NCBI RefSeq assembly: GCF_022899935.1 | Contig: NZ_JALJCJ010000001.1 | Coordinates: forward strand, 62,001-126,000 | Length of the DNA stretch: 64,000 bases | Source of the DNA: Shinella curvata | GTDB taxonomy: Bacteria; Pseudomonadota; Alphaproteobacteria; Rhizobiales; Rhizobiaceae | Direction: 5' to 3' | Shown: piece after piece, positions 1-64,000 of the stretch | Layout of the letters: each line of letters starts with the position of its first letter | Numbering within the stretch: position 1 is the first letter of the stretch | Position numbers and translations under genes: made by a program | The notes under the pieces: model-generated | Told to the model about the DNA's origin: nothing | Database searches by the model: none | Seen by the model: only the letters and a program-made list of their open reading frames with translations

Positions 1-441
1 ATCCTGCACCTGCTGAGCCTCAAGCCCGGCCAGCGCATTCTCGAAGTCGGCACCGGCAGCGGCTTCACCGCCGCCGTCATGGGCCGCATGACCGAGCGCG
101 TGCTCACCGTCGATCGCTACCGCACGCTCGTCACCAATGCGCAGGCCTCCATCGACAAGGCCGGCATCCGCAATGTCATCGTGCGTCAGGCCGATGGCAG
201 CAACGGCATGCCGGGCGAGGGAACCTTCGACCGCATCCTCGTTACGGCCGCTTTTCCAGCCCTGCCGCGCTTCTTTGCCGAGCAGCTGGTTTCCGGTGGC
301 ATGCTGATCGCACCCGTCATGATCAGCGAAACCGAGTGCCGCATGCTGAAGCTGGTCAAGACCGGCAGCCGTTTCGATCGCGAGGACCTTTTCGAGGTGC
401 CTTATCTGCCGATCGTACCCCATATGGCGCAGGCCCTTTAG
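1..441 (+). CDS. pcm: Protein-L-isoaspartate O-methyltransferase, 3' part (5' end outside the window)
   Basis: The reading frame is open from base 1, giving 146 residues of a family that usually runs to about 215, so roughly a third is missing upstream. Residues 13-25 carry the SAM-binding motif I (LEVGTGSGFTAAV), followed by the acidic VLTVDR strand and the FDRILVTAA segment typical of PCMT. The enzyme methylates abnormal L-isoaspartyl residues in damaged cytoplasmic proteins. In rhizobia pcm commonly follows surE and precedes a LysM/M23 gene; the M23 gene is present here, after one intervening gene. Confidence 0.93.
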   Translation: MLHLLSLKPGQRILEVGTGSGFTAAVMGRMTERVLTVDRYRTLVTNAQASIDKAGIRNVIVRQADGSNGMPGEGTFDRILVTAAFPALPRFFAEQLVSGGMLIAPVMISETECRMLKLVKTGSRFDREDLFEVPYLPIVPHMAQAL

Positions 442-585
442 GGCGCACGACATCTCTTCAAATCAATATTTCGCGGCTGAGCGGGGATCTGCCCGCTGAG
501 TCTTGCGGTGTTTCTGCGGCAGGACGCGGGCCTGATTGCGGCCGGCTACACGCATCGAGTGAAATCCTGTCGTAAATACAGCGCG

Positions 586-601
586 TTAACCTTTTGTTAA
601 C
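586..601 (+). promoter_or_regulatory. Perfect CtrA-type box TTAA-N7-TTAAC
   Basis: TTAACCTTTTGTTAAC fits the alphaproteobacterial CtrA consensus TTAA-N7-TTAA(C) exactly. It lies about 108 bases before the ATG at 709 in an otherwise featureless 267-base gap after pcm. The match is seen directly; control by CtrA is inferred. Confidence 0.55.
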
Positions 602-708
602 TTTGGTAAGCCTCGCGCAAGCTTCGGGGCGTAGGCCGATGACGAAGCACAAGTTCCAAGCAGAATGCCGGTTTCCCAATGGGTTCCGGAGTTCCGATGG
701 AGAGGGCA

Positions 709-1335
709 ATGTACGTCTCGAACAGGATTTCCAGCGGATCGACCAATGACAGCCTCGCGTATCTCGCGACAAAGGCTGCGGGTCGGGCTGTCGAAGAGAA
801 TGCCGAGGTCGCCTCGAGTGCTCATCTGGCTGGTGGCAGCTACGATCCCTCCGCCCATGTCGGCCTTTCCGTCGATGCCCTTCTTGTGTTGAGCGTCGCC
901 AAGGAAGAGACGACTTACAGTCAGCCTTCATTGACGGAAGCCGAGCGCAACAATCTCGATACATCGGAACTGGAAAAGCGTGAATATGCCGCTTACGGCC
1001 ACTTCCTCGATGAGGGCGACCGCAAGGGCTATTATCGCGCCTATATCGAATACTTCGACAGTATGCCGGCCCATGACCAGCGCAGCGACCGTTACGCCGG
1101 CACGCGCGAATCCGCGGTTTCGGCTCTTCGTGCTATCGCCTACAATGAGAGTGCCCTCGACATGACGGCGCCGGATGCCGCACTAGAGAATGCGAGCGCC
1201 GCCGGCGAGCGAGGCCAGCGCCGGGCGACGCCGATCTCGGCGATCTTCCAGCCGAGCGCCGGCGACTATGAGAACGTCGCCCGCGTTTCCGGCCGTATCT
1301 CGCGCGCCGACAGCATGTACGCCACCGGTTTCTGA
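709..1335 (+). CDS. Uncharacterised protein (208 aa)
   Basis: I do not recognise a domain. The protein is soluble, polar and Ala/Ser-rich, with no signal peptide or membrane segment; its middle (about residues 70-120) is rich in Tyr, Glu and Asp, including YGHFLDEGDRKGYYRAYIEYF, which may form helices. ATG codons lie at 679, 697 and 709. I chose 709 because GGAGAGGG sits about six bases ahead of it. The gene stands alone between pcm and the LysM/LytM gene, and a perfect CtrA-type box lies upstream, so a cell-cycle link is possible but only inferred. Confidence 0.7.
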   Translation: MYVSNRISSGSTNDSLAYLATKAAGRAVEENAEVASSAHLAGGSYDPSAHVGLSVDALLVLSVAKEETTYSQPSLTEAERNNLDTSELEKREYAAYGHFLDEGDRKGYYRAYIEYFDSMPAHDQRSDRYAGTRESAVSALRAIAYNESALDMTAPDAALENASAAGERGQRRATPISAIFQPSAGDYENVARVSGRISRADSMYATGF

Positions 1336-1407
1336 CCTTCGGCTGGCGGTCGTGACATCACGCCATGGTTATCAATTCATCAAAAAATCAACGCGGATGA
1401 CCCGGCC

Positions 1408-1423
1408 TTAACCGGGCAGTAAC
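1408..1423 (+). promoter_or_regulatory. Near-match CtrA-type box upstream of the LysM/LytM gene
   Basis: TTAACCGGGCAGTAAC differs by one base from TTAA-N7-TTAAC. It lies about 55 bases before the chosen start at 1477. Weak on its own, it gains some weight from the perfect box at 586 and from the cell-division role expected of the downstream gene. Confidence 0.3.
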
Positions 1424-1476
1424 TCTAACGCGCTTTAATCGGACTACATCAAGTAGCGTACCGATTGGGTAGTCTC

Positions 1477-3060
1477 ATGCGTAAGAGTGTATCGCCGAGT
1501 TTTGGTAGGACTGCGACCCGTCTGGTGGCGGCCGCCCTGCTGGCCAGCGTTGCGACCGGGTGCAGCTCGGACGTTTCCCGTTTTGGCGGCCTCTTTTCCG
1601 GCTCCGGTTCTGACAATATCACGACGAATTCGGTTCCGCGCCGCACGCTTCTCGGTGGCGATCCGGTTCCGCGCGGCACGGTCGGCAACGGTCAGATGGC
1701 GCAGGTCAATCCGATGGGCGGCTCGCGCGACGAAGCGCTGAACCAGCCCTTCCCGGATCAGGGCAACGTCTCCTACGATCCCATCAATACCGCGACGACG
1801 AATGGTTCCGGCACGCGCCTTGCGACGACGCCGATGACAGTCCAGCGTGGCGAGCTTTCTGATCCGACGGCCGGCGCCCGTGCCGAAGCCGAGCGCGATG
1901 TCGCGATGGCGCAGGAACTGCCGCAGCGCAAGGCGAAGGCGATCGTCGAGGAAGCCGATGCCACGGCGAAGACCGTGAAGGGCAAGGCCGGCTGGTCGAC
2001 CAACAATGCGCCGGTCGTGATGTTGCGGCAGGGCGAAAGCGTGAAGACGCTCGCCAACCGCTACGGCGTGCCGGAAAAGGAAATCCTCGCCGCCAACGGC
2101 CTGAAGCGCTCCTCGGATGCCGAGCCGGGCCAGAAGATCGTCATTCCGACCTTCTCGACGACGGCCAGCGCCGCCAAGGCCTCGACGGATCACACGCTGA
2201 AAGTCGACGGCAAGCTGCCGACGCCGGAACAGAAGGGCGAAAAGAACGTCGCCATCCTTCCCGGCACGTCAAGCCGCGACAAGCAGAAGTCGGAGAACGG
2301 TCAGGCGAACACCAACGTCGCCGATGCCGGCGAAGGCAAGGGCAAGGGCAAGGGCGGCTACGAAGTACAGCCCGGTGATTCGCTTGCCAAGATCGCGCGC
2401 AGCAACGGCGTTTCGGTCGATGCGCTGAAGAAGGCGAATGGCCTTGAGACGGCTTCGATCCGCATTGGCCAGAAGCTGGTGATCCCGGCTGGCGGTGGCG
2501 CGGTCGTGGCGGAAAAGGCGACCACGGACAAGACGACGACGGCATCCGTTCCGGTCAGCAAGGAAAAGAAGGTCGAGACGGCCGAAAAGAAGCCGGAGGC
2601 CTACAAGGCACCGGTGAAGACGGTTTCGGTCACCGAGGCCACCGAAAAGTCCGACGTAACGGACGATGCGCCCGAATCGACCGGTATCGGCAAGTATCGC
2701 TGGCCGGTGCGCGGCGCGGTCATCGCCGGCTACGGCGCCAATGTCGAAGGCAACCGCAATGACGGTATCGACATCTCGGTCCCCGAGGGCACGCCGATCA
2801 AGGCTGCGGAAAACGGTGTGGTCATCTATTCGGGCTCGAGCCTGAAGGAACTCGGCAATGCCGTGCTCGTCCGCCATGACGACGGCACCGTCACTGTCTA
2901 TGGCCATGCCGGCGAACTGAACGTACAGCGCGGCCAGAAGATCCAGCGCGGCCAGACGGTTGCGACCTCGGGCATGAGCGGCAACGCCACGCGTCCGAAG
3001 GTTCACTTCGAGGTGCGCAAGAACGCGACCCCGGTCAACCCGATGACCTTTCTGGAATAG
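1477..3060 (+). CDS. LysM/LytM (M23) envelope lipoprotein, NlpD/DipM-like
   Basis: About 527 residues. A hydrophobic N-terminus ends in a lipobox-like SVATGC, suggesting an exported lipoprotein. Two LysM peptidoglycan-binding domains lie near residues 174-218 (VVMLRQGESVKTLANRYGV) and 293-338 (YEVQPGDSLAKIARSNGV), joined by Lys/Ala/Thr-rich linkers, and an M23/LytM domain fills about 405-525. The first zinc ligand, normally His in HxGIDI, is Asn here (NRNDGIDIS), while YGHA and VHFEV remain. This suggests an amidase activator of the NlpD/EnvC/DipM type rather than an active endopeptidase. ATG 1477 was preferred over TTG 1465. A terminator follows. Confidence 0.88.
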   Translation: MRKSVSPSFGRTATRLVAAALLASVATGCSSDVSRFGGLFSGSGSDNITTNSVPRRTLLGGDPVPRGTVGNGQMAQVNPMGGSRDEALNQPFPDQGNVSYDPINTATTNGSGTRLATTPMTVQRGELSDPTAGARAEAERDVAMAQELPQRKAKAIVEEADATAKTVKGKAGWSTNNAPVVMLRQGESVKTLANRYGVPEKEILAANGLKRSSDAEPGQKIVIPTFSTTASAAKASTDHTLKVDGKLPTPEQKGEKNVAILPGTSSRDKQKSENGQANTNVADAGEGKGKGKGGYEVQPGDSLAKIARSNGVSVDALKKANGLETASIRIGQKLVIPAGGGAVVAEKATTDKTTTASVPVSKEKKVETAEKKPEAYKAPVKTVSVTEATEKSDVTDDAPESTGIGKYRWPVRGAVIAGYGANVEGNRNDGIDISVPEGTPIKAAENGVVIYSGSSLKELGNAVLVRHDDGTVTVYGHAGELNVQRGQKIQRGQTVATSGMSGNATRPKVHFEVRKNATPVNPMTFLE

Positions 3061-3088
3061 TCGCTTCGTATGCAGCGATGGACACGCG

Positions 3089-3117
3089 CGGGCGGCCTCT
3101 GGCCGCCCGTTTGTATT
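3089..3117 (+). terminator. Rho-independent terminator after the LysM/LytM gene
   Basis: A perfect 9-bp stem (CGGGCGGCC / GGCCGCCCG, loop TCT) is followed by TTTGTATTTCT. It lies between the plus-strand M23 gene and the convergent GlxA-type regulator. Confidence 0.75.
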
Positions 3118-3118
3118 T

Positions 3119-4117
3119 CTACTGCCGGGTTGCGGCCTGGCGCCCGAATGCCTCGCGATAGGCGGCGGGTGTCGTCGAAAGATGCAACCGAAAATGATGG
3201 CGCAACGTGCCGGTCGTGCCGAAGCCTGACAGGGCAGCGACCTCCTCGATCGAGGCGCTGGTCTCCTCAAGCAGGTCGCGCGCCTTGCCGAGGCGCTGGC
3301 TCAGCAGCCACCGGGCGGGCGTCATCCCGGTGGCCGACTCGAAACGGCGCAGGAAGGTGCGATCGCTCATGCCGGCACGGCGGGCGAGTGCGGTGACCGT
3401 GTGGTCCGCTCCTAGGTCTTCGCGCATATGGTCGAGCAGTGGCCCGAGCCGGGAGCCTTCATGCGCGCGCGGCACGGACTGGCGAATGAACTGCGCCTGG
3501 CCGCCGTCGCGGTGCGCTGGAACGACAAGCCGCCTGGCGACGAGATTGGCCGCCTCCGTACCGAAGTCCCGGCGGATGAGATGCAGGCAGAGATCGAGCC
3601 CCGCCGCCGTTCCCGCCGAAGTCAGCACATTGCCGGCATCGACATAGAGCACGTCGGGCGTCACGGCGATGCCGGGAAACCGCGCGGTCAGCGCGTCCGT
3701 ATAGCGCCAATGGGTCGTCGCACGCCGGCCCTCAAGCAGGCCGGCTGCCGCAAGCACGAAGACGCCGGAGCAGAAGGAGAGGATGCGTGCGCCACGTGCA
3801 TGCGCTGCCCGTAGCGCCTCGATCAGACGCTGCGGCACCGGCGCATCGATACCCCGCCAGCCGGGAATGACGATCGTGCCTGCCTCCGCCAGCAGATCGA
3901 GCCCACCGTCCACGGCGAAGCGCAGGCCACCTGTCGAGCGCATTTCCCCTTCGTCGAGGCCGGCGACGGCGAAGCGATACCAATTCGGCCCCATTTCGGG
4001 CCTGGGGAGGGCGAAGATCTCGGTCGCGATGCCGAATTCGAAGGTGCAGAGCTGATCATAGGCAAGGGCCACGACCTGAGAATTGGCAAGAGGCGGCAGG
4101 GCAAGGGTATTTGTCAT
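3119..4117 (-). CDS. GlxA-family transcriptional regulator (DJ-1/PfpI + AraC HTH)
   Basis: 332 residues. Residues 15-190 form a DJ-1/PfpI-like domain with a Cys-containing nucleophile elbow (ILSFCSGVFVLAAAGLLEG) followed by RATTHW, the hallmark of GlxA-type regulators. Residues 225-325 hold the double helix-turn-helix of AraC proteins (VTALARRAGMSDRTFLRRF and VAALSGFGTTGTLRHHFR). It diverges from a rhodanese-GNAT-NIPSNAP set, which is its most likely target. The 87-base divergent gap holds the inverted repeat ATGGC-N6-GCCAT, a possible operator. The ligand is unknown. Confidence 0.9.
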   Translation of the reverse strand: MTNTLALPPLANSQVVALAYDQLCTFEFGIATEIFALPRPEMGPNWYRFAVAGLDEGEMRSTGGLRFAVDGGLDLLAEAGTIVIPGWRGIDAPVPQRLIEALRAAHARGARILSFCSGVFVLAAAGLLEGRRATTHWRYTDALTARFPGIAVTPDVLYVDAGNVLTSAGTAAGLDLCLHLIRRDFGTEAANLVARRLVVPAHRDGGQAQFIRQSVPRAHEGSRLGPLLDHMREDLGADHTVTALARRAGMSDRTFLRRFESATGMTPARWLLSQRLGKARDLLEETSASIEEVAALSGFGTTGTLRHHFRLHLSTTPAAYREAFGRQAATRQ

Positions 4118-4204
4118 GATATTGATGGTATATGGCGATCATGCCATCTGCAAGCCGTGCCAGGATGCGGGTATATCTCTCACGTCCCAGCAAGGAGAGA
4201 GACA

Positions 4205-4636
4205 ATGAGTTTCGTCACCGACTATCCCGCCGCGTCCCCGTTGGTTGCCGTCGAGCATTTCCTGAAACGACTCTCCGTGGAGACCGACTGCGCAGATGTC
4301 GCGGCCGCTCTCGCATCCGGCGAGCAGGATTTCGTTCTTCTGCACGTCATCGGCGCGCCCGAGGCCTATGCCCGCCGGCATGTGCCGGGCGCGATCCACC
4401 TGCCGCATCGGCAGATCAGTGCGGAGCGTATGGCGGAATGGTCCGACGATACCCTGTTCGTCGTCTATTGCGCCGGCCCGCACTGCAACGGCGCGGATCA
4501 GGCGGCTCTCAAGATCGCCCGCCTCGGCCGTCCGGTAAAAATCATGATCGGCGGCGTCACCGGTTGGGAAGACGAAGGCCACCCCTTTGTTACGGGCAGC
4601 GCGCCGGGCAGCCTGTTGGCGATTGCCGCCGAATGA
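4205..4636 (+). CDS. Rhodanese-like domain protein
   Basis: 143 residues with one rhodanese fold: ARRHVPGAIHLPHRQI is the CH2A-like segment, and VVYCAGPHCNGADQAA is the active-site loop with a candidate catalytic Cys in YCAG. Such proteins carry persulfide sulfur, but the substrate is unknown. ATG 4205 follows an AAGGAGAG ribosome site closely. The stop overlaps the next start (ATGA), so this gene and the acetyltransferase are probably translationally coupled. It diverges from the GlxA-type regulator. Confidence 0.85.
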   Translation: MSFVTDYPAASPLVAVEHFLKRLSVETDCADVAAALASGEQDFVLLHVIGAPEAYARRHVPGAIHLPHRQISAERMAEWSDDTLFVVYCAGPHCNGADQAALKIARLGRPVKIMIGGVTGWEDEGHPFVTGSAPGSLLAIAAE

Positions 4637-5106
4637 GCGCGGACGGTTTTCAAATCAGGCCTTTCACGCACAACGACGTGGAGGCCGTCTGGACGCTGAT
4701 GCGGGCGCTGGCCGTCTTCGAAGGTTATATCGATACCTTTGCGGTCACGCCCGATGATCTCCGGCTCCATGGTCTCGGTGCTGCGCCTGCCTTCGGCGTC
4801 TTTGTGGCGGCGAAGGGGGAGGCGCTTGCCGGCATCGCCGTGCACTACCGCATTCCCTGGACCTACGATCTCAAACCCGTCGTGGTGCTCAAGGAACTCT
4901 TCGTCGCCGAAGAATATCGCGGGCAGGGTGCAGGCCAGGCTCTCTTTGCGCATGTGCGTGCCCATGCCGCCGCTATCGGCGCTTCCGCCCTGCGCTGGAC
5001 GGTTTTGCCGGACAACGTTGCGGCGAAGCGATTTTATGCGGGGCAGGGCGGCGCATGCGATGCGGACTGGGAACATTGGACCCTGCCGCTACAGGCACGA
5101 ATCTGA
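4633..5106 (+). CDS. GNAT-family N-acetyltransferase
   Basis: 157 residues. The acetyl-CoA-binding motif A is clear near residues 85-105 (VLKELFVAEEYRGQGAGQAL, with RGQGAG matching the Q/RxxGxG/A loop), and motif B follows (LRWTVLPDNVAAKRFYAGQG). It would transfer acetyl groups to an amine; the substrate cannot be told. The start is fixed by the ATGA overlap with the rhodanese gene. Confidence 0.88.
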   Translation: MSADGFQIRPFTHNDVEAVWTLMRALAVFEGYIDTFAVTPDDLRLHGLGAAPAFGVFVAAKGEALAGIAVHYRIPWTYDLKPVVVLKELFVAEEYRGQGAGQALFAHVRAHAAAIGASALRWTVLPDNVAAKRFYAGQGGACDADWEHWTLPLQARI

Positions 5107-5139
5107 AATGGTCCGCGCTATCAACGACGGAGAATTCCC

Positions 5140-5445
5140 TTGATCACCTGTTATCTCAGATATGTCATCGACCCGCACAAGCTCGCGGAATTCGAGGCCT
5201 ATGCCCGCGCCTGGATCCCCATCGTCAACCGCATGGGCGGCCAACATCACGGCTATTTCCTGCCGAGCGAGGGCGCAAACAATATCGCGCTCGCCCTGTT
5301 CAGCTTCCCGAGCCTTGCGGCCTATGAGGACTACCGTACCCGCATGCTGAGCGATCCGGAATGCATCGCCGCCTTCGACATGGACAAGCACAATCGCAGC
5401 ATCATCAGCTACGAGCGCAGTTTCATGCGGCCGGTCTTTTCCTGA
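5140..5445 (+). CDS. NIPSNAP-family protein
   Basis: 101 residues in a ferredoxin-like alpha/beta pattern. It starts MITCYLRYVIDPHKLAEFEAY and contains HGYFLPSEGANNIALALFSF, both typical of small bacterial NIPSNAP proteins. The function of the family is poorly defined. The start is TTG, supported by an upstream CGGAG and by homology-like alignment of the first strand. It lies 33 bases after the acetyltransferase and probably shares its transcript. Confidence 0.82.
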   Translation: MITCYLRYVIDPHKLAEFEAYARAWIPIVNRMGGQHHGYFLPSEGANNIALALFSFPSLAAYEDYRTRMLSDPECIAAFDMDKHNRSIISYERSFMRPVFS

Positions 5446-5484
5446 AAAGCAGAACGCCGGCCCGTTTCGGTGCCGGCGCTCGTC

Positions 5485-6369
5485 CTACTTGTTGAGTGCG
5501 ACGCCGAGGCGCCCCGCCAGATCCTGAACATATTGCCAGGCGACACGGCCGGAGCGCGAACCGCGCGTCGTCGCCCATTCGAGCGCTTCGCCATGCAGTT
5601 GCTCATGGGGAATATCCAGGCCGAAATGCCGGGCATAACCGTCGATCATCTCGAGATATTCTCTCTGGCTGCACTTGTAGAAGCCGAGCCACAGGCCGAA
5701 ACGGTCCGACAGCGACACCTTCTCTTCAACCGCCTCAGACGGGTTGATCGCCGTCGACTGTTCGTTCTCGATCATATTACGCGGCAAAAGATGCCGGCGG
5801 TTCGAGGTTGCGTAGAGCAGCACATTGTCCGGCCGCCCCTCGACACCGCCGTCAAGCGCCGCCTTCAGCGACTTATAGGATGTGTCGTCGTGGTCGAAGG
5901 ACAAGTCGTCGCAGAAGATGATGGAGGGGAAGGGCGCGTCCTTCAGCACCTCGAGCAACTGCGGCAGCGTCGCGATGTCCTCGCGGTGCACCTCGATCAG
6001 CTTCAGGCCGCTCGCCGTTTCCTTCGCCGCCAGCGCGTGCACGGATTTCACCAGCGAGGACTTACCCATGCCGCGGGCACCCCAGAGCAGTACGTTGTTC
6101 GCCGGCAGGCCGCGGGCGAAGCGCACGGTGTTGTCGACGAGAATGTCGCGCACATGGTCGACACCGCGGATTAGGTCAATCTCGATGCGGTTAGGCCGTT
6201 TGACCGGCTGCACATGCTGGCGGGTCGGCGACCAGACAAAGACGTCGGCAGCGTTCCAGTCGTTGACGGCGGGGGCGGGGCCGGCCAGGCGCTCGAGCGC
6301 CGCGGTGATGCGGCCGATTTCGGCCAGCAGAAGCTTGACGTGATCTTCCTGCACTTTGTCTCTCCTCAT
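5485..6369 (-). CDS. DUF815-family ATP-binding protein
   Basis: 294 residues. Walker A is GARGMGKSS (near residue 100), Walker B is IIFCDDLSF (near 155), and a sensor-like YATSNRRHL follows, so this is an AAA-type P-loop ATPase of the DUF815 group. The exact role is unknown. It is transcribed divergently from yajC, a neighbourhood common in rhizobia. I chose the ATG at 6369 (MRRDKVQ) because the frame upstream reads antisense to yajC with non-protein-like composition. Confidence 0.85.
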   Translation of the reverse strand: MRRDKVQEDHVKLLLAEIGRITAALERLAGPAPAVNDWNAADVFVWSPTRQHVQPVKRPNRIEIDLIRGVDHVRDILVDNTVRFARGLPANNVLLWGARGMGKSSLVKSVHALAAKETASGLKLIEVHREDIATLPQLLEVLKDAPFPSIIFCDDLSFDHDDTSYKSLKAALDGGVEGRPDNVLLYATSNRRHLLPRNMIENEQSTAINPSEAVEEKVSLSDRFGLWLGFYKCSQREYLEMIDGYARHFGLDIPHEQLHGEALEWATTRGSRSGRVAWQYVQDLAGRLGVALNK

Positions 6370-6537
6370 GCGTGAGAGCCGGGTAGCATGCGACGGCCGG
6401 TCGCGAAAAGGGGGAAAGTACTTGAAAACGGCGGGGTTGACGCGGTCGTGTGTTGCATTCAAGGCCCGCTTGCCTATATTCCGGCAACCGAAATGGCCGT
6501 TCAGGCCGCGCAAATTCAAGATTTCAAGGAGTAACTG

Positions 6538-6876
6538 ATGTTCATTACCGAGGCCTTCGCCCAGACGGCGGCACCTGGCGGGGCAGCGGGCGGCGCTGAC
6601 ATCCTCATGTCTATCCTGCCGTTCCTGCTGATCTTCGTGGTGATGTACTTCCTCATCATCCGCCCGCAGCGCGCTGCCATGAAGCGCCGCGAAGAGCTTC
6701 TGAAGAACATCCGCCGTGGCGACCAGGTCGTGACCGGCGGCGGCATCGTCGGCAAAGTCACCAAGGTGGTCGATGACGGCGAACTCGAAGTCGAAATCGC
6801 CGAAGGCACCAAGGTGCGCGTCGTGCGCAGTGGCATCAGCGAAGTCCGCGTCAAGGGCGAACCCGTCAAGGAATAA
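6538..6876 (+). CDS. yajC: Preprotein translocase accessory subunit YajC
   Basis: 112 residues with one N-terminal membrane segment (about 22-41, ILPFLLIFVVMYFLIIRPQ) ending in the conserved RPQ, then a small cytoplasmic beta domain (GDQVVTGGGIVGKVTKV). YajC joins SecDF to the SecYEG channel. An AAGGAG ribosome site precedes the ATG. secDF follows after 146 bases, the usual order. Confidence 0.97.
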   Translation: MFITEAFAQTAAPGGAAGGADILMSILPFLLIFVVMYFLIIRPQRAAMKRREELLKNIRRGDQVVTGGGIVGKVTKVVDDGELEVEIAEGTKVRVVRSGISEVRVKGEPVKE

Positions 6877-7022
6877 GCTTGGCTTGTCGTCCGGCCGGGG
6901 TAAACTCGGCCGGGTGGCCCGACTGGTTTTCAGCCGGCGTGCACGCCGCGTTGTTTTTTGGTTCACGCAATTCCGGCAGGATGGTTCGACGCCCTTGCCG
7001 GAATTGACGTAGCGAGACCCTG

Positions 7023-9527
7023 ATGCAGCAATCCGCCCGCTGGAAGACCCTTGCCCTCTGGCTCGTCCTCGTGGCGAGCCTTCTTGTCCTTGTGCCGAGC
7101 CTTCTGCCGACCCGCATGGCCGCTGGGCTACCGAACTGGATGGCGGCGCACCGCCTCGTTCCAGGCCTCGACCTGACCGGCGGTTCTCGCCTCGTTCTCG
7201 AAGTTTCCCGTACCGATATTGCTGCAGATCGCCTGCGCGCCGCCGTCGAGACCATCGGCAACACGCTGCGGGCTGCCGGCATCCCCCACGGCGATCTCAA
7301 CGGCGCGGAAGATACCGTCGATGTCACGGTGACGGCGAACGACCGCATCGACGCCGCCCGCCAGGCGCTGGCTGGTCTCGATCTGGGTACGCTGAGCGAG
7401 CCGCAGGCCGGCCAGTTCCGCATCGTGCTCTCGTCGGCCGCTGTCGACGAGGCCGTTCAGGCCGCATCCCTCGGCGCGGTCGACGCCGTTCGCCGCCGTG
7501 TCGAAAGCCTCGATATTCCGGCACTCTCCGTCGCACGCGGCGAGCGCGGGCGCATCGTCGTCGCAATGCCCGGCCTGACTGACCCACAGCGCGTCAAAGA
7601 CCTTCTGGCGCAGGCCGGCAAGCTTTCCGCCCGGCTTGTCGATGACAGCATGCCGGTCAATACGGCAATCGAGGACGGCGCCCCGGCAGGGTCGGAAGTT
7701 CTCTATTCCACCGGTGAACCGCCCGTCGGCTATCTCGTGCGACAGGACGATCTTTTCACTGCGGCGGATGTCGCGTCGGCGGAACCGGCAGCCAATGACG
7801 AACCCTTTATCGAATTCGTGCTGAGGGGGGACGCCGCCGAGCGTCTGGCAGCGTTCACCCGTGACAACAGCGGCCGCACCATCGCCATCCTGCTGGACGG
7901 TCAGGTCATCTCGACGTCGCAAATCCAGGGCGCCATCACCGATGGTGTTGGCCGCCTGTCCGGCGATTTCGACGCGGAAGGTGCTGCAAACCTTGCGCGT
8001 ATCGTCGCCAGCGGCCCGCTGCCGGCTCCCGTGACGATCATCGAGGAGCGATCGATCGAGCCTGCTCTCGGCGCCACCTCCACCGCGACCGTCGTCGTCG
8101 CTCTCGTCGCTGCGGTTCTGGCCGTCGTCGCCTTCATGACCTTCTTCTATGGCGTGCTTGGCATCATCGCCTCGGTCTCGCTGTTCTTCAACGTCGCGCT
8201 GACCTTTGCCGTGCTCGCACTCGTCGGTGCGCCGCTGTCGCTGTCCATGATCGCCGGCGTCGTCCTGACCATCGGCATCGCCGTCGATGCGAGCGTGCTG
8301 ATCTTCGAACGCATCCGCGAGGAAACGAAGGCTGGCCGGGACCTGGGTGAGGCCGTCGATACCGGCTTCAACCGTGCCCGCGCGACCGTGCTCGATGCGT
8401 CGGCGACGATGCTCATTGCCATCGCTGTTCTGTTCCTGCTTTCGGCCGCACCCGTCCGTGCTTTCGCACTGTCCGTGGGCATCGGCATGCTGGCGACACT
8501 TTTCACCACCTTCGGACTGACGCAGCGCCTCGTGCGCGCCTGGCTCGGCCGCAGCCATATCACGCATCTGCCCAAGGGCGTGCGCACGGGGCTCTTCGAC
8601 CGGCTCAACCTGCGTTTCATGGCCGTGCGCAACGGCGTCTTCCTGCTGACGGCCGTGCTGTCGCTGGCCATTGCCGGCCTGCTCTTCGCCGGAAAGCTCC
8701 GGCTGGGCATCGATTTTACCGGCGGCGCCGCGCTGGAACTTCAGGCCAAAACCGGCAATGCCGACCCCTTCGAGATTTCCGCCCGCCTTGCCGATACCGG
8801 TGTCGACGTGCTGAGCGTCGATGGCGCGGCGGCCCCGAACCGGGCGCTCGTGCGCCTTACGGCGCAGGGCGAAGGTGAGAATGCCGAACAGACCTCTGTT
8901 CTCATCGCTCGCGGTGAACTGGAGGATGAATTTGATTTCCGTCGCGTCGAAGTGGTTGGGCCAGCCATATCGGGCGAGTTGATCGATACGGCGACGCTCG
9001 GTTTCGTCGCCGGCCTCATCGCGCTCGTCGCCTATATCTGGATCCGCTTCGAGTGGCATTTCGCCATCGGCGCGATCATTTCGCTGGCGCACGACGTGTT
9101 CTTCACGCTGGGCTTCCTCGCGCTTGCCAAGATCGAGTTCAACATCAGCGCGGTCGCCGCACTTCTGACGGTCGCCGGCTATTCGCTCAACGACACGATG
9201 GTCGTCTATGACCGCATTCGCGAAAATCTGCGCCATTTCAAGCAGATGCCGCTACCCATCCTGATCGACGATGCGATCAATCGCACGCTGTCGCGCACCG
9301 TGCTGACCTCGGCGACGACGCTGATCGCGCTTGCGGCGCTGGCACTCTTCGGCGGCGAGGCTATCCGCACATTCGCGCTGACGCTGCTCTTCGGGGTGGC
9401 GATCGGCACCATATCCTCTATCTACATTGCCGGGCCGATCCTCATTCTGTTCCGCCTCCGGCCGGAGCGTTACCGTCCCGGCAAGGGCGGCACGGGGGCG
9501 GCCCCGGAGACGGGAGCCAATGGCTAA
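7023..9527 (+). CDS. secDF: Fused protein translocase subunit SecDF
   Basis: 834 residues join SecD and SecF in one chain, as is usual in Rhizobiales. Residues 10-30 are the first membrane segment; PGLDLTGGSRLVLEV is the SecD signature; the periplasmic P1 region runs to about 340; a first RND-like membrane block includes VVLTIGIAVDASVLIFERIRE. The SecF half begins near 535, with LGIDFTGGAALELQ and YSLNDTMVVYDRIREN. The protein uses the proton gradient to pull secreted chains through the inner membrane. Its 3' end overlaps the Mth938-domain gene by 8 bases. Confidence 0.97.
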   Translation: MQQSARWKTLALWLVLVASLLVLVPSLLPTRMAAGLPNWMAAHRLVPGLDLTGGSRLVLEVSRTDIAADRLRAAVETIGNTLRAAGIPHGDLNGAEDTVDVTVTANDRIDAARQALAGLDLGTLSEPQAGQFRIVLSSAAVDEAVQAASLGAVDAVRRRVESLDIPALSVARGERGRIVVAMPGLTDPQRVKDLLAQAGKLSARLVDDSMPVNTAIEDGAPAGSEVLYSTGEPPVGYLVRQDDLFTAADVASAEPAANDEPFIEFVLRGDAAERLAAFTRDNSGRTIAILLDGQVISTSQIQGAITDGVGRLSGDFDAEGAANLARIVASGPLPAPVTIIEERSIEPALGATSTATVVVALVAAVLAVVAFMTFFYGVLGIIASVSLFFNVALTFAVLALVGAPLSLSMIAGVVLTIGIAVDASVLIFERIREETKAGRDLGEAVDTGFNRARATVLDASATMLIAIAVLFLLSAAPVRAFALSVGIGMLATLFTTFGLTQRLVRAWLGRSHITHLPKGVRTGLFDRLNLRFMAVRNGVFLLTAVLSLAIAGLLFAGKLRLGIDFTGGAALELQAKTGNADPFEISARLADTGVDVLSVDGAAAPNRALVRLTAQGEGENAEQTSVLIARGELEDEFDFRRVEVVGPAISGELIDTATLGFVAGLIALVAYIWIRFEWHFAIGAIISLAHDVFFTLGFLALAKIEFNISAVAALLTVAGYSLNDTMVVYDRIRENLRHFKQMPLPILIDDAINRTLSRTVLTSATTLIALAALALFGGEAIRTFALTLLFGVAIGTISSIYIAGPILILFRLRPERYRPGKGGTGAAPETGANG

Positions 9528-9906
9528 GGGCATCGAAATCCGAGAGGCGCATTTCCCCGGGCGTGCGCCGATCGACGCATATGGCAATGGCGGGTTCCGC
9601 TTCGCCGACATGTCGCACCGCGGCTCCATCCTGTGCCTGCCCTCGGGCATCCACGGCTGGGACAAGACGGAAGATACGCCGCTCACTTTGGCCGATCTCC
9701 AGCGCGTGCTGGACGATGCTGGCGAGATCGAGGTTTTGCTCGTAGGCACCGGCAAGGAGATCCGTCCGCTGCCAGCCGAGATCAAGGCTGCGCTGAGAGA
9801 ACGCCATATCCGTTCCGACCCGATGAGCACGGGCGCGGCGGTGCGCACCTTCAATGTCATGCTGGCCGAAAGCCGCGCGGTTGCCGCCGCGCTCATCGCC
9901 GTGTGA
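9520..9906 (+). CDS. Mth938-like domain protein
   Basis: 128 residues with the Mth938/NDUFAF3-like pattern: YGNGGFRFADMSHRGSIL, then VLLVGTGKEIRPLP and MSTGAAVRTFNVMLAE. Family members are linked to respiratory complex I assembly in mitochondria; the bacterial role is unproven. The ATG overlaps the end of secDF and follows GGGAG. The next gene belongs to the NDUFAF6/phytoene-synthase family, so two complex-I-assembly-like genes lie together. Confidence 0.85.
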   Translation: MAKGIEIREAHFPGRAPIDAYGNGGFRFADMSHRGSILCLPSGIHGWDKTEDTPLTLADLQRVLDDAGEIEVLLVGTGKEIRPLPAEIKAALRERHIRSDPMSTGAAVRTFNVMLAESRAVAAALIAV

Positions 9907-9921
9907 CGCGAAAGACCTGAC

Positions 9922-10773
9922 GTGACCGACACCAAGGACAATTATGCGCACTGCCTGACAGTGCTCCGCGACACCGATCGCGACCGTTACCTCGCCTGCC
10001 TGCTGGCGCCGGCGGAGAAGCGCGGCCCGCTTGCCGCGCTCTATGCCTTCAATGCCGAAATCGCCCGCGTGCGCGATCTCGTGCGCGAGGCGCTGCCCGG
10101 CGAAATCCGCCTGCAATGGTGGCGTGATCTCCTGGAAGGCGAGGCGGACGGTGACGCGATGGCCAATCCGCTCGCCGCCGGTCTCCTCGCCTGCGTGAAG
10201 GAGTACAGGCTGCCCGTCGCCGTGCTAACGGACATGATCGAGGCGCGCATCTTCGATGTCTATAACGATCCGATGGAAAGCCGCTCGGCACTGGAGGGCT
10301 ATGCCGGCGAGACAGCCTCTGCGCTGATCCAGCTCGCGAGCCTCATTCTCGACCCGAAGAACGCCCCGAAATCCGCCGAGGCTGCCGGCCATGCCGGCGT
10401 CGCGCAGACGGTCGCCGGCACCCTGCTGCTCATGCCCATCCATCGCCGGCGCGGCCAGATCTATCTGCCGGCCGATCTCATGGCCGCCACGGGCCTGACG
10501 CCGGAAGCACTGCTCGCCGGAAACGATCCGGTGGCGGCGGCACGCGCCGTCGAGGCCTTCGTCGGTCTCGGACGCGATCATCTCGCCAAGGCGCGCGCCG
10601 CAAACGGCGTGTCGCTCGCCAACCGCGCTGCCTTTTTGCCAGTCGCGCTCGTTGTGCCTATATTGAAGGCTGCGGAGAAAGCGGGCGCCGGTGTGCTTGA
10701 CGGTACGCTTCAGCCTCCTCAGTGGCGGCGGCAGTGGTGGATGTGGCGCGCCCTGCGGCGTGGCCCGTTCTGA
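9922..10773 (+). CDS. Squalene/phytoene synthase-family protein (NDUFAF6-like)
   Basis: 283 residues, all-helical, with FNAEIARVRDLV, LQWWRDLLEGEA and YLPADLMAATG matching the squalene/phytoene synthase superfamily. The aspartate-rich motifs needed for prenyl synthesis look weak (DLVRE instead of a clear DxxxD), which fits the NDUFAF6-like branch. It starts with GTG, 15 bases after the Mth938 gene. Isoprenoid synthesis should not be assumed: no carotenoid or hopanoid genes lie nearby. Confidence 0.83.
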   Translation: MTDTKDNYAHCLTVLRDTDRDRYLACLLAPAEKRGPLAALYAFNAEIARVRDLVREALPGEIRLQWWRDLLEGEADGDAMANPLAAGLLACVKEYRLPVAVLTDMIEARIFDVYNDPMESRSALEGYAGETASALIQLASLILDPKNAPKSAEAAGHAGVAQTVAGTLLLMPIHRRRGQIYLPADLMAATGLTPEALLAGNDPVAAARAVEAFVGLGRDHLAKARAANGVSLANRAAFLPVALVVPILKAAEKAGAGVLDGTLQPPQWRRQWWMWRALRRGPF

Positions 10774-10849
10774 AAACCTGACAAGACGCAAAACTGGCGC
10801 AAGCCTTGTCCGCTACAGCGGCTGAACCTGTTTTGCGGGAGGAGAGTCG

Positions 10850-11293
10850 ATGTTCTGGACCATCATCATCGCCGGCCTGTTTTTGGCCGGACTGATCTTC
10901 CGTCAAAAATTTCGCAGTGAGGATCGCCAGGAGGAGGCGGGCGAGGATGCCGGCCTCGCCATCGTGGAATTCGGCCGAGCCTTCCCGGAGGAGGCTATCC
11001 GCGCCGTCGTGACCACCAGGGATCGCCGCACGGTCTTTCTGCGGCTGCACGACGGCAAGGCGGGGTGCATGCAGGCCCATGGCCATCATTATGCCTGCCA
11101 CCTGATCGAGCCCGGCACCGTCCGCGTCAGCAGCGCCGGCCCGAAACGTCTGGCCATACAGTTCGCAAACGCCGCCTTCGAAGGCGGCACTTACGAATTC
11201 AGTGATGAAAAAGAGGCCGCCGAGGTCTCCCTCTGGCTGCTCGGGAGCTTTATGCCGGGCGCTGCAAACCTCAACGCCCAGCCGGCCGGCTAA
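10850..11293 (+). CDS. Uncharacterised membrane-anchored protein (147 aa)
   Basis: One N-terminal membrane segment (residues 2-17, FWTIIIAGLFLAGLIF) is followed by a charged linker and a soluble domain of about 110 residues with RRTVFLRLHDGKAGCMQAHGHH and a C-terminal helix. I recognise no catalytic motif. A GGGAGGAGAG ribosome site precedes the ATG. It is convergent with trmFO, with 12 bases between the stops. Confidence 0.72.
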   Translation: MFWTIIIAGLFLAGLIFRQKFRSEDRQEEAGEDAGLAIVEFGRAFPEEAIRAVVTTRDRRTVFLRLHDGKAGCMQAHGHHYACHLIEPGTVRVSSAGPKRLAIQFANAAFEGGTYEFSDEKEAAEVSLWLLGSFMPGAANLNAQPAG

Positions 11294-11305
11294 TTCAGTT
11301 GCCGA

Positions 11306-12715
11306 TCAGCGCCCGAGCCAGCGGGCGCAATCTTCGAGCGCGCGTGCCGCGGTTGCCTGTTTTTTGGCGACTGCCTTGTCCTTGCCGCGAAACCGCTTCA
11401 GCCCTTCGGGACGGACGACCGCGCCGGGTTCCAGCGGCGGGAAGAGGCCGAAATTCACGTTCATCGGCTGGAAGGAACGTTTGCCCGGCTCGTCGTCGGA
11501 GACGATGTGGCCGCCGGTGATGTGGTTCAGCAATGCGCCGAAGGCCGTCGTTTCCGGCGGCAGCGACGGCGTCTGGCCGAGCCGTTCGGCCGCGGCGAAG
11601 CGGCCGGCGAGCAAGCCGATGCTGGCGCTTTCCACATAGCCTTCACAGCCGGTGATCTGGCCGGCGAATCGCAGGCCCGGACGGCCCTTCAGCGTCAGCG
11701 ACCGATCGAGCAGCGTCGGCGAATTGATATAGGTATTGCGGTGCAGGCCGCCGAGGCGGGCGAATTCCGCGTTTTCCAGGCCGGGAATCAGCCGGAAGAT
11801 TTCGGCCTGCGCGCCATATTTCAACTTCGTCTGGAAACCGACCATGTTGTAGAGCGTGCCGAGCGCATTGTCCTGGCGCAACTGCACGACAGCATAGGCC
11901 TTGACGGTCGGATTGTGCGCATTGGTCAGGCCCATCGGCTTCATCGGGCCGTGGCGCAGGGTCTCGCGGCCGCGCTCGGCCATCACCTCGATCGGCAGGC
12001 AGCCATCGAAATAGGGCGTGCCTTCCCATTCCTTGAAGCCCGTCGTGTCGCCGGCGATCAGCGCATCGACGAAGGCATTGTACTGCGCTTCGTCCATCGG
12101 GCAGTTGATATAGTCCTTGCCCGTGCCGCCGGGGCCGACCTTGTCGTAGCGCGACTGGAACCAGCAGACATCCATATTGATGCTGGCGGTGTGCACGATC
12201 GGCGCGATCGCATCGAAGAAGGCAAGCGAATCGGCGCCGGTGCGCGCCTGGATCGCGGCGGCAAGCGAGGGCGCGGTGAGCGGGCCGGTGGCGATGATCG
12301 CCTGGTCCCACGCTTCCGGCGGCAGGCCGGTGACTTCCTCGCGGGTGATGGTGATCAGCGGATGGCTTTCGAGCGCAGCCGTGACGGCGGCAGAAAAACC
12401 GTCGCGGTCGACGGCGAGCGCGCCGCCGGCCGGCACCTGGTTGGCATCGGCTGAACGCATGATGAGCGAGCCGGCAAGCCGCATTTCGGCATGCAGAACG
12501 CCCACGGCATTGGAGGTGGCGTCATCCGAGCGGAAGGAATTGGAGCAGACGAGCTCGGCGAGGCTGTCCGTCTTGTGCGCATCCGTGCCGCGCACGCCGC
12601 GCATTTCATGCAGGATGACGGGAACGCCGGTTTCGGCGATCTGCCAGGCGGCTTCCGAGCCGGCTAGGCCGCCGCCGATGACATGGATGGGGGTGTGGGA
12701 AGAGGTCTTGGTCAT
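11306..12715 (-). CDS. trmFO: tRNA (uracil-5-)-methyltransferase, folate/FAD-dependent
   Basis: 469 residues. The N-terminal dinucleotide fold has [18 protein letters not shown], followed by the GidA/TrmFO signature [12 protein letters not shown] and the C-terminal [19 protein letters not shown]. The enzyme makes 5-methyluridine-54 in the T loop of tRNA using methylenetetrahydrofolate and FADH2. I chose ATG 12715 (MTKTSSH), which places the GGGLAG motif near residue 12 as in homologues. It is transcribed alone. Confidence 0.95.
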
Positions 12716-12790
12716 GGGCGGTTGGTTATCATGGGCAACGGCGCATTTCCAAGGAAAAGCATTTTTGGGGCGGGGCATCATGCACCTGGA

Positions 12791-12820
12791 ATCAAAAACG
12801 GCACCAGATGGTGCCGTTTG
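12791..12820 (-). terminator. Rho-independent terminator of the first DUF1127 gene
   Basis: A perfect 10-bp stem (AAACGGCACC / GGTGCCGTTT, loop AGAT) is followed on the minus strand by a short T run (GTTTTTGATT). It lies 54 bases beyond the stop of the DUF1127 gene at 12874-13017. Confidence 0.7.
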
Positions 12821-12873
12821 ATCGTCCCTCGCGCTGGCCGTTTCCGGCCGCTGCGGCGGAAACCGGCTATGTC

Positions 12874-13017
12874 TTAGCGGAAGGAACGGGCTGCGATGTC
12901 GCGGATGTCGTAACGGGTCAGGCCGATGTCGGACAGCGTGTGGTTCGACAGGTTGCCGAGTTCGTTCATCGTGCGGCGGTAGGACATCCAGTTCTTGGCA
13001 ATGCGGATCGGGTTCAT
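12874..13017 (-). CDS. DUF1127 small Arg-rich protein A (47 aa)
   Basis: The 47-residue chain has the DUF1127 core: [19 protein letters not shown] then [18 protein letters not shown]1127 proteins are small, basic and often stress-induced. In Rhodobacter one is co-expressed with CCUCCUCCC-motif sRNAs and acts as an RNA-binding factor; in Agrobacterium others affect carbon and phosphate metabolism. A GAGGAGAAG ribosome site precedes the ATG. The gene is monocistronic, with its own terminator. Confidence 0.9.
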
Positions 13018-13094
13018 GGTCTTCTCCTCGAAGTGTTGGCCGGGAGGTCTCTCTCTCCGGTTTGTGAGGTCTGTATACGCGACATATCTATTAA

Positions 13095-13106
13095 TGTGCA
13101 GTGCAA
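13095..13106. repeat. 12-base repeat TGTGCAGTGCAA, copy 1
   Basis: The 12-mer contains the palindrome TGCA-G-TGCA and lies 78 bases upstream of the DUF1127 A start. An identical copy lies at 14325. It resembles TGC-rich palindromes of the kind bound by PhaR-type regulators, but this is only a resemblance. Confidence 0.35.
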
Positions 13107-13298
13107 AGAAAATGCAGCTGCTATGCATTTGTGCAATAAGACGATGACGGATCAGGCAGATGCTCAGCCTGCATGCGAACTAGCCAGAAAATGCCGTTAT
13201 TACGGGCATATAGCTGGATTTGGTGAATGCGAACTTAGACTTGTCAGAATGTCGCATTTGGGGAACTGCGACATTGTGCGCCGCAAAAAGACGCGCAA

Positions 13299-13334
13299 AC
13301 GAAAACGCCCTCCGGTGGGAGCCGGAGGGCGTTC
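13299..13334 (-). terminator. Rho-independent terminator of the second DUF1127 gene
   Basis: A perfect 12-bp stem (AACGCCCTCCGG / CCGGAGGGCGTT, 6-base loop) is followed on the minus strand by TTCGTTTG. It lies 30 bases beyond the stop of the 13364-13507 gene. Confidence 0.75.
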
Positions 13335-13363
13335 GAATTGCGACCCGCAAGGGTCCGTTCGGC

Positions 13364-13507
13364 TTAGATCGAAGCCTTGCGAGCGATGTACGGAATATCG
13401 CTGCGGCCGATGCCGAGGTCGCGAAGTTCACGGTCGGTCATGCGGCCGAGTTCGCTGACGGTCTGACGGTACTTGCGCCAGTTGTTGAAAGAGCGTGCCA
13501 GGTTCAT
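13364..13507 (-). CDS. DUF1127 small Arg-rich protein B (47 aa)
   Basis: This is a paralogue of protein A with the same length and layout: NWRKYRQTVSELGRMTDREL then LRDLGIGRSDIPYIARKASI. A GAAAGGGG ribosome site precedes the ATG. It is read on the same strand as, and downstream of, two anti-SD small RNA genes. Its promoter region shares a 15-base element with the nearer RNA gene at the same offset, which suggests joint control. Confidence 0.92.
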   Translation of the reverse strand: MNLARSFNNWRKYRQTVSELGRMTDRELRDLGIGRSDIPYIARKASI

Positions 13508-13582
13508 GTCATTTACCCCTTTCGTGGGCTTGCGTACTAGGCGGCCGCTCATCTTTGGCGCCGCCCTGATCTGATGGATTGG

Positions 13583-13588
13583 AATATA
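13583..13588 (-). promoter_or_regulatory. Candidate -10 box (TATATT) for DUF1127 B
   Basis: On the minus strand TATATT lies about 76 bases before the DUF1127 B start. A convincing -35 box is not visible. Support comes from the shared 15-mer 36 bases upstream, matching the spacing at the small RNA promoter near 13874. Confidence 0.35.
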
Positions 13589-13623
13589 CGCTGCGCCGCG
13601 AAAAAGGACAGCGCAATTGCCGT

Positions 13624-13638
13624 ATGGCACCCATGCGT
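13624..13638. repeat. 15-base promoter repeat ATGGCACCCATGCGT, copy 1
   Basis: This is identical to 13916-13930. Its edge lies 36 bases upstream (minus strand) of the candidate -10 box of DUF1127 B. It forms part of an imperfect CATGCG-N6-GCATG palindrome. Confidence 0.5.
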
Positions 13639-13739
13639 TTTATGCATGTCAAGTGGAAATTTAGGCGAAATTCTGGCCAAAATCCGGGCTCGGTGCCACA
13701 AAGGTAAAGAAGCCATGTGGGATTGATTGGGTGCGGTGC

Positions 13740-13870
13740 AAAAAGCAACGCCCGCCGGGGGAGGAGATCCGGCGGGCGTTGCTGATATCGATTGGCAGCT
13801 TGGGAGGAGGAGGGGCTGCCAATCCTTGTCGGGGACGTTGGGAGGAGGAGATCGTTGCCCGACCGATGGG
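13740..13870 (-). ncRNA. Anti-SD small RNA of the alpha-r14/cuckoo type, copy 2
   Basis: On the minus strand three hairpins follow one another, each exposing a CTCCTCC(TCC)C motif complementary to Shine-Dalgarno sites. The first has its loop at 13838-13852. The second has a perfect 10-bp stem GATTGGCAGC / GCTGCCAATC (13790-13824). The third is a 14-bp terminator stem (13745-13782) followed by a T5 tail. The total is about 130 nt. This layout of three redundant anti-SD loops matches the alpha-r14 (NfeR1) family of rhizobia and the wider cuckoo/CcsR class. The 5' end is inferred from the -10 box. Confidence 0.85.
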
Positions 13871-13873
13871 AAA

Positions 13874-13879
13874 GTTATA
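13874..13879 (-). promoter_or_regulatory. Candidate -10 box (TATAAC) of small RNA copy 2
   Basis: On the minus strand CTATAAC lies about 7 bases before the inferred RNA 5' end. The hexamer 17 bases upstream (TTTTGC) is a weak -35. The 15-mer repeat begins 37 bases upstream. Confidence 0.45.
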
Positions 13880-13915
13880 GCCTGCCTCGATGGCGAGCAA
13901 AAGCGCACGATTGGA

Positions 13916-13930
13916 ATGGCACCCATGCGT
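13916..13930. repeat. 15-base promoter repeat ATGGCACCCATGCGT, copy 2
   Basis: This is identical to 13624-13638. It lies 37 bases upstream of the small RNA -10 box and continues into a CATGCG-N5-CGCATG palindrome, a plausible activator site near -50. Confidence 0.5.
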
Positions 13931-14040
13931 GAGCCGCATGCGTTCCGCAGTCCGGCGCTCAACGCGACGAGGGCGGCCGCATCGAACCTCGCGGTGGCAA
14001 AAGATTTTGGATGGTTGGGCGGGTTTGCCAGTACTTGGCG

Positions 14041-14168
14041 AAAACAATAACGCCCGCCGGGGGAGGAGATCCGGCGGGCGTCATTAAGAGTGATTGGCAA
14101 CTGGGAGGAGGAGTGTTGCCAATCGTATCGGAGAAGCGCTGGGAGGAGGAGTGCGCTGCTCCGAATTC
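14041..14168 (-). ncRNA. Anti-SD small RNA of the alpha-r14/cuckoo type, copy 1
   Basis: It has the same three-hairpin layout as copy 2. The first stem is GGAGAAGCGC / GCGCTGCTCC (14130-14162, one mismatch); the second is a perfect GATTGGCAAC / GTTGCCAATC (14092-14124); the third is a terminator stem CGCCCGCCGG / CCGGCGGGCG (14051-14080) with tail TTATTGTTTT. All three loops carry CTCCTCC. The terminator arms and loop are identical to copy 2, so the two genes are a tandem duplication about 300 bases apart. The promoter is unclear; TATCGA near 14173-14178 is a weak -10 candidate. Confidence 0.83.
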
Positions 14169-14324
14169 CTGTTCGATACCGTTTCCGGCGTCGGGTCTGT
14201 CGGCATCATGCCGGGCGTTCAACCATTCCGCCCTCCGGTCTGCCTGTCGCCTCAGTGGCGCCTTGGTTTCCGGTCCGAACCATCTCTGATCCGATGACTC
14301 CAATCTAACCTGATCTTTCGATTT

Positions 14325-14336
14325 TGTGCAGTGCAA
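14325..14336. repeat. 12-base repeat TGTGCAGTGCAA, copy 2
   Basis: This is identical to 13095-13106, extended here to the near palindrome TTGTGCAGTGCAA. It lies in the divergent gap between small RNA copy 1 and the DUF2157 gene. Confidence 0.35.
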
Positions 14337-14576
14337 TATGGGAATGGATGATATGCGCCAGCTGCATGCCCGAAATCGAAACGCCACCGGCGTCTTGCTG
14401 CTAAATTTGCCAGGGATTTCTTTATGTCCCGTTAATCATCGCGCCCACCGCATTCCTTTTGGCCCGAATGAGCGGATTGTCGCTTCGATTGCGAATTTCT
14501 GGCGGCGCTATACCGTTTCTCCTGACAGGGTATGCTCGACGCGACTCGTGCGCGTTTTGAAGAGAGGTGGGGACGG

Positions 14577-15680
14577 ATGTATCGGGGCAGGTTGGAACGC
14601 GATCTCAAACTGTGGGCGCAGCAGGGCTTGCTCGATGCGCCGACCGCCGATCGCCTCCTGAAGGAATATGATTCCCGCGAAAGCTCGTTCAGCCTCGGCC
14701 GCGTGCTGATGATGATCGCCGCTCTCCTGATGTCGGCCGCCGTGTTGTTGCTGATCGCCGCCAATTGGGAGGCGATCCCGCGTCTCGTGCGCGTCGTCGG
14801 CATCGTCGCGCTGATCTGGGGCGCCTATCTGACGGGCGGGCTGCTTATCCAGCGTGGCGCGCCGCGCCTTGCCGCAGCCTTCCTTGCCGTCGGTACCGTT
14901 TCCTTCGGCGGCGCCATCGCGCTGATCGGGCAGATGTACCACTTTTCCGGCGATGCACTTCAGGCGATGCTCGTCTGGTTCGCCGGCGCAGTGATTGCTG
15001 CGGCGCTCTTCCGGTCCGGCGCGGTGACCGCCATTGCTGGTTTTCTCGCCTTCGCGGTCGCCTGGACGGACTGGAACGAGGCCTACCGTGCCAGCGATAC
15101 GATGCTGCTCTGGCTGATGCCGCTCATGGCCGTCATCATCATCCTTTTGGTGCGCTACACCGATGCCGGGCGCGTGCGCCACATTGCCTATCTGCTGCTC
15201 GTCGCCTGGCTGGCCTTCATCTATGGCGAACACGATACGCCGACGACCGCCATCATCATCGCATCGCTCGGTGCGCTCGCCTATCTGCTGGCCGCCCTGC
15301 CGCAATCGCCGCTCCACGCGCTGGCCCGCAACGCTGGTGCTGCCCCCGCCTTCTATTCCTATCTCGTGCTGCTGCTCGGCCTGCTCGTCCTCCATTCCGA
15401 GTTCGATGCTGTCGGGGATCGCCTGATGCTCGGCGTCATCACGCTGTTCGTAGCCATCGGCGGCATCGTGTTTTCCGGCAAGGAGAACGGCGCGGTGCGC
15501 TATCTCGGTTACGCGACCTTCGCTGCCGAAACGCTGTATCTCGCCTCCGAGACGATCGGCTCGATCATTGGCACATCCGGCTTCTTCCTGATCTCCGGTC
15601 TCGTTGTCGCGCTGATCGCCTGGGCCGTGATCGTCGTCGAACGCCGCTTTTCCAAGGCTGAAACCAAGGCGGAGGCCTGA
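14577..15680 (+). CDS. DUF2157 multi-pass membrane protein
   Basis: 367 residues. The N-terminal 40 residues are the DUF2157 cytoplasmic motif (LERDLKLWAQQGLLD), followed by about ten to eleven membrane segments, the first near VLMMIAALLMSAAVLLLIAA. The function is unknown. ATG 14577 follows GAGAGGTGGGG and gives the usual N-terminus. It lies 3 bases before the GDYXXLXY gene, its usual partner. Confidence 0.85.
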   Translation: MYRGRLERDLKLWAQQGLLDAPTADRLLKEYDSRESSFSLGRVLMMIAALLMSAAVLLLIAANWEAIPRLVRVVGIVALIWGAYLTGGLLIQRGAPRLAAAFLAVGTVSFGGAIALIGQMYHFSGDALQAMLVWFAGAVIAAALFRSGAVTAIAGFLAFAVAWTDWNEAYRASDTMLLWLMPLMAVIIILLVRYTDAGRVRHIAYLLLVAWLAFIYGEHDTPTTAIIIASLGALAYLLAALPQSPLHALARNAGAAPAFYSYLVLLLGLLVLHSEFDAVGDRLMLGVITLFVAIGGIVFSGKENGAVRYLGYATFAAETLYLASETIGSIIGTSGFFLISGLVVALIAWAVIVVERRFSKAETKAEA

Positions 15681-15683
15681 GCC

Positions 15684-16274
15684 ATGTCGATCCTCTCTTC
15701 TTTCCGCATTCCGCCGATCGCCGCCGCCATCATCGCAGCGTCCCTCCAGACGGCCGTGCTTGGTTATATGGTGGAAGGCCGCGCCTCGATCCTGCGCAAT
15801 GGCGCGGATATCAGGCTGAAAACGCTGCCCGTCGATCCTCGCGATCTGCTGCGCGGCGATTACGTCATCCTGTCCTACGCGATTTCGACGATCCCGAAGA
15901 GCATCGTCACCGGCGAGGTGCCAAAGGTGAATGGCCGTGAGCGCCTCGTCGTGCGCCTGAAGCCCGGCGCGGACGGGTTGTGGACGGCGACAGAGGCGAG
16001 TTTCGGTACTCTGGCTCCGGAGGAGGGCAGTGTTCTCCTGCGCACGCAGCCCTTCGATTATTATTCGGTGACCGACGGCGTTCTGCCGGACAGTCTCTTC
16101 GTCAGCTACGGCCTCGAGCGATATTATGTGCCGGAAGGCGAGGGCAAGGTGCTGGAAGATGCCCGCAATCAGGAGGAGCTCGAGGTGGAGGCCCGTGTGT
16201 CGAAAGACGGCACGCCGCAGATCGCCCGGCTGATCCTGCGCGGCGAACCGGTCTATGACGAACCGCTCTATTGA
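15684..16274 (+). CDS. GDYXXLXY-domain protein
   Basis: 196 residues. An N-terminal membrane segment (about residues 8-27) is followed by an outside domain with the family's name motif, GDYVILSY, after VDPRDLLR, and the C-terminal signature ARLILRGEPVYDEPLY. The role is unknown. It is encoded with DUF2157 proteins in many bacteria, and the 3-base spacing here implies one operon. Confidence 0.88.
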   Translation: MSILSSFRIPPIAAAIIAASLQTAVLGYMVEGRASILRNGADIRLKTLPVDPRDLLRGDYVILSYAISTIPKSIVTGEVPKVNGRERLVVRLKPGADGLWTATEASFGTLAPEEGSVLLRTQPFDYYSVTDGVLPDSLFVSYGLERYYVPEGEGKVLEDARNQEELEVEARVSKDGTPQIARLILRGEPVYDEPLY

Positions 16275-16317
16275 GCGCAAGGGCCGGGAGAACGGTCATT
16301 TGAGTGTCATTTTTCCT

Positions 16318-16345
16318 TTGATCCGCCGAAAACGGGTGATATAGA
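16318..16345 (+). promoter_or_regulatory. Candidate promoter for tRNA-Leu
   Basis: TTGATC and TATAGA are separated by 16 bases and lie about 65 bases before the tRNA. No other good match is seen in this gap. Confidence 0.4.
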
Positions 16346-16409
16346 GACGCCGCGCTCGGAAGGCGCCATGAGAGCGGTATAGCCGCCCGTGGCAACGAGG
16401 TTTCTGAGA

Positions 16410-16494
<85 letters not shown>

Positions 16495-16674
16495 GAGCCA
16501 CAAAACGCGAAAACAACGGGTTTTCGCGCGGCGTGGAGCATTTCAGCGCGCCATTTTGCTTGCCAAAAGGCCACCGAATTCAGTAAAGCCACTGCCGGCA
16601 AATGGACCGGCGGGGTGCTCGCCATAACCGGAACCGCGGTTTGAGCACCGCCAACTCGAAATGAAGGTTTGAAC

Positions 16675-18150
16675 ATGCAGGTTATCGAAACGCTCGCTGA
16701 AGGGCTGAAGCGCGAAATCAAGGTCGTCATCCCGGCCAAGGACATGGAAGCTCAGATGAACGAGCGTCTTGAGGACGTGAAGGGCCGTGTCCGCATCAAC
16801 GGCTTCCGTCCGGGCAAGGTACCCTTCGCCCATCTCAAGAAGATGTACGGCAAGTCCGTCATGGCCGAACTCGTCAACGAGATCGTCCGCGACCGCCCGA
16901 CCGCGATCCTGTCCGAGCGCGGCGAAAAGTCGGCCACGCAGCCGGAAGTCGCGATGACCGAAGACCAGGCCGAAGCCGAGAAGATCCTGAACGGCCAGGC
17001 CGATTTCGAATTCACGCTCTCCTACGAAGTCATCCCTGCGATCGACCTCAAGGACAATTCCGGCATCACCGTCACCCGTGAAGTCGTCGACATCGACGCC
17101 AAGGAAGTTGACGAGCAGATCCTCAAGATCGCCGAAAGCGCCCGCTCCTACGAAACCAAGAAGGGCAAGGCCGCCGATGGCGACCGCGTCACGATCGATT
17201 ACCTCGGCAAGGTCGACGGTGAAGCCTTCGACGGCGGCAAGGACGAAGACGCAGAACTCGTTCTCGGCTCCAACCGCTTCATCCCGGGCTTCGAAGAGCA
17301 GCTCGTCGGCCTGAAGGCTGGCGACGAGAAGGTCATCACCGTCACCTTCCCGGCTGAATACCCGGCTGCAAACCTCGCCGGCAAGGAAGCCACCTTCGAC
17401 ATCAACGTCAAGGAAGTCGCTGCTCCTTCGGAAGTCGAGATCAACGATGAGCTGGCCACCAAGCTCGGCCTCGAATCGGCTGACAAGCTGCGCGAAATCG
17501 TTCGCGGCCAGATCGAAAGCCAGTACGGCTCGGTCAGCCGCCAGAAGGTCAAGCGTCAGATCCTCGACCAGCTCGACGAGATGTACAAGTTCGAAACCCC
17601 GGAGCGCCTGGTCGAAGCCGAGTTTGAAAACATCTGGCGCCAGATCAACACCGATCTCGCTCAGTCCGGCAAGACCTTCGCTGACGAAGACACGACCGAA
17701 GAAGCCGCTCGCGAAGAATACCGCAAGCTCGCCGAACGCCGCGTACGCCTCGGCCTCGTTCTCTCGGAAATCGGCGAAAAGGCCGGCGTCCAGGTAACCG
17801 ACGAGGAAATGCAGCAGTCGCTCTACCAGCAGCTGCGCCAGTTCCCGGGCCAGGAAAAGCAGATCCTCGAATACTTCCAGAAGACCCCGGGTGCCGCCGC
17901 TTCGCTGCGCGCGCCGATCTTCGAAGAAAAGGTCGTCGATCACCTGCTCGGTGAAATCAAGGTAACGGACAAGACCGTTTCCAAGGAAGACCTGCTCGCC
18001 GACGACGAAGACGGCGACGACAAGGGCTCCAAGAAGGCTGCGCCGAAGAAGAAGGCTGCCGCCAAGGCCGAAGCTCAGGAAGGCGAAGACGCCGCTCCGA
18101 AGAAGAAGGCCCCGGCCAAGAAGAAGGCCGCCGAAGGCGACGCCGAGTAA
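16675..18150 (+). CDS. tig: Trigger factor (ribosome-associated chaperone, PPIase)
   Basis: 491 residues. The N-terminal ribosome-binding domain carries the signature NGFRPGKVP (about residues 43-51, G-F-R-x-G-x-x-P). The FKBP-type PPIase domain spans about 160-245 ([19 protein letters not shown]), and the C-terminal helical arms follow. The last 40 or so residues form a Lys/Ala/Glu tail ([15 protein letters not shown]) not present in enterobacterial Tig. Trigger factor binds emerging chains at the ribosomal exit. ATG 16675 follows GAAGG; a strong terminator follows. Confidence 0.97.
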
Positions 18151-18173
18151 TCGGTTCGACATAGCGTATCTGG

Positions 18174-18201
18174 AAAAGGCCGCCCATCGGGCGGCCTTTT
18201 T
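18174..18201 (+). terminator. Rho-independent terminator after tig
   Basis: A perfect 8-bp stem GGCCGCCC / GGGCGGCC with loop ATC is flanked by AAAA and TTTTT. Confidence 0.9.
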
Positions 18202-18310
18202 CGTTCCACGATAGAGGCTGAGGGTACTTTGCCGCCACTCCGCCTGCCGCCTACGCACCAACATCCACGCAGCGGTTTTCCCGCCCGTGGGTTTTCAAAG
18301 AGCATTTCGG

Positions 18311-18370
18311 ACGGGGCGCTGGAAGCTGCCTCGATTGAAATGTTGTATGTGGCACCTTTCAGCGCCCCGT
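18311..18370. repeat. Long imperfect hairpin (20-base arms, 18 paired)
   Basis: Arms 18311-18330 and 18351-18370 pair at 18 of 20 positions. The outer 11 bases (ACGGGGCGCTG) pair perfectly, around an AT-richer 20-base loop. It lies 110 bases after the tig terminator. It could be a structured RNA or an inverted-repeat element. Confidence 0.6.
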
Positions 18371-18873
18371 TCAGCGGTTTTTGCCCGCGACTCCGGTCCC
18401 TCTGCAAAGGCCGGGATTGCGGATGTTGCTCGCCGGTTTCCGAAAGGGCCCATCGCCGTTTTGACATCGCAACCGCACGCTCTGGCGATCTCGACGGAAG
18501 GTTTTGGCCTTCCAGCGTTTTACCCATCCGGCGAACGATGCCGACGCATCCGCCAATCCCGGCCCCCTTTGCGTGCCGCACAGGCACATCCGGCGCGCCG
18601 TCCGGGGCATGAAACGAAGGGATCGGTCCGACACCCCATCGCTTCCCCCATGTCGCCGGAGGGAGATCATTTTCCGCGGGCCCGGTGCGTGAGGTTCTGC
18701 GTCTTCGCCCCACACAACGCGCCGGCCCCGCCTCGCTGCCACGCCTGGCAGTGTATCCGCGGCGGGATGGGGGGATTGTAGGCACATGTTCGGAGGACGG
18801 GGAAAATGTGGTGCGGATGCGGGGATAAACGGAGAGGCTTTGCCGTGTGGCTGTGGGGCCTCGGGTTAAGCCC

Positions 18874-19000
18874 TGACATGACGAAAGCGGAGAGGTGGTA
18901 CGCCAGCCCGGCGTGTGGTGCGGATGCAGACGCGCGGGGCGAGGGCGGGAATGGCGAGGAGCGTCCTTTGAGGCGAGTCGGAGATGAAGAACGAGGGTGC
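18874..19000. repeat. Degenerate tandem repeat, unit 1
   Basis: It begins TGACATGACGAAAGCGGAG and continues AGGTGGTACGCCAGCCCG. It aligns with unit 2 over most of its length with small gaps. A partial earlier unit (GTGGTGCGGATGCGGGGATA, near 18810-18830) precedes it. Confidence 0.5.
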
Positions 19001-19029
19001 CGTGGATGTCCGGAGCTCGGAGCAAGCCA

Positions 19030-19135
19030 TGACATTACGAGGAGAGGTGGTCACCAGCCCAGCGTGCCGTTCGGATACGGGGATGGTGAAAGGGCGTTCT
19101 TTGACGCAGGCAGGAGATAGGGAAAGAGGGCTGCT
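19030..19135. repeat. Degenerate tandem repeat, unit 2
   Basis: It begins TGACATTACGAGGAGAGG and then GTGGTCACCAGCCCAGCG, starting 156 bases after unit 1. Shared blocks include GGAGAGGTGGT, CCAGCCC and a GGCGT/GCGTTCTTTGA-like block. Confidence 0.5.
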
Positions 19136-19199
19136 GAGCGCTGAAGAGGCCGACCCGCATACGCTATCGGTCGATAGGTGGGTGGCTCTTCCTCCCCTC

Positions 19200-19232
19200 C
19201 GTCATCCTCGGGCTTGACCCGAGGATCCATGC
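19200..19232. repeat. REP-like palindrome, copy 1
   Basis: A 33-base element with arms GTCATCCTCGGG / CCCGAGGATCCA around TTGA. Near-identical copies lie at 44127-44160 (inverted) and 44286-44318. The match to the 44127 copy extends into a flanking GCCACACGGCA. Confidence 0.75.
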
Positions 19233-19366
19233 CACACGGCACGACTGCCGAGGGGCACGAGAACAGGCGGGCCAAAAGTGTGCTGTGCGCATTCCGGGAG
19301 GACGTGTTTCGAGGACGGGCAGTGTAGCCGCACCGGAAATGATGTCAGGACGAGCGCCGTTGCGGC

Positions 19367-19999
19367 TCAGTTGGCTTCAGTTGCCTCGGTCTGTGGCCGT
19401 GGAATGGCGACGTGGCCGAAGAAACCTTCGGTGCGGGATCGTTTCAAGGCCCGCTCCAAAGCCTCCTCCTCGAGCTCGATTGCCGAATCGAAGGCGGGCA
19501 CGCCGGCGGCTGCAGCGGTCAGCAGGGTGGCGGCGCGGGCCGCAGCGAAAGGGGGGGCACAATCATCGAAATCCGTACTCGTGCGCGTGGCGCCAAGGGC
19601 GGCGGCGAGCGCCCTCTGGTCCCAAACCAGACCTGCAAGGCGCTGCGATTTTCCAGCAAGACTTTCCCGCGCTGCGGGGGCGGGGAGAATGCCATCCGTG
19701 AAGGCGAGGATGGGTGTGCTGCCTTCGGGGCGATCAGCCTGCGCCTCGGCGACGGACAGCAATGTGGCGAAGCGCTGGAGATCGGCACCGATGCGGCAGC
19801 CGTCGAGTGCGATCGTGGCGGCGCCGGCAACGAGGGCTTTTTGAAGCGTGGCAATATCGGAGTGGATTTCGACCACTACGATGGCGCCGTCGATGTTCGT
19901 TTCCGCGATCCGTTCGATGGGAATCAGCACGCCGCGCCGGTCTGCGGGAATGGGTTGATCGGGGGCGAGAGCGAGCAGGGCGCGGGGAAGCGGTGTCAT
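19367..19999 (-). CDS. Short CitE-like (HpcH/HpaI aldolase/citrate lyase family) protein
   Basis: 210 residues against about 280 for typical CitE-like lyases. The C-terminal half keeps the pattern: LAGLVWDQRALAAALGA, then AARAATLLTAAAAGVPAFDS and a final GFFGHVAIPRPQ in place of the usual GF.GK..IHP.Q. The N-terminal half (GVLIPIERI, DGAIVVVEIHSDI) is shortened and lacks a clear catalytic Arg/Glu/Asp set. It may be a diverged enzyme, a binding protein or a decaying gene. It is divergent from the DUF2336 gene. Confidence 0.65.
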   Translation of the reverse strand: MTPLPRALLALAPDQPIPADRRGVLIPIERIAETNIDGAIVVVEIHSDIATLQKALVAGAATIALDGCRIGADLQRFATLLSVAEAQADRPEGSTPILAFTDGILPAPAARESLAGKSQRLAGLVWDQRALAAALGATRTSTDFDDCAPPFAAARAATLLTAAAAGVPAFDSAIELEEEALERALKRSRTEGFFGHVAIPRPQTEATEAN

Positions 20000-20127
20000 G
20001 GTTTTTCATAGGGCTTTGAGACCGCTTCTGGCAATGACCGGTCCGTTAATGGATATGGTGAACCAATCTTAAACACTTTGGCGATAGCTTGGTTTCAATA
20101 GCGTATTGCAGGCGTTTGGGGCGTCCA

Positions 20128-21255
20128 TTGATCGTTCATGCTTTTCTTCGTTGGGTCGAGACCGCGCGGGCAGCCGACAGGGCGAAGGCGGCGAGCGTGT
20201 TGGCGCGGGCTTACGCAAAGGAGCGCATAGCGCCCGACGACCGACGCGCCGCCGAAATGGCGATGATCTTTCTGCTCGACGATCCCGCACCGAAAGTGCG
20301 CCTCGCGCTGGCCGAGGCCCTTGCCGAATGCGAGGACGCGCCGCGCGCCGTCGTCCTGCCCCTTGCCGAAGACCAGCCGGAAATCGCCGCCCATATCATT
20401 CTGTCGTCGTCGCTGCTGACGGATTCCGACCTTGTGGATCTCGCCGCCAAGGGCAGCGATGTGACGCGCATGCTGATCGCCCATCGCACCTACGTCTCGC
20501 GGGCCGTCTCGGCCGCCATGGCGGAGATCGGCGATGTTCCCGACGTGTTGGCGCTGCTGGAAAACGAGGGCGCCGTATTTTCGCGCCGCAGCATGAGCCG
20601 CATTGCCGACCGGCTCGGCGACGATTCGGAAATCCGCGCGCTGTTGCTTGACCGGGAGGACCTGCCGAGCGACGCCCGCCAGGCGCTGGTGGAAAAGATC
20701 GGAACGGCGCTGGCCGGCTTCGGGCTGATCCAGGCCGCCATCGGCGAAAACCGGGTCGAACGCATCACGCGCGAGGCTTGCGACGTCGCAACGATCGGCA
20801 TGGTCGCGGATGTGGCCGCGGCGGAAATGCCTGGCCTTGTCGAACACCTTCGTCTGACCGGGCGCCTGACGCCGGTGTTCCTGATGCATGCGCTCTGCAC
20901 CGGTCGCGTGGAGTTTTTTGCGGCGGCGATCACCAATCTTTCTGGACAGGCCGAGCGGCGGGTCCGCTCCATTCTTTCCGATGGCCGCGAGGCGGCCGTC
21001 CGCGCGCTCTACGAAACAGCCGGGCTCGGCCGGGACATCAGCGCACTCTTTGCCGAGGCGACCATGTTGTGGCGCCGCGAGGCCAAGGGCGGGCAGGGTG
21101 ACCTTTCCGTGTCCGAGCTGCTTTTGCTGCAGGCACGCGCTGCCGGCAACGCGGCCTGCCAGTCCATGCTGGAACTGGTCGAGCGGCTGGCGATCGCCGA
21201 ACAGCGTCAGACGGCGCGCAGCTATGCGCTGATTGCGTCTCGCGAAGCTGCGTAA
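20128..21255 (+). CDS. DUF2336 protein (HEAT-like helical)
   Basis: About 375 residues, entirely helical and Ala/Leu/Glu-rich, with repeats of the kind PAPKVRLALAEALAECEDAP and PEIAAHIILSSSLLTDSDLV that mark DUF2336. No membrane segment or catalytic motif is seen, and the function is unknown. The frame is open from TTG 20089, but TTG 20128 (MIVHAFLRWVETA) gives the N-terminus I expect for the family; the start is uncertain. It is convergent with the small secreted protein at 21261. Confidence 0.8.
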   Translation: MIVHAFLRWVETARAADRAKAASVLARAYAKERIAPDDRRAAEMAMIFLLDDPAPKVRLALAEALAECEDAPRAVVLPLAEDQPEIAAHIILSSSLLTDSDLVDLAAKGSDVTRMLIAHRTYVSRAVSAAMAEIGDVPDVLALLENEGAVFSRRSMSRIADRLGDDSEIRALLLDREDLPSDARQALVEKIGTALAGFGLIQAAIGENRVERITREACDVATIGMVADVAAAEMPGLVEHLRLTGRLTPVFLMHALCTGRVEFFAAAITNLSGQAERRVRSILSDGREAAVRALYETAGLGRDISALFAEATMLWRREAKGGQGDLSVSELLLLQARAAGNAACQSMLELVERLAIAEQRQTARSYALIASREAA

Positions 21256-21260
21256 CCGCG

Positions 21261-21692
21261 CTAGTCGGCGAAGCGTTTGACGACCCAGCTGTAGCCGTCC
21301 TCGGCATAACGCACCGGCTTGACGACGGCGGCCTTCAGCGAAGCGGTGTCCGGAATGGCCTTCTTCACGAAGTTCAGCGTGCGGGCCGCAAGGCCCTGGC
21401 GTGCTTGCGCCGTCTCGGCGGGCACGGGAATCTCGGCCTGCGTGCTCGTTTCCGCTGGCGTCGTCTCGGGCGCGGTTTTGGCGACATCGGCGGTCATGCG
21501 GTCGCCCGAGCTTTCGCAGACGGCCACGATGACCGGATAGTTCTTGTCCTGATGGCGGTTGATATAGGTCTCCGCCTGCGCATCGCACAGCGCTACGGTC
21601 TGCCAACTCTTCGGCACCGTATCGATATAGTGGCACTGGGTTGCGCTGTCGTCGCAGCCCATGATCGTCATGACGATGAGCGCAGCTTTCAT
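21261..21692 (-). CDS. Uncharacterised small lipoprotein-like protein (143 aa)
   Basis: A very short hydrophobic start (MKAALIVMTIMGC) ends in a lipobox-like TIMGC, then a Cys-rich stretch (CDDSATQCHYIDTVPKSWQ, and Cys near 36 and 58) and a Thr/Pro/Glu linker. The C-terminal 40 residues are helical with YSWVVKRF. I do not recognise a family. An AAAGGA ribosome site precedes the ATG. It sits between the DUF2336 gene (convergent, 5 bases) and parE. Confidence 0.7.
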   Translation of the reverse strand: MKAALIVMTIMGCDDSATQCHYIDTVPKSWQTVALCDAQAETYINRHQDKNYPVIVAVCESSGDRMTADVAKTAPETTPAETSTQAEIPVPAETAQARQGLAARTLNFVKKAIPDTASLKAAVVKPVRYAEDGYSWVVKRFAD

Positions 21693-21797
21693 GGCTGTCC
21701 TTTCCGGGTTCGACAGGTCCGCACGCGGACCTGTCCTGCCGCCGGTTAGAGGCGGGTATTGCCGCGAAAATAAGGCGCCAGCCCGGCCGCTGACCCG

Positions 21798-23864
21798 TCA
21801 GATATCCAGGTTGTCGGCGAAAACAGCGCGATCCTGGATGAAGCGGAAGCGGGCTTCCGGCTTGGTGCCCATGAGGTCGTCGACGGCCGTCCGCGTGCCC
21901 TCGAAATCGACATCGTCAATGGCGACCTTCAGAAGCGTGCGCTTCGACGGGTCCATCGTCGTCTCCTTCAATTGCGCCGGCAGCATCTCGCCGAGACCTT
22001 TGAAACGGCCGATTTCCACCTTGCCACGGCCATTGAACTCGGTGCGCATCAACTCTTCGCGGTGACCGTCGTCGCGGGCATAGAGCGTCTTGCCGCCCTG
22101 ACTGAGGCGGTAGAGCGGCGGCACGGCGAGATAGAGATGGCCGCCGCGGATAAGGTCGGGCATCTCCTGGTAGAAGAACGTGATGAGCAGGGAGGCGATA
22201 TGCGCGCCGTCGACGTCGGCGTCGGTCATGACGATGACGCGCTCGTAGCGCAGATCCTCTTCACGGTATTTCGTGCGCGTGCCGCAGCCGAGCGCCTGCA
22301 CGAGGTCGGAAATCTGCTGGTTGGCGCCGAGTTTTTCACGCCCGGCGCTGGCGACGTTGAGGATTTTTCCGCGCAGGGGAAGAATGGCCTGGTTGGAGCG
22401 GTTGCGCGCCTGCTTGGCCGAGCCGCCGGCCGAATCGCCTTCAACGATGAAGAGTTCGGCGCCATCGGCGGAATTCTGCGAGCAATCGGCAAGCTTGCCC
22501 GGCAGGCGCAGCTTGCGCACCGCGGTTTTGCGGCTGACTTCCTTCTCCTTGCGGCGGCGCATGCGCTCTTCCGCGCGCTCGATCACCCATTCGAGCAGTT
22601 TGGCGGCTTCGCCCGGATTGTCGGCGAGATAGTGATCGAAGGGGTCGCGCAGGGCGTTTTCGACGATGCGCTGGGCCTCGACGGTGGCCAGCTTGTCCTT
22701 CGTCTGGCCGACGAATTCCGGCTCGCGGATGAAGACCGAGAGCATGCCGACGGAGGAGATCATCACGTCGTCGGTGGTGATCATGGCGGCGCGCTTGTTC
22801 TGCGTCAGTTCGGCATAGGCCTTGAGGCCCTTGGTGAGCGCGATGCGCAGACCAGCCTCGTGCGTGCCGCCGTCGGCCGTGGGGATGGTGTTGCAGTAGG
22901 AGTGGATCAGCGAATCGCCGCCGTACCAGGTGACGGCCCATTCCAGCGAGCCGTGGCCGCCGGATTTTTCGCTCTTGCCGGCGAAAATCTCGCGGGTGAC
23001 GGTGTATTCCTTGCCGAGCGTCGCCTGCAGATAATCCTTCAGGCCGCCGGGAAAGTGGAAGACGGCCTTTTCCGGCGTTTCCGAACCCTCGGGCAGCAGC
23101 GACGGGTCGCAGCTCCAGCGGATTTCGACGCCGCCGAACAGATAGGCCTTCGAACGGGCCATGCGGAAGACGCGGCCTGGGTCGAAACGGGCATGGGCGC
23201 CGAAGATCTCCGGGTCGGGGTGGAAGCGCACCTTCGTGCCGCGCCGGTTGTGCACGTCGCCGAGCTCTTCCAGGCCGCCAACAGGCTTGCCGCGCGAAAA
23301 ACGCTGGCGATAGAGCTTTTTGTTGCGCGCGACCTCGACTTCGAGCTGATCGGACAGCGCATTGACGACGGAGACGCCGACGCCGTGCAGACCGCCGGAC
23401 GTTTCATAGGCCTTGCCATCGAACTTGCCGCCGGCATGCAGCACCGTGAGGATGACTTCGAGCGTGGACTTGCCCGGCATCTGCGGGTGGTTTTCCACCG
23501 GGATGCCGCGACCGTTATCGGTGACGGTCAAAAAGCCGTCGGCGTCGAGATTGACGTCGATGAAATTGGCGTGGCCGGCGACGGCCTCGTCCATCGAGTT
23601 GTCGATGACTTCCGCGAAGAGATGGTGCAGTGCCTTCTCGTCCGTGCCGCCGATATACATGCCGGGGCGCATGCGCACCGGCTCGAGGCCCTCGAGAACA
23701 CGGATGGCCGAGGCGTCGTAGCCGCCCGATCCCTCGCTCAGCGGCGGACGGGTTTCGCGGGGGGCTTCGGGTGTGGCGGCAACGGGCTTATCAACCGGCT
23801 TGGCCGGCTGGCGCTCGGGCTCGGAAGGCATGTTGGCGAAGAGGTCGTTGTCGTCGTTCTGCAT
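21798..23864 (-). CDS. parE: DNA topoisomerase IV subunit B
   Basis: 688 residues. The GHKL ATPase has VRMRPGMYIGG, EVIDNSMDEA and GRGIPVE, then TSGGLHGVGVSVVNALS; the TOPRIM part has FIVEGDSAGGSAKQARNR, ILPLRGKILNVA and MTDADVDGAHI. It pairs with ParC to unlink daughter chromosomes. ParE rather than GyrB is indicated by the length, the QAILPLRGKILNVA context and the C-terminus RFIQDRAVFADNLDI. The first 45 residues are a Pro/Glu-rich extension. ATG 23864 was chosen (MQNDDND). Confidence 0.93.
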   Translation of the reverse strand: MQNDDNDLFANMPSEPERQPAKPVDKPVAATPEAPRETRPPLSEGSGGYDASAIRVLEGLEPVRMRPGMYIGGTDEKALHHLFAEVIDNSMDEAVAGHANFIDVNLDADGFLTVTDNGRGIPVENHPQMPGKSTLEVILTVLHAGGKFDGKAYETSGGLHGVGVSVVNALSDQLEVEVARNKKLYRQRFSRGKPVGGLEELGDVHNRRGTKVRFHPDPEIFGAHARFDPGRVFRMARSKAYLFGGVEIRWSCDPSLLPEGSETPEKAVFHFPGGLKDYLQATLGKEYTVTREIFAGKSEKSGGHGSLEWAVTWYGGDSLIHSYCNTIPTADGGTHEAGLRIALTKGLKAYAELTQNKRAAMITTDDVMISSVGMLSVFIREPEFVGQTKDKLATVEAQRIVENALRDPFDHYLADNPGEAAKLLEWVIERAEERMRRRKEKEVSRKTAVRKLRLPGKLADCSQNSADGAELFIVEGDSAGGSAKQARNRSNQAILPLRGKILNVASAGREKLGANQQISDLVQALGCGTRTKYREEDLRYERVIVMTDADVDGAHIASLLITFFYQEMPDLIRGGHLYLAVPPLYRLSQGGKTLYARDDGHREELMRTEFNGRGKVEIGRFKGLGEMLPAQLKETTMDPSKRTLLKVAIDDVDFEGTRTAVDDLMGTKPEARFRFIQDRAVFADNLDI

Positions 23865-24163
23865 GGGCTGTTCAGAGTTTGTTCCGTTTGCCAGTTTTCC
23901 CCGCCGATCCACAAGGGACCGGCGCCTGGCGCAAAAGGGATAGTCGGCGAATCACTTGCGACTGTGCCAGATTTGGGGACATTTCGCGATGGCAGCAGGG
24001 CAACGCCGGGCTTTCGCCGGCTGGCCGTCCTGTCTCATCTTTTGCCGCTTCGAGGCGGCGTCCCCGTGTCCGTCGGTCGTCGAGCCGCGCCAACCGCTGT
24101 GCCAAGGATTGCGTTGCGGGCGGGTGGATGGCAAGTATCGCGAGCCTCAAGGAGCCCCCGTTC

Positions 24164-25048
24164 ATGCGTCAGTCCACAGTTCATTGCCTGAAAAGGCTGG
24201 TTTTCGCCGGTATCCTCGCCGGCATGGGCATGCAGGATGCGATGGCGGTGACGCTCCAGCCGTGGAAGGACGAGCTGTTCGGCTATGGCACGGTGGCCGA
24301 GACGACGGATGACGGAGCGCTCCGGGTCGTCGACTATCAGGAAATGCGCGATATCAACGGGCGCGACCAGGTGCCGGAACGCCGGGTGAAATCGACCTAT
24401 GTCTCGACGGCGGTAAAAAAGGCGCAGCAGAATGTGACGATCGAAACGCCTGCCGGCCCGATCGACGTGACGATGACCGGCAAGGGCGAGGGGGCCGCCT
24501 TCACGGTCATTTTCATCCACGGCCGCGGCGGCGACCGCAGGCTCGGCAGCAACGACTGGAGCTTCGGCGGCAATTTTAACCGGCTGAAGAACCTCGCGGT
24601 GCGCGGCGGCGGCGTCTACTATGCACCGAGCGTGCCATCCTTCGACGATGCGGGCGCTGCGCGCATTGCGGGCCTCGTCCTGCACGCGAAGGCGCTTTCG
24701 CCCGATGCGCCCGTCATCCTTGCCTGCGCCTCCATGGGCAGCTTCATCTGCGCACGGGTGGCGCGCGATACGGCGGCCGTTAAAAGCCTCGCGGGCATGG
24801 TGCTGATGGGAGGCGCTGCCGATGGCGACTACGTCAAGACGCCGGCCTTCAAGGCGAAGCTGCCGGTTTTCTTCACCCATGGCGACAGCGACAGCGTCTA
24901 TGCGGCCAATGACCAGATCGCGGTCTTTCGCAAGCTGCGCAAGGCCGGCGTGCCTGCCCGCTTCGTGCTGTTTCAGACCGGTGGACACGGCACGCCGGTG
25001 CGCATGACGGACTGGCGAGAGACGCTGAACTGGCTTTTTGCGCAATAG
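24164..25048 (+). CDS. Secreted alpha/beta-hydrolase-fold protein
   Basis: 294 residues. A signal peptide (residues 1-28, cleaved after MQDAMA) implies export. The hydrolase core shows FIHGRGGD, the elbow ACASMGSF (a GxSxG variant lacking the first Gly), THGDSDSVY for the acid and GGHGTPV for the His. The substrate is unknown. ATG 24164 follows AAGGAG. The 299 bases between it and parE are open but show no gene. It converges with the caspase-partner gene. Confidence 0.82.
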   Translation: MRQSTVHCLKRLVFAGILAGMGMQDAMAVTLQPWKDELFGYGTVAETTDDGALRVVDYQEMRDINGRDQVPERRVKSTYVSTAVKKAQQNVTIETPAGPIDVTMTGKGEGAAFTVIFIHGRGGDRRLGSNDWSFGGNFNRLKNLAVRGGGVYYAPSVPSFDDAGAARIAGLVLHAKALSPDAPVILACASMGSFICARVARDTAAVKSLAGMVLMGGAADGDYVKTPAFKAKLPVFFTHGDSDSVYAANDQIAVFRKLRKAGVPARFVLFQTGGHGTPVRMTDWRETLNWLFAQ

Positions 25049-25152
25049 GGCATAGAGGCTGGCAGGTTCGTTCTGAACCAAGCAGGCTCCATGTTTTTGT
25101 TTTCGTCTGTCTTTTTTGAGAAAACCGGCTCCCATTTTTCCCGTGAAGAGCC

Positions 25153-25761
25153 CTAGGAGCGCAAAAGCACCTTCGTCGAGTCGAGGGCAGCGGCGATCTT
25201 CTGGTAGTGACCGGCGCGCTTGTCCGAGTTTTCGGCGGCGCGCAGCAATTGCGTTTCTGCCTCCTCGATGACCTGCCGCGCCTGCTCCATCGCCTTGCCC
25301 AGCTTTTCGCGCTTGGCCGCGGCATAGATTTTTGCCTGCTTGAGCCGGGGATTGGCCCTTGAGCGCTTAGTCGGCGCTTTCCTGTCGACGACACCGGCCT
25401 GGATGCGGCCGAGCTTGCTGGAGGCGCGGCTGATGATCTGGCGCGCTTCGGAATAGGCGGGTCCGGCAGGGATGCGCCGGGCGATATCGGCCAGGCGCTG
25501 GCGCAGGCAGTCGATGCGGTAGACGGGATCATAGCTGCCGCACTCGGCACGCGCGCCGTCGATGTTCTTCACGATCGAGGATGTGAGGTAGTCCGTCGGA
25601 ACCGCGACATTTGTCGAAGCAGCGCTGCTGCCCACGCTTCCCTGCGTGCTCTCGCCGTCGCCGGGACCCGTCTGTCCCCGGACATCGGGCATGGTGGAAA
25701 GGGTGAGAGCGCCGGCCAAAAGCACAGCCTGGATCGAACGGAAATGGGTCGATTTGATCAT
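25153..25761 (-). CDS. Secreted helical protein encoded with the caspase-like gene
   Basis: 202 residues. An N-terminal signal peptide (about 1-30, IQAVLLAGALTLSTMPDV) is followed by a Gly/Ser/Thr linker, then VKNIDGARAECGSYDPVYR with YRIDCLRQRLADIARRIP, and a Lys/Ala-rich helical or coiled-coil C-terminal half (YAAAKREKLGKAMEQARQV). The two Cys near residues 74 and 84 could form a disulfide. I recognise no named family. It starts 22 bases after the caspase-like stop, so the two are almost certainly co-transcribed. Confidence 0.75.
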   Translation of the reverse strand: MIKSTHFRSIQAVLLAGALTLSTMPDVRGQTGPGDGESTQGSVGSSAASTNVAVPTDYLTSSIVKNIDGARAECGSYDPVYRIDCLRQRLADIARRIPAGPAYSEARQIISRASSKLGRIQAGVVDRKAPTKRSRANPRLKQAKIYAAAKREKLGKAMEQARQVIEEAETQLLRAAENSDKRAGHYQKIAAALDSTKVLLRS

Positions 25762-25783
25762 GCCTTCCTCCTCTTGCATTTGG

Positions 25784-27361
25784 TCATTCCGCCTGACCGA
25801 AGGCGATGCGCATACTGCGTTGCGTGCCCGCGCCGATATCGCCGTCGATTGTGCCCTTGTAGAACTTGTTGCGGCTAAGCTCGGCCTGCAGCGCCCGCCG
25901 CGTTTCAGGCTTGAACATGGTCGGCCGCGTCGAGAGCTGCTGGAGAACGTCGTCCACGCCCGAGCGCAAGGCTTGATAGAGATAGCTGGCGGCGTCCTCC
26001 GGCGTCTTGCCCGGAACCAGCCCGTCATCGATGAGGGCCGCGACGTTGAACATCGCCTGCGGGTGGCGCAAGTCTGCGGCGCGAATGAAGAGCTCGACGG
26101 CCTTTTTCGGATCGCGCGGTAACCCTTCCGCTCCCTGGTAATAGAGGAAACCGAGGTCGTTGATCGCATCGGCGAAGCCGAGATCGGCGGCGCGCTGGTA
26201 GAGCTTGATCGCTTCCGGCACGTTCTGCGCCGTGCCGATACCCTTTTCATGGAGCTTGCCGAGTTCGAACATCGCTTCCGTATCGCCGGCATCGGCGGCC
26301 GTACGGAAATATTCGAGGGCCTTTTCCGGCTTGAATTTTTTCGTATCCGGGGTCAGCGCCATGTAGCCGAGGCCGAGCATGGCGCGTGTGTTACCCTCTC
26401 CGGCAAGGGCGGCGAGCTGCACTTCCTGCTCGGGCTTCAGCGCCTGCCATTGCGAGGCCTTGTCGGCGATATCGGCGACAGCAGCATCCTCGCCGGCAAG
26501 GAAATAGGGGGCGCCGGACAGGGAGCCGTAGAAATGCGGCTGCTGACGGTTGGCGGTGAGCGACATCACGCGGTCGCGCACCTGGCGGAAAACCAGGCCT
26601 ATCTCGACATTCGGCCTGGGCAGGTTTTCGAGGATGGCGGTAGCGAAGGGACTGTGCTCCCCGTCACCGTCGAGCGCCACCTTCCCACCTTCGGCGGCAT
26701 AGATCACCAGCATGCCCTGCGACGGGTCGGGCGCCAGCAGTCCATCTCTCCCAAGTTTTGCGCCGTCGTCGGCGGCGGCGCCGGCAAGCGCGGGGAAAGG
26801 GTTGTTGCGGCAGGAATCGAGAATGACGATGCGCAGTTTCCGGGCCCGCTCGACGCTGCGCAGGACGGACGTGAGGCTGAGCGCCTGCGCCGGGATCGTG
26901 GCCGGGTCGTCGACCTTGATATCGACAGGCACGAGATAGTTTTCTCCCGAAGCCTCGACGCCGTGGCCGGCATAGTAGACGACGGCGATATCTGCGGTCT
27001 CGACCTTGCGCGAGAAGGCGGCGACGGTCTCCTGCATCTGGCTTAGGGGAATGTCGATCGCAAAATCCACCGTGAAGCCGAGGCGTTGCAGCATATCGGC
27101 GACGGCACGAGCGTCGGAGGCGGTGTTCTTCAGGGGCGAAATCGATGTGTAGGCCGACATGCCGATGACAAGCGCCATGCGCTGGAACGAGGCGGCAGGC
27201 ACCGTTAGCGTATCGCCGGCGGTGATCTTTTCCACCTCGGTCTTGATGCCCATCAGGCCGCGTGTCTGGCCGCCGGCGGAGGCCGAATCCTGCGGGGCGG
27301 CGCTGCCGGCCGACAGCAGCACCGTCAGGACAAGGAAGATACCCAGTCTCGAGGGAAGCAT
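25784..27361 (-). CDS. Caspase-family (C14) peptidase with Sel1 repeats
   Basis: 525 residues. A signal peptide (about 1-22) is followed by a p20-like caspase domain, about 60-290. The start of the fold is MALVIGMSAYTSISPLKNT, the catalytic His lies in YYAGHGVE and the catalytic Cys in VILDSCRNNPF. Residues 330-480 hold three or four Sel1-type repeats (AMLGLGYMAL, AMFELGKLHEKGIG, AINDLGFLYYQGAEG, AMFNVAALIDDG). The C-terminus (FYKGTIDGDIGAGTQRSM) looks like a short peptidoglycan-binding motif. The catalytic dyad looks intact; the target is unknown. It is divergent from tpiA. Confidence 0.9.
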   Translation of the reverse strand: MLPSRLGIFLVLTVLLSAGSAAPQDSASAGGQTRGLMGIKTEVEKITAGDTLTVPAASFQRMALVIGMSAYTSISPLKNTASDARAVADMLQRLGFTVDFAIDIPLSQMQETVAAFSRKVETADIAVVYYAGHGVEASGENYLVPVDIKVDDPATIPAQALSLTSVLRSVERARKLRIVILDSCRNNPFPALAGAAADDGAKLGRDGLLAPDPSQGMLVIYAAEGGKVALDGDGEHSPFATAILENLPRPNVEIGLVFRQVRDRVMSLTANRQQPHFYGSLSGAPYFLAGEDAAVADIADKASQWQALKPEQEVQLAALAGEGNTRAMLGLGYMALTPDTKKFKPEKALEYFRTAADAGDTEAMFELGKLHEKGIGTAQNVPEAIKLYQRAADLGFADAINDLGFLYYQGAEGLPRDPKKAVELFIRAADLRHPQAMFNVAALIDDGLVPGKTPEDAASYLYQALRSGVDDVLQQLSTRPTMFKPETRRALQAELSRNKFYKGTIDGDIGAGTQRSMRIAFGQAE

Positions 27362-27519
27362 GTGCCCCTTCCGCCTTCCTCATACGCAGATCGCGATATC
27401 TATGGTCACGGATCAGATCCCGCGAATATTCGGATTTGTGCGATCACATGCCGGCTTTTCTTGCGGGCTTCGATTTGCTACGCCGCAAGCCGAGAAAAGT
27501 TCAGGAATAGGGAGGCCTC

Positions 27520-28290
27520 ATGACACCGGACGTAACCCCGCTTGTTGCCGGAAACTGGAAAATGAACGGCACGCGCGCATCGCTCGACCAGATCAAGGCG
27601 ATGGCTGAAGGCGTGATGGGACCGCTTTCCGAAAAGGTCGAAACGCTGATCTGCCCGCCGGCGACGCTGCTCTATGTGGCGACGGCGCTCTGCACCGATA
27701 GCCCTTTGCAGATCGGCGCGCAGGATTGCCATGAAAAGGCCTCCGGCGCCCATACCGGCGATGTCTCGGCCGAAATGATCGCCGATTGCTTCGGCACCCA
27801 TGTGATCGTCGGCCATTCGGAGCGCCGCACTGATCACAAGGAAAGCGATGCACTGGTGCGCGCCAAGGCGGAAACCGCCTATGCGAACGACCTCGTTGCC
27901 ATCATCTGCATCGGCGAGACCGGCGAAGAGCGCAAGGCCGGCAAGACGCTGGACGTTCTGAAGACGCAGCTCGCCGGCTCCGTGCCGGATGGTGCGACCG
28001 CCGAAAACACGGTCATCGCCTATGAGCCCGTCTGGGCGATCGGCACCGGCCTTACGCCGACGGCAGCCGATGTGGAAGAGGCGCATGCCTTCATGCGCGC
28101 CGAACTCAAGGGCCGGTTCGCAGGCGAGGGTGCCAAGATGCGCATTCTCTATGGCGGTTCGGTCAAGCCCGGCAATGCCAAGGAACTGATGGGTGTCGCC
28201 AATGTTGACGGCGCGCTGATCGGCGGCGCGAGCTTGAAATCCGACGACTTCCTCGCCATCTACCGCGCATACGAAGCACTGACGGCCTGA
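27520..28290 (+). CDS. tpiA: Triose-phosphate isomerase
   Basis: 256 residues with all hallmark motifs: GNWKMNGT (catalytic Lys), VIVGHSERR (His), [11 protein letters not shown] (Glu) and the phosphate loops [11 protein letters not shown] and [10 protein letters not shown]. It interconverts dihydroxyacetone phosphate and glyceraldehyde-3-phosphate in the cytoplasm. A GGGAGG ribosome site precedes the ATG. The leader contains an imperfect hairpin (27455-27499). secG follows, the usual alphaproteobacterial neighbour. Confidence 0.98.
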
Positions 28291-28422
28291 TACCCGCTCT
28301 GATCGTTCGCCTGCCCGATCAAAAGGGCGGGCGGATTGGCGGGAAGGGCTTGGAATGGCGCACGGCTTGGTATATTGAGCCGCAAACCTGAATTTTGGGC
28401 CGTCTGGCCGGGATCCTTAAAC

Positions 28423-28935
28423 ATGCAGACCATTTTGCTCGTCATCTATCTCATGGTCGTCGTCGCGCTGATCGGCGTCGTGCTGATCCAGCGTTCGGAA
28501 GGCGGCGGCCTCGGCATCGGCGGCGGCTCCGGCTTCATGTCGGCGCGCGGCACGGCCAATGCCCTGACGCGCACCACGGCGATCCTCGCGACGCTGTTCT
28601 TCGTGCTGGCGCTCGGCATGGGCATCATCGCCCGCTGGGAATCACAGCCGACGGACATTCTCGACCGCATCCCCGGCACGACCGGTACGGGTGGCGTTCT
28701 CGACGCCCTTGGCGGTGCGGAGAAGCCGTCGGAAGGCAGCCAGCAGAATCAGGGCACTGAGAACAACACGAACACCACCAACCAGACGCCCGCGACGACC
28801 GGCACCGATGCCGTTCCGACCGAAGGCGGCGCGGCAACCGGCACCGGCAACACCACGACGACGACGGATACCGGCGCGGCGGGTGGCGCGACCACGGGCA
28901 CGGGCGGTAACGCCGGCGTTCCGAGCGGCCAGTAA
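28423..28935 (+). CDS. secG: Preprotein translocase subunit SecG
   Basis: 170 residues; the SecG core is the first 75: membrane segment ILLVIYLMVVVALIGVVLIQ, then the conserved RSEGGGLGIGGGSGFMSARG and a second segment LATLFFVLALGMGIIA. The remaining 95 residues are a Thr/Gly/Asn low-complexity tail, longer than in enterobacteria. SecG aids SecYEG-mediated export. The ATG at 28423 was chosen because the frame upstream is not SecG-like. A terminator follows. Confidence 0.95.
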   Translation: MQTILLVIYLMVVVALIGVVLIQRSEGGGLGIGGGSGFMSARGTANALTRTTAILATLFFVLALGMGIIARWESQPTDILDRIPGTTGTGGVLDALGGAEKPSEGSQQNQGTENNTNTTNQTPATTGTDAVPTEGGAATGTGNTTTTTDTGAAGGATTGTGGNAGVPSGQ

Positions 28936-28954
28936 GCCGCAAAAGCAAAAAACA

Positions 28955-28990
28955 AACCGGCCGGTTGCGTCACACCAACCGGCCTTCTTC
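28955..28990 (+). terminator. Probable terminator after secG
   Basis: An 8-bp stem GGCCGGTT / AACCGGCC with a 10-base loop is followed by TTCTTCTG. The T run is weak. Confidence 0.6.
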
Positions 28991-29051
28991 TGTGTAAAAC
29001 GCCGATTGCGACTTCCGAAATCACGAGCAAGGTGATTTTTCGGTGGCGTAG

Positions 29052-30710
<1,659 letters not shown>

Positions 30711-30734
30711 TCTGCGGCAGGATATCGTGTTTCG

Positions 30735-30770
30735 AAACCGCCCGGTGCTGTCGCTCCGGGCGGTTTTTTA
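30735..30770 (+). terminator. Rho-independent terminator after pyrG
   Basis: An 11-bp stem AAACCGCCCGG / CCGGGCGGTTT with a 10-base loop runs into T6. It lies just before the convergent MATE gene's stop. Confidence 0.85.
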
Positions 30771-32129
30771 TTGGCCGGAGGGACGGGATGCGGCCTGTCG
30801 GAGAACGATGGCCGTCAGGACGAGCAGCAATGCGTCGGCCGTGGGCATGGCGAACCACAAACCTCTTTCACCGAATGCCATGGTCAGGACCAGGACCAGC
30901 GGCATCGTGAAGAGATAGGGTTTCGCAAGGCTCAGTACCGCCGCGCGCTTCGCATCGCCGATGGCCTGGAAATAGCCGGCGATGACCATCAGCGGGCCGG
31001 ACACCACGTAGAGTGCCGTCATGACGGGCATGATGCGGGCGATGGCGTCGATGACGACCCTGTCGTCAACGAACATCGCACCGATCGCATCTGGAAATGC
31101 GATGAGGGATGCCTGGATGGCGAGGCAATAGACGAAGACGACCGACAGACCGAGGCGCAATGTCGCGTCGGCGCGGCGGGTGAGGCCGGCGCCACGGTTC
31201 TGGCCGAGGATCGCCTGGACGGCTTGGCTCATGCCAAGCAGCGGCAGATAGGTGAAGGTCAGGATACGCGTGACGATGCCATAGGCTGTGACCAGCGGCT
31301 CGTAGGCGCTGCCTGCGGAAGCCTGCAAGGCGGCGATGACCGTGGCGGACACCAATGCGAGGCCGATGAAGCCGAGGCTTTGCGGGGCGCCGAGGGCGAG
31401 GATTTCCCGCATCGCGCCGGATAGCCGTGTCGGGGGCGAGACGATGTCCGCGAGCCGCAGGTTGGTTCGCCCCATGGTTCTGAAGACGAACAGAAAGCCC
31501 AGCGCAAGCATTTGTGCCAATACCGTGCCGAGCGCGGAGCCGGCGACACCCATGTCGAAGTGCACGATCAGGACATAGTTGAAGACGAGGTTGGCAAGCG
31601 AGATGACGACGCTGGCAAGCGCCATCAGGCCCACGCGGCCCTCGCAGCGGAGTGCATCGACATTGACCGCCAGAAGAAGCTGGATCGGTGAAAAGAAGAC
31701 GACGATCGAGATGTAGCTGTAGGCGAGCGTTTCCAGGCTTTGCGAACCGTTCGCGATAGCGCCGACAAGCGCGGAGCCGCAGACGAGAAAGGCCAGGATG
31801 AAGGCCGCACCGATACCGAGCGCCATATAGTGGGCGGCACGGAAGATTTCCCGCGCGGCCGGCAGATCGGCGGCGCCGAGCCAGCGGGCGAGCAGGCTCG
31901 CCATGCCGCTGCCGACAAGGGTGGCGAGCGCCACCAGCAGCATGAAGACGGGAAAGACCGCCGTGACGGCAGCCACCGCCTCCGGCCCGGCATAGAGGCC
32001 GAGCATGACGGCATCCACGACGGTCAGAAGCCCGTTCATGCTCATGACGAAGACAACGGGGGAGGCGGTCTTCGCGAAAAGCGCGCCAAGCGGCGCGGTC
32101 AGAAATGGATTGGCAGTGCCTTGCGACAT
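30768..32129 (-). CDS. MATE-family multidrug/cation antiporter
   Basis: 453 residues with about 12 membrane segments and the two MatE halves; typical pieces are SMNGLLTVVDAVMLGLYAGP, LVGSGMASLLARWLGA and FVVGxxA-like repeats in the second half (YLPLLGMSQAVQAILGQNRGA). Such pumps export drugs or metabolites using Na+ or H+. ATG 32129 follows GAGGAG at good spacing, so I prefer it to the ATG 7 codons upstream. The substrate is unknown. Confidence 0.9.
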   Translation of the reverse strand: MSQGTANPFLTAPLGALFAKTASPVVFVMSMNGLLTVVDAVMLGLYAGPEAVAAVTAVFPVFMLLVALATLVGSGMASLLARWLGAADLPAAREIFRAAHYMALGIGAAFILAFLVCGSALVGAIANGSQSLETLAYSYISIVVFFSPIQLLLAVNVDALRCEGRVGLMALASVVISLANLVFNYVLIVHFDMGVAGSALGTVLAQMLALGFLFVFRTMGRTNLRLADIVSPPTRLSGAMREILALGAPQSLGFIGLALVSATVIAALQASAGSAYEPLVTAYGIVTRILTFTYLPLLGMSQAVQAILGQNRGAGLTRRADATLRLGLSVVFVYCLAIQASLIAFPDAIGAMFVDDRVVIDAIARIMPVMTALYVVSGPLMVIAGYFQAIGDAKRAAVLSLAKPYLFTMPLVLVLTMAFGERGLWFAMPTADALLLVLTAIVLRQAASRPSGQ

Positions 32130-32350
32130 CCCGCTCTCCTCATGGCGCATTTCGTCTGGAGGAAGGGGCTCGCATTGCCTGCCGCACGAAATGCTTCGAG
32201 GGTCGGGGTCGTTTGAAACCAGATTTCACCGGGACTTTCGTCTGCGAGCGGCAGGTATCTGTGACCTTGATGCGCTCGTTACCGGCATGATGTGGTGACG
32301 TCAAGGGCGGATGGCGAAGGCCCGGCGCGCTGCGGCCGGGCCTTGCGGTT

Positions 32351-33574
32351 CTACTCTGCGGCCTGCGGCAGCGGGCAGACGCCGCCGTCGCAATCCTCGC
32401 CGGCGAGCGTGCGCTGACCGATTGCGATGGTCAGTGCGGCGCTGAGGCCGGCGACGACCGAGACCCAGAATCCATTTTGCGAGCCGAACGTATCGACGGC
32501 CCAGCCGGCGACGAAGGCGCCGAGCGCCATGCCGATACCGATACCGGTGGTGACCCATGTGATGCCTTCCGTCAGCATGGCCTCGGGCACGCGGCGCTCG
32601 ACGATGCCGAAGGCGGTGATGAAGGTCGGCGAGATCGCGACGCCGCTGACGAAGACGGCAATGGCCAGCAGCGGCACCGTGCCGGCGAAGGGCAGCGGCA
32701 GGGCGGTGAGCGCCAGGATGGTGACGGCGATCATCAGTTGCTTTTGGAGCGCCAGCTTCGGGTTCAGCGCGCCGAGCACGAGGCCGACGACGAAAGAGCC
32801 GATGGCGTAGACTCCGATGACGACGCTGGCGGCATTCGGTTGGCCAAGGTCCTTGGTGATCGCGACCGCGCTGACTTCGGCCGTGGCGAAGGTGGCGCCG
32901 ACGAAGACGAGAGCGAGCGTGATGATCTGCACCGGGCGCAGCCGGATCGCCGATTTTTGCGGCGTGCTGCCGGCGACATGGCGTACGGCCGGTTCTGTTG
33001 CACGCTGGAGCACGAAGGCGAGGGTGCCGAGCGCCAGGAAGGCCGTGCTGATCAGCATGCCGGCCTCGGGGAAGAGCGCCACGGCAAGGCCGACCGACAG
33101 CGAGGCGCCGGCGATATAGACCAGCTCGTCCGCCGCCGATTCGAAGGCGAAGGCGGTATTGAGTTCCGGCCTGTCGCGAAAAATCTCGGTCCAGCGGGCG
33201 CGCAGCATGGCGGGCATGCTGGGCATGGCGGCGGCGAGGAAGGCGGCGGCAAAAAGCGTCCAGGTTGGCCAGCTCTGGTTGGCGGCGGCGATCAGGGCGA
33301 GGAAGGCCAGCACGGAGATTGTTGTCGTCGGTGCCAGAACGACAGACTGGCCGAAGCGATCGACCGCGCGCGAGATCTGCGGCGCTATGAGGGCATTTGT
33401 CAGCGCATAGGTCGCCGATACGGCGCCGGCGAGCCAATATTCCCCGTGCGTCTGCGAGAGCATGGCGACGATGCCGATCGGCGCCATGGCGATGGGAAGG
33501 CGGGCGAGGAAGCCGGCGGCGGAAAACGCCTTGGTTCCCGGCACGCTGAAGATTTGTTTATACGGATTGGACAT
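32351..33574 (-). CDS. Major facilitator superfamily transporter
   Basis: 407 residues, 12 predicted membrane segments; the loop 2-3 region APQISRAVDRFGQS resembles the MFS motif A. A short C-terminal tail carries two Cys (EDCDGGVCPLPQ). It is probably an efflux pump: the TetR gene is divergent, and three operator copies lie between them. A GGAGCAGGCC stretch precedes the ATG. Confidence 0.88.
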   Translation of the reverse strand: MSNPYKQIFSVPGTKAFSAAGFLARLPIAMAPIGIVAMLSQTHGEYWLAGAVSATYALTNALIAPQISRAVDRFGQSVVLAPTTTISVLAFLALIAAANQSWPTWTLFAAAFLAAAMPSMPAMLRARWTEIFRDRPELNTAFAFESAADELVYIAGASLSVGLAVALFPEAGMLISTAFLALGTLAFVLQRATEPAVRHVAGSTPQKSAIRLRPVQIITLALVFVGATFATAEVSAVAITKDLGQPNAASVVIGVYAIGSFVVGLVLGALNPKLALQKQLMIAVTILALTALPLPFAGTVPLLAIAVFVSGVAISPTFITAFGIVERRVPEAMLTEGITWVTTGIGIGMALGAFVAGWAVDTFGSQNGFWVSVVAGLSAALTIAIGQRTLAGEDCDGGVCPLPQAAE

Positions 33575-33608
33575 GGCCTGCTCCTGTAAACGGGCGGTTC
33601 CACCACTT

Positions 33609-33625
33609 ACATACGTGGCGTATGT
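33609..33625. promoter_or_regulatory. TetR operator copy 1
   Basis: ACATACGTGGCGTATGT is a near-perfect palindrome (ACATACG / CGTATGT). It lies 35 bases before the MFS start. Confidence 0.75.
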
Positions 33626-33638
33626 CTAAGAAGTAGTT

Positions 33639-33655
33639 GCATACGTGGCGTATGT
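33639..33655. promoter_or_regulatory. TetR operator copy 2
   Basis: GCATACGTGGCGTATGT, identical to copy 1 in 16 of 17 bases, starts exactly 30 bases after it, about three helical turns. Confidence 0.75.
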
Positions 33656-33661
33656 CAAATA

Positions 33662-33678
33662 AAATACGCGCCGTATGT
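33662..33678. promoter_or_regulatory. TetR operator copy 3
   Basis: AAATACGCGCCGTATGT keeps the ATACG / CGTAT arms and lies 15 bases before the TetR-gene ATG, overlapping its likely promoter or leader, so self-repression is likely. Confidence 0.7.
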
Positions 33679-33692
33679 GAACAGGAGGCTCC

Positions 33693-34283
33693 ATGCGCAA
33701 ACCGCGCGAGGAAATGATCGCTGAAACCAGGGCAAAGCTGATCGCCGCCGGACGCCACGCCTTCGGCACGGTCGGCTATGCGGGTTCCTCGATGGACGAC
33801 TTCACTGGCCATGCCGGGCTGACGCGCGGCGCGCTCTACCATCATTTCGGTGATAAAAAGGGGCTGCTGCAGGCGGTCATCCGGGAAATCGATGCGGAAA
33901 TGACGGTCCGGCTCCACCGGATTTCGTCTGCCGCGCCGAACCGCTGGCAGGGTTTCGTGGACGAATGCGTCGCCTATATCGAGATGGCGCTGGAGCCCGA
34001 AATCCAGCGCATCATGTTCCGTGACGGGCCGGCCGTGCTTGGGGATATCTCGCAATGGCCGACCAACAACGGCTGTATCGCCGCCCTCAGCGGCAGCATC
34101 GACCAGTTGAAGGCCGACGGCGTGATGGCCGATATCGACACGGAGGGTGCCGCGCGGCTGATCAACGGGGCAAGCAGCCATGCGGCGCTGTGGATCGCCA
34201 ATTCCGACGATCCGGAGGGGACGTCGAAACGCGCGGTGCGCGGGTTTCGCATCCTGCTGGAAGGCCTGCGCACGAGGAGCTGA
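33693..34283 (+). CDS. TetR/AcrR-family regulator
   Basis: 196 residues. The N-terminal helix-turn-helix spans about 12-58 (AKLIAAGRHAFGTVGYAGSS and AGLTRGALYHHFGDKKGLL), a textbook TetR domain; the rest is a helical ligand domain. It probably represses the divergent MFS pump and itself through the three operators between the genes. A CAGGAGG ribosome site precedes the ATG. Confidence 0.93.
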   Translation: MRKPREEMIAETRAKLIAAGRHAFGTVGYAGSSMDDFTGHAGLTRGALYHHFGDKKGLLQAVIREIDAEMTVRLHRISSAAPNRWQGFVDECVAYIEMALEPEIQRIMFRDGPAVLGDISQWPTNNGCIAALSGSIDQLKADGVMADIDTEGAARLINGASSHAALWIANSDDPEGTSKRAVRGFRILLEGLRTRS

Positions 34284-34290
34284 CGGGCTT

Positions 34291-35442
34291 TCACGAGCCC
34301 GCCGGAGCTTCCTTCAGTTCCGAAGCATTGGTGCCGATCGTCATCGTATTGCCGCGCCAGTCGATGGCGCCGCCGATCCAGGCACGCAGCCAGATGGCCG
34401 GCATCATGACATCGCGCACCATCATCGCCGGCACGGACCAGCGCGACAGGCGCCAGCCCTTGGAGCGCGCAAGGGCGACCTCCGGCAGATAGATGGCAAC
34501 GAGCACCGCCAGCACCGTGGGCAGAAGTGTCAGGTCGCCGAGTGCGACGGCGGCAAGCGCAAGCAGGAGCGGCGGCAGCACGCCGAGAAGAATCTCCGGC
34601 GCGAAGAAACCCGGAAACGTCACACGGCGCAGGCGTGACCAGCGGGCCTGGCGCGACCAGATCTCCTGCTCCGTGCGGCGACCGAGCGGCTGCTCGAAGG
34701 GGGCGGAGACGAGGTGGACTTTCAAACCGAGACGGTTGACCAGCTTGGTGGAGGCGGCGTCTTCGGCGATTTCCGCATTCAGCGCATGGATTCCGCCATT
34801 GGCATCGAGCATCGGCTTGTACCACAGCATGCTCTTGCCTTGCGCGAAGCCGAGGCCGACGGCCTCGCCGGCATATTGCCAACGCGCCTGCTGGGTGTTG
34901 AGGAACATGCACTCGACTTCCGCCCAGAAGCCCTCCGGGCGCGAGCCGAGCGGCGTGGAGCAGACGAGGCCGGAATCGCTCCGCCAGCTGCCCATGAGGT
35001 GCTGGATATATTCCGGCGGCATCAGCACGTTGGAATCAGCGAGGATGACCCAGTCGTACCGGGCCGCCTGCCAGCCCTTCACGCAATTGTTCAGCTTTGG
35101 ATTGGCGCTGATACGGTCGTCGCCGACCAGGATGCGCATCTCGACATGCGGGTAGGCAATGGCAGCCTTCTCGATTTCCGGGATGACCGGGTCATTGCCA
35201 TGGGCAACGCAGAACAGCAGTTCGTAGCGCGGCCAGGTGAGGCGGAAGGCACGCTCCAGCGTCTCGGCGGTAAAATTCTCGATGCCGCGGACGGGAACGA
35301 CGAGGGAGACGGGCGGCTTCTTGCGCAGATCCGGCGGCGGCGCACCGGTCGCATCCAGTCGCCTGCCGGCGATGAGGATGCTGACGAGATTGGTCGCGAC
35401 GAGAGCGCCCGAGGCAAGGGCGAAGGCCTGAGCCATGTCCAT
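34291..35442 (-). CDS. GT21-like glycosyltransferase (ceramide glucosyltransferase type)
   Basis: 383 residues. A membrane segment at the N-terminus (5-25) is followed by a GT2/GT21 catalytic domain: SLVVPVRGIE, LADSNVLMPPEYI (D2-like), NAEIAEDAAS (D3) and RQARWSR, the (Q/R)xxRW motif. Three or four membrane segments fill the C-terminus. Bacterial GT21 enzymes, including one from Agrobacterium, make glucosylceramide or related glycolipids; HpnI-type hopanoid transferases are related. Acceptor unknown. It converges with the TetR gene. Confidence 0.8.
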   Translation of the reverse strand: MDMAQAFALASGALVATNLVSILIAGRRLDATGAPPPDLRKKPPVSLVVPVRGIENFTAETLERAFRLTWPRYELLFCVAHGNDPVIPEIEKAAIAYPHVEMRILVGDDRISANPKLNNCVKGWQAARYDWVILADSNVLMPPEYIQHLMGSWRSDSGLVCSTPLGSRPEGFWAEVECMFLNTQQARWQYAGEAVGLGFAQGKSMLWYKPMLDANGGIHALNAEIAEDAASTKLVNRLGLKVHLVSAPFEQPLGRRTEQEIWSRQARWSRLRRVTFPGFFAPEILLGVLPPLLLALAAVALGDLTLLPTVLAVLVAIYLPEVALARSKGWRLSRWSVPAMMVRDVMMPAIWLRAWIGGAIDWRGNTMTIGTNASELKEAPAGS

Positions 35443-35627
35443 TCACGCAGTCTCCGAAAGGCGCTGCGCTCGAGGCGCGTCTGCCGAGGTGCATTCACGC
35501 GCGAAGGAACACCATTGTCACATGACAGGGGAATGACGGGCGGGGCGGTGACGCCTGAAATGCCGGTTCCTCCCCTTCATGCGGCGGAGAAGGGGAGGAA
35601 GACATTGAAGTTTTCGAGGCCTATGGT

Positions 35628-36173
35628 TCAGGAGAGAAATGCGGCGGTGGTCGTGACCTTGCCGTAGCCGAACTCCAGCGCCGACATGATGGTGGCGTGC
35701 ACCTGGGCCGCGGGTACGACCGAATCGCCGAAGGTCTTGTCGCGCGTCGCGCAGGCGTCGTGCACCACGGTCAGGTCATAGCCGAGATCGGCGGCGGCGC
35801 GGGCCGTGGCGTCGATGCAGACGTCGCTCATGGCGCCGACGACCACGACCTCCTCAATGCCGCCCGCTTGCAGCGTGTCATGCAGGGCCGTGTCGCGGAA
35901 GGAGTTCGGGTAGTTCTTGATGACCACGGTGTCGCCTGCCTCGGGCTTCACCGCTGCGATGGGGCTGATACCGTCCGTGTCCGGCGCAAAGAGCGGCGAA
36001 TCGGCTTCCTTTGAGACATGGTGGACATGGACGATCCTGTCGCCCCGGTCGCGGGCAGCGGCGACGACGCGGGCGGCGTTTTCCGCGGCGGCATCGATGC
36101 CGTCAAGCGCGAAGCTGCCCGAGGCGAGATAGTCCTTCTGGAGATCGACGATGATGATGGCGCGTTTGCTCAT
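35628..36173 (-). CDS. Isochorismatase-like cysteine hydrolase
   Basis: 181 residues. The catalytic triad is visible: Asp in IIIVDLQKDYL, Lys in VVIKNYPNSF and Cys in GAMSDVCIDATARAA. Relatives include nicotinamidase and isochorismatase; the substrate is not evident. ATG 36173 (MSKRAII) follows AAGGA. It diverges from a GlxA-type regulator, its probable controller; the 98-base gap contains GCCA-TTTC-TGGC. Confidence 0.9.
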   Translation of the reverse strand: MSKRAIIIVDLQKDYLASGSFALDGIDAAAENAARVVAAARDRGDRIVHVHHVSKEADSPLFAPDTDGISPIAAVKPEAGDTVVIKNYPNSFRDTALHDTLQAGGIEEVVVVGAMSDVCIDATARAAADLGYDLTVVHDACATRDKTFGDSVVPAAQVHATIMSALEFGYGKVTTTAAFLS

Positions 36174-36271
36174 GGGAAATCCTTGTCCTGAGTTGATGTC
36201 GTGGACATTCTGCCTCCAGACTGCCATTTCTGGCCATTGGCGATACCGACATAATCAAGGGTGAAAGTGAC

Positions 36272-37231
36272 ATGGCGTCCTCGGCCGAAATCGGACTGGT
36301 GCTCTATCCCGGCGCGCAGATGGCGGCCGTGCTGGGCATGACGGACCTTTTCAATTCGGCAACGCATCTGGCGCAGGCGAAGTGCGGGGCCGGCGCGGCG
36401 ATCCGGGTGAGCCACTGGCGGCTGGAGGATGGCAAGCCGGTGCGCACGAATGCCAGCGACGTGCCGGAGGCGGCGGCGACGCCCGCCGTGCTCGTGCTGC
36501 CGCCGGCTCTCGGGGATCCTATCCTCCGCGAAGATGCGGCGCCCTTTGCCGCCTGGTTGCGGGAATGCCACGCTTCCGGCATCCAGCTCGCCTCGATATG
36601 CGCCGGCGCCTTTCTTCTCGGGGAAACCGGCCTGCTTTCCGGGCGCACGATCACCACCAACTGGGTCATTGCGGAAACATTCGAAGTGCGTTTTCCGGAT
36701 GTCTTCGTCGATACCGACCGGCTGCTCAATGACGATGGCGATATCGTGACGGCGGGAGGTGTGATGGCTTGGGTCGATCTCGGCCTGAAGCTGATCGACC
36801 GCTTCCTGGGGCCGACGATCATGCTGGACGTCGCGCGCCAGTTCGTCGTCGATCCACCCGGCCGAGAGCAGCGTTACTACAGCACCTTTTCGCCGCGTCT
36901 GCTGCACGGCGATGCGGCCATTCTCAAGGTGCAGCATTTCCTCCAGGCCAACGAGGCGAAGGAGACGGCGGTGGATGTGCTGGCCGCCCAGGCCGGATTG
37001 GAAGAGCGCACGTTCCTCCGGCGCTTCCGCAAGGCGACGGGGCTCACGACCTCGGATTATTACCAGCGCCTTCGGGTCGCCAAGGCGCAGGAACTGTTGC
37101 AGTTCACGGCGCGGTCGGTCGATATCGTCGCGCTGGATGTGGGTTACAACGATCCCGGCGCGTTCCGCAAAGTCTTCGCGCGCATCGTCGGGCTGACGCC
37201 GGGGGAGTATCGCAAGCGTTTCCGCTCCTGA
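36272..37231 (+). CDS. GlxA-family transcriptional regulator (DJ-1/PfpI + AraC HTH), second copy
   Basis: 319 residues. The DJ-1-like domain has SICAGAFLLGETGLLSGR followed by TITTNW, and the C-terminal AraC region has VDVLAAQAGLEERTFLRRF and VALDVGYNDPGAFRKVF. It is homologous in layout to the regulator at 3119-4117 but clearly diverged. It probably controls the divergent isochorismatase-like gene. Confidence 0.9.
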   Translation: MASSAEIGLVLYPGAQMAAVLGMTDLFNSATHLAQAKCGAGAAIRVSHWRLEDGKPVRTNASDVPEAAATPAVLVLPPALGDPILREDAAPFAAWLRECHASGIQLASICAGAFLLGETGLLSGRTITTNWVIAETFEVRFPDVFVDTDRLLNDDGDIVTAGGVMAWVDLGLKLIDRFLGPTIMLDVARQFVVDPPGREQRYYSTFSPRLLHGDAAILKVQHFLQANEAKETAVDVLAAQAGLEERTFLRRFRKATGLTTSDYYQRLRVAKAQELLQFTARSVDIVALDVGYNDPGAFRKVFARIVGLTPGEYRKRFRS

Positions 37232-38635
37232 CTATTCGGGGCGTTGGCGGTTGCGCACGACGGTCACGGTGCAGGGGGCATGGGCGGCCACCTCGCCGGA
37301 AACGCTGCCGAGCATCGAGCGCATCGCCGATTCGGCCCGCGCGCCCATTACGATATGGTCGACATAGTTTTCGCGCGCATATTTGAGGATCGCATCGGCC
37401 GGCGAAACGGCTTCCAGCACATGGAACGTGATACCGCCGCCCGGCGTCGGCAGGCCGGTGGACCAGGTGCGCAGTTCGACCAGACGCATCACATGCTTGT
37501 TGCGGCCTTCGTCATCAAGGGAGGTATCGAGGGCGATGCGGTTGATCTTCAGGACATTGAGGCAGGCGATGCGGGCATCGGGCGTGTTTTCGATGATGCG
37601 CGCGACCGTTCGACGCTTCGCTTCGGCAAGCTCGGGCGTGCCGCCTGCAAGATCGATCGCCACCGCGACGATCGGGGCGTTTGCACGCTGCGTCTCCGCC
37701 GTCTGCGGCTTCACGGTCTCGATGGGCACGGGGTTGAAACGGCGGCGCAGCACCGTGCCGAAGGAGTCACGTTTCATTTTCTCCGCCCGCGCGGTGAGCT
37801 TGACGGAGGACAGATCCTGCAGATCGAGGGCGAGCTGGGCTGCACTCGGGTAACGCCAGGCGGGGTTCACCTCCAGGCAGCGCAGGATGATTTCCTGCAG
37901 GGCCGGCGGGATCGACGTGTTGCGGGCGCGCGGCGGCAGCGGATCGCGCCAGAGCCGCCGTTTCAGGCCCTTCAGCCGTTGCGGATCGCCGAAGGGGCGC
38001 TCGCCGGTCGCGAAGAAATAGAGCATGACGCCGAGCGCGAAGAGGTCGCTGCGAAAATCGCTGCGCGTGCCGAGTACCTGCTCGGGCGCCATATAGGGGG
38101 CGGTGCCATAGGGCAGGCGAAACTGCTCGTCCATCAGGTCCGGCAGGTGGATATGGCGGGCGAGGCCATAGTCGATCAGCACCGCTTCGCCGCTCTCGCG
38201 GAACATGACATTGGAGGGCTTGAGATCGAGATGCACGACATTCTGCCGGTGCAGCGAATCGAGCGCGACAGCGACCTTGGCGCCGATGGCGGCAACCTCC
38301 TCTGGCGGCAGCGGCAGGCGCTCGATCAGCGGATAGAGCGAGGTGCCGGGCAGCCGCTCCATGATGATGTAGGGAAGCGTCGCGAAATCGCCGTTGGCGA
38401 CGAAGCGCGGCACATGCGGACCGGAAAGGCGCGGCAGGATCATCTGCTCCATCTCGAAGCCGACGATGGCGGCGGGGTCGTCGCCTTCGCCGATGACCGG
38501 CACCTTCATGAGGATGGGATGGGCGATATCCGGTCGCGAGACCTTCCAGATCCGCGCCATGCCGCCGTTGTGGGCGATGGACTCGACGACGAAACCATCG
38601 ATTTCATCGCCGGGTTGCAGACGTGCCTTGACCAT
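37232..38635 (-). CDS. Ser/Thr protein kinase fused to a universal stress protein domain
   Basis: 467 residues. The Hanks-type kinase fills about 12-270: a glycine-loop relic HNGGMARIWKV, invariant Lys in ILMKVPV, catalytic loop VVHLDLKPSNVMF (near 132), a DYG in place of DFG (VLIDYGLARH) and APYMAPEQ. After a linker, residues 315-465 form a Usp domain (IVAVAIDLAGG, DHIVMGARAESAMRSMLGS, APCTVTVVRN). No membrane segment is seen. Its start shares one base with the stop of the upstream metallophosphoesterase, so the two are coupled. Confidence 0.9.
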   Translation of the reverse strand: MVKARLQPGDEIDGFVVESIAHNGGMARIWKVSRPDIAHPILMKVPVIGEGDDPAAIVGFEMEQMILPRLSGPHVPRFVANGDFATLPYIIMERLPGTSLYPLIERLPLPPEEVAAIGAKVAVALDSLHRQNVVHLDLKPSNVMFRESGEAVLIDYGLARHIHLPDLMDEQFRLPYGTAPYMAPEQVLGTRSDFRSDLFALGVMLYFFATGERPFGDPQRLKGLKRRLWRDPLPPRARNTSIPPALQEIILRCLEVNPAWRYPSAAQLALDLQDLSSVKLTARAEKMKRDSFGTVLRRRFNPVPIETVKPQTAETQRANAPIVAVAIDLAGGTPELAEAKRRTVARIIENTPDARIACLNVLKINRIALDTSLDDEGRNKHVMRLVELRTWSTGLPTPGGGITFHVLEAVSPADAILKYARENYVDHIVMGARAESAMRSMLGSVSGEVAAHAPCTVTVVRNRQRPE

Positions 38636-39375
38636 CAGCGCCCCTCGAACAGCCGGTCGGCGAGCGAGAGCGGCAGACCGGCAGCACGAATCTTGCCGGC
38701 CGCGGTCTCCACGTCGTAGGCGGCGCGCAGGAAGCGGAGCTCGGCATTCTCCGTATCGTAGAGCGCGAAGGCGGCGCAGGGATTGCCGTCGCGCGGCTGG
38801 CCGACCGCTCCCATCACGGCAAGCCAGCGGCGCTGCTGCAGGAGCGGCACCGGCGTTGCCGCCACCGGGCAGAAATGCGTGATCCTGCCACCGACGGCGC
38901 TGCAGTAGAGCGCCGGCTTGTGAACATGGCCGCAGAAACTGACGCGCGCCTCGCAGGCATCCAGGTGCTGGCCGGCATCGCTGGCGTCCAGAACGTAGTT
39001 CCAATCGGACGGCGCGCTCGCATCGGCATGCACGAAGAGGCAATCCCCGTCACGCGCCTTGAAGGGCAGGCCGGCGAGAAAGGCGCGCGTATCGCTGCCG
39101 AGCTGCCGGCGGGTCCATTCAAGCGCCATTGTCGCCGTCTGGTTCATCGTGACGGAGGCATTGCCGACGGCATCGTCATGGTTGCCACGCAGCACGATGG
39201 CGCCGGCTTGCGTAAGCGCCCGCGCCGTTTCCGCGCACCATTCCGGATCGGCGCCGTAGCCGACGATATCGCCGAGCACGACGAAACGCTCCGCACCCGC
39301 CGCATCCGCGGCGGCAAGCACGGCTTCGAAGGCTTCTCGGTTGCCGTGAATATCGGAGAGGATGGCAAGCAGCAT
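38635..39375 (-). CDS. Metallophosphoesterase (YfcE/MJ0936-like)
   Basis: 246 residues with the full metal-site series: LSDIHGNREAF, VLGDIVGYGADPEW, VLRGNHDDAVG, and CGHVHKPAL. Relatives are phosphodiesterases, and some act as protein phosphatases. It is the upstream partner of the kinase-Usp gene (1-base overlap), so an opposing kinase/phosphatase role is possible but inferred. Confidence 0.9.
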   Translation of the reverse strand: MLLAILSDIHGNREAFEAVLAAADAAGAERFVVLGDIVGYGADPEWCAETARALTQAGAIVLRGNHDDAVGNASVTMNQTATMALEWTRRQLGSDTRAFLAGLPFKARDGDCLFVHADASAPSDWNYVLDASDAGQHLDACEARVSFCGHVHKPALYCSAVGGRITHFCPVAATPVPLLQQRRWLAVMGAVGQPRDGNPCAAFALYDTENAELRFLRAAYDVETAAGKIRAAGLPLSLADRLFEGR

Positions 39376-39471
39376 GGTCTTCCAAACGATTGCGGTGACG
39401 CAGCATAGCGCGCCTTGCAGCAGGCAGCCATTCGACGGAAGGGGAATATGGACCCGTGGAGTTGCGTTTCG

Positions 39472-40800
39472 TCAGGATTGTCCGAAGGCAAAGAGATCCG
39501 CGTCGCCATCGTCGTGGCCGGCAATATCCGACGAAACGATCTCGGCGGCGATCTGGCTGAAGGTGATGCCGTTGCCGCCGAAGCCCATGACGGCGAAGAC
39601 GTCGGGCAGGTTCGGCACGCGGCCGATTAGCGGCAGGCCTGTACGGGTGATGCCGAAGGGGGCCGCCCAAACATGATCCGGCTCCGGCAGTGCGGTGCCG
39701 AGCAGGGTTTCCGCCTTTCGGCGGATGATCCTGGCCTTTTGGCGGAGTTTCGAGCGCGACTTATAGGCGTCTTCGCTGTCCTCGTCCTCGCCGCCGACGA
39801 TCAGCCGGCCGTCGCGGGTGCGGCGCAGATAGAGATAGGGATCGGCGCCTTCCCATACGATGCAGTCTTTCAGCCAATCCGGCAGCTTTGTGCCGGGCGG
39901 TGTGGACAGCGCCCAGGTGGAGACGATGGCGTGGTTCTTGTCCGCGACAGCCTCGAGGAACTCGTAGCCCGAGCAGAAGACGGCATGCGCGGCGGAGAGA
40001 ATCCCGCCCTCCGACGTCGCAAGGAAAACGCCGCCTGCAGGCGTTGCGCGCACATCGGTGATCTCGAGAGGGCTGACCAATTCGACGCCGTGCGCCATCG
40101 CCGCGCGCAAAATGCCCGCCGCCATCCGGGCCGGATTGGCGGAGGCGGAGATGTCGCTGAGGATGGCGCCGGTGCGGTGTATGGCGAAGCGGTCGGCGAG
40201 GGCGTGGCCGTCGAGGAACTCCGCGTCTATCGCGGCGGCCCGACGGGCCTCCACTTCGGCGCGAAGGGCGCGCTGGCCATAGGTGTCGCCGGCCAGAAAA
40301 AGCGTTTTCTTGCGTTCGAAGCCGCAGGAAATCTTCAGGTCCGCAACGATCCGCGAGAGTTGCTCGACCGCGCGGGCGGAGCGCTGCCAGGCGCGCCGGG
40401 CATTGCCTTGACCGATCATGTCCGCCAGCTTGTGCAGCGGGATGTCGATCTCGTGCTGGATCATCGCCGTACTGGCGAGCGTGCTTCCGTGCACCGGCTT
40501 GCGTCGGTCGATGACGAGTATGCGGCGCTTTCCATCCGCCAATGCGTGCGCCATCAGCGCGCCGGAAATGCCGGCGCCGACGATGATGACGTCGTAGTCG
40601 CTTGCGGAAGGCTTCCGATGCAGGCGAAGGGAAAGGCGGGAAGAGCCCGCCCAGAGCGGGCGGGATTCGTGCAGGTCGCGCTGGCGGGTGATGTCGCGGG
40701 GTGTGGAAATGGGCCGGCTCCGGAGCAAGTCGTCCGGCCAAAATGGCCGGCCAGCGGAAAAGTTCCGCTTGTCGGCCACGGGCGCCCTGCGCGCTTGCAT
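39472..40800 (-). CDS. FAD-dependent oxidoreductase (DAO family)
   Basis: About 442 residues. The FAD-binding fold is DVIIVGAGISGALMAHALA near residue 60; the DAO C-terminal signature is FGITRTGLPLIGRVPNLPDV, then FAVMGFGGNGITFS. The substrate (an amino acid or other amine) is not evident. The N-terminus is uncertain: ATG 40800 lacks a good ribosome site but includes the NFSAGRPFWP segment before the FAD fold. It overlaps nothing and is divergent from the VOC gene. Confidence 0.82.
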   Translation of the reverse strand: MQARRAPVADKRNFSAGRPFWPDDLLRSRPISTPRDITRQRDLHESRPLWAGSSRLSLRLHRKPSASDYDVIIVGAGISGALMAHALADGKRRILVIDRRKPVHGSTLASTAMIQHEIDIPLHKLADMIGQGNARRAWQRSARAVEQLSRIVADLKISCGFERKKTLFLAGDTYGQRALRAEVEARRAAAIDAEFLDGHALADRFAIHRTGAILSDISASANPARMAAGILRAAMAHGVELVSPLEITDVRATPAGGVFLATSEGGILSAAHAVFCSGYEFLEAVADKNHAIVSTWALSTPPGTKLPDWLKDCIVWEGADPYLYLRRTRDGRLIVGGEDEDSEDAYKSRSKLRQKARIIRRKAETLLGTALPEPDHVWAAPFGITRTGLPLIGRVPNLPDVFAVMGFGGNGITFSQIAAEIVSSDIAGHDDGDADLFAFGQS

Positions 40801-40857
40801 TGCGGGCGCAAAGCATGCAAAGCACGGGACGCCTGAAACACGACCGGATTTTTCGCC

Positions 40858-41751
40858 ATGACCGTGAGTTCGAGAACACCCCGCCCGATCGATCATCTGG
40901 TGCTGCCGGTGTCCGATCTCGGTGTCGCGCGCGACCGCCTGACGGCACTCGGTTTTACTGTTGCCAAGGATGCCCGCCATCCCTTCGGTACCGAGAACTG
41001 TTGTGTGTTCCTCGCCGATGGCAGCTATCTGGAGCCGCTCGGCATCGCCAATCGCGAGGAATGCGAGGAAGCGGCGCGCGAGGGCAATGCCTTCGTGGCA
41101 CGGGACCAGGCCTTCCGTTTTCGCCGTGGTCTCGAAGGTTTTTCCGGCATTGCCATGGTAACATCGGATGCGCTGGACGATGACAAGCGCTACGCTTCGG
41201 CGGGCCTTTCCGGCGGTCCGGTGCTTGAATTTTCTCGCGACATGGTGCTGCCGGACGGCACCACCGCAACCGGAAGCTTCCGGCTCGCCTTTGCCGCGGA
41301 TCTGCGCAGCCCGGATTTCTTCTTCTTCGCTTCTCAGCGCGTCCGGCCATTGCCCTCCGACCGCAAGGCTCTGGAAGTGCATGAGAATGGCGTTGTCGGC
41401 CTTGCCGAAGTCGTGTTGTCGGAGCAGAATCCCACGGATTTCCAGTATCTGGTGCAGGAAGCGGCCGATGAACGCGAAGTCGAGGCGTTGTCTTTTGGCA
41501 TGACCGTCGATACGCCGCGTGGCCGCATCACCGTTCTGAACGATGCCGGGCTTGAGGGCTTTTACGGTATTGCACCGGTGGCCGGCACGGACCGTGGCCT
41601 GAAGGGGCGGGCGGTGGTGTTCAAGGTTGCCAGCCTCGAGGCCTGTCAGCGCACACTTACCGACCGCGGTGTCATGTTACAGATACGCGACAACCGTATC
41701 GTGGTGCCGCCGGCGCCCGGTCAGGGCGTCCATTTTGTCTTCGGAGAATAA
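40858..41751 (+). CDS. VOC-family (glyoxalase-like) protein
   Basis: 297 residues with two VOC halves; the first starts [18 protein letters not shown] with [18 protein letters not shown], and the second ends [14 protein letters not shown]. Metal ligands appear as His in DHLVL and Glu in YLEPLG. It resembles the glyoxalase-like domain (PF13468) group, of unknown substrate. kdsA begins one base after its stop, so they share a transcript. Confidence 0.85.
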
Positions 41752-41752
41752 A

Positions 41753-42592
41753 ATGCAAACAAATTCGACCGTTGTCGTCGGCGAAGGGCCGAGGAAGGTC
41801 ACCTTTTCGCAGACAGCGCGCTTCTCGCTGATCGCTGGTCCCTGCCAGATGGAAAGCCGCGACCATGCCTATATGATGGCCGGCGCGCTCGTCGAAATGA
41901 CCGACAAGCTCGGCATTGGCCTCGTCTACAAATCGTCCTTCGACAAGGCGAACCGCACGTCGCTCTCCGGCAAGCGCGGCATCGGGCTTGAGAAGGCACT
42001 GGAAATCTTCGCCGACCTCAAGAAGGATTTCGGCTTTCCGGTCGTGACGGACATTCATACGGAAGAGCAGTGCGCGGTCGTCGCAAAGACCGTCGACATG
42101 CTGCAGATTCCGGCCTTCCTGTCGCGCCAGACTGACCTCTTGGTCGCCGCCGCCAAGACCGGCCGCGTCATCAATGTCAAGAAGGGCCAGTTCCTCGCCC
42201 CCTGGGACATGAAGAACGTGCTTGCCAAGTTCACCGACAGCGGCAACCCGAATGTCATGCTCTGTGAACGTGGCGCCTCCTTCGGCTATAACACGCTGGT
42301 GTCCGACATGCGCTCGCTACCGATCATGGCGTCGCTCGGCGCGCCCGTGGTCTTCGACGCGACCCATTCCGTGCAGCAGCCGGGCGGGCAGGGCGGTTCG
42401 TCCGGCGGCGACCGCAAGTTCGTCGAGACCCTTTCGCGCGCTGCCATTGCGGTCGGCATTGCCGGCCTCTTCGTCGAGACGCACGAGGATCCGGACAACG
42501 CACCGTCCGACGGTCCCAACATGGTGTACCTGAAGGACATGCCGCGGCTTCTGGAGAAGCTGGTCGCCTTCGACGACATCGCCAAGGCGTAA
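41753..42592 (+). CDS. kdsA: 3-deoxy-8-phosphooctulonate (KDO-8-P) synthase
   Basis: 279 residues. Signatures: [53 protein letters not shown] and [14 protein letters not shown]. The Cys in AGPC points to the metal-dependent class, unlike the E. coli enzyme. It condenses phosphoenolpyruvate and arabinose-5-phosphate for lipopolysaccharide KDO. ATG 41753 directly follows the VOC gene; a terminator ends the unit before eno. Confidence 0.97.
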
Positions 42593-42600
42593 GACATTTC

Positions 42601-42637
42601 AAACGGATGACATGATCCCGTGTCATCCGTTTTTTCT
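42601..42637 (+). terminator. Rho-independent terminator after kdsA
   Basis: A perfect 12-bp stem AAACGGATGACA / TGTCATCCGTTT with an 8-base loop runs into T6-C-TT. Confidence 0.92.
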
Positions 42638-42670
42638 TGGGCGGAAACGCCATTGTAATTTCTGCATCGT

Positions 42671-43998
<1,328 letters not shown>

Positions 43999-44025
43999 TC
44001 GAAAAACAGTTTTTCCGAAATGGCG

Positions 44026-44059
44026 AAACCCGCGTCGAGAGGCGCGGGTTTTGTTTTTT
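44026..44059 (+). terminator. Rho-independent terminator after eno
   Basis: A 9-bp stem AAACCCGCG / CGCGGGTTT with an 8-base loop runs into TTGTTTTTTT. Confidence 0.9.
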
Positions 44060-44126
44060 TGGGGGTGGGCAACGGTCTATTGGGACGTGCTATGGCCCGC
44101 CCTTTTAATGCAGCGTCTGCCGTGTG

Positions 44127-44160
44127 GCGTGGATCCTCGGCTCAAGGCCGAGGATGACGG
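44127..44160. repeat. REP-like palindrome, copy 2 (inverted)
   Basis: Arms GGATCCTCGGC / GCCGAGGATGAC around TCAAG. Reverse-complemented, it matches the copies at 19200 and 44286, and the flanking TGCCGTGTGGC matches the flank of copy 1. Confidence 0.75.
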
Positions 44161-44285
44161 AGGGTAGGTTTGCGGGAGTGATATAGGGAATGTCTGTTGG
44201 GGGATGATGAAATGGTGAGGGGGAGCGAGGGAGCGTCCCTCGCGGCGCGTCGCGCGGTTGCTTCTGCCGGTCACTTCTCTTCTTT

Positions 44286-44318
44286 CGTCATCCTCGGGCT
44301 TGACCCGAGGATCCACGC
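44286..44318. repeat. REP-like palindrome, copy 3
   Basis: It is identical to the 19200 copy except for one base (CACGC for CATGC at the end). Together with the inverted copy 126 bases upstream it could form a REP pair. Confidence 0.75.
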
Positions 44319-44447
44319 CCGGAATGCTGCCTTGTCCATCCCGTTCGCGCCCCGCAGGCTTTTCCGCCTTCCGGTCCCATCGTGGTCAATGATCGGTTAA
44401 CCGCTTGGCGCTAATGTCTGAAACGTATTGCGTATCGGGGCACGTGC

Positions 44448-44756
44448 ATGTGGACCAAACACCATAAGAAGCGGAAATTCGGGCGGCTGACGCTGCCGGT
44501 AATTACAGTCGCATTCCTCTCCTACTTCGGTTATCATTCCGTCCATGGTGACTTCGGTCTGCGCGGAATGGAGGATTTCGAGCGACAGAGAGTGGAACGG
44601 CAGGCGCGTCTGGACGTGCTCGTGCGGCAGCGCCAGATCCTGGAAAAAGAAGTGGCTCTGATGAGCGACGGTTCGCTCGAGCGTGACATGCTCGACGAGA
44701 AGGCGCGCTCGTATCTCAATATGTCAAAGGCCGACGAAATCGTCATTTTCCACTGA
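44448..44756 (+). CDS. ftsB: Septum formation initiator FtsB/DivIC-like
   Basis: 102 residues: short basic cytoplasmic start, one membrane segment (about 14-30, LTLPVITVAFLSYFGY), then a coiled coil (FERQRVERQARLDVLVRQRQ) and the conserved C-terminal DMLDEKARSYLNM. FtsB joins FtsL and FtsQ in the divisome. Its place between eno and pdhA is typical of alphaproteobacteria. Confidence 0.92.
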   Translation: MWTKHHKKRKFGRLTLPVITVAFLSYFGYHSVHGDFGLRGMEDFERQRVERQARLDVLVRQRQILEKEVALMSDGSLERDMLDEKARSYLNMSKADEIVIFH

Positions 44757-44763
44757 TCATGTC

Positions 44764-44786
44764 GATTAACCGAAATCAGGTTAATC
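44764..44786. promoter_or_regulatory. Perfect palindrome upstream of pdhA
   Basis: GATTAACC-GAAATCA-GGTTAATC has perfect 8-bp arms and lies 118 bases before pdhA and 7 after the ftsB stop. There is no T run, so an operator is more likely than a terminator. Confidence 0.5.
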
Positions 44787-44904
44787 ATAAATACCCCTTA
44801 CTAATCAGTGGCTTGCCGAGAATATAAGCCATGCATTTATAGCATTGCTACGATGGGCATTCTTCCCTATGGTTTCGTCAAAAGGCAAACATAGGGAGGA
44901 ACCG

Positions 44905-45951
44905 ATGGCTCCGCGCAAGACCGCGTCCACGTCCAGCCGCAAAGCGGCGGCAAAGCCTGCACGAAACGACTCGATTGGCTCCAACAGTCTGGTTTTCACC
45001 AGGGAAGAAGAGCTTCACGCCTACCGCGAGATGCTGCTGATCCGCCGCTTCGAAGAGAAGGCCGGTCAGCTTTACGGCATGGGCGTCATCGGCGGTTTCT
45101 GTCACCTCTATATCGGCCAGGAAGCTGTCGTCGTCGGCATGCAGATGGCGCAGAAGGATGGCGACCAGGTCATCACCTCCTATCGTGACCACGGCCACAT
45201 GATCGCGCTCGGTATGAGCGCGCGTGGCGTCATGTCTGAGCTGACCGGGCGCCGGGGCGGCTTGTCCAAGGGCAAGGGCGGCTCCATGCACATGTTCTCC
45301 AAGGAGAAGGGCTTCTACGGCGGCCACGGCATCGTCGGCGGACAGGTCTCGCTTGGCACGGGTCTCGCATTCGCCAACAAGTATCGCGGCAACGACCAGG
45401 TGTCGGTGACCTATTTCGGTGACGGCGCGGCCAACCAGGGCCAGGTCTACGAGAGCTTCAACATGGCCGCTCTCTGGAAGCTGCCGGTCGTCTACATCAT
45501 CGAGAACAACCGTTATGCGATGGGCACGTCGACCGCCCGCTCCACGGCGCAGTCGAACTTCGCCAAGCGCGGTGAAGGCTTCGGCATTCCCGGCGTTCAG
45601 GTCGATGGCATGGATGTGCGTGCGGTCAAGGCTGCGGCCGACGAAGCCATCGCGCATTGCCGGGCCGGCAAGGGCCCCTATATCCTGGAAATGCTGACCT
45701 ATCGCTATCGCGGCCACTCGATGTCCGACCCGGCGAAGTACCGTTCCAAGGATGAAGTGCAGAAGATGCGCTCCGAGCATGATCCTCTCGAGCAGGTCAA
45801 GGCCCGCCTTCTGGAGCAGGGCTGGGCGAGCGAGGACGATCTGAAGCAGATCGACAAGGACGTCCGCGACATCGTCGCCGACAGTGCCGAATTCGCCCAG
45901 GCCGATCCAGAGCCGGATGTATCCGAACTCTACACCGACATCCTGCTTTGA
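44905..45951 (+). CDS. pdhA: Pyruvate dehydrogenase E1 component, alpha subunit
   Basis: 348 residues. The thiamine-diphosphate motif is [20 protein letters not shown] through [14 protein letters not shown]; the phosphorylation-loop-like region is [19 protein letters not shown]. It decarboxylates pyruvate together with PdhB. A strong AGGGAGGA ribosome site precedes ATG 44905; the first 25 residues are a Lys/Ser/Ala-rich extension. It heads the pdhA-pdhB-pdhC run. Confidence 0.98.
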
Positions 45952-45967
45952 TCCGGGGGAGACAGAC

Positions 45968-47362
45968 ATGCCCGTAGATATTCTTATGCCCGCGCTCTCT
46001 CCGACGATGGAGGAGGGCACACTTTCCAAATGGATCAAGAACGAAGGCGACACCGTGAAATCTGGTGACGTGATCGCCGAGATCGAGACCGACAAGGCGA
46101 CGATGGAAGTCGAAGCCGTCGATGAGGGCGTTATCGGCAAGATCCTGATTCCGGCCGGTTCGGAAGGCGTCAAGGTCAACTCCATCATCGCCGTTCTGCT
46201 GCAGGATGGCGAAAGCGCCGATGCGCTTTCCGCGCCCAAGGCTGCGGAAAAGCAGGAAGCGGCAAGCCCGAAGGTCGAGGAAGCTGAAAAGCCGACGGCA
46301 CAGGGTTCCGCCTCCGCACCGGTTCCGGCCGCGCCGAAGGCCGAAGTCGCCGCCGATCCGGACATCCCGGCCGGCACCGAAATGGTGAGCATGACGGTGC
46401 GTGAAGCGCTGCGTGACGCCATGGCGGAAGAAATGCGTCGCGACGGCGACGTCTTCATCATGGGTGAGGAAGTCGCCGAATATCAGGGCGCCTATAAGAT
46501 TACCCAGGGCCTGCTGCAGGAATTCGGCGACAAGCGCGTCATCGACACCCCGATCACCGAGCACGGCTTTGCCGGTATCGGCGTCGGTGCTGCCATGTCG
46601 GGCCTCAAGCCGATCGTTGAGTTCATGACGTTCAACTTCGCCATGCAGGCGATCGACCACATCGTCAACTCGGCGGCAAAGACGCTCTACATGTCGGGTG
46701 GCCAGATGGGCGCACCGATCGTCTTCCGCGGCCCGAGCGGTGCAGCCGCACGCGTCGGTGCCCAGCACTCGCAGTGCTATGCCGCATGGTACAGCCAGAT
46801 TCCGGGCCTCAAGGTCGTCATGCCCTACACGGCAGCTGACGCAAAGGGCCTGCTCAAGGCCGCCATCCGCGACCCGAACCCGGTCGTCTTCCTCGAAAAC
46901 GAAATTCTCTACGGCCACAGCTTCGAGGTTCCGAAGCTTGACGATCTGGTTCTGCCGATCGGCAAGGCGCGCATCCACCGCAGGGGCAAGGACGCGACGC
47001 TCGTCTCCTTCGGCATCGGCATGACCTATGCTATCAAGGCCGTGGCGGAACTGGAGAAGGAAGGCATCGACGTCGAGTTGATCGACCTTCGCACGATCCG
47101 TCCGATGGATCTGCCGACCATCATCGAATCGGTGAAGAAGACCGGTCGCCTTGTGACCGTCGAGGAAGGTTTCCCGCAGTCGTCCGTTGGCGATTTCATC
47201 GCCAACCGCGTCCATCGCGAAGCTTTCGACTATCTTGACGCGCCTGTCGTCACGATTGCCGGCAAGGACGTTCCGATGCCTTACGCCGCCAACCTCGAAA
47301 AGCTGGCGCTGCCGAATGTAGGTGAAGTCGTCGAGGCGGTGAAGGCCGTCTGCTACAAGTAA
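45968..47362 (+). CDS. pdhB: Pyruvate dehydrogenase E1 component, beta subunit, with N-terminal lipoyl domain
   Basis: 464 residues. Residues 1-80 are a lipoyl domain with the modified Lys in [13 protein letters not shown]; an Ala/Pro/Glu linker follows; the E1-beta part starts near 140 ([15 protein letters not shown]) with [33 protein letters not shown] and VIDLRTIRP-like [13 protein letters not shown]. The extra lipoyl domain is normal for alphaproteobacteria. It lies 16 bases after pdhA. Confidence 0.98.
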
Positions 47363-47376
47363 CGGGAGGGCGCGAA

Positions 47377-48714
47377 ATGCCGATCAACATTACGATGCCC
47401 GCTCTCTCGCCCACCATGGAAGAGGGCAATCTTGCCAAGTGGCTCGTCAAGGAAGGCGACACCGTGAAATCCGGTGACGTCATCGCCGAGATCGAGACCG
47501 ACAAGGCGACTATGGAAGTCGAAGCCGTCGACGAAGGCGTTGTCGCCAAGATCGTCGTTGCCGCCGGTACGGAAGGCGTGAAGGTCAACAGCCTGATCGC
47601 CATCCTCGCCGCCGATGGCGAAGATGTGTCTGCTGCAGCGAGCAGTGGCGGTTCGGCCGCGCCGAAGGCGGAAGCCAAGGCTGCCGAAGCGCCGAAGGAA
47701 GCCGAAAAGCCGGCTGCCGCTGCTCCGGCGCCCGTTGCTGCCGCTCCGGCGGCTGCGCAGAATCATGGCGGCAGCGGCCTGTTCTCCTCGCCGCTCGCCC
47801 GCCGCATTGCCAAGGACGCCGGCCTCGACATCAAGTCGGTCGCCGGTTCCGGCCCGCATGGCCGCGTGGTCAAGGGTGACGTCGAGAAGGCGATTGCCTC
47901 CGGCGGTGCCAAGCCCGCCGCTGCTACCGCCCCGGCGGCTGCTGGATCCGCTGCGCCGGCCGCTGCCCCCAAGGGCATGTCGGAAGAGGCCGTGCTCAAG
48001 CTGTTCGAGGCCGGCTCTTACGAGCTCGTGCCACATGACGGCATGCGCAAGACCATCGCCAAGCGCCTGCAGGAATCCAAGCAGACGATCCCGCATTTCT
48101 ACGTTTCCGTGGATGTCGAGCTCGACGCGCTTCTGGCCCTGCGCGCCCAGATCAACGGCTCCGCCCCGGAGAAGGACGGCAAGCCGGCCTACAAGCTTTC
48201 GGTCAACGACATGGTCATCAAGGCCATGGCGCTTGCCCTGCGCGACGTGCCGGATGCCAACGTCTCCTGGACCGATACGAACATGGTCAAGCACAAGCAC
48301 GCGGATGTCGGCGTCGCCGTCTCCATCCCAGGCGGCCTGATCACGCCGATCATCCGCAGCGCGGAACTGAAGAGCCTGTCGGCCATCTCCAACGAGATGA
48401 AGGACCTCGGCAAGCGTGCCAAGGAACGCAAGCTGAAACCCGAAGAGTACCAGGGCGGCACAACGGCAGTCTCCAACATGGGCATGATGGGCGTGAAGAA
48501 CTTTGCGGCCGTCGTCAACCCGCCGCATGCGACGATCCTGGCGGTCGGCGCGGGCGAAGAGCGCGTCGTGGTCAAGAAGGGCCAGATGGTCATCGTCAAC
48601 GCGATGACGGTCACGCTCTCCACCGACCACCGCTGCGTTGATGGTGCGCTCGGCGCCGAGCTGCTCGGTGCCTTCAAGCGCTACATCGAAAGCCCGATGG
48701 GGATGCTCGTCTGA
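47377..48714 (+). CDS. pdhC: Dihydrolipoamide acetyltransferase (pyruvate dehydrogenase E2)
   Basis: 445 residues. One lipoyl domain (1-80, [13 protein letters not shown]), an Ala/Pro linker, the peripheral subunit-binding domain (about 133-168, [20 protein letters not shown] with [14 protein letters not shown]) and the catalytic domain ending [20 protein letters not shown], whose DHRxxDG holds the catalytic His and Asp. It forms the core of the complex. It lies 14 bases after pdhB. Confidence 0.98.
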
Positions 48715-48729
48715 TAGCGGGGTGCGACC

Positions 48730-49371
48730 ATGAAGACGGTTCTCTGCTACGGCGACAGCCTGACCTGGGGTTACAACGCGGAAACGCTCGACCGGCATGC
48801 CTTCGAGGATCGCTGGCCGAGCGTGCTCGCCAAAGCCCTGGGACCTGACGTCACCGTCATCGCGGAGGGTCTCAACGGCCGCACCACCGCCTATGACGAC
48901 CATCTGGCGGATTGCGACCGCAATGGTGCGCGCATTCTGCCGACGATTCTGCACAGCCACGATCCGATCGATCTCGTCATCCTGTTCCTCGGCGCCAATG
49001 ACATGAAGCCGACCATCTGCGGCACAGCCTTCGGCGCCGTTCAGGGCATGGAGCGGCTGGTGGAGCTGGTGCGTCACCACGCCTGGTCGTTCGATAGCGC
49101 TGAGGGGCCGGAGGTGCTCGTCGTCTCCCCGCCGCAGCTTTGCGAAACGGCCAACACTGCCTTCGCGGCGATGTTTGCCGGCGGCGTCGAGCAATCGGCG
49201 ATGCTAGCGACGCTCTATGCGGACCTGGCGGATGAAACCGGCTGCGGCTTCTTCGATGCCGGCTCGGTCGCGGAGACGACACCGCTCGACGGCGTGCATC
49301 TCGATGCGAAGAACACACGCGCAATCGGCAAGGGTCTCGAGCCGGTCGTGCGCATGATGCTCGGATTGTAA
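48730..49371 (+). CDS. SGNH/GDSL-family hydrolase
   Basis: 213 residues. Block I is LCYGDSLTWGYN (Ser), block III LFLGANDMKP (Asn) and block V DGVHLDAKNTRAIG (Asp/His). There is no signal peptide. The layout resembles arylesterase/acyltransferases such as that of Mycobacterium smegmatis and rhizobial SGNH esterases. It lies 15 bases after pdhC and before lpdA, so it probably shares the pdh transcript; the link is unexplained. Confidence 0.9.
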   Translation: MKTVLCYGDSLTWGYNAETLDRHAFEDRWPSVLAKALGPDVTVIAEGLNGRTTAYDDHLADCDRNGARILPTILHSHDPIDLVILFLGANDMKPTICGTAFGAVQGMERLVELVRHHAWSFDSAEGPEVLVVSPPQLCETANTAFAAMFAGGVEQSAMLATLYADLADETGCGFFDAGSVAETTPLDGVHLDAKNTRAIGKGLEPVVRMMLGL

Positions 49372-49429
49372 TTCTAGAGAACGTGAGACGCGGCTATAGG
49401 CCCGCGCGAGAAACAAGGCAGGAAACGAC

Positions 49430-50875
49430 ATGGCTCAGACTTACGACGTCATCGTTATCGGTTCGGGTCCGGGCGGCTACATCGCCGCGATCCGTGCAGC
49501 GCAGCTCGGCCTGAAGACGGCCATCGTGGAGCGTGAACATCTCGCCGGCATCTGCTCCAACTGGGGCTGCATTCCGACCAAGGCGCTGCTGCGCTCGGCC
49601 GAAATCTTCCACTATGCCCAGCACCCCGGCGACTACGGCATCAAGGTCGAGGGAACGGTGACGCCGGACCTGAAGGCCATCGTCGCCCGCTCGCGCGGCA
49701 TTGCCCAGCGCATGAACGGCGGCGTCGGCTTCCTGATGAAGAAGAACAAGGTCGACATCATCTGGGGTGAGGCCAAGATCACCAAGCCCGGCGAGATCGT
49801 CGTTTCCAAGACGACGAAGGCGATCCAGCAGCCGCAGGCACCGCTGCCGAAGAACGTTCTGCCCGAAGGCACCTACACGGCGAAGAACATCGTCATCGCA
49901 ACGGGTGCGCGTCCGCGTGCGCTGCCGGGCATCGAGCCGGATGGCAAGCTGATCTGGACCTATTTCGAGGCGATGAAGCCGGAGGAAATGCCCAAATCGC
50001 TGCTCGTCATGGGCTCGGGCGCCATCGGCATCGAATTCGCCTCCTTCTATCGCACGCTGGGCGTCGATGTGACGGTCGTCGAAGTGATGAAGACGGTCAT
50101 GCCGGTCGAGGACGTCGAAATCTCGGCACTCGCCAAGAAGCAGTTCGAAAAGCAGGGCATGAAGATCCATCTGGAAGCCAAGGTCGCCAAGGTGGAGAAG
50201 GGCGCCAACTCGATTACCGCCCATGTCGAAATGAAGGACGGCAAGGTCGAGAAGATCACCGCCGACCGCATGATCTCCGCCGTCGGCGTGCAGGCCAATA
50301 TCGAGAATATCGGCCTTGAGGCCATCGGCGTGAAGACCGACCGCGGCTTCATCGCCATCGACGGCTACGGCAAGACCAACGTGCCCGGAATCTATGCCAT
50401 CGGCGACGTCGCCGGCCCGCCGATGCTCGCCCACAAGGCCGAGCACGAAGCCGTCATCTGCATCGAGAAGATCGCCGGCCTGCCGAACGTCCACCCGATG
50501 GACAAGTCCAAAATCCCGGGCTGCACCTATTGCCACCCGCAGGTCGCCTCCGTCGGTCTCACGGAAGCCAAGGCCAAGGAACAGGGCCGCGATATCCGCG
50601 TCGGCCGCTTCACCTTCGCCGGCAACGGCAAGGCCGTGGCGCTCGGCGAGGACCAGGGCATGGTCAAGACGATCTTCGACAAGAAGACCGGCGAACTGCT
50701 CGGCGCCCATATGGTCGGCGCTGAAGTGACCGAGATGATCCAGGGTTTTGTCGTCGCCATGAACCTGGAGACGACAGAGGAAGAGCTGATGCACACGATC
50801 TTCCCGCATCCGACGATCTCGGAAACGATGAAGGAAAGCGTGCTCGATGCCTATGGGCGTGCGCTCAACGCTTGA
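49430..50875 (+). CDS. lpdA: Dihydrolipoamide dehydrogenase (E3)
   Basis: 481 residues. FAD fold IVIGSGPGGYIAAIRAAQLG; redox-active disulfide in AGICSNWGCIPTKALL; NAD fold LLVMGSGAIGIEFASFY; YAIGDVAGPPMLAHKAEHE; and the interface HPHPTISE with the catalytic His. The disulfide segment reads CSNWGC rather than the commoner CLNxGC. A 15-residue insertion with QQPQAPLPKNVLPEG lies near 125-140. It reoxidises the E2 lipoyl group. A terminator follows. Confidence 0.97.
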   Translation: MAQTYDVIVIGSGPGGYIAAIRAAQLGLKTAIVEREHLAGICSNWGCIPTKALLRSAEIFHYAQHPGDYGIKVEGTVTPDLKAIVARSRGIAQRMNGGVGFLMKKNKVDIIWGEAKITKPGEIVVSKTTKAIQQPQAPLPKNVLPEGTYTAKNIVIATGARPRALPGIEPDGKLIWTYFEAMKPEEMPKSLLVMGSGAIGIEFASFYRTLGVDVTVVEVMKTVMPVEDVEISALAKKQFEKQGMKIHLEAKVAKVEKGANSITAHVEMKDGKVEKITADRMISAVGVQANIENIGLEAIGVKTDRGFIAIDGYGKTNVPGIYAIGDVAGPPMLAHKAEHEAVICIEKIAGLPNVHPMDKSKIPGCTYCHPQVASVGLTEAKAKEQGRDIRVGRFTFAGNGKAVALGEDQGMVKTIFDKKTGELLGAHMVGAEVTEMIQGFVVAMNLETTEEELMHTIFPHPTISETMKESVLDAYGRALNA

Positions 50876-50884
50876 ACGTGCTAA

Positions 50885-50917
50885 AGCCCGCCTCCACATG
50901 AGGCGGGCTCGCTTTTT
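50885..50917 (+). terminator. Rho-independent terminator after lpdA
   Basis: A 10-bp stem AGCCCGCCTC / GAGGCGGGCT with a 5-base loop is followed by CGCTTTTT. Confidence 0.88.
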
Positions 50918-50964
50918 CAATGTCCGCAAGACAGGCGCAACGGCCTGCTAGGAAGTGGATAGAC

Positions 50965-51942
50965 ATGGTCACGATTCTCGACCGCACCAAACTTGATCCC
51001 GAAGCCAAGCGCGTGCGCCATCCGGAAAAGGCCAAGCGGCCGGACACGGAAGTGTTGCGCAAGCCGGAATGGATCCGCGTCAGGGCGCCGGTTTCCAAGG
51101 GCTATCAGGAAACGCGCGATCTGGTGCGCTCGCACAAGCTGGTGACGGTGTGCGAGGAAGCGGGCTGCCCGAATATCGGCGAGTGCTGGGACAAGAAGCA
51201 CGCGACCTTCATGATCATGGGCGAGATCTGTACCCGCGCCTGCGCCTTCTGCAACGTGGCGACGGGCAAACCCAATGCGCTCGACATGGCGGAGCCGGAA
51301 AACGTCGCCAAGGCCGTCAAGCAGATGGGCCTTTCGCACGTCGTCATCACCTCGGTCGACCGTGACGATCTTGCCGATGGTGGCGCCGAGCATTTCGAGA
51401 AGGTGATCTGGGCCATTCGTGCGGCCTCGCCGCTGACCACGATCGAAATCCTGACGCCGGACTTCCTGAAGAAGCCGGGCGCGCTGGAACGTGTCGTCGC
51501 CGCCAAGCCCGACGTCTTCAACCACAATATGGAAACCGTGCCGGGCAACTACCTGACCGTCCGTCCGGGTGCGCGCTACTTCCACTCCGTGCGCCTGTTG
51601 CAGCGCGTGAAGGAACTCGACCCGACCATGTTCACCAAGTCGGGCATCATGGTGGGCCTCGGCGAGGAGCGCAACGAAGTGCTCCAGCTGATGGATGATC
51701 TGCGCACCGCCGATGTCGACTTCCTGACCATCGGCCAGTACCTCCAGCCGACCCGCAAGCACCATGCCGTCATGAGCTTCGTGACGCCGGAGGAGTTCAA
51801 GTCCTACGAAACCGTCGCCTATTCCAAGGGTTTTCTGATGGTGTCGTCGAGCCCGCTGACCCGCTCCTCGCACCATGCCGGCGACGACTTCGCCCGCCTC
51901 AAGGCTGCGCGTGAGCGCAAGCTTCTGGTCGCCGCGGAATAG
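50965..51942 (+). CDS. lipA: Lipoyl synthase
   Basis: 325 residues. The auxiliary cluster motif [12 protein letters not shown] and the radical-SAM motif [10 protein letters not shown] are both present, with [19 protein letters not shown] and the C-terminal [12 protein letters not shown]. It inserts sulfur into octanoyl groups to make the lipoyl cofactors used by PdhB and PdhC upstream. ATG 50965 follows AGGAAG. It has its own terminator. Confidence 0.98.
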
Positions 51943-51981
51943 ACTTTCCGCCGCGAATGGATTTTCCCAAACGCTTCCTTT

Positions 51982-52013
51982 AAACCCGCCGTCCGCCCGA
52001 CGGCGGGTTTTTC
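51982..52013 (+). terminator. Rho-independent terminator after lipA
   Basis: A perfect 12-bp stem AAACCCGCCGTC / GACGGCGGGTTT with a 5-base loop runs into T5. Confidence 0.93.
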
Positions 52014-52029
52014 GTTTCAGGAGGCTGCG

Positions 52030-52590
52030 ATGACGATGGCTCCGGAGGCTGCGGCCGAACGGTTGAAGACGGCGGAGCGTGTGCTGGTGATCGGTTGTTC
52101 GGGAAGCGGCAAAAGCACGCTGGCCCGACAACTCGCCGACAGGCTCAGCCTGCCTTATGTCTCGATGGACCGCGAGATCTTCTGGCTGCCGGGCTGGCAG
52201 TCGCGGCCGCGCGCCGAGGCCTTGGCGCGCCTGGAAGGCATGGTTGCGCAGGAGCGCTGGATCATGGATGGCACAAGTCCCGGCACCTTGCCGCTGCGCC
52301 TGCCGCGCACCGATCTCGTCCTCTGGCTGCGGCCGCCGCGCTGGATGTCGATCTATGGTGTGGTTTCGCGCTGGCTGCGCTATCGCGGACGCACGCGGCC
52401 CGAGATGGCAGAGAACTGCCCGGAGCGGATCAACCGCGAATTCCTGACCTATGTGTGGAATTTCGAGAAGACCGAGAGCCCGGAGATCGAGCATAATCTT
52501 GCGGCCTATGGCCGCGACGTGCCGGTTTGCGTGTTGAAATCGCGGTCGGAGAACCGGGCGCTACTTGCGCTTCTAGAGGCGAAATACTAG
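52030..52590 (+). CDS. P-loop nucleotide kinase-like protein (FlaR/topology-modulation type)
   Basis: 186 residues. Walker A is VLVIGCSGSGKST (near 25-35); SMDREIFWLPGWQSRP and MDGTSPGTLPLRLPRTDLVL are typical of the adenylate-kinase-like group annotated as FlaR or DNA topology modulation protein. The true substrate is unknown. A CAGGAGG ribosome site precedes the ATG. The next gene starts 9 bases later. Confidence 0.83.
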   Translation: MTMAPEAAAERLKTAERVLVIGCSGSGKSTLARQLADRLSLPYVSMDREIFWLPGWQSRPRAEALARLEGMVAQERWIMDGTSPGTLPLRLPRTDLVLWLRPPRWMSIYGVVSRWLRYRGRTRPEMAENCPERINREFLTYVWNFEKTESPEIEHNLAAYGRDVPVCVLKSRSENRALLALLEAKY

Positions 52591-52599
52591 CTCTCGGCC

Positions 52600-53052
52600 A
52601 TGCCCAAGTTCGAAACCCGCCGTTCTGTTCCCTATACCCCCAAGCAGATGTACGACCTTGTGGCCGACGTCGAGCGCTACCCACAGTTCCTGCCACTCTG
52701 CGAGGCCCTGACCGTGCGTTCGCGCAAGGAGCGCGAGGGCAAGGAACTGCTGATCGCCGATATGACCACCGGCTACAAGGCAATCCGCGAAACGTTCACG
52801 ACGCAGGTGCTGCTGGACCCGGCCGAATGGGCCATCGACGTGAAATATATCGACGGTCCGTTCCGCTATCTCGACAACCGCTGGCGTTTCGAGCCGCTGC
52901 CTGATGGTGGATGCTCGGTGTATTTCTTCATCGATTACGAGTTCAAGAGCCGCATTCTCGGCGCGTTGATGGGCTCGATGTTCGACCGTGCCTTCCGCAT
53001 GTTCACCGAGGCTTTCGACAAGCGCGCCGCCGCGATTTATCCGGCCGCCTGA
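52600..53052 (+). CDS. COQ10/RatA-type START-domain protein
   Basis: 150 residues with the polyketide-cyclase/START pattern: VPYTPKQMYDLVADVERYPQ, FLPLCEALTVRSR, and FFIDYEFKSRILGALMGSMF. Relatives are mitochondrial Coq10, which binds ubiquinone, and E. coli RatA, which affects ribosome assembly. In alphaproteobacteria this gene commonly sits beside lipA, as here. A quinone-binding role is more likely. Confidence 0.9.
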   Translation: MPKFETRRSVPYTPKQMYDLVADVERYPQFLPLCEALTVRSRKEREGKELLIADMTTGYKAIRETFTTQVLLDPAEWAIDVKYIDGPFRYLDNRWRFEPLPDGGCSVYFFIDYEFKSRILGALMGSMFDRAFRMFTEAFDKRAAAIYPAA

Positions 53053-53083
53053 ATTTTTCTGATCGATCGTCCGTTACCGGGAC

Positions 53084-53893
53084 ATGATCACCCGGTTTGC
53101 GCCCTTCGCCCTCATCGCCTTCATTTGCACGCCTGCGGCCGCGCAGGAAGCGCCGGGAGACTACATCCTGCTTCTCGACGAACAGAGCCGGCCGCTCGCC
53201 GGCAGTTATCGTGTCGGGCCTGATGTGAAGATGACGATCGAGGGCAGAGAGGGCGGCTTGCCCCGAAATCCGGTCTATCTGGATCGCGCCTTCTTCCCCA
53301 CGCGCGAGGCGGAGATGCTGGCTTTCTACAATACGCGCCATGCCTATTCCTCCGATCCGGCGGCCATCGACGTCGGCGGCGAGATGCGCATCGTGGACAA
53401 GGAGACGCTGCAGCCGCCGCTCTTCAAGGACCAGAAGCCGGAGCGCGAGAAGGCGCTGAAAGTGAAGGTCTCGGCGCGTCTGGCCTTCGAGGCGAGCGGC
53501 TACAAGCTCGTCGGCAAGGCCTATACCGTCGAAGGGGCCGAACTTGGCGACGAGGACCGGCGCCTCGGGGATTTTTTCCATGTCGAGACGTTCGATATCG
53601 TGCTGCCTGCGCCGGCGGCTCGCAAGATCGCTGCCGTCGAGATCGGCAAGGCCTTGAGTTCAAGCGATTTCGAGGCGCTTTTCGTGGAGCGGACAAGCCC
53701 CATTCCGGATTTCACGAAATGCATCAGCGACAAGCGCAAGACAGCTGACTACAAGGCGCTCGCCGAAAAGCAGAAGGCGAGCGTCGATGCTTTCCTCGCG
53801 AAGAATTTCCCGGAGGGGCAGGTTTTCTGGGCAGATACGGCGCGCTACGAGGCGAATTTCGCCATGAGCGTCTATGCGCTCTGCCCGAATTAA
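53084..53893 (+). CDS. Uncharacterised secreted protein (269 aa)
   Basis: A signal peptide (1-20, ending TPAAAQE) is followed by a beta-rich domain (YILLLDEQSRPLAGSYRV, KVSARLAFEASGYKLVGKAY) and a C-terminal helical part with two Cys (TKCISDKRK and the final ALCPN). I recognise no family. Its stop overlaps that of the convergent cinA gene by two bases. Confidence 0.72.
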   Translation: MITRFAPFALIAFICTPAAAQEAPGDYILLLDEQSRPLAGSYRVGPDVKMTIEGREGGLPRNPVYLDRAFFPTREAEMLAFYNTRHAYSSDPAAIDVGGEMRIVDKETLQPPLFKDQKPEREKALKVKVSARLAFEASGYKLVGKAYTVEGAELGDEDRRLGDFFHVETFDIVLPAPAARKIAAVEIGKALSSSDFEALFVERTSPIPDFTKCISDKRKTADYKALAEKQKASVDAFLAKNFPEGQVFWADTARYEANFAMSVYALCPN

Positions 53894-54390
53894 TCCCGCG
53901 CGATCTCGATCAGCATTTCCAGCGCGGTGCGCACCGTCGCAAGTCTGACGGCATTGCGGCCGATATCGCCATAGCGCATTTCCCGATGCAGCGTCTCATG
54001 GCCCGTGCGCGCGGCAGCGAGGTGGACGAGACCGACCGGCTTTTCCTCCGTGCCGCCGCCCGGACCGGCAATACCGGTCACGGCAATCGAGATATTGGCG
54101 CCGGAATTGCCGATGGCGCCCTGCGCCATTTCCAGCGCGGTCGGGCGCGAGACGGCGCCGTGCGCCTTCAGCGTCGCGTTGGCGACGCCGATCATTTCGC
54201 GCTTGGCCTCGTTGGAATAGGTGACGAAGCCGCGGTCGAAGACAGTCGAGGAACCGGGGATTTCCGTGATCACGCCGGCAATCAGCCCTGCGGTGCAGGA
54301 TTCGGCTGTGGCGATGAGCAGCTTTTTCTCCGTGAAATCGGCAACGATGCTGCGCGCGGTCTCTTCGATATCTTCAGGCCAGAAACTCAT
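53890..54390 (-). CDS. cinA: CinA C-terminal-domain protein (nicotinamide-nucleotide amidase)
   Basis: 166 residues, the C-terminal domain only. The signature is [22 protein letters not shown] followed by [13 protein letters not shown] and [19 protein letters not shown]. Such stand-alone proteins (PncC type) deamidate nicotinamide mononucleotide in NAD recycling. The start overlaps the ispDF stop (ATGA), so the pair is translationally coupled. Confidence 0.93.
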
Positions 54391-55607
54391 GCGTCGGTTC
54401 CCTTGTAGACGACGGTGGCGGTGGCGATGGCGGCAATGCCTTCGCGGCGGCCGATGAAGCCGATCTTCTCGTTGGTCGTGGCCTTCACCGAACAGCGGTC
54501 GATGGAGATGCCGAGGAAATCCGAGAGGTTCTGGCGCATGGCATCGCGGTGCGGGCCGACCTTCGGTGCCTCGGCGATCAGCGAGATGTCGGCATTCATG
54601 ATCGTGCCGCCGTTCGCGCGCACGATGTTTGCCGCGTGTTCCAGGAAGATGCGCGAGGCGGCTCCCTTCCACTGCATGTCCGACGGCGGGAAATGATCGC
54701 CGATATCGCCGGCGCCACAGGTGGCCAGCAGGGCATCGGTGAGGGCGTGCAGCGCGACGTCGGCGTCGGAATGGCCGGACAGTTTCTGGTCGTGCGGAAT
54801 GAACAGGCCGCAGAGCGTCACGCCATCGCCGTCGACGAGCTGGTGCACGTCATAGCCGTTGCCGGTGCGCACATCGGGCAAACCGTGGGAAAGGCGCTGA
54901 TCGGCCATGGCGATATCCTTCTGCAATGTAAGCTTGACGTTACCGGCGCTGCCTTCGACGAGATGCACGCGCACGCCGGCCCATTCGGCAATCGAGGCGT
55001 CGTCGGTGAAATCCGTGCGGCCGGAGGCGGCTGCGCGACGATGCGCTTCGAGGATGGTGGCGAAGTGGAAGGACTGCGGCGTCTGCGCGGCAAAGAGGCC
55101 GGAGCGCGAGACGGTTTCCGCGACGTTGCCGTTCGCATCGGCGCGCTTCAACGTATCGGCGACCGCGACGGCGGGCAGGACGGCGCGCGCACCGTGGCTG
55201 AAGGCGGCAAGCGTGCGTTCCAGGATGGCAGGTTCGACAAAGGGGCGCACGGCATCCTGGATCAGCACATGACTGATCTCGTCCTTCTCCAGCACTTCGA
55301 GGCCGGCAAGCACCGATTGCTGACGGGTCGTGCCGCCATGCACGACGGTGAGGCGATCGCCGGCGGGCAGGGCGTTTTCGCGCGCCATCTCGAACAAGGC
55401 CGCGTCATCGGGATGTATCACGACCACGATACGCCGGGCGGGCTGCCAATTGACAAAGAGATCGAGCGTATGGGAGATGACCGGCCTTCCGCCGATGCGG
55501 CGGTATTGCTTGGGGCCTTCGGCATGACTGCCGGCCCGCTCACCGCGACCGGCGGCAACGATCACCACACCGCAGGAATGCGCGTTTTCCGCCTGCATTT
55601 CGGTCAT
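54387..55607 (-). CDS. ispDF: Bifunctional IspD/IspF enzyme (MEP pathway)
   Basis: 406 residues. The IspD half (1-235) has [25 protein letters not shown], and [13 protein letters not shown]; the IspF half (about 245-406) has [14 protein letters not shown] (metal ligands), [17 protein letters not shown] and [19 protein letters not shown]. It makes CDP-methylerythritol and later the cyclic diphosphate in isoprenoid synthesis. Fusion is common in alphaproteobacteria. Either ATG 55607 or 55598 could start it. Confidence 0.97.
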
Positions 55608-55744
55608 CGACCTCCCGTTTCAAAGCGTTTTGAGGTGGTTTAGCCGGAAGGATGCCGCATTTCCAGCGCTGTCAGGAAAAATGCAGGTTCGCAGGATTGC
55701 GGCTTGGCAAGTACGACAATGATGGCTAAAAATAGTGCAGAGAC

Positions 55745-56770
55745 ATGACCTGCTTGAAAGATGAGCATTTGACGATCCCCGCCCTGTCGGCACCGCTGGC
55801 GATCCGAAACCAGACTCTGCGCAACCGCGTGGTCCTAGCGCCGATGTCGGGCGTCACGGACCTGCCGTTCCGCGATCTCGCCTGGCGTTTTGGCGCGGGG
55901 CTGGTCGTGACGGAGATGGTGGCGAGCCGGGAACTGGCGCTGAATGCGCGGGAAAGCTGGTCGCGCATCCGCAATTGCGGCATCGCGCCGCATATGGTGC
56001 AGCTCGCCGGGCGCGAGGCGCACTGGATGGCGGAAGCCGCGAAGATCGCCGAAGGCGAGGGCGCCGATATCATCGACATCAATATGGGCTGCCCCGCCAA
56101 GAAGGTGATCGGCGGTTATTCCGGTTCCGCACTGATGCGCGACCCCGATCATGCGCTCGGGCTGATCGAGGCGACGGTCAATGCCGTGAAGGTGCCGGTC
56201 ACGGTGAAGATGCGGCTCGGCTGGGACCATGATTCGCTGAACGCGCCGCATATCGCATCCCGTGCCGAAGCGGCGGGTGCCGCGATGATCACCGTGCATG
56301 GCCGCACGCGCATGCAGTTCTACGAGGGCAAGGCGGATTGGGACGCCATTCGCGCAGTGCGCGACGTGCTGTCGATCCCGCTTGTCGCCAATGGGGACGT
56401 CGAGACATCCGAAGATGCCGCAGAGATCCTGCGCCGCTCGGGCGCCGATGCCGTGATGGTCGGCCGTTCCGCACAGGGCCGGCCCTGGCATCCGGCGGTT
56501 CTGGCCGACGCCATCGAACATCCCTCGCTGGATGTGGTCGCGTCGACGGCTGTGGAGCACTATCGCATGATGCTCGATTTCTACGGCGTAGAGGGCGGCC
56601 TGCGCCATGCCCGCAAACATGTCGGCTGGTATCTCGGACATTACGCACCGGACATATCAGGCGCGATGAAGGCGGAGATCATGACGGCGCGTGACAGCGA
56701 CTTCGTCGCAAACCGCCTGGAGGCCGCCATTCTGGAGGCGGGTGCCGCAGGGATCGGAGAGGCCGCATGA
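55745..56770 (+). CDS. dusB: tRNA-dihydrouridine synthase B (NifR3-like)
   Basis: 341 residues. The FMN-binding barrel shows [38 protein letters not shown] (catalytic Cys), [27 protein letters not shown] and [14 protein letters not shown]. It reduces uridines in tRNA. In rhizobia it heads the ntr operon and is known as nifR3. Its stop overlaps the ntrB start (ATGA). Confidence 0.97.
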
Positions 56771-57917
56771 CGGACAAGGCCCCAGAACAGAATGCCACCA
56801 AGGCGCCGGACCTGGCGCTCGCGGTGCTCAACTCCATTCAAAATCCGGTTATCCTCGTCGATATCGATGGCCATGTCGCCTTCGCCAACTGGGAGGCGGA
56901 ATCCTTCTTCGGTGCGAGCGCCAACCATCTGGCGAAACACAAGGTTTCGAGCCTCATTCCCTTCGGGAGCCCGCTTCTGACGCTGATCGACCAGGTGCGC
57001 GAGCGCAAGGCGCCGGTCAGCGAGTACCGGGTGGACCTGTCCTCGCCGCGTCTCGGCGCGGACAAGCTGGCCGATATCTACGTGGCGCCCGTGACGACCG
57101 GACCGGCGGGCTCCGTCGTGGTCGTCATCCAGGAGCGTTCGATGGCGGACAAGATCGACCGGCAGCTGACGCACCGGGGTGCCGCCCGCTCCGTCACTGG
57201 CCTTGCCTCGATGCTGGCGCATGAGATCAAGAACCCGCTGTCCGGCATTCGCGGTGCGGCCCAGCTTCTGGAAACTTCCGTCATCGACGAGGACCGGGCG
57301 CTGACGCGGCTGATCTGCGACGAGACCGACCGCATCGTCTCGCTGGTCGATCGCATGGAAGTGTTTTCCGACGAGCGTCCGGTCGATCGTGTGCCGCTGA
57401 ACATCCATGCCGTGCTGGACCATGTGAAGGCGGTGGCGAAGGCCGGTTTCGGCCGCAACATCAAGATCACCGAACTCTACGATCCCTCGCTTCCGCCGGT
57501 CTTTGCCAATCGGGACCAGCTGGTTCAGGTCTTTCTCAATCTCATCAAGAACGCCGCGGAAGCGATCGGCGACCGGCCGGAGGGCGAAATCCAGCTGACG
57601 ACGGCCTATCGACCCGGAATCCGGCTTTCCGTTGCGGGTACGCGGGAAAAGATTTCGCTGCCGCTGGAATTCTGCGTGCATGACAACGGCCCCGGCGTGC
57701 CGGCGGACCTGCTGCCGCATCTCTTCGACCCCTTCATCACCACCAAGACCAACGGTTCGGGCCTTGGCCTTGCATTGGTGGCAAAGATCATCGGCGGCCA
57801 TGGCGGCATTGTCGAATGCGACAGCCAGGGTTCGCGAACCACCTTCCGCGTGCTGATGCCGGCCTCCCGCGGCGTCAGTGAAGACGACGGCTTTTCCAAG
57901 ACCAAAGGACATATCTG

Positions 57918-57918
<1 letters not shown>
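56767..57918 (+). CDS. ntrB: Nitrogen regulation sensor kinase NtrB
   Basis: 383 residues, cytoplasmic. The PAS domain (about 20-125) has [19 protein letters not shown]; the H-box is [18 protein letters not shown] with His near 151; the N-box is [11 protein letters not shown]-like ([15 protein letters not shown]), and G-boxes are DNGPGVP and [11 protein letters not shown]. It phosphorylates or dephosphorylates NtrC according to PII (GlnB) status. It is coupled at both ends by overlapping stop and start codons. Confidence 0.97.
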
Positions 57919-59372
<1,454 letters not shown>

Positions 59373-59569
59373 CTTCACGGCAGGGGGCGTTGCATTTTGG
59401 CCACAATCTGTTGCTTGAGGGTAACAGAGGGGTTTGCGGCCGAATAGGTCCGCGTGCCTGATCGTCAAGGATCCGGGTGCGAATGCGGCCGGTCCTCCTG
59501 CGGTTGGCGCCATCCCGAAAACACGAGAAGAACGCCGACACCCTTCTACGGTGCACGGCCGGGGAAGCG

Positions 59570-61852
59570 ATGCGGCAGATGGACCAGGGCATAGACCTGC
59601 TTGCAGGTGACAATGAGGGAAAGGTGTCGGCCGACCGGCGCGCATCCTTCGCCCTGCCGGGTCTCGTGCTGGCCGGTGGCGCGCTTGTGGCCGCGACGCT
59701 GTCGCTGTTCATCCTGCTCGGCCTGACGCCGATCAAGCCGGTCGCCAATGTCGTCATCGCCTCGGCCGCGATCAACGCAATCTTCATCGTTGGCCTGATG
59801 TTCCTGATCGGTCGGGAAATCCTGCGGCTGCTGCGTGCCCGTAGCCGCGGCCGTGCGGCCGCGCGTCTGCATGTGCGCATCGTCGCCCTGTTCTCGATCG
59901 TCGCGATCACGCCGGCCGTGCTAGTCGCCATCTTCGCCTCCATCACGCTCGACGTCGGCCTCGACCGCTGGTTCTCCATCCGCACGCAGTCGATCGTCAG
60001 CTCCTCGCTGAACGTGGCGCAGGCCTATATGTTGGAAAATGCCAGCTATTTGCAGGGCCAGACGGTTTCGATGGCGAACGACCTCGACCGCAACCGGCAG
60101 CTCTATAGCCTCGACCGTACGGGCTTTACCGATCTGATGACCCGGCAGGCGCGCGGGCGCGGCATGCTTGGCGCCTTCCTGCTGCGCGCCGACGGCTCGA
60201 CGATCCTTCAGGCGAACATTCCAACCGAAAACCGGCTGCCGGCCGCGCCGGAGGATGCGCTGCGCGCTTCGGCCGCCGGCCAGCCGACGCTGATCCCGCC
60301 GGGCCAGACAAACCTCGTCGGCGCCATCATCAAGCTGGACAACGTGCCCGACGCCTTCCTCTACACGATCCGTACCGTGGACCCGGAAGTCATGCGTTCC
60401 ATGCGGCTGATGGAGGAGAATACGGCCGAATACCGCGCGCTCGAAGCGGGGCGCACATCGCTGCAGATCGCTTTCGGCGTGCTCTATCTCGGCTTCGCGC
60501 TCATCGTGCTGCTCGCCGCGATCTGGACGGCCATCGCCGTTGCCGACCGGATCGTACGGCCGATCCGCCAGCTGATCGGCGCGGCCGATAGTGTCGCTTC
60601 CGGCAATCTCGACGTGACCGTACCGGTGCGCGCGGTGGATGGCGACGTCGGCAATCTCTCGCGCACCTTCAACAAGATGATCGCTGAAATCCGTACCCAG
60701 CAGGGCGAAATCCTCGACGCGAAGGACGAGATGGATCACCGCCGCCGCTTTATCGAGGCCGTGCTGTCCGGCGTCACGGCGGCCGTCATCGGCGTCGAGG
60801 GCGACGGGCGTATCACGATCGTCAACCTCTCGGCGGAAATCCTGCTCGGGCGCAATGCCGCGGACCTCGTCGGCGAGCCGCTGGTCGGCGTCGCGCCGGA
60901 AATCGCGGCGGTGCTTGCCGAGGGAGCCGCACGCCACCGCAATGAATTCCGCAAGCAGATCAATATCATGCATGGCGGCAAGGAGCGGACGCTGAACGTG
61001 CAGGTCATCCGCGAGGAACAGAAGGACGCCCAGGAATCCTTCGTGGTCAGCGTCGACGACATTACCGATCTCGTCATCGCGCAGCGCTCGACGGCCTGGG
61101 CGGATGTGGCTCGCCGCATCGCCCATGAAATCAAGAACCCGCTGACGCCGATCCAGCTCTCCGCCGAGCGAATTCGCCGGCGCTACGGAAAGCAGATCGA
61201 TCAGGAGGATCGCGCCGTCTTCGACCAGTGTACCGACACGATCGTGCGTCAGGTCGAGGATATCGGCCGCATGGTGGACGAGTTCTCCTCCTTCGCCCGC
61301 ATGCCGAAGCCGACGAAAGAACGTTCCGACCTGCGCAACATCCTCAAGGATGCCGTGTTCTTGCGCGAGATGGGCAACAACCACGTCGCCTTCCTGAAGG
61401 AACTTGGCGATGTGCCACTGACAGGGCTGTTCGACGCGCGCATGCTCGGGCAGGCGTTTGGCAATCTCGTCAAGAACGCGGTCGAGGCAATCGAGGCGCT
61501 GCCGCCGGATGCCGAGCGCACGGAGCGGAAAATCCTCGTGCGCGCCGAAGCCGACGATGCGGGGCGGCGTTTCGTCGTCGATGTCGTCGACAACGGCAAG
61601 GGCCTGCCGACGGAAAATCGCCATCGCATTCTCGAGCCCTATATGACGATGCGCGAGAAGGGCACGGGCCTTGGCCTCGCCATCGTCAAGAAGATCATTG
61701 AAGACCATGGTGGGCAGCTGGAACTGCACGATGCCCCCCACGATTTCGACAACGGCCAGGGGGCGATGATCCGCGTGATCTTGCCCTACGAGGAAACCGC
61801 GGCCGTCGATGCGGACAAGAATAAGAGCAAGGAAATGAGCCATGGCGTCTGA
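59570..61852 (+). CDS. ntrY: Nitrogen/redox sensor kinase NtrY
   Basis: About 760 residues. Three N-terminal membrane segments (near 30-50, 62-82, 105-130) and a fourth near 300-325 flank a periplasmic domain; HAMP follows (RIVRPIRQLIGAADSV), then PAS (ITIVNLSAEILLGRNAADL), the H-box [20 protein letters not shown] with His near 515, and ATPase boxes NLVKNAVEAIE and DNGKGLP. The frame stays open upstream to ATG 59477; ATG 59570 follows GGGGAAG and fits the family better. It pairs with NtrX. Confidence 0.93.
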   Translation: MRQMDQGIDLLAGDNEGKVSADRRASFALPGLVLAGGALVAATLSLFILLGLTPIKPVANVVIASAAINAIFIVGLMFLIGREILRLLRARSRGRAAARLHVRIVALFSIVAITPAVLVAIFASITLDVGLDRWFSIRTQSIVSSSLNVAQAYMLENASYLQGQTVSMANDLDRNRQLYSLDRTGFTDLMTRQARGRGMLGAFLLRADGSTILQANIPTENRLPAAPEDALRASAAGQPTLIPPGQTNLVGAIIKLDNVPDAFLYTIRTVDPEVMRSMRLMEENTAEYRALEAGRTSLQIAFGVLYLGFALIVLLAAIWTAIAVADRIVRPIRQLIGAADSVASGNLDVTVPVRAVDGDVGNLSRTFNKMIAEIRTQQGEILDAKDEMDHRRRFIEAVLSGVTAAVIGVEGDGRITIVNLSAEILLGRNAADLVGEPLVGVAPEIAAVLAEGAARHRNEFRKQINIMHGGKERTLNVQVIREEQKDAQESFVVSVDDITDLVIAQRSTAWADVARRIAHEIKNPLTPIQLSAERIRRRYGKQIDQEDRAVFDQCTDTIVRQVEDIGRMVDEFSSFARMPKPTKERSDLRNILKDAVFLREMGNNHVAFLKELGDVPLTGLFDARMLGQAFGNLVKNAVEAIEALPPDAERTERKILVRAEADDAGRRFVVDVVDNGKGLPTENRHRILEPYMTMREKGTGLGLAIVKKIIEDHGGQLELHDAPHDFDNGQGAMIRVILPYEETAAVDADKNKSKEMSHGV

Positions 61853-63206
61853 TATTCTCGTAGTGGACGACGAAGAGGACATCCGCGAGATCGTCTCCGG
61901 CATCCTGTCTGATGAAGGGCACGAGACGCGCACCGCCTATGACAGCGACAGCGCGCTCGCGGCGATCAGCGATCGTGTGCCGCGCCTCGTCTTCCTCGAC
62001 ATCTGGATGCAGGGCAGCAAGCTCGACGGACTGGCGCTGCTCGACGAGATCAAGAGCCGCCATCCCGATCTGCCGGTCGTGATGATTTCCGGCCACGGCA
62101 ATATCGAGACGGCCGTGTCGGCGATCCGTCGCGGTGCCTATGACTTCATCGAGAAACCGTTCAAGGCGGACCGGCTGATTCTCATTGCCGAACGCGCGCT
62201 GGAGAATTCCAAGCTGCGCCGCGAGGTGACGGAGCTGAAGAAGCGTTCGGGCGATCCGGCCGAGCTGATCGGCACCTCCGTCGCCGTCTCGCAGCTGCGC
62301 CAGAACATCGACAAGGTATCGCCGACCAACAGCCGTATCATGATCCTCGGCCCCTCCGGCTCCGGCAAGGAGCTGGTGGCGCGCATGATCCATCGCAAGT
62401 CGACGCGATCGGGCGGCCCGTTCGTGGTGCTGAACGCTGCGGCGATCACGCCCGAACGCATGGAAATCGCGCTGTTCGGCACCGAGGGCACACCCGGCCA
62501 GCCGCGCCGCACCGGCGCGCTGGAAGAGGCCCATGGCGGCATCCTCTATCTCGACGAGATCGGCGAAATGCCGCGCGAAACGCAGAATAAGATTCTTCGC
62601 GTGCTTGTGGATCAACAGTTCGAGCGCGTCGGCGGCTCCAAGCGGGTGAAGGTGGACGTGCGAATCATCTCGTCGACCGCGTACAATCTCGAAAGCCTGA
62701 TCGCCGAGGGCGGTTTTCGCGAAGACCTCTATCACCGCCTCGCGGTGGTGCCGGTGCGCGTGCCACCGCTTGCCGAGCGGCGCGAGGACATTCCCTTCCT
62801 CGTCGACATGTTCATGCGCCAGGTCAGCGAGCAGGCGGGTATCCGCGCGCGAAAAATCGGTGACGACGCGCTCGCCGTGCTGCAGGCGCATGACTGGCCG
62901 GGCAACATCCGTCAGCTGCGCAACAATATCGAGCGCCTGATGATTCTCGCCCGCAGCGACGGTCCGGATACGCCGATCACCGCGGACATGCTGCCTACGG
63001 AAGTGGGCGACATGCTGCCGAAGATTTCCACGCAGGGCGACCAGCACATCATGACGCTGCCGCTGCGCGAGGCGCGCGAAATGTTCGAGCGCGATTATCT
63101 TATCGCCCAGATCAACCGCTTCGGCGGCAACATTTCCCGCACCGCCGAGTTCGTCGGCATGGAACGCTCCGCGCTTCATCGCAAACTTAAGTCGCTTGGC
63201 GTATAA
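61842..63206 (+). CDS. ntrX: NtrX response regulator
   Basis: 454 residues. The receiver Asp lies near 53 in VFLDIWMQG; the AAA+ domain has GPSGSGKELVARMIH and GGILYLDEIGEMP. The GAFTGA loop needed for sigma-54 contact is missing: that place reads GTEGTPGQPRRTGALEEA. The C-terminal helix-turn-helix is GGNISRTAEFVGMERSALHRK. It overlaps ntrY by 11 bases. In relatives NtrX controls nitrogen, respiration and envelope genes. Confidence 0.96.
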   Translation: MASDILVVDDEEDIREIVSGILSDEGHETRTAYDSDSALAAISDRVPRLVFLDIWMQGSKLDGLALLDEIKSRHPDLPVVMISGHGNIETAVSAIRRGAYDFIEKPFKADRLILIAERALENSKLRREVTELKKRSGDPAELIGTSVAVSQLRQNIDKVSPTNSRIMILGPSGSGKELVARMIHRKSTRSGGPFVVLNAAAITPERMEIALFGTEGTPGQPRRTGALEEAHGGILYLDEIGEMPRETQNKILRVLVDQQFERVGGSKRVKVDVRIISSTAYNLESLIAEGGFREDLYHRLAVVPVRVPPLAERREDIPFLVDMFMRQVSEQAGIRARKIGDDALAVLQAHDWPGNIRQLRNNIERLMILARSDGPDTPITADMLPTEVGDMLPKISTQGDQHIMTLPLREAREMFERDYLIAQINRFGGNISRTAEFVGMERSALHRKLKSLGV

Positions 63207-63235
63207 GGCGCCAGGGGACTGAGGGATTCGCGGAC

Positions 63236-64000
63236 ATGAAGGTCATCATCTGCGGCGCAGGCCGCGTCGGCTACGGTATTGCGGAGCGGCTCTCCGAAGA
63301 GGGCAACGACGTTTCCGTCATCGATACGCAGCCGTCGCTGATATCGGCCATTACCGATACGCTCGATGTCAGCGGTGTCGTCGGTCACGGCGCGCATCCG
63401 GAGGTGCTGGCCAAGGCGGGCGCCGATCAGGCGGACATGCTGATTGCCGTCACGTTGTTCGACGAGATCAACATGGTCGCCTGCCAGGTGGCCCATTCGC
63501 TGTTCAACGTACCGACCAAGATCGCCCGTATCCGCGCGCAGAGCTATCTCGCGCCGGAATATTCCGACCTTTTTTCGCGCGACGACATGCCCATCGACGT
63601 CACCATCTCGCCGGAGGTGGAGGTGGGCAAGATGGTGCTGCGCCGTATTTCCTTCCCCGGCGCGACCGATGTCGTGCGCTTCGCCGATGATCGCATCGTC
63701 ATGGTTGCGATCGAATGCATGGAGGATTGCCCCGTCGTCGAGACGCCGCTGAAGCAGCTCAGCGAGCTTTTTCCGGACCTCAACGCGACCGTCACGGGCA
63801 TCTTTTCCAACGGCAAGCTTACCGTGCCGAATTCCTCCGACCAGCTGCATTCCGGCGACCTCGCCTATGTGGTCTGCGACAAGGGGCATGTGCGGCGCAC
63901 GCTCGCCCTTTTCGGCCATGAGGAGCAGGAGGCCGCGCGCATCGTCATCGCCGGCGGCGGCAATATCGGTTACTTCGTTGCCAAGACCATCGAGGACTAC
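63236..64000 (+). CDS. trkA: Trk potassium uptake regulator TrkA, 5' part (runs off the window)
   Basis: 255 codons are visible, with no stop before base 64000. The first RCK_N domain starts KVIICGAGRVGYGIAERL with VSVIDTQPSL; RCK_C follows near 130-215 (ISPEVEVGKMVLRRI); a second RCK_N begins near 239 (IVIAGGGNIGYFVAK). Full TrkA is about 458 residues. It binds NAD(H) and gates TrkH/G. It follows ntrX by 29 bases, the usual rhizobial order. Confidence 0.96.
   Translation, partial: MKVIICGAGRVGYGIAERLSEEGNDVSVIDTQPSLISAITDTLDVSGVVGHGAHPEVLAKAGADQADMLIAVTLFDEINMVACQVAHSLFNVPTKIARIRAQSYLAPEYSDLFSRDDMPIDVTISPEVEVGKMVLRRISFPGATDVVRFADDRIVMVAIECMEDCPVVETPLKQLSELFPDLNATVTGIFSNGKLTVPNSSDQLHSGDLAYVVCDKGHVRRTLALFGHEEQEAARIVIAGGGNIGYFVAKTIEDY

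Follow-up and report, generated by a model that had tools for sequence, protein, structure and literature searches.

The window, a stretch of 64,000 nucleotides (64 kb) of the Shinella curvata genome that was analysed as a whole, carries two small RNA units and two short DUF1127 genes on its minus strand. In the order of transcription these are unit 1, unit 2, DUF1127 A and DUF1127 B, followed by trmFO. The features are collected in Table 1. On the opposite strand, two further genes stand between the cluster and a frame that we take, from reading it, to be tig.

Table 1. Features of the RNA/DUF1127 cluster in the window. Matrix scores refer to the LsrB/VtlR box matrix, ranked within the window.
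Feature	Position	Strand	Evidence
Proposed promoter of unit 1, class II	14303..14354	-	Reversed LsrB-type box with one mismatch, 14342-14354; TTGCACTGCA, 14336-14327; -10-like TTAGAT, 14308-14303
Proposed structured leader of unit 1	14170..14295	-	Pseudoknot strands GGTT, 14224-14221, and GACC, 14197-14194, with one G-U pair here
Unit 1, alpha-r14 anti-SD RNA core	14045..14169	-	RF02344, 122.4 bits; fold
Proposed promoter of unit 2, class I	13875..13928	-	Exact forward box GCATGGGTGCCAT, 13928-13916; -10-like CTATAA, 13880-13875, by eye
Unit 2, alpha-r14 anti-SD RNA	13743..13867	-	RF02344, 90.4 bits; fold
Exact forward box GCATGGGTGCCAT before DUF1127 A, class I	13624..13636	-	Matrix 20.4, second best of the window
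DUF1127 A, 46 aa	13364..13504	-	PF06568, 61.6 bits (cut-off 23.3)
Terminator of DUF1127 A	13300..13387	-	CUCCC loop; weak ar14 match, 24.6 bits (15.6 bits by a model built here)
Proposed operator of DUF1127 B, class II	13097..13137	-	Exact reversed box, 13125-13137; TTGCACTGCA, 13106-13097; matrix 16.7, third best of the window
DUF1127 B, 48 aa	12874..13020	-	PF06568, 55.5 bits (cut-off 23.3)
trmFO, conserved neighbour	11306..12712	-	NCBIfam TrmFO equivalog over cut-off; synteny
DUF2157 gene and GDYXXLXY-protein gene, between the cluster and the tig-like frame	14532..16274	+	
Presumed tig frame	16669..18150	+	Recognised by reading

An earlier note, made by reading the letters alone, had proposed two anti-Shine-Dalgarno (anti-SD) RNAs of about 130 nt, related to the alpha-r14 and cuckoo RNAs, beside two DUF1127 genes. 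A covariance search confirmed the family, as both units matched the full ar14 model (RF02344) above its cut-off of 58.8 bits. Secondary-structure prediction gave each unit the three hairpins that had been claimed, with -62.1 kcal/mol (z -9.15) for unit 1 and -60.3 kcal/mol (z -7.02) for unit 2, and none of 200 shuffles folded as well in either case. The CU-rich anti-SD motif is unpaired in every loop, as CCTCCTCCC in loops 1 and 2 and as CTCCTCCCCC in loop 3, and the third hairpin is the terminator. CCTCCTCCC occurs four times in the window, each time in loop 1 or loop 2 of a unit, and a count of four was reached in none of 100 shuffles of the window. The arms and loop of the terminator, 33 nt in all, are the same in both units, as had been noticed, and a third copy was not found in the window. 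The proposed length of about 130 nt suits unit 2; for unit 1, about 255 nt is more probable, as described below.

Membership in two other families was rejected. The units scored 34.4 and 22.9 bits with the CcsR model (RF02791, cut-off 65.3) and 34.9 and 30.2 bits with the 6C model (RF01066, cut-off 47). The earlier note had also brought in the CcsR RNAs; this assignment fails on placement as well, since the units lie upstream of both DUF1127 genes and not in a DUF1127 3' UTR. Both units belong to the alpha-r14 (NfeR1) family, which was already known, and they form a tandem pair of small RNAs.

A similar pair is found in Sinorhizobium meliloti, which is described here, like the other published systems, from partial texts of the papers cited. 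In a 2008 table, smrC14 shares its intergenic region with sm7', a prediction of 214 nt that lies upstream (PMC2573895), and a 2010 table lists SmelC397 (124 nt, SmrC14) and SmelC398 (217 nt) on the same strand, the latter as a sequenced transcript (PMC2873474). SmrC14 is flanked by SMc02051 and tig (PMC2780559) and was later renamed NfeR1 (PMC7143759). By these tables, unit 2 is probably the counterpart of NfeR1/SmelC397/SmrC14, and its tandem place and strand make unit 1 the probable counterpart of SmelC398 (sm7'). Both pairs match the model, form three anti-SD hairpins and lie in tandem on one strand. NfeR1 and unit 2 are also alike in the LsrB box that precedes them and in having tig as a neighbor, if our reading of the frame is right. 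The Shinella locus differs in that two extra genes and a tRNA separate the cluster from the tig-like frame. According to a review, only one of the six copies in S. meliloti gives a reliable Northern blot signal (PMC7143759). In the literature searched, which left most subscription papers outside, SmelC398 was not met by name beyond PMC2873474. The identity of the locus is firm and already known: it is the Shinella member of the alpha-r14/CIN1 kind. What appears to be new, judging from sequence comparison, is a conserved promoter logic and a leader domain on unit 1.

Conservation and order of the genes

The S. curvata genome contains three ar14 and seven DUF1127 matches over the cut-off. A DUF1127 gene is followed by an ar14 RNA at a second site (L051, G000:C12:164518-167400), where the RNA has a box of its own at about -94; this RNA probably has four hairpins, an extra anti-SD hairpin preceding the start of the model. 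A sub-threshold match of 45.4 bits was also seen (L004, G000:C15:87328-87455). Matches over the cut-off were present in all 21 genomes of the genus, which are close kin, so that counts over them, here and below, are not independent, and in 56 of 61 genomes spread over the family, among the matches listed. With a model built here, 16 of the 21 genus loci showed a further unit some 300 nt downstream of the first.

The two DUF1127 genes were correctly placed by the earlier note, being downstream of the units on the same strand. The RNA-DUF1127 link has been published under the name 'CIN1' (Reinkensmeier and Giegerich 2015, as cited in PMC10253847), and it was borne out by our recount among family genomes and trmFO loci. 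At least 92 of 150 listed ar14 matches lie within 2 kb of a DUF1127 gene, 91 of them on the same strand, in at least 50 of 56 genomes, and at least 57 of 150 lie within 1 kb of another ar14 match; these are lower bounds, drawn from the 150 ar14 and 150 DUF1127 matches listed. CIN1, as defined through the citing paper, resembles the window in having a short DUF1127 gene beside CcsR-like anti-SD RNAs (PMC10253847), whereas the window is RNA-first and has two RNAs and two DUF1127 genes.

The surroundings of trmFO were compared in the best 80 of 591 confirmed relatives, with S. meliloti itself left out of the loci compared. The nearest TrmFO in this set was that of Shinella yambaruensis (95%). Cut-offs were chosen here, at 45 bits for the RNA and 15 for a DUF1127 model built from the loci gathered. 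Among these 80 loci, a DUF1127 gene was found upstream of trmFO and on its strand in 67, an ar14 RNA in 45 and both in 44. The RNA-first order was seen in Shinella, Mycoplana, Sinorhizobium, Ensifer, Rhizobium and their kin, that is, in the Rhizobiaceae, and the DUF-first order in other families (Mesorhizobium, Phyllobacterium, Brucella, Aurantimonas, Roseibium and others), again among the best 80. Pararhizobium haloflavum (L261) has the order RNA-DUF-RNA-DUF. The RNA-upstream order described in the earlier note is correct, but it is not peculiar to this locus, being common in the Rhizobiaceae, and the contrast drawn with Rhodobacter holds as the trait of a large group.

Two Aurantimonas loci (L269 and L276) carry runs of six and four consecutive ar14-like units between a single DUF1127 gene and trmFO. 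In Microvirga, Methylobacterium, Xanthobacteraceae and similar loci (L280, L282-L283, L286-L287, L289-L291, L293, L295, L297-L301, L304), a DUF1127 gene still stands beside trmFO. No ar14 was found in the listed trmFO loci of this type (L280-L304), and the LsrB-type box was mostly absent from them. Behind DUF A, RNA remnants or a full RNA copy were found in L237, L239 and L261, the remnants in the Rhizobium loci L237 and L239 being clearer (32.3 and 28.6 bits) than the match in the window. A downstream RNA copy could plausibly have left the terminator of DUF1127 A as a relic, although terminators so shaped can arise alone.

LsrB/VtlR-type boxes before the four genes

The LsrB/VtlR box has been given as GCAT-N3-TG-N3-T (PMC7486931, PMC8844928). 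NfeR1 is undetectable in S. meliloti without LsrB, which activates it (PMC10746234, PMC8844928). VtlR activates atu1667 and Brucella DUF1127 genes, and binding of LsrB/VtlR has been published for S. meliloti NfeR1 and Agrobacterium atu1667. In the window, sites of this type precede each of the four genes. Like NfeR1, unit 2 is preceded by a box, which is exact and forward here; that of unit 1 is reversed and departs from the pattern at one position. When sites were scored with a matrix trained on other genera, without the S. curvata genome, the unit 2 box (-61 to -49) was the best of the window at 20.5, and the fourth-ranked site reached 11.4 compared to 16.7 for the third. The box of unit 1 was 30th, with both strands ranked. 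In ten shuffled windows, the best site exceeded 16.7 in two (19.7 and 17.8), and none contained two such sites. Since the pattern itself occurs at chance level in the window (nine occurrences compared to 8.1 expected), it is the place and score of the boxes that count rather than their number. A consensus sigma-70 scan found no promoter at the locus.

Exact boxes were then counted by gene class over 118 clusters. They were found, in either orientation, before all seven RNAs that trail another RNA by more than 110 nt, at -57 to -62. The counts were 4 of 10 for RNAs trailing a DUF1127 gene by more than 110 nt and 24 of 71 for first or lone ar14 RNAs, leaving 47 without. For the protein genes, a box preceded 27 of 47 first DUF1127 genes, 10 of 19 behind an RNA and 4 of 19 behind another DUF1127 gene. 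No exact box was found before the 42 RNAs that follow a DUF1127 gene within 110 nt or the 18 that follow another RNA as closely. In four box-bearing classes, the counts lay above all 200 dinucleotide shuffles. When 56 GCAT/TG spacings were tried, the 3,3 spacing was the most common with 80 hits, followed by 41 and 40 (mean 12.9). In tallies made by eye and confounded by descent, a box preceded a DUF1127 gene in 24 of 25 trmFO loci (best 80 of 591) that are DUF1127-first with ar14 behind and in 4 of 18 with DUF1127 alone.

Two candidate promoter classes can be distinguished. Class I, formed by unit 2 and DUF1127 A, would use the forward box; class II, formed by unit 1 and DUF1127 B, would use the reversed box together with TTGC(A/G)(C/G)TGCA. 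The window contains two copies of TTGCACTGCA, one before unit 1 and one before DUF B. The exact forward box precedes unit 2 in all 16 genus copies that have a second unit, and among 39 RNA-first loci it precedes DUF A in 35, or in 36 if both orientations are counted. These 39 loci consist of 19 trmFO loci and 20 of the 21 genus loci (L176 did not qualify), and 21 of them are Shinella. Of 52 unit 1 promoters, 44 contained TTGC..TGCA. Allowing one mismatch, 34 of the 52 had a reversed box at a fixed place before TTGC, and in 16 the box there was exact; an exact reversed box occurred anywhere in 18, and an exact forward box in none. For DUF B, the 39 RNA-first loci gave TTGC..TGCA in 32, an exact reversed box in 24 and no exact forward box. 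There are exceptions: TTGC..TGCA was found before DUF A in 8 of 39 loci, all Shinella and mostly about 240 nt off, and before unit 2 in 1 of 16. In the 18 non-Shinella RNA-first loci, DUF A had the box in 16 and TTGC in none, and DUF B had the reversed box in 5 and TTGC in 11. Class II may not be uniform because the distance from the reversed box to TTGC is 18 for unit 1 and 31 for DUF B. Several unit 1 promoters (L178, L184, L059, L070, L109) contain paired reversed boxes 22 nt apart, and two boxes so spaced are what is expected of a LysR-type tetramer. Overall, two promoter kinds of one regulator seem to drive the RNA/DUF1127 genes.

A candidate for the regulator's own locus was seen elsewhere in the S. 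curvata genome. Five suhB-family RNAs scored over the cut-off, and two of these lie in tandem next to a LysR-family gene, with an exact box between the gene and the RNAs (L324, box 1395-1407). A frame in L324 was taken by reading to be trxB-like. The LysR-family gene had 55 NCBIfam matches, with none over the cut-off among the 25 listed. The arrangement has the same layout as the published lsrB-abcR1-abcR2, and L324 is likely this locus in S. curvata.

A candidate leader on unit 1

In 19 of the 21 genus genomes, over 100 nt separate the conserved operator and -10 region of unit 1 from the RNA core; in the other two (L171 and L172) these elements are less than 30 nt from the RNA start, the leader being missing. 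Unit 1 of the window probably starts near 14295, about 126 nt upstream of the core, and the RNA probably begins with a pseudoknotted leader that is not in Rfam and was previously undescribed. No Rfam match to the leader was found on the minus strand at E values up to 10. The length of SmelC398 is compatible with a leader of about 90 nt. A second copy was not found in the S. curvata genome, where the next match had an E value of 0.057, and a mobile repeat was rejected on this ground.

In the leader alignment, 95.1% of cells were paired and seven pairs were changed on both sides. The covariation score was 0.167 compared to 0.097, and none of 500 shuffles, which ignore kinship, scored as high. 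Since the broad alignment (A4) was gappy, the pseudoknot was tested with a parser that looks for a hairpin A, an adjoining hairpin B and a 4-nt strand pairing with loop A. A score of at least 12 was obtained for 29 of 53 leaders, compared to 2 to 8 in ten shuffle rounds. No parse was returned for 20 of the 53, among them the window's own leader, which has one G-U pair in these strands and fails the strict rule. The pairing strands are GGUC/GACC in most leaders, GAUC/GAUC in L185 and L186, GGCC/GGCC in L228 and L248 and GACC/GGUC in L229; several parses in distant loci use unrelated 4-mers. Folded alone, the leader is modestly stable (z -1.97). Leaders of similar design are present in other genera. 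The idea of a widespread element was rejected: of 151 family genomes searched with model R2, 14 gave a match at E of 0.01 or less, only four of these below 1e-5 (G000, G070, G054 and G057), and most of the weak R2 matches may be due to chance. R2 was also run on 66 selected loci, of which 50 came from the 80 trmFO loci and 16 from elsewhere, and it gave 19 matches at E of 1 or less.

Proposed roles of the two RNA/DUF1127 pairs

We are confident in the following explanation as a whole: the locus would encode two trans-acting anti-SD RNAs and two DUF1127 proteins, responsive to LsrB/VtlR through two promoter classes, with a leader on unit 1. The anti-SD loops of NfeR1 silence transport and metabolic mRNAs (PMC10746234, PMC8844928, PMC7143759). 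By analogy with NfeR1, the CU-rich loops of both units would pair with the ribosome-binding sites of many mRNAs, including transporter mRNAs, and silence their translation. The four genes are predicted to answer to LsrB/VtlR, a LysR-type regulator, through their boxes. Most likely, two RNA/protein pairs would be delivered, and one regulator would switch the pairs in two different ways. The earlier note had proposed one stress or osmotic response module of four genes. Shared regulation is supported by the boxes, but with two promoter classes the module is not one transcription unit by its anatomy, and the word osmotic leans on published NfeR1 phenotypes (PMC7143759) rather than on this window. 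Reports on DUF1127 proteins describe binding to RNA (CcaF1) as well as to protein (PMC12501420), and a direct action of the DUF1127 protein on the neighboring RNA would be possible.

Rhodobacter sphaeroides likewise has a DUF1127 gene, ccaF1, linked with CCUCCUCCC RNAs in tandem; there RNase E releases CcsR1-4 from the 3' UTR of this gene, behind an RpoHI/RpoHII promoter. The shared CCUCCUCCC loops and the DUF1127 linkage could suggest that the RNAs described here are also CcsR-type and cut from DUF1127 transcripts. An RNA 28-44 nt behind the DUF1127 domain is common in the family among the matches listed, and RNAs this close behind a DUF1127 gene lack their own box, which fits such an origin. 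In the window, however, the RNAs precede both DUF1127 genes, each has its own terminator, unit 2 has its own LsrB-type box and both fall below the CcsR1 cut-off, making a CcsR origin highly improbable. Unit 2 could instead act mainly in cis, with read-through of its terminator feeding DUF1127 A and the RNA serving as the leader of the DUF1127 mRNA. The two share a strand, with about 240 nt between the end of unit 2 and DUF A; the strong terminator of unit 2 and the conserved exact box of DUF A itself argue against this, and we consider it very unlikely.

Alternatively, unit 1 could be a duplicate that is redundant or in decay, with a leader that is just spacer or an old insertion. The two genus genomes without a leader, its modest fold when taken alone and the failure of the window's copy under the strict pseudoknot rule are consistent with decay. 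On the other hand, unit 1 outscores its tandem neighbor in the genus (among the matches listed), the leader is single-copy, covarying and of a design seen in other genera, and SmelC398 is a sequenced transcript (PMC2873474). Decay is therefore unlikely. A more elaborate version of the preferred explanation, two LsrB/VtlR-responsive pairs, can be offered tentatively, and we would not bet on it: a two-channel device in which two RNAs of identical anti-SD output are each matched to one DUF1127 protein by promoter class, and one regulator runs the two pairs in different states, with the unit 1 leader gating its RNA by sensing a ligand, a protein or its own processing. If this were true, the design would be new, with a sensor-like domain placed ahead of a broadly acting anti-SD silencer.

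The LsrB/VtlR regulon (abcR1, vrsA, atu1667 and Brucella DUF1127 genes) shares with the window the GCAT-N3-TG-N3-T box and DUF1127 targets, and the partial texts consulted do not handle anti-SD RNA and DUF1127 genes as one LsrB-controlled locus. The cluster joins three threads that stand apart in this literature: the NfeR1/cuckoo anti-SD RNAs, the DUF1127 proteins of debated function and the redox-linked LsrB/VtlR. The leader offers a defined RNA domain that is open to study in S. meliloti SmelC398. If the boxes work, the RNA and the small protein would be outputs of one switch across much of Rhizobiales, and the action of the DUF1127 protein on the adjoining RNA would become testable.
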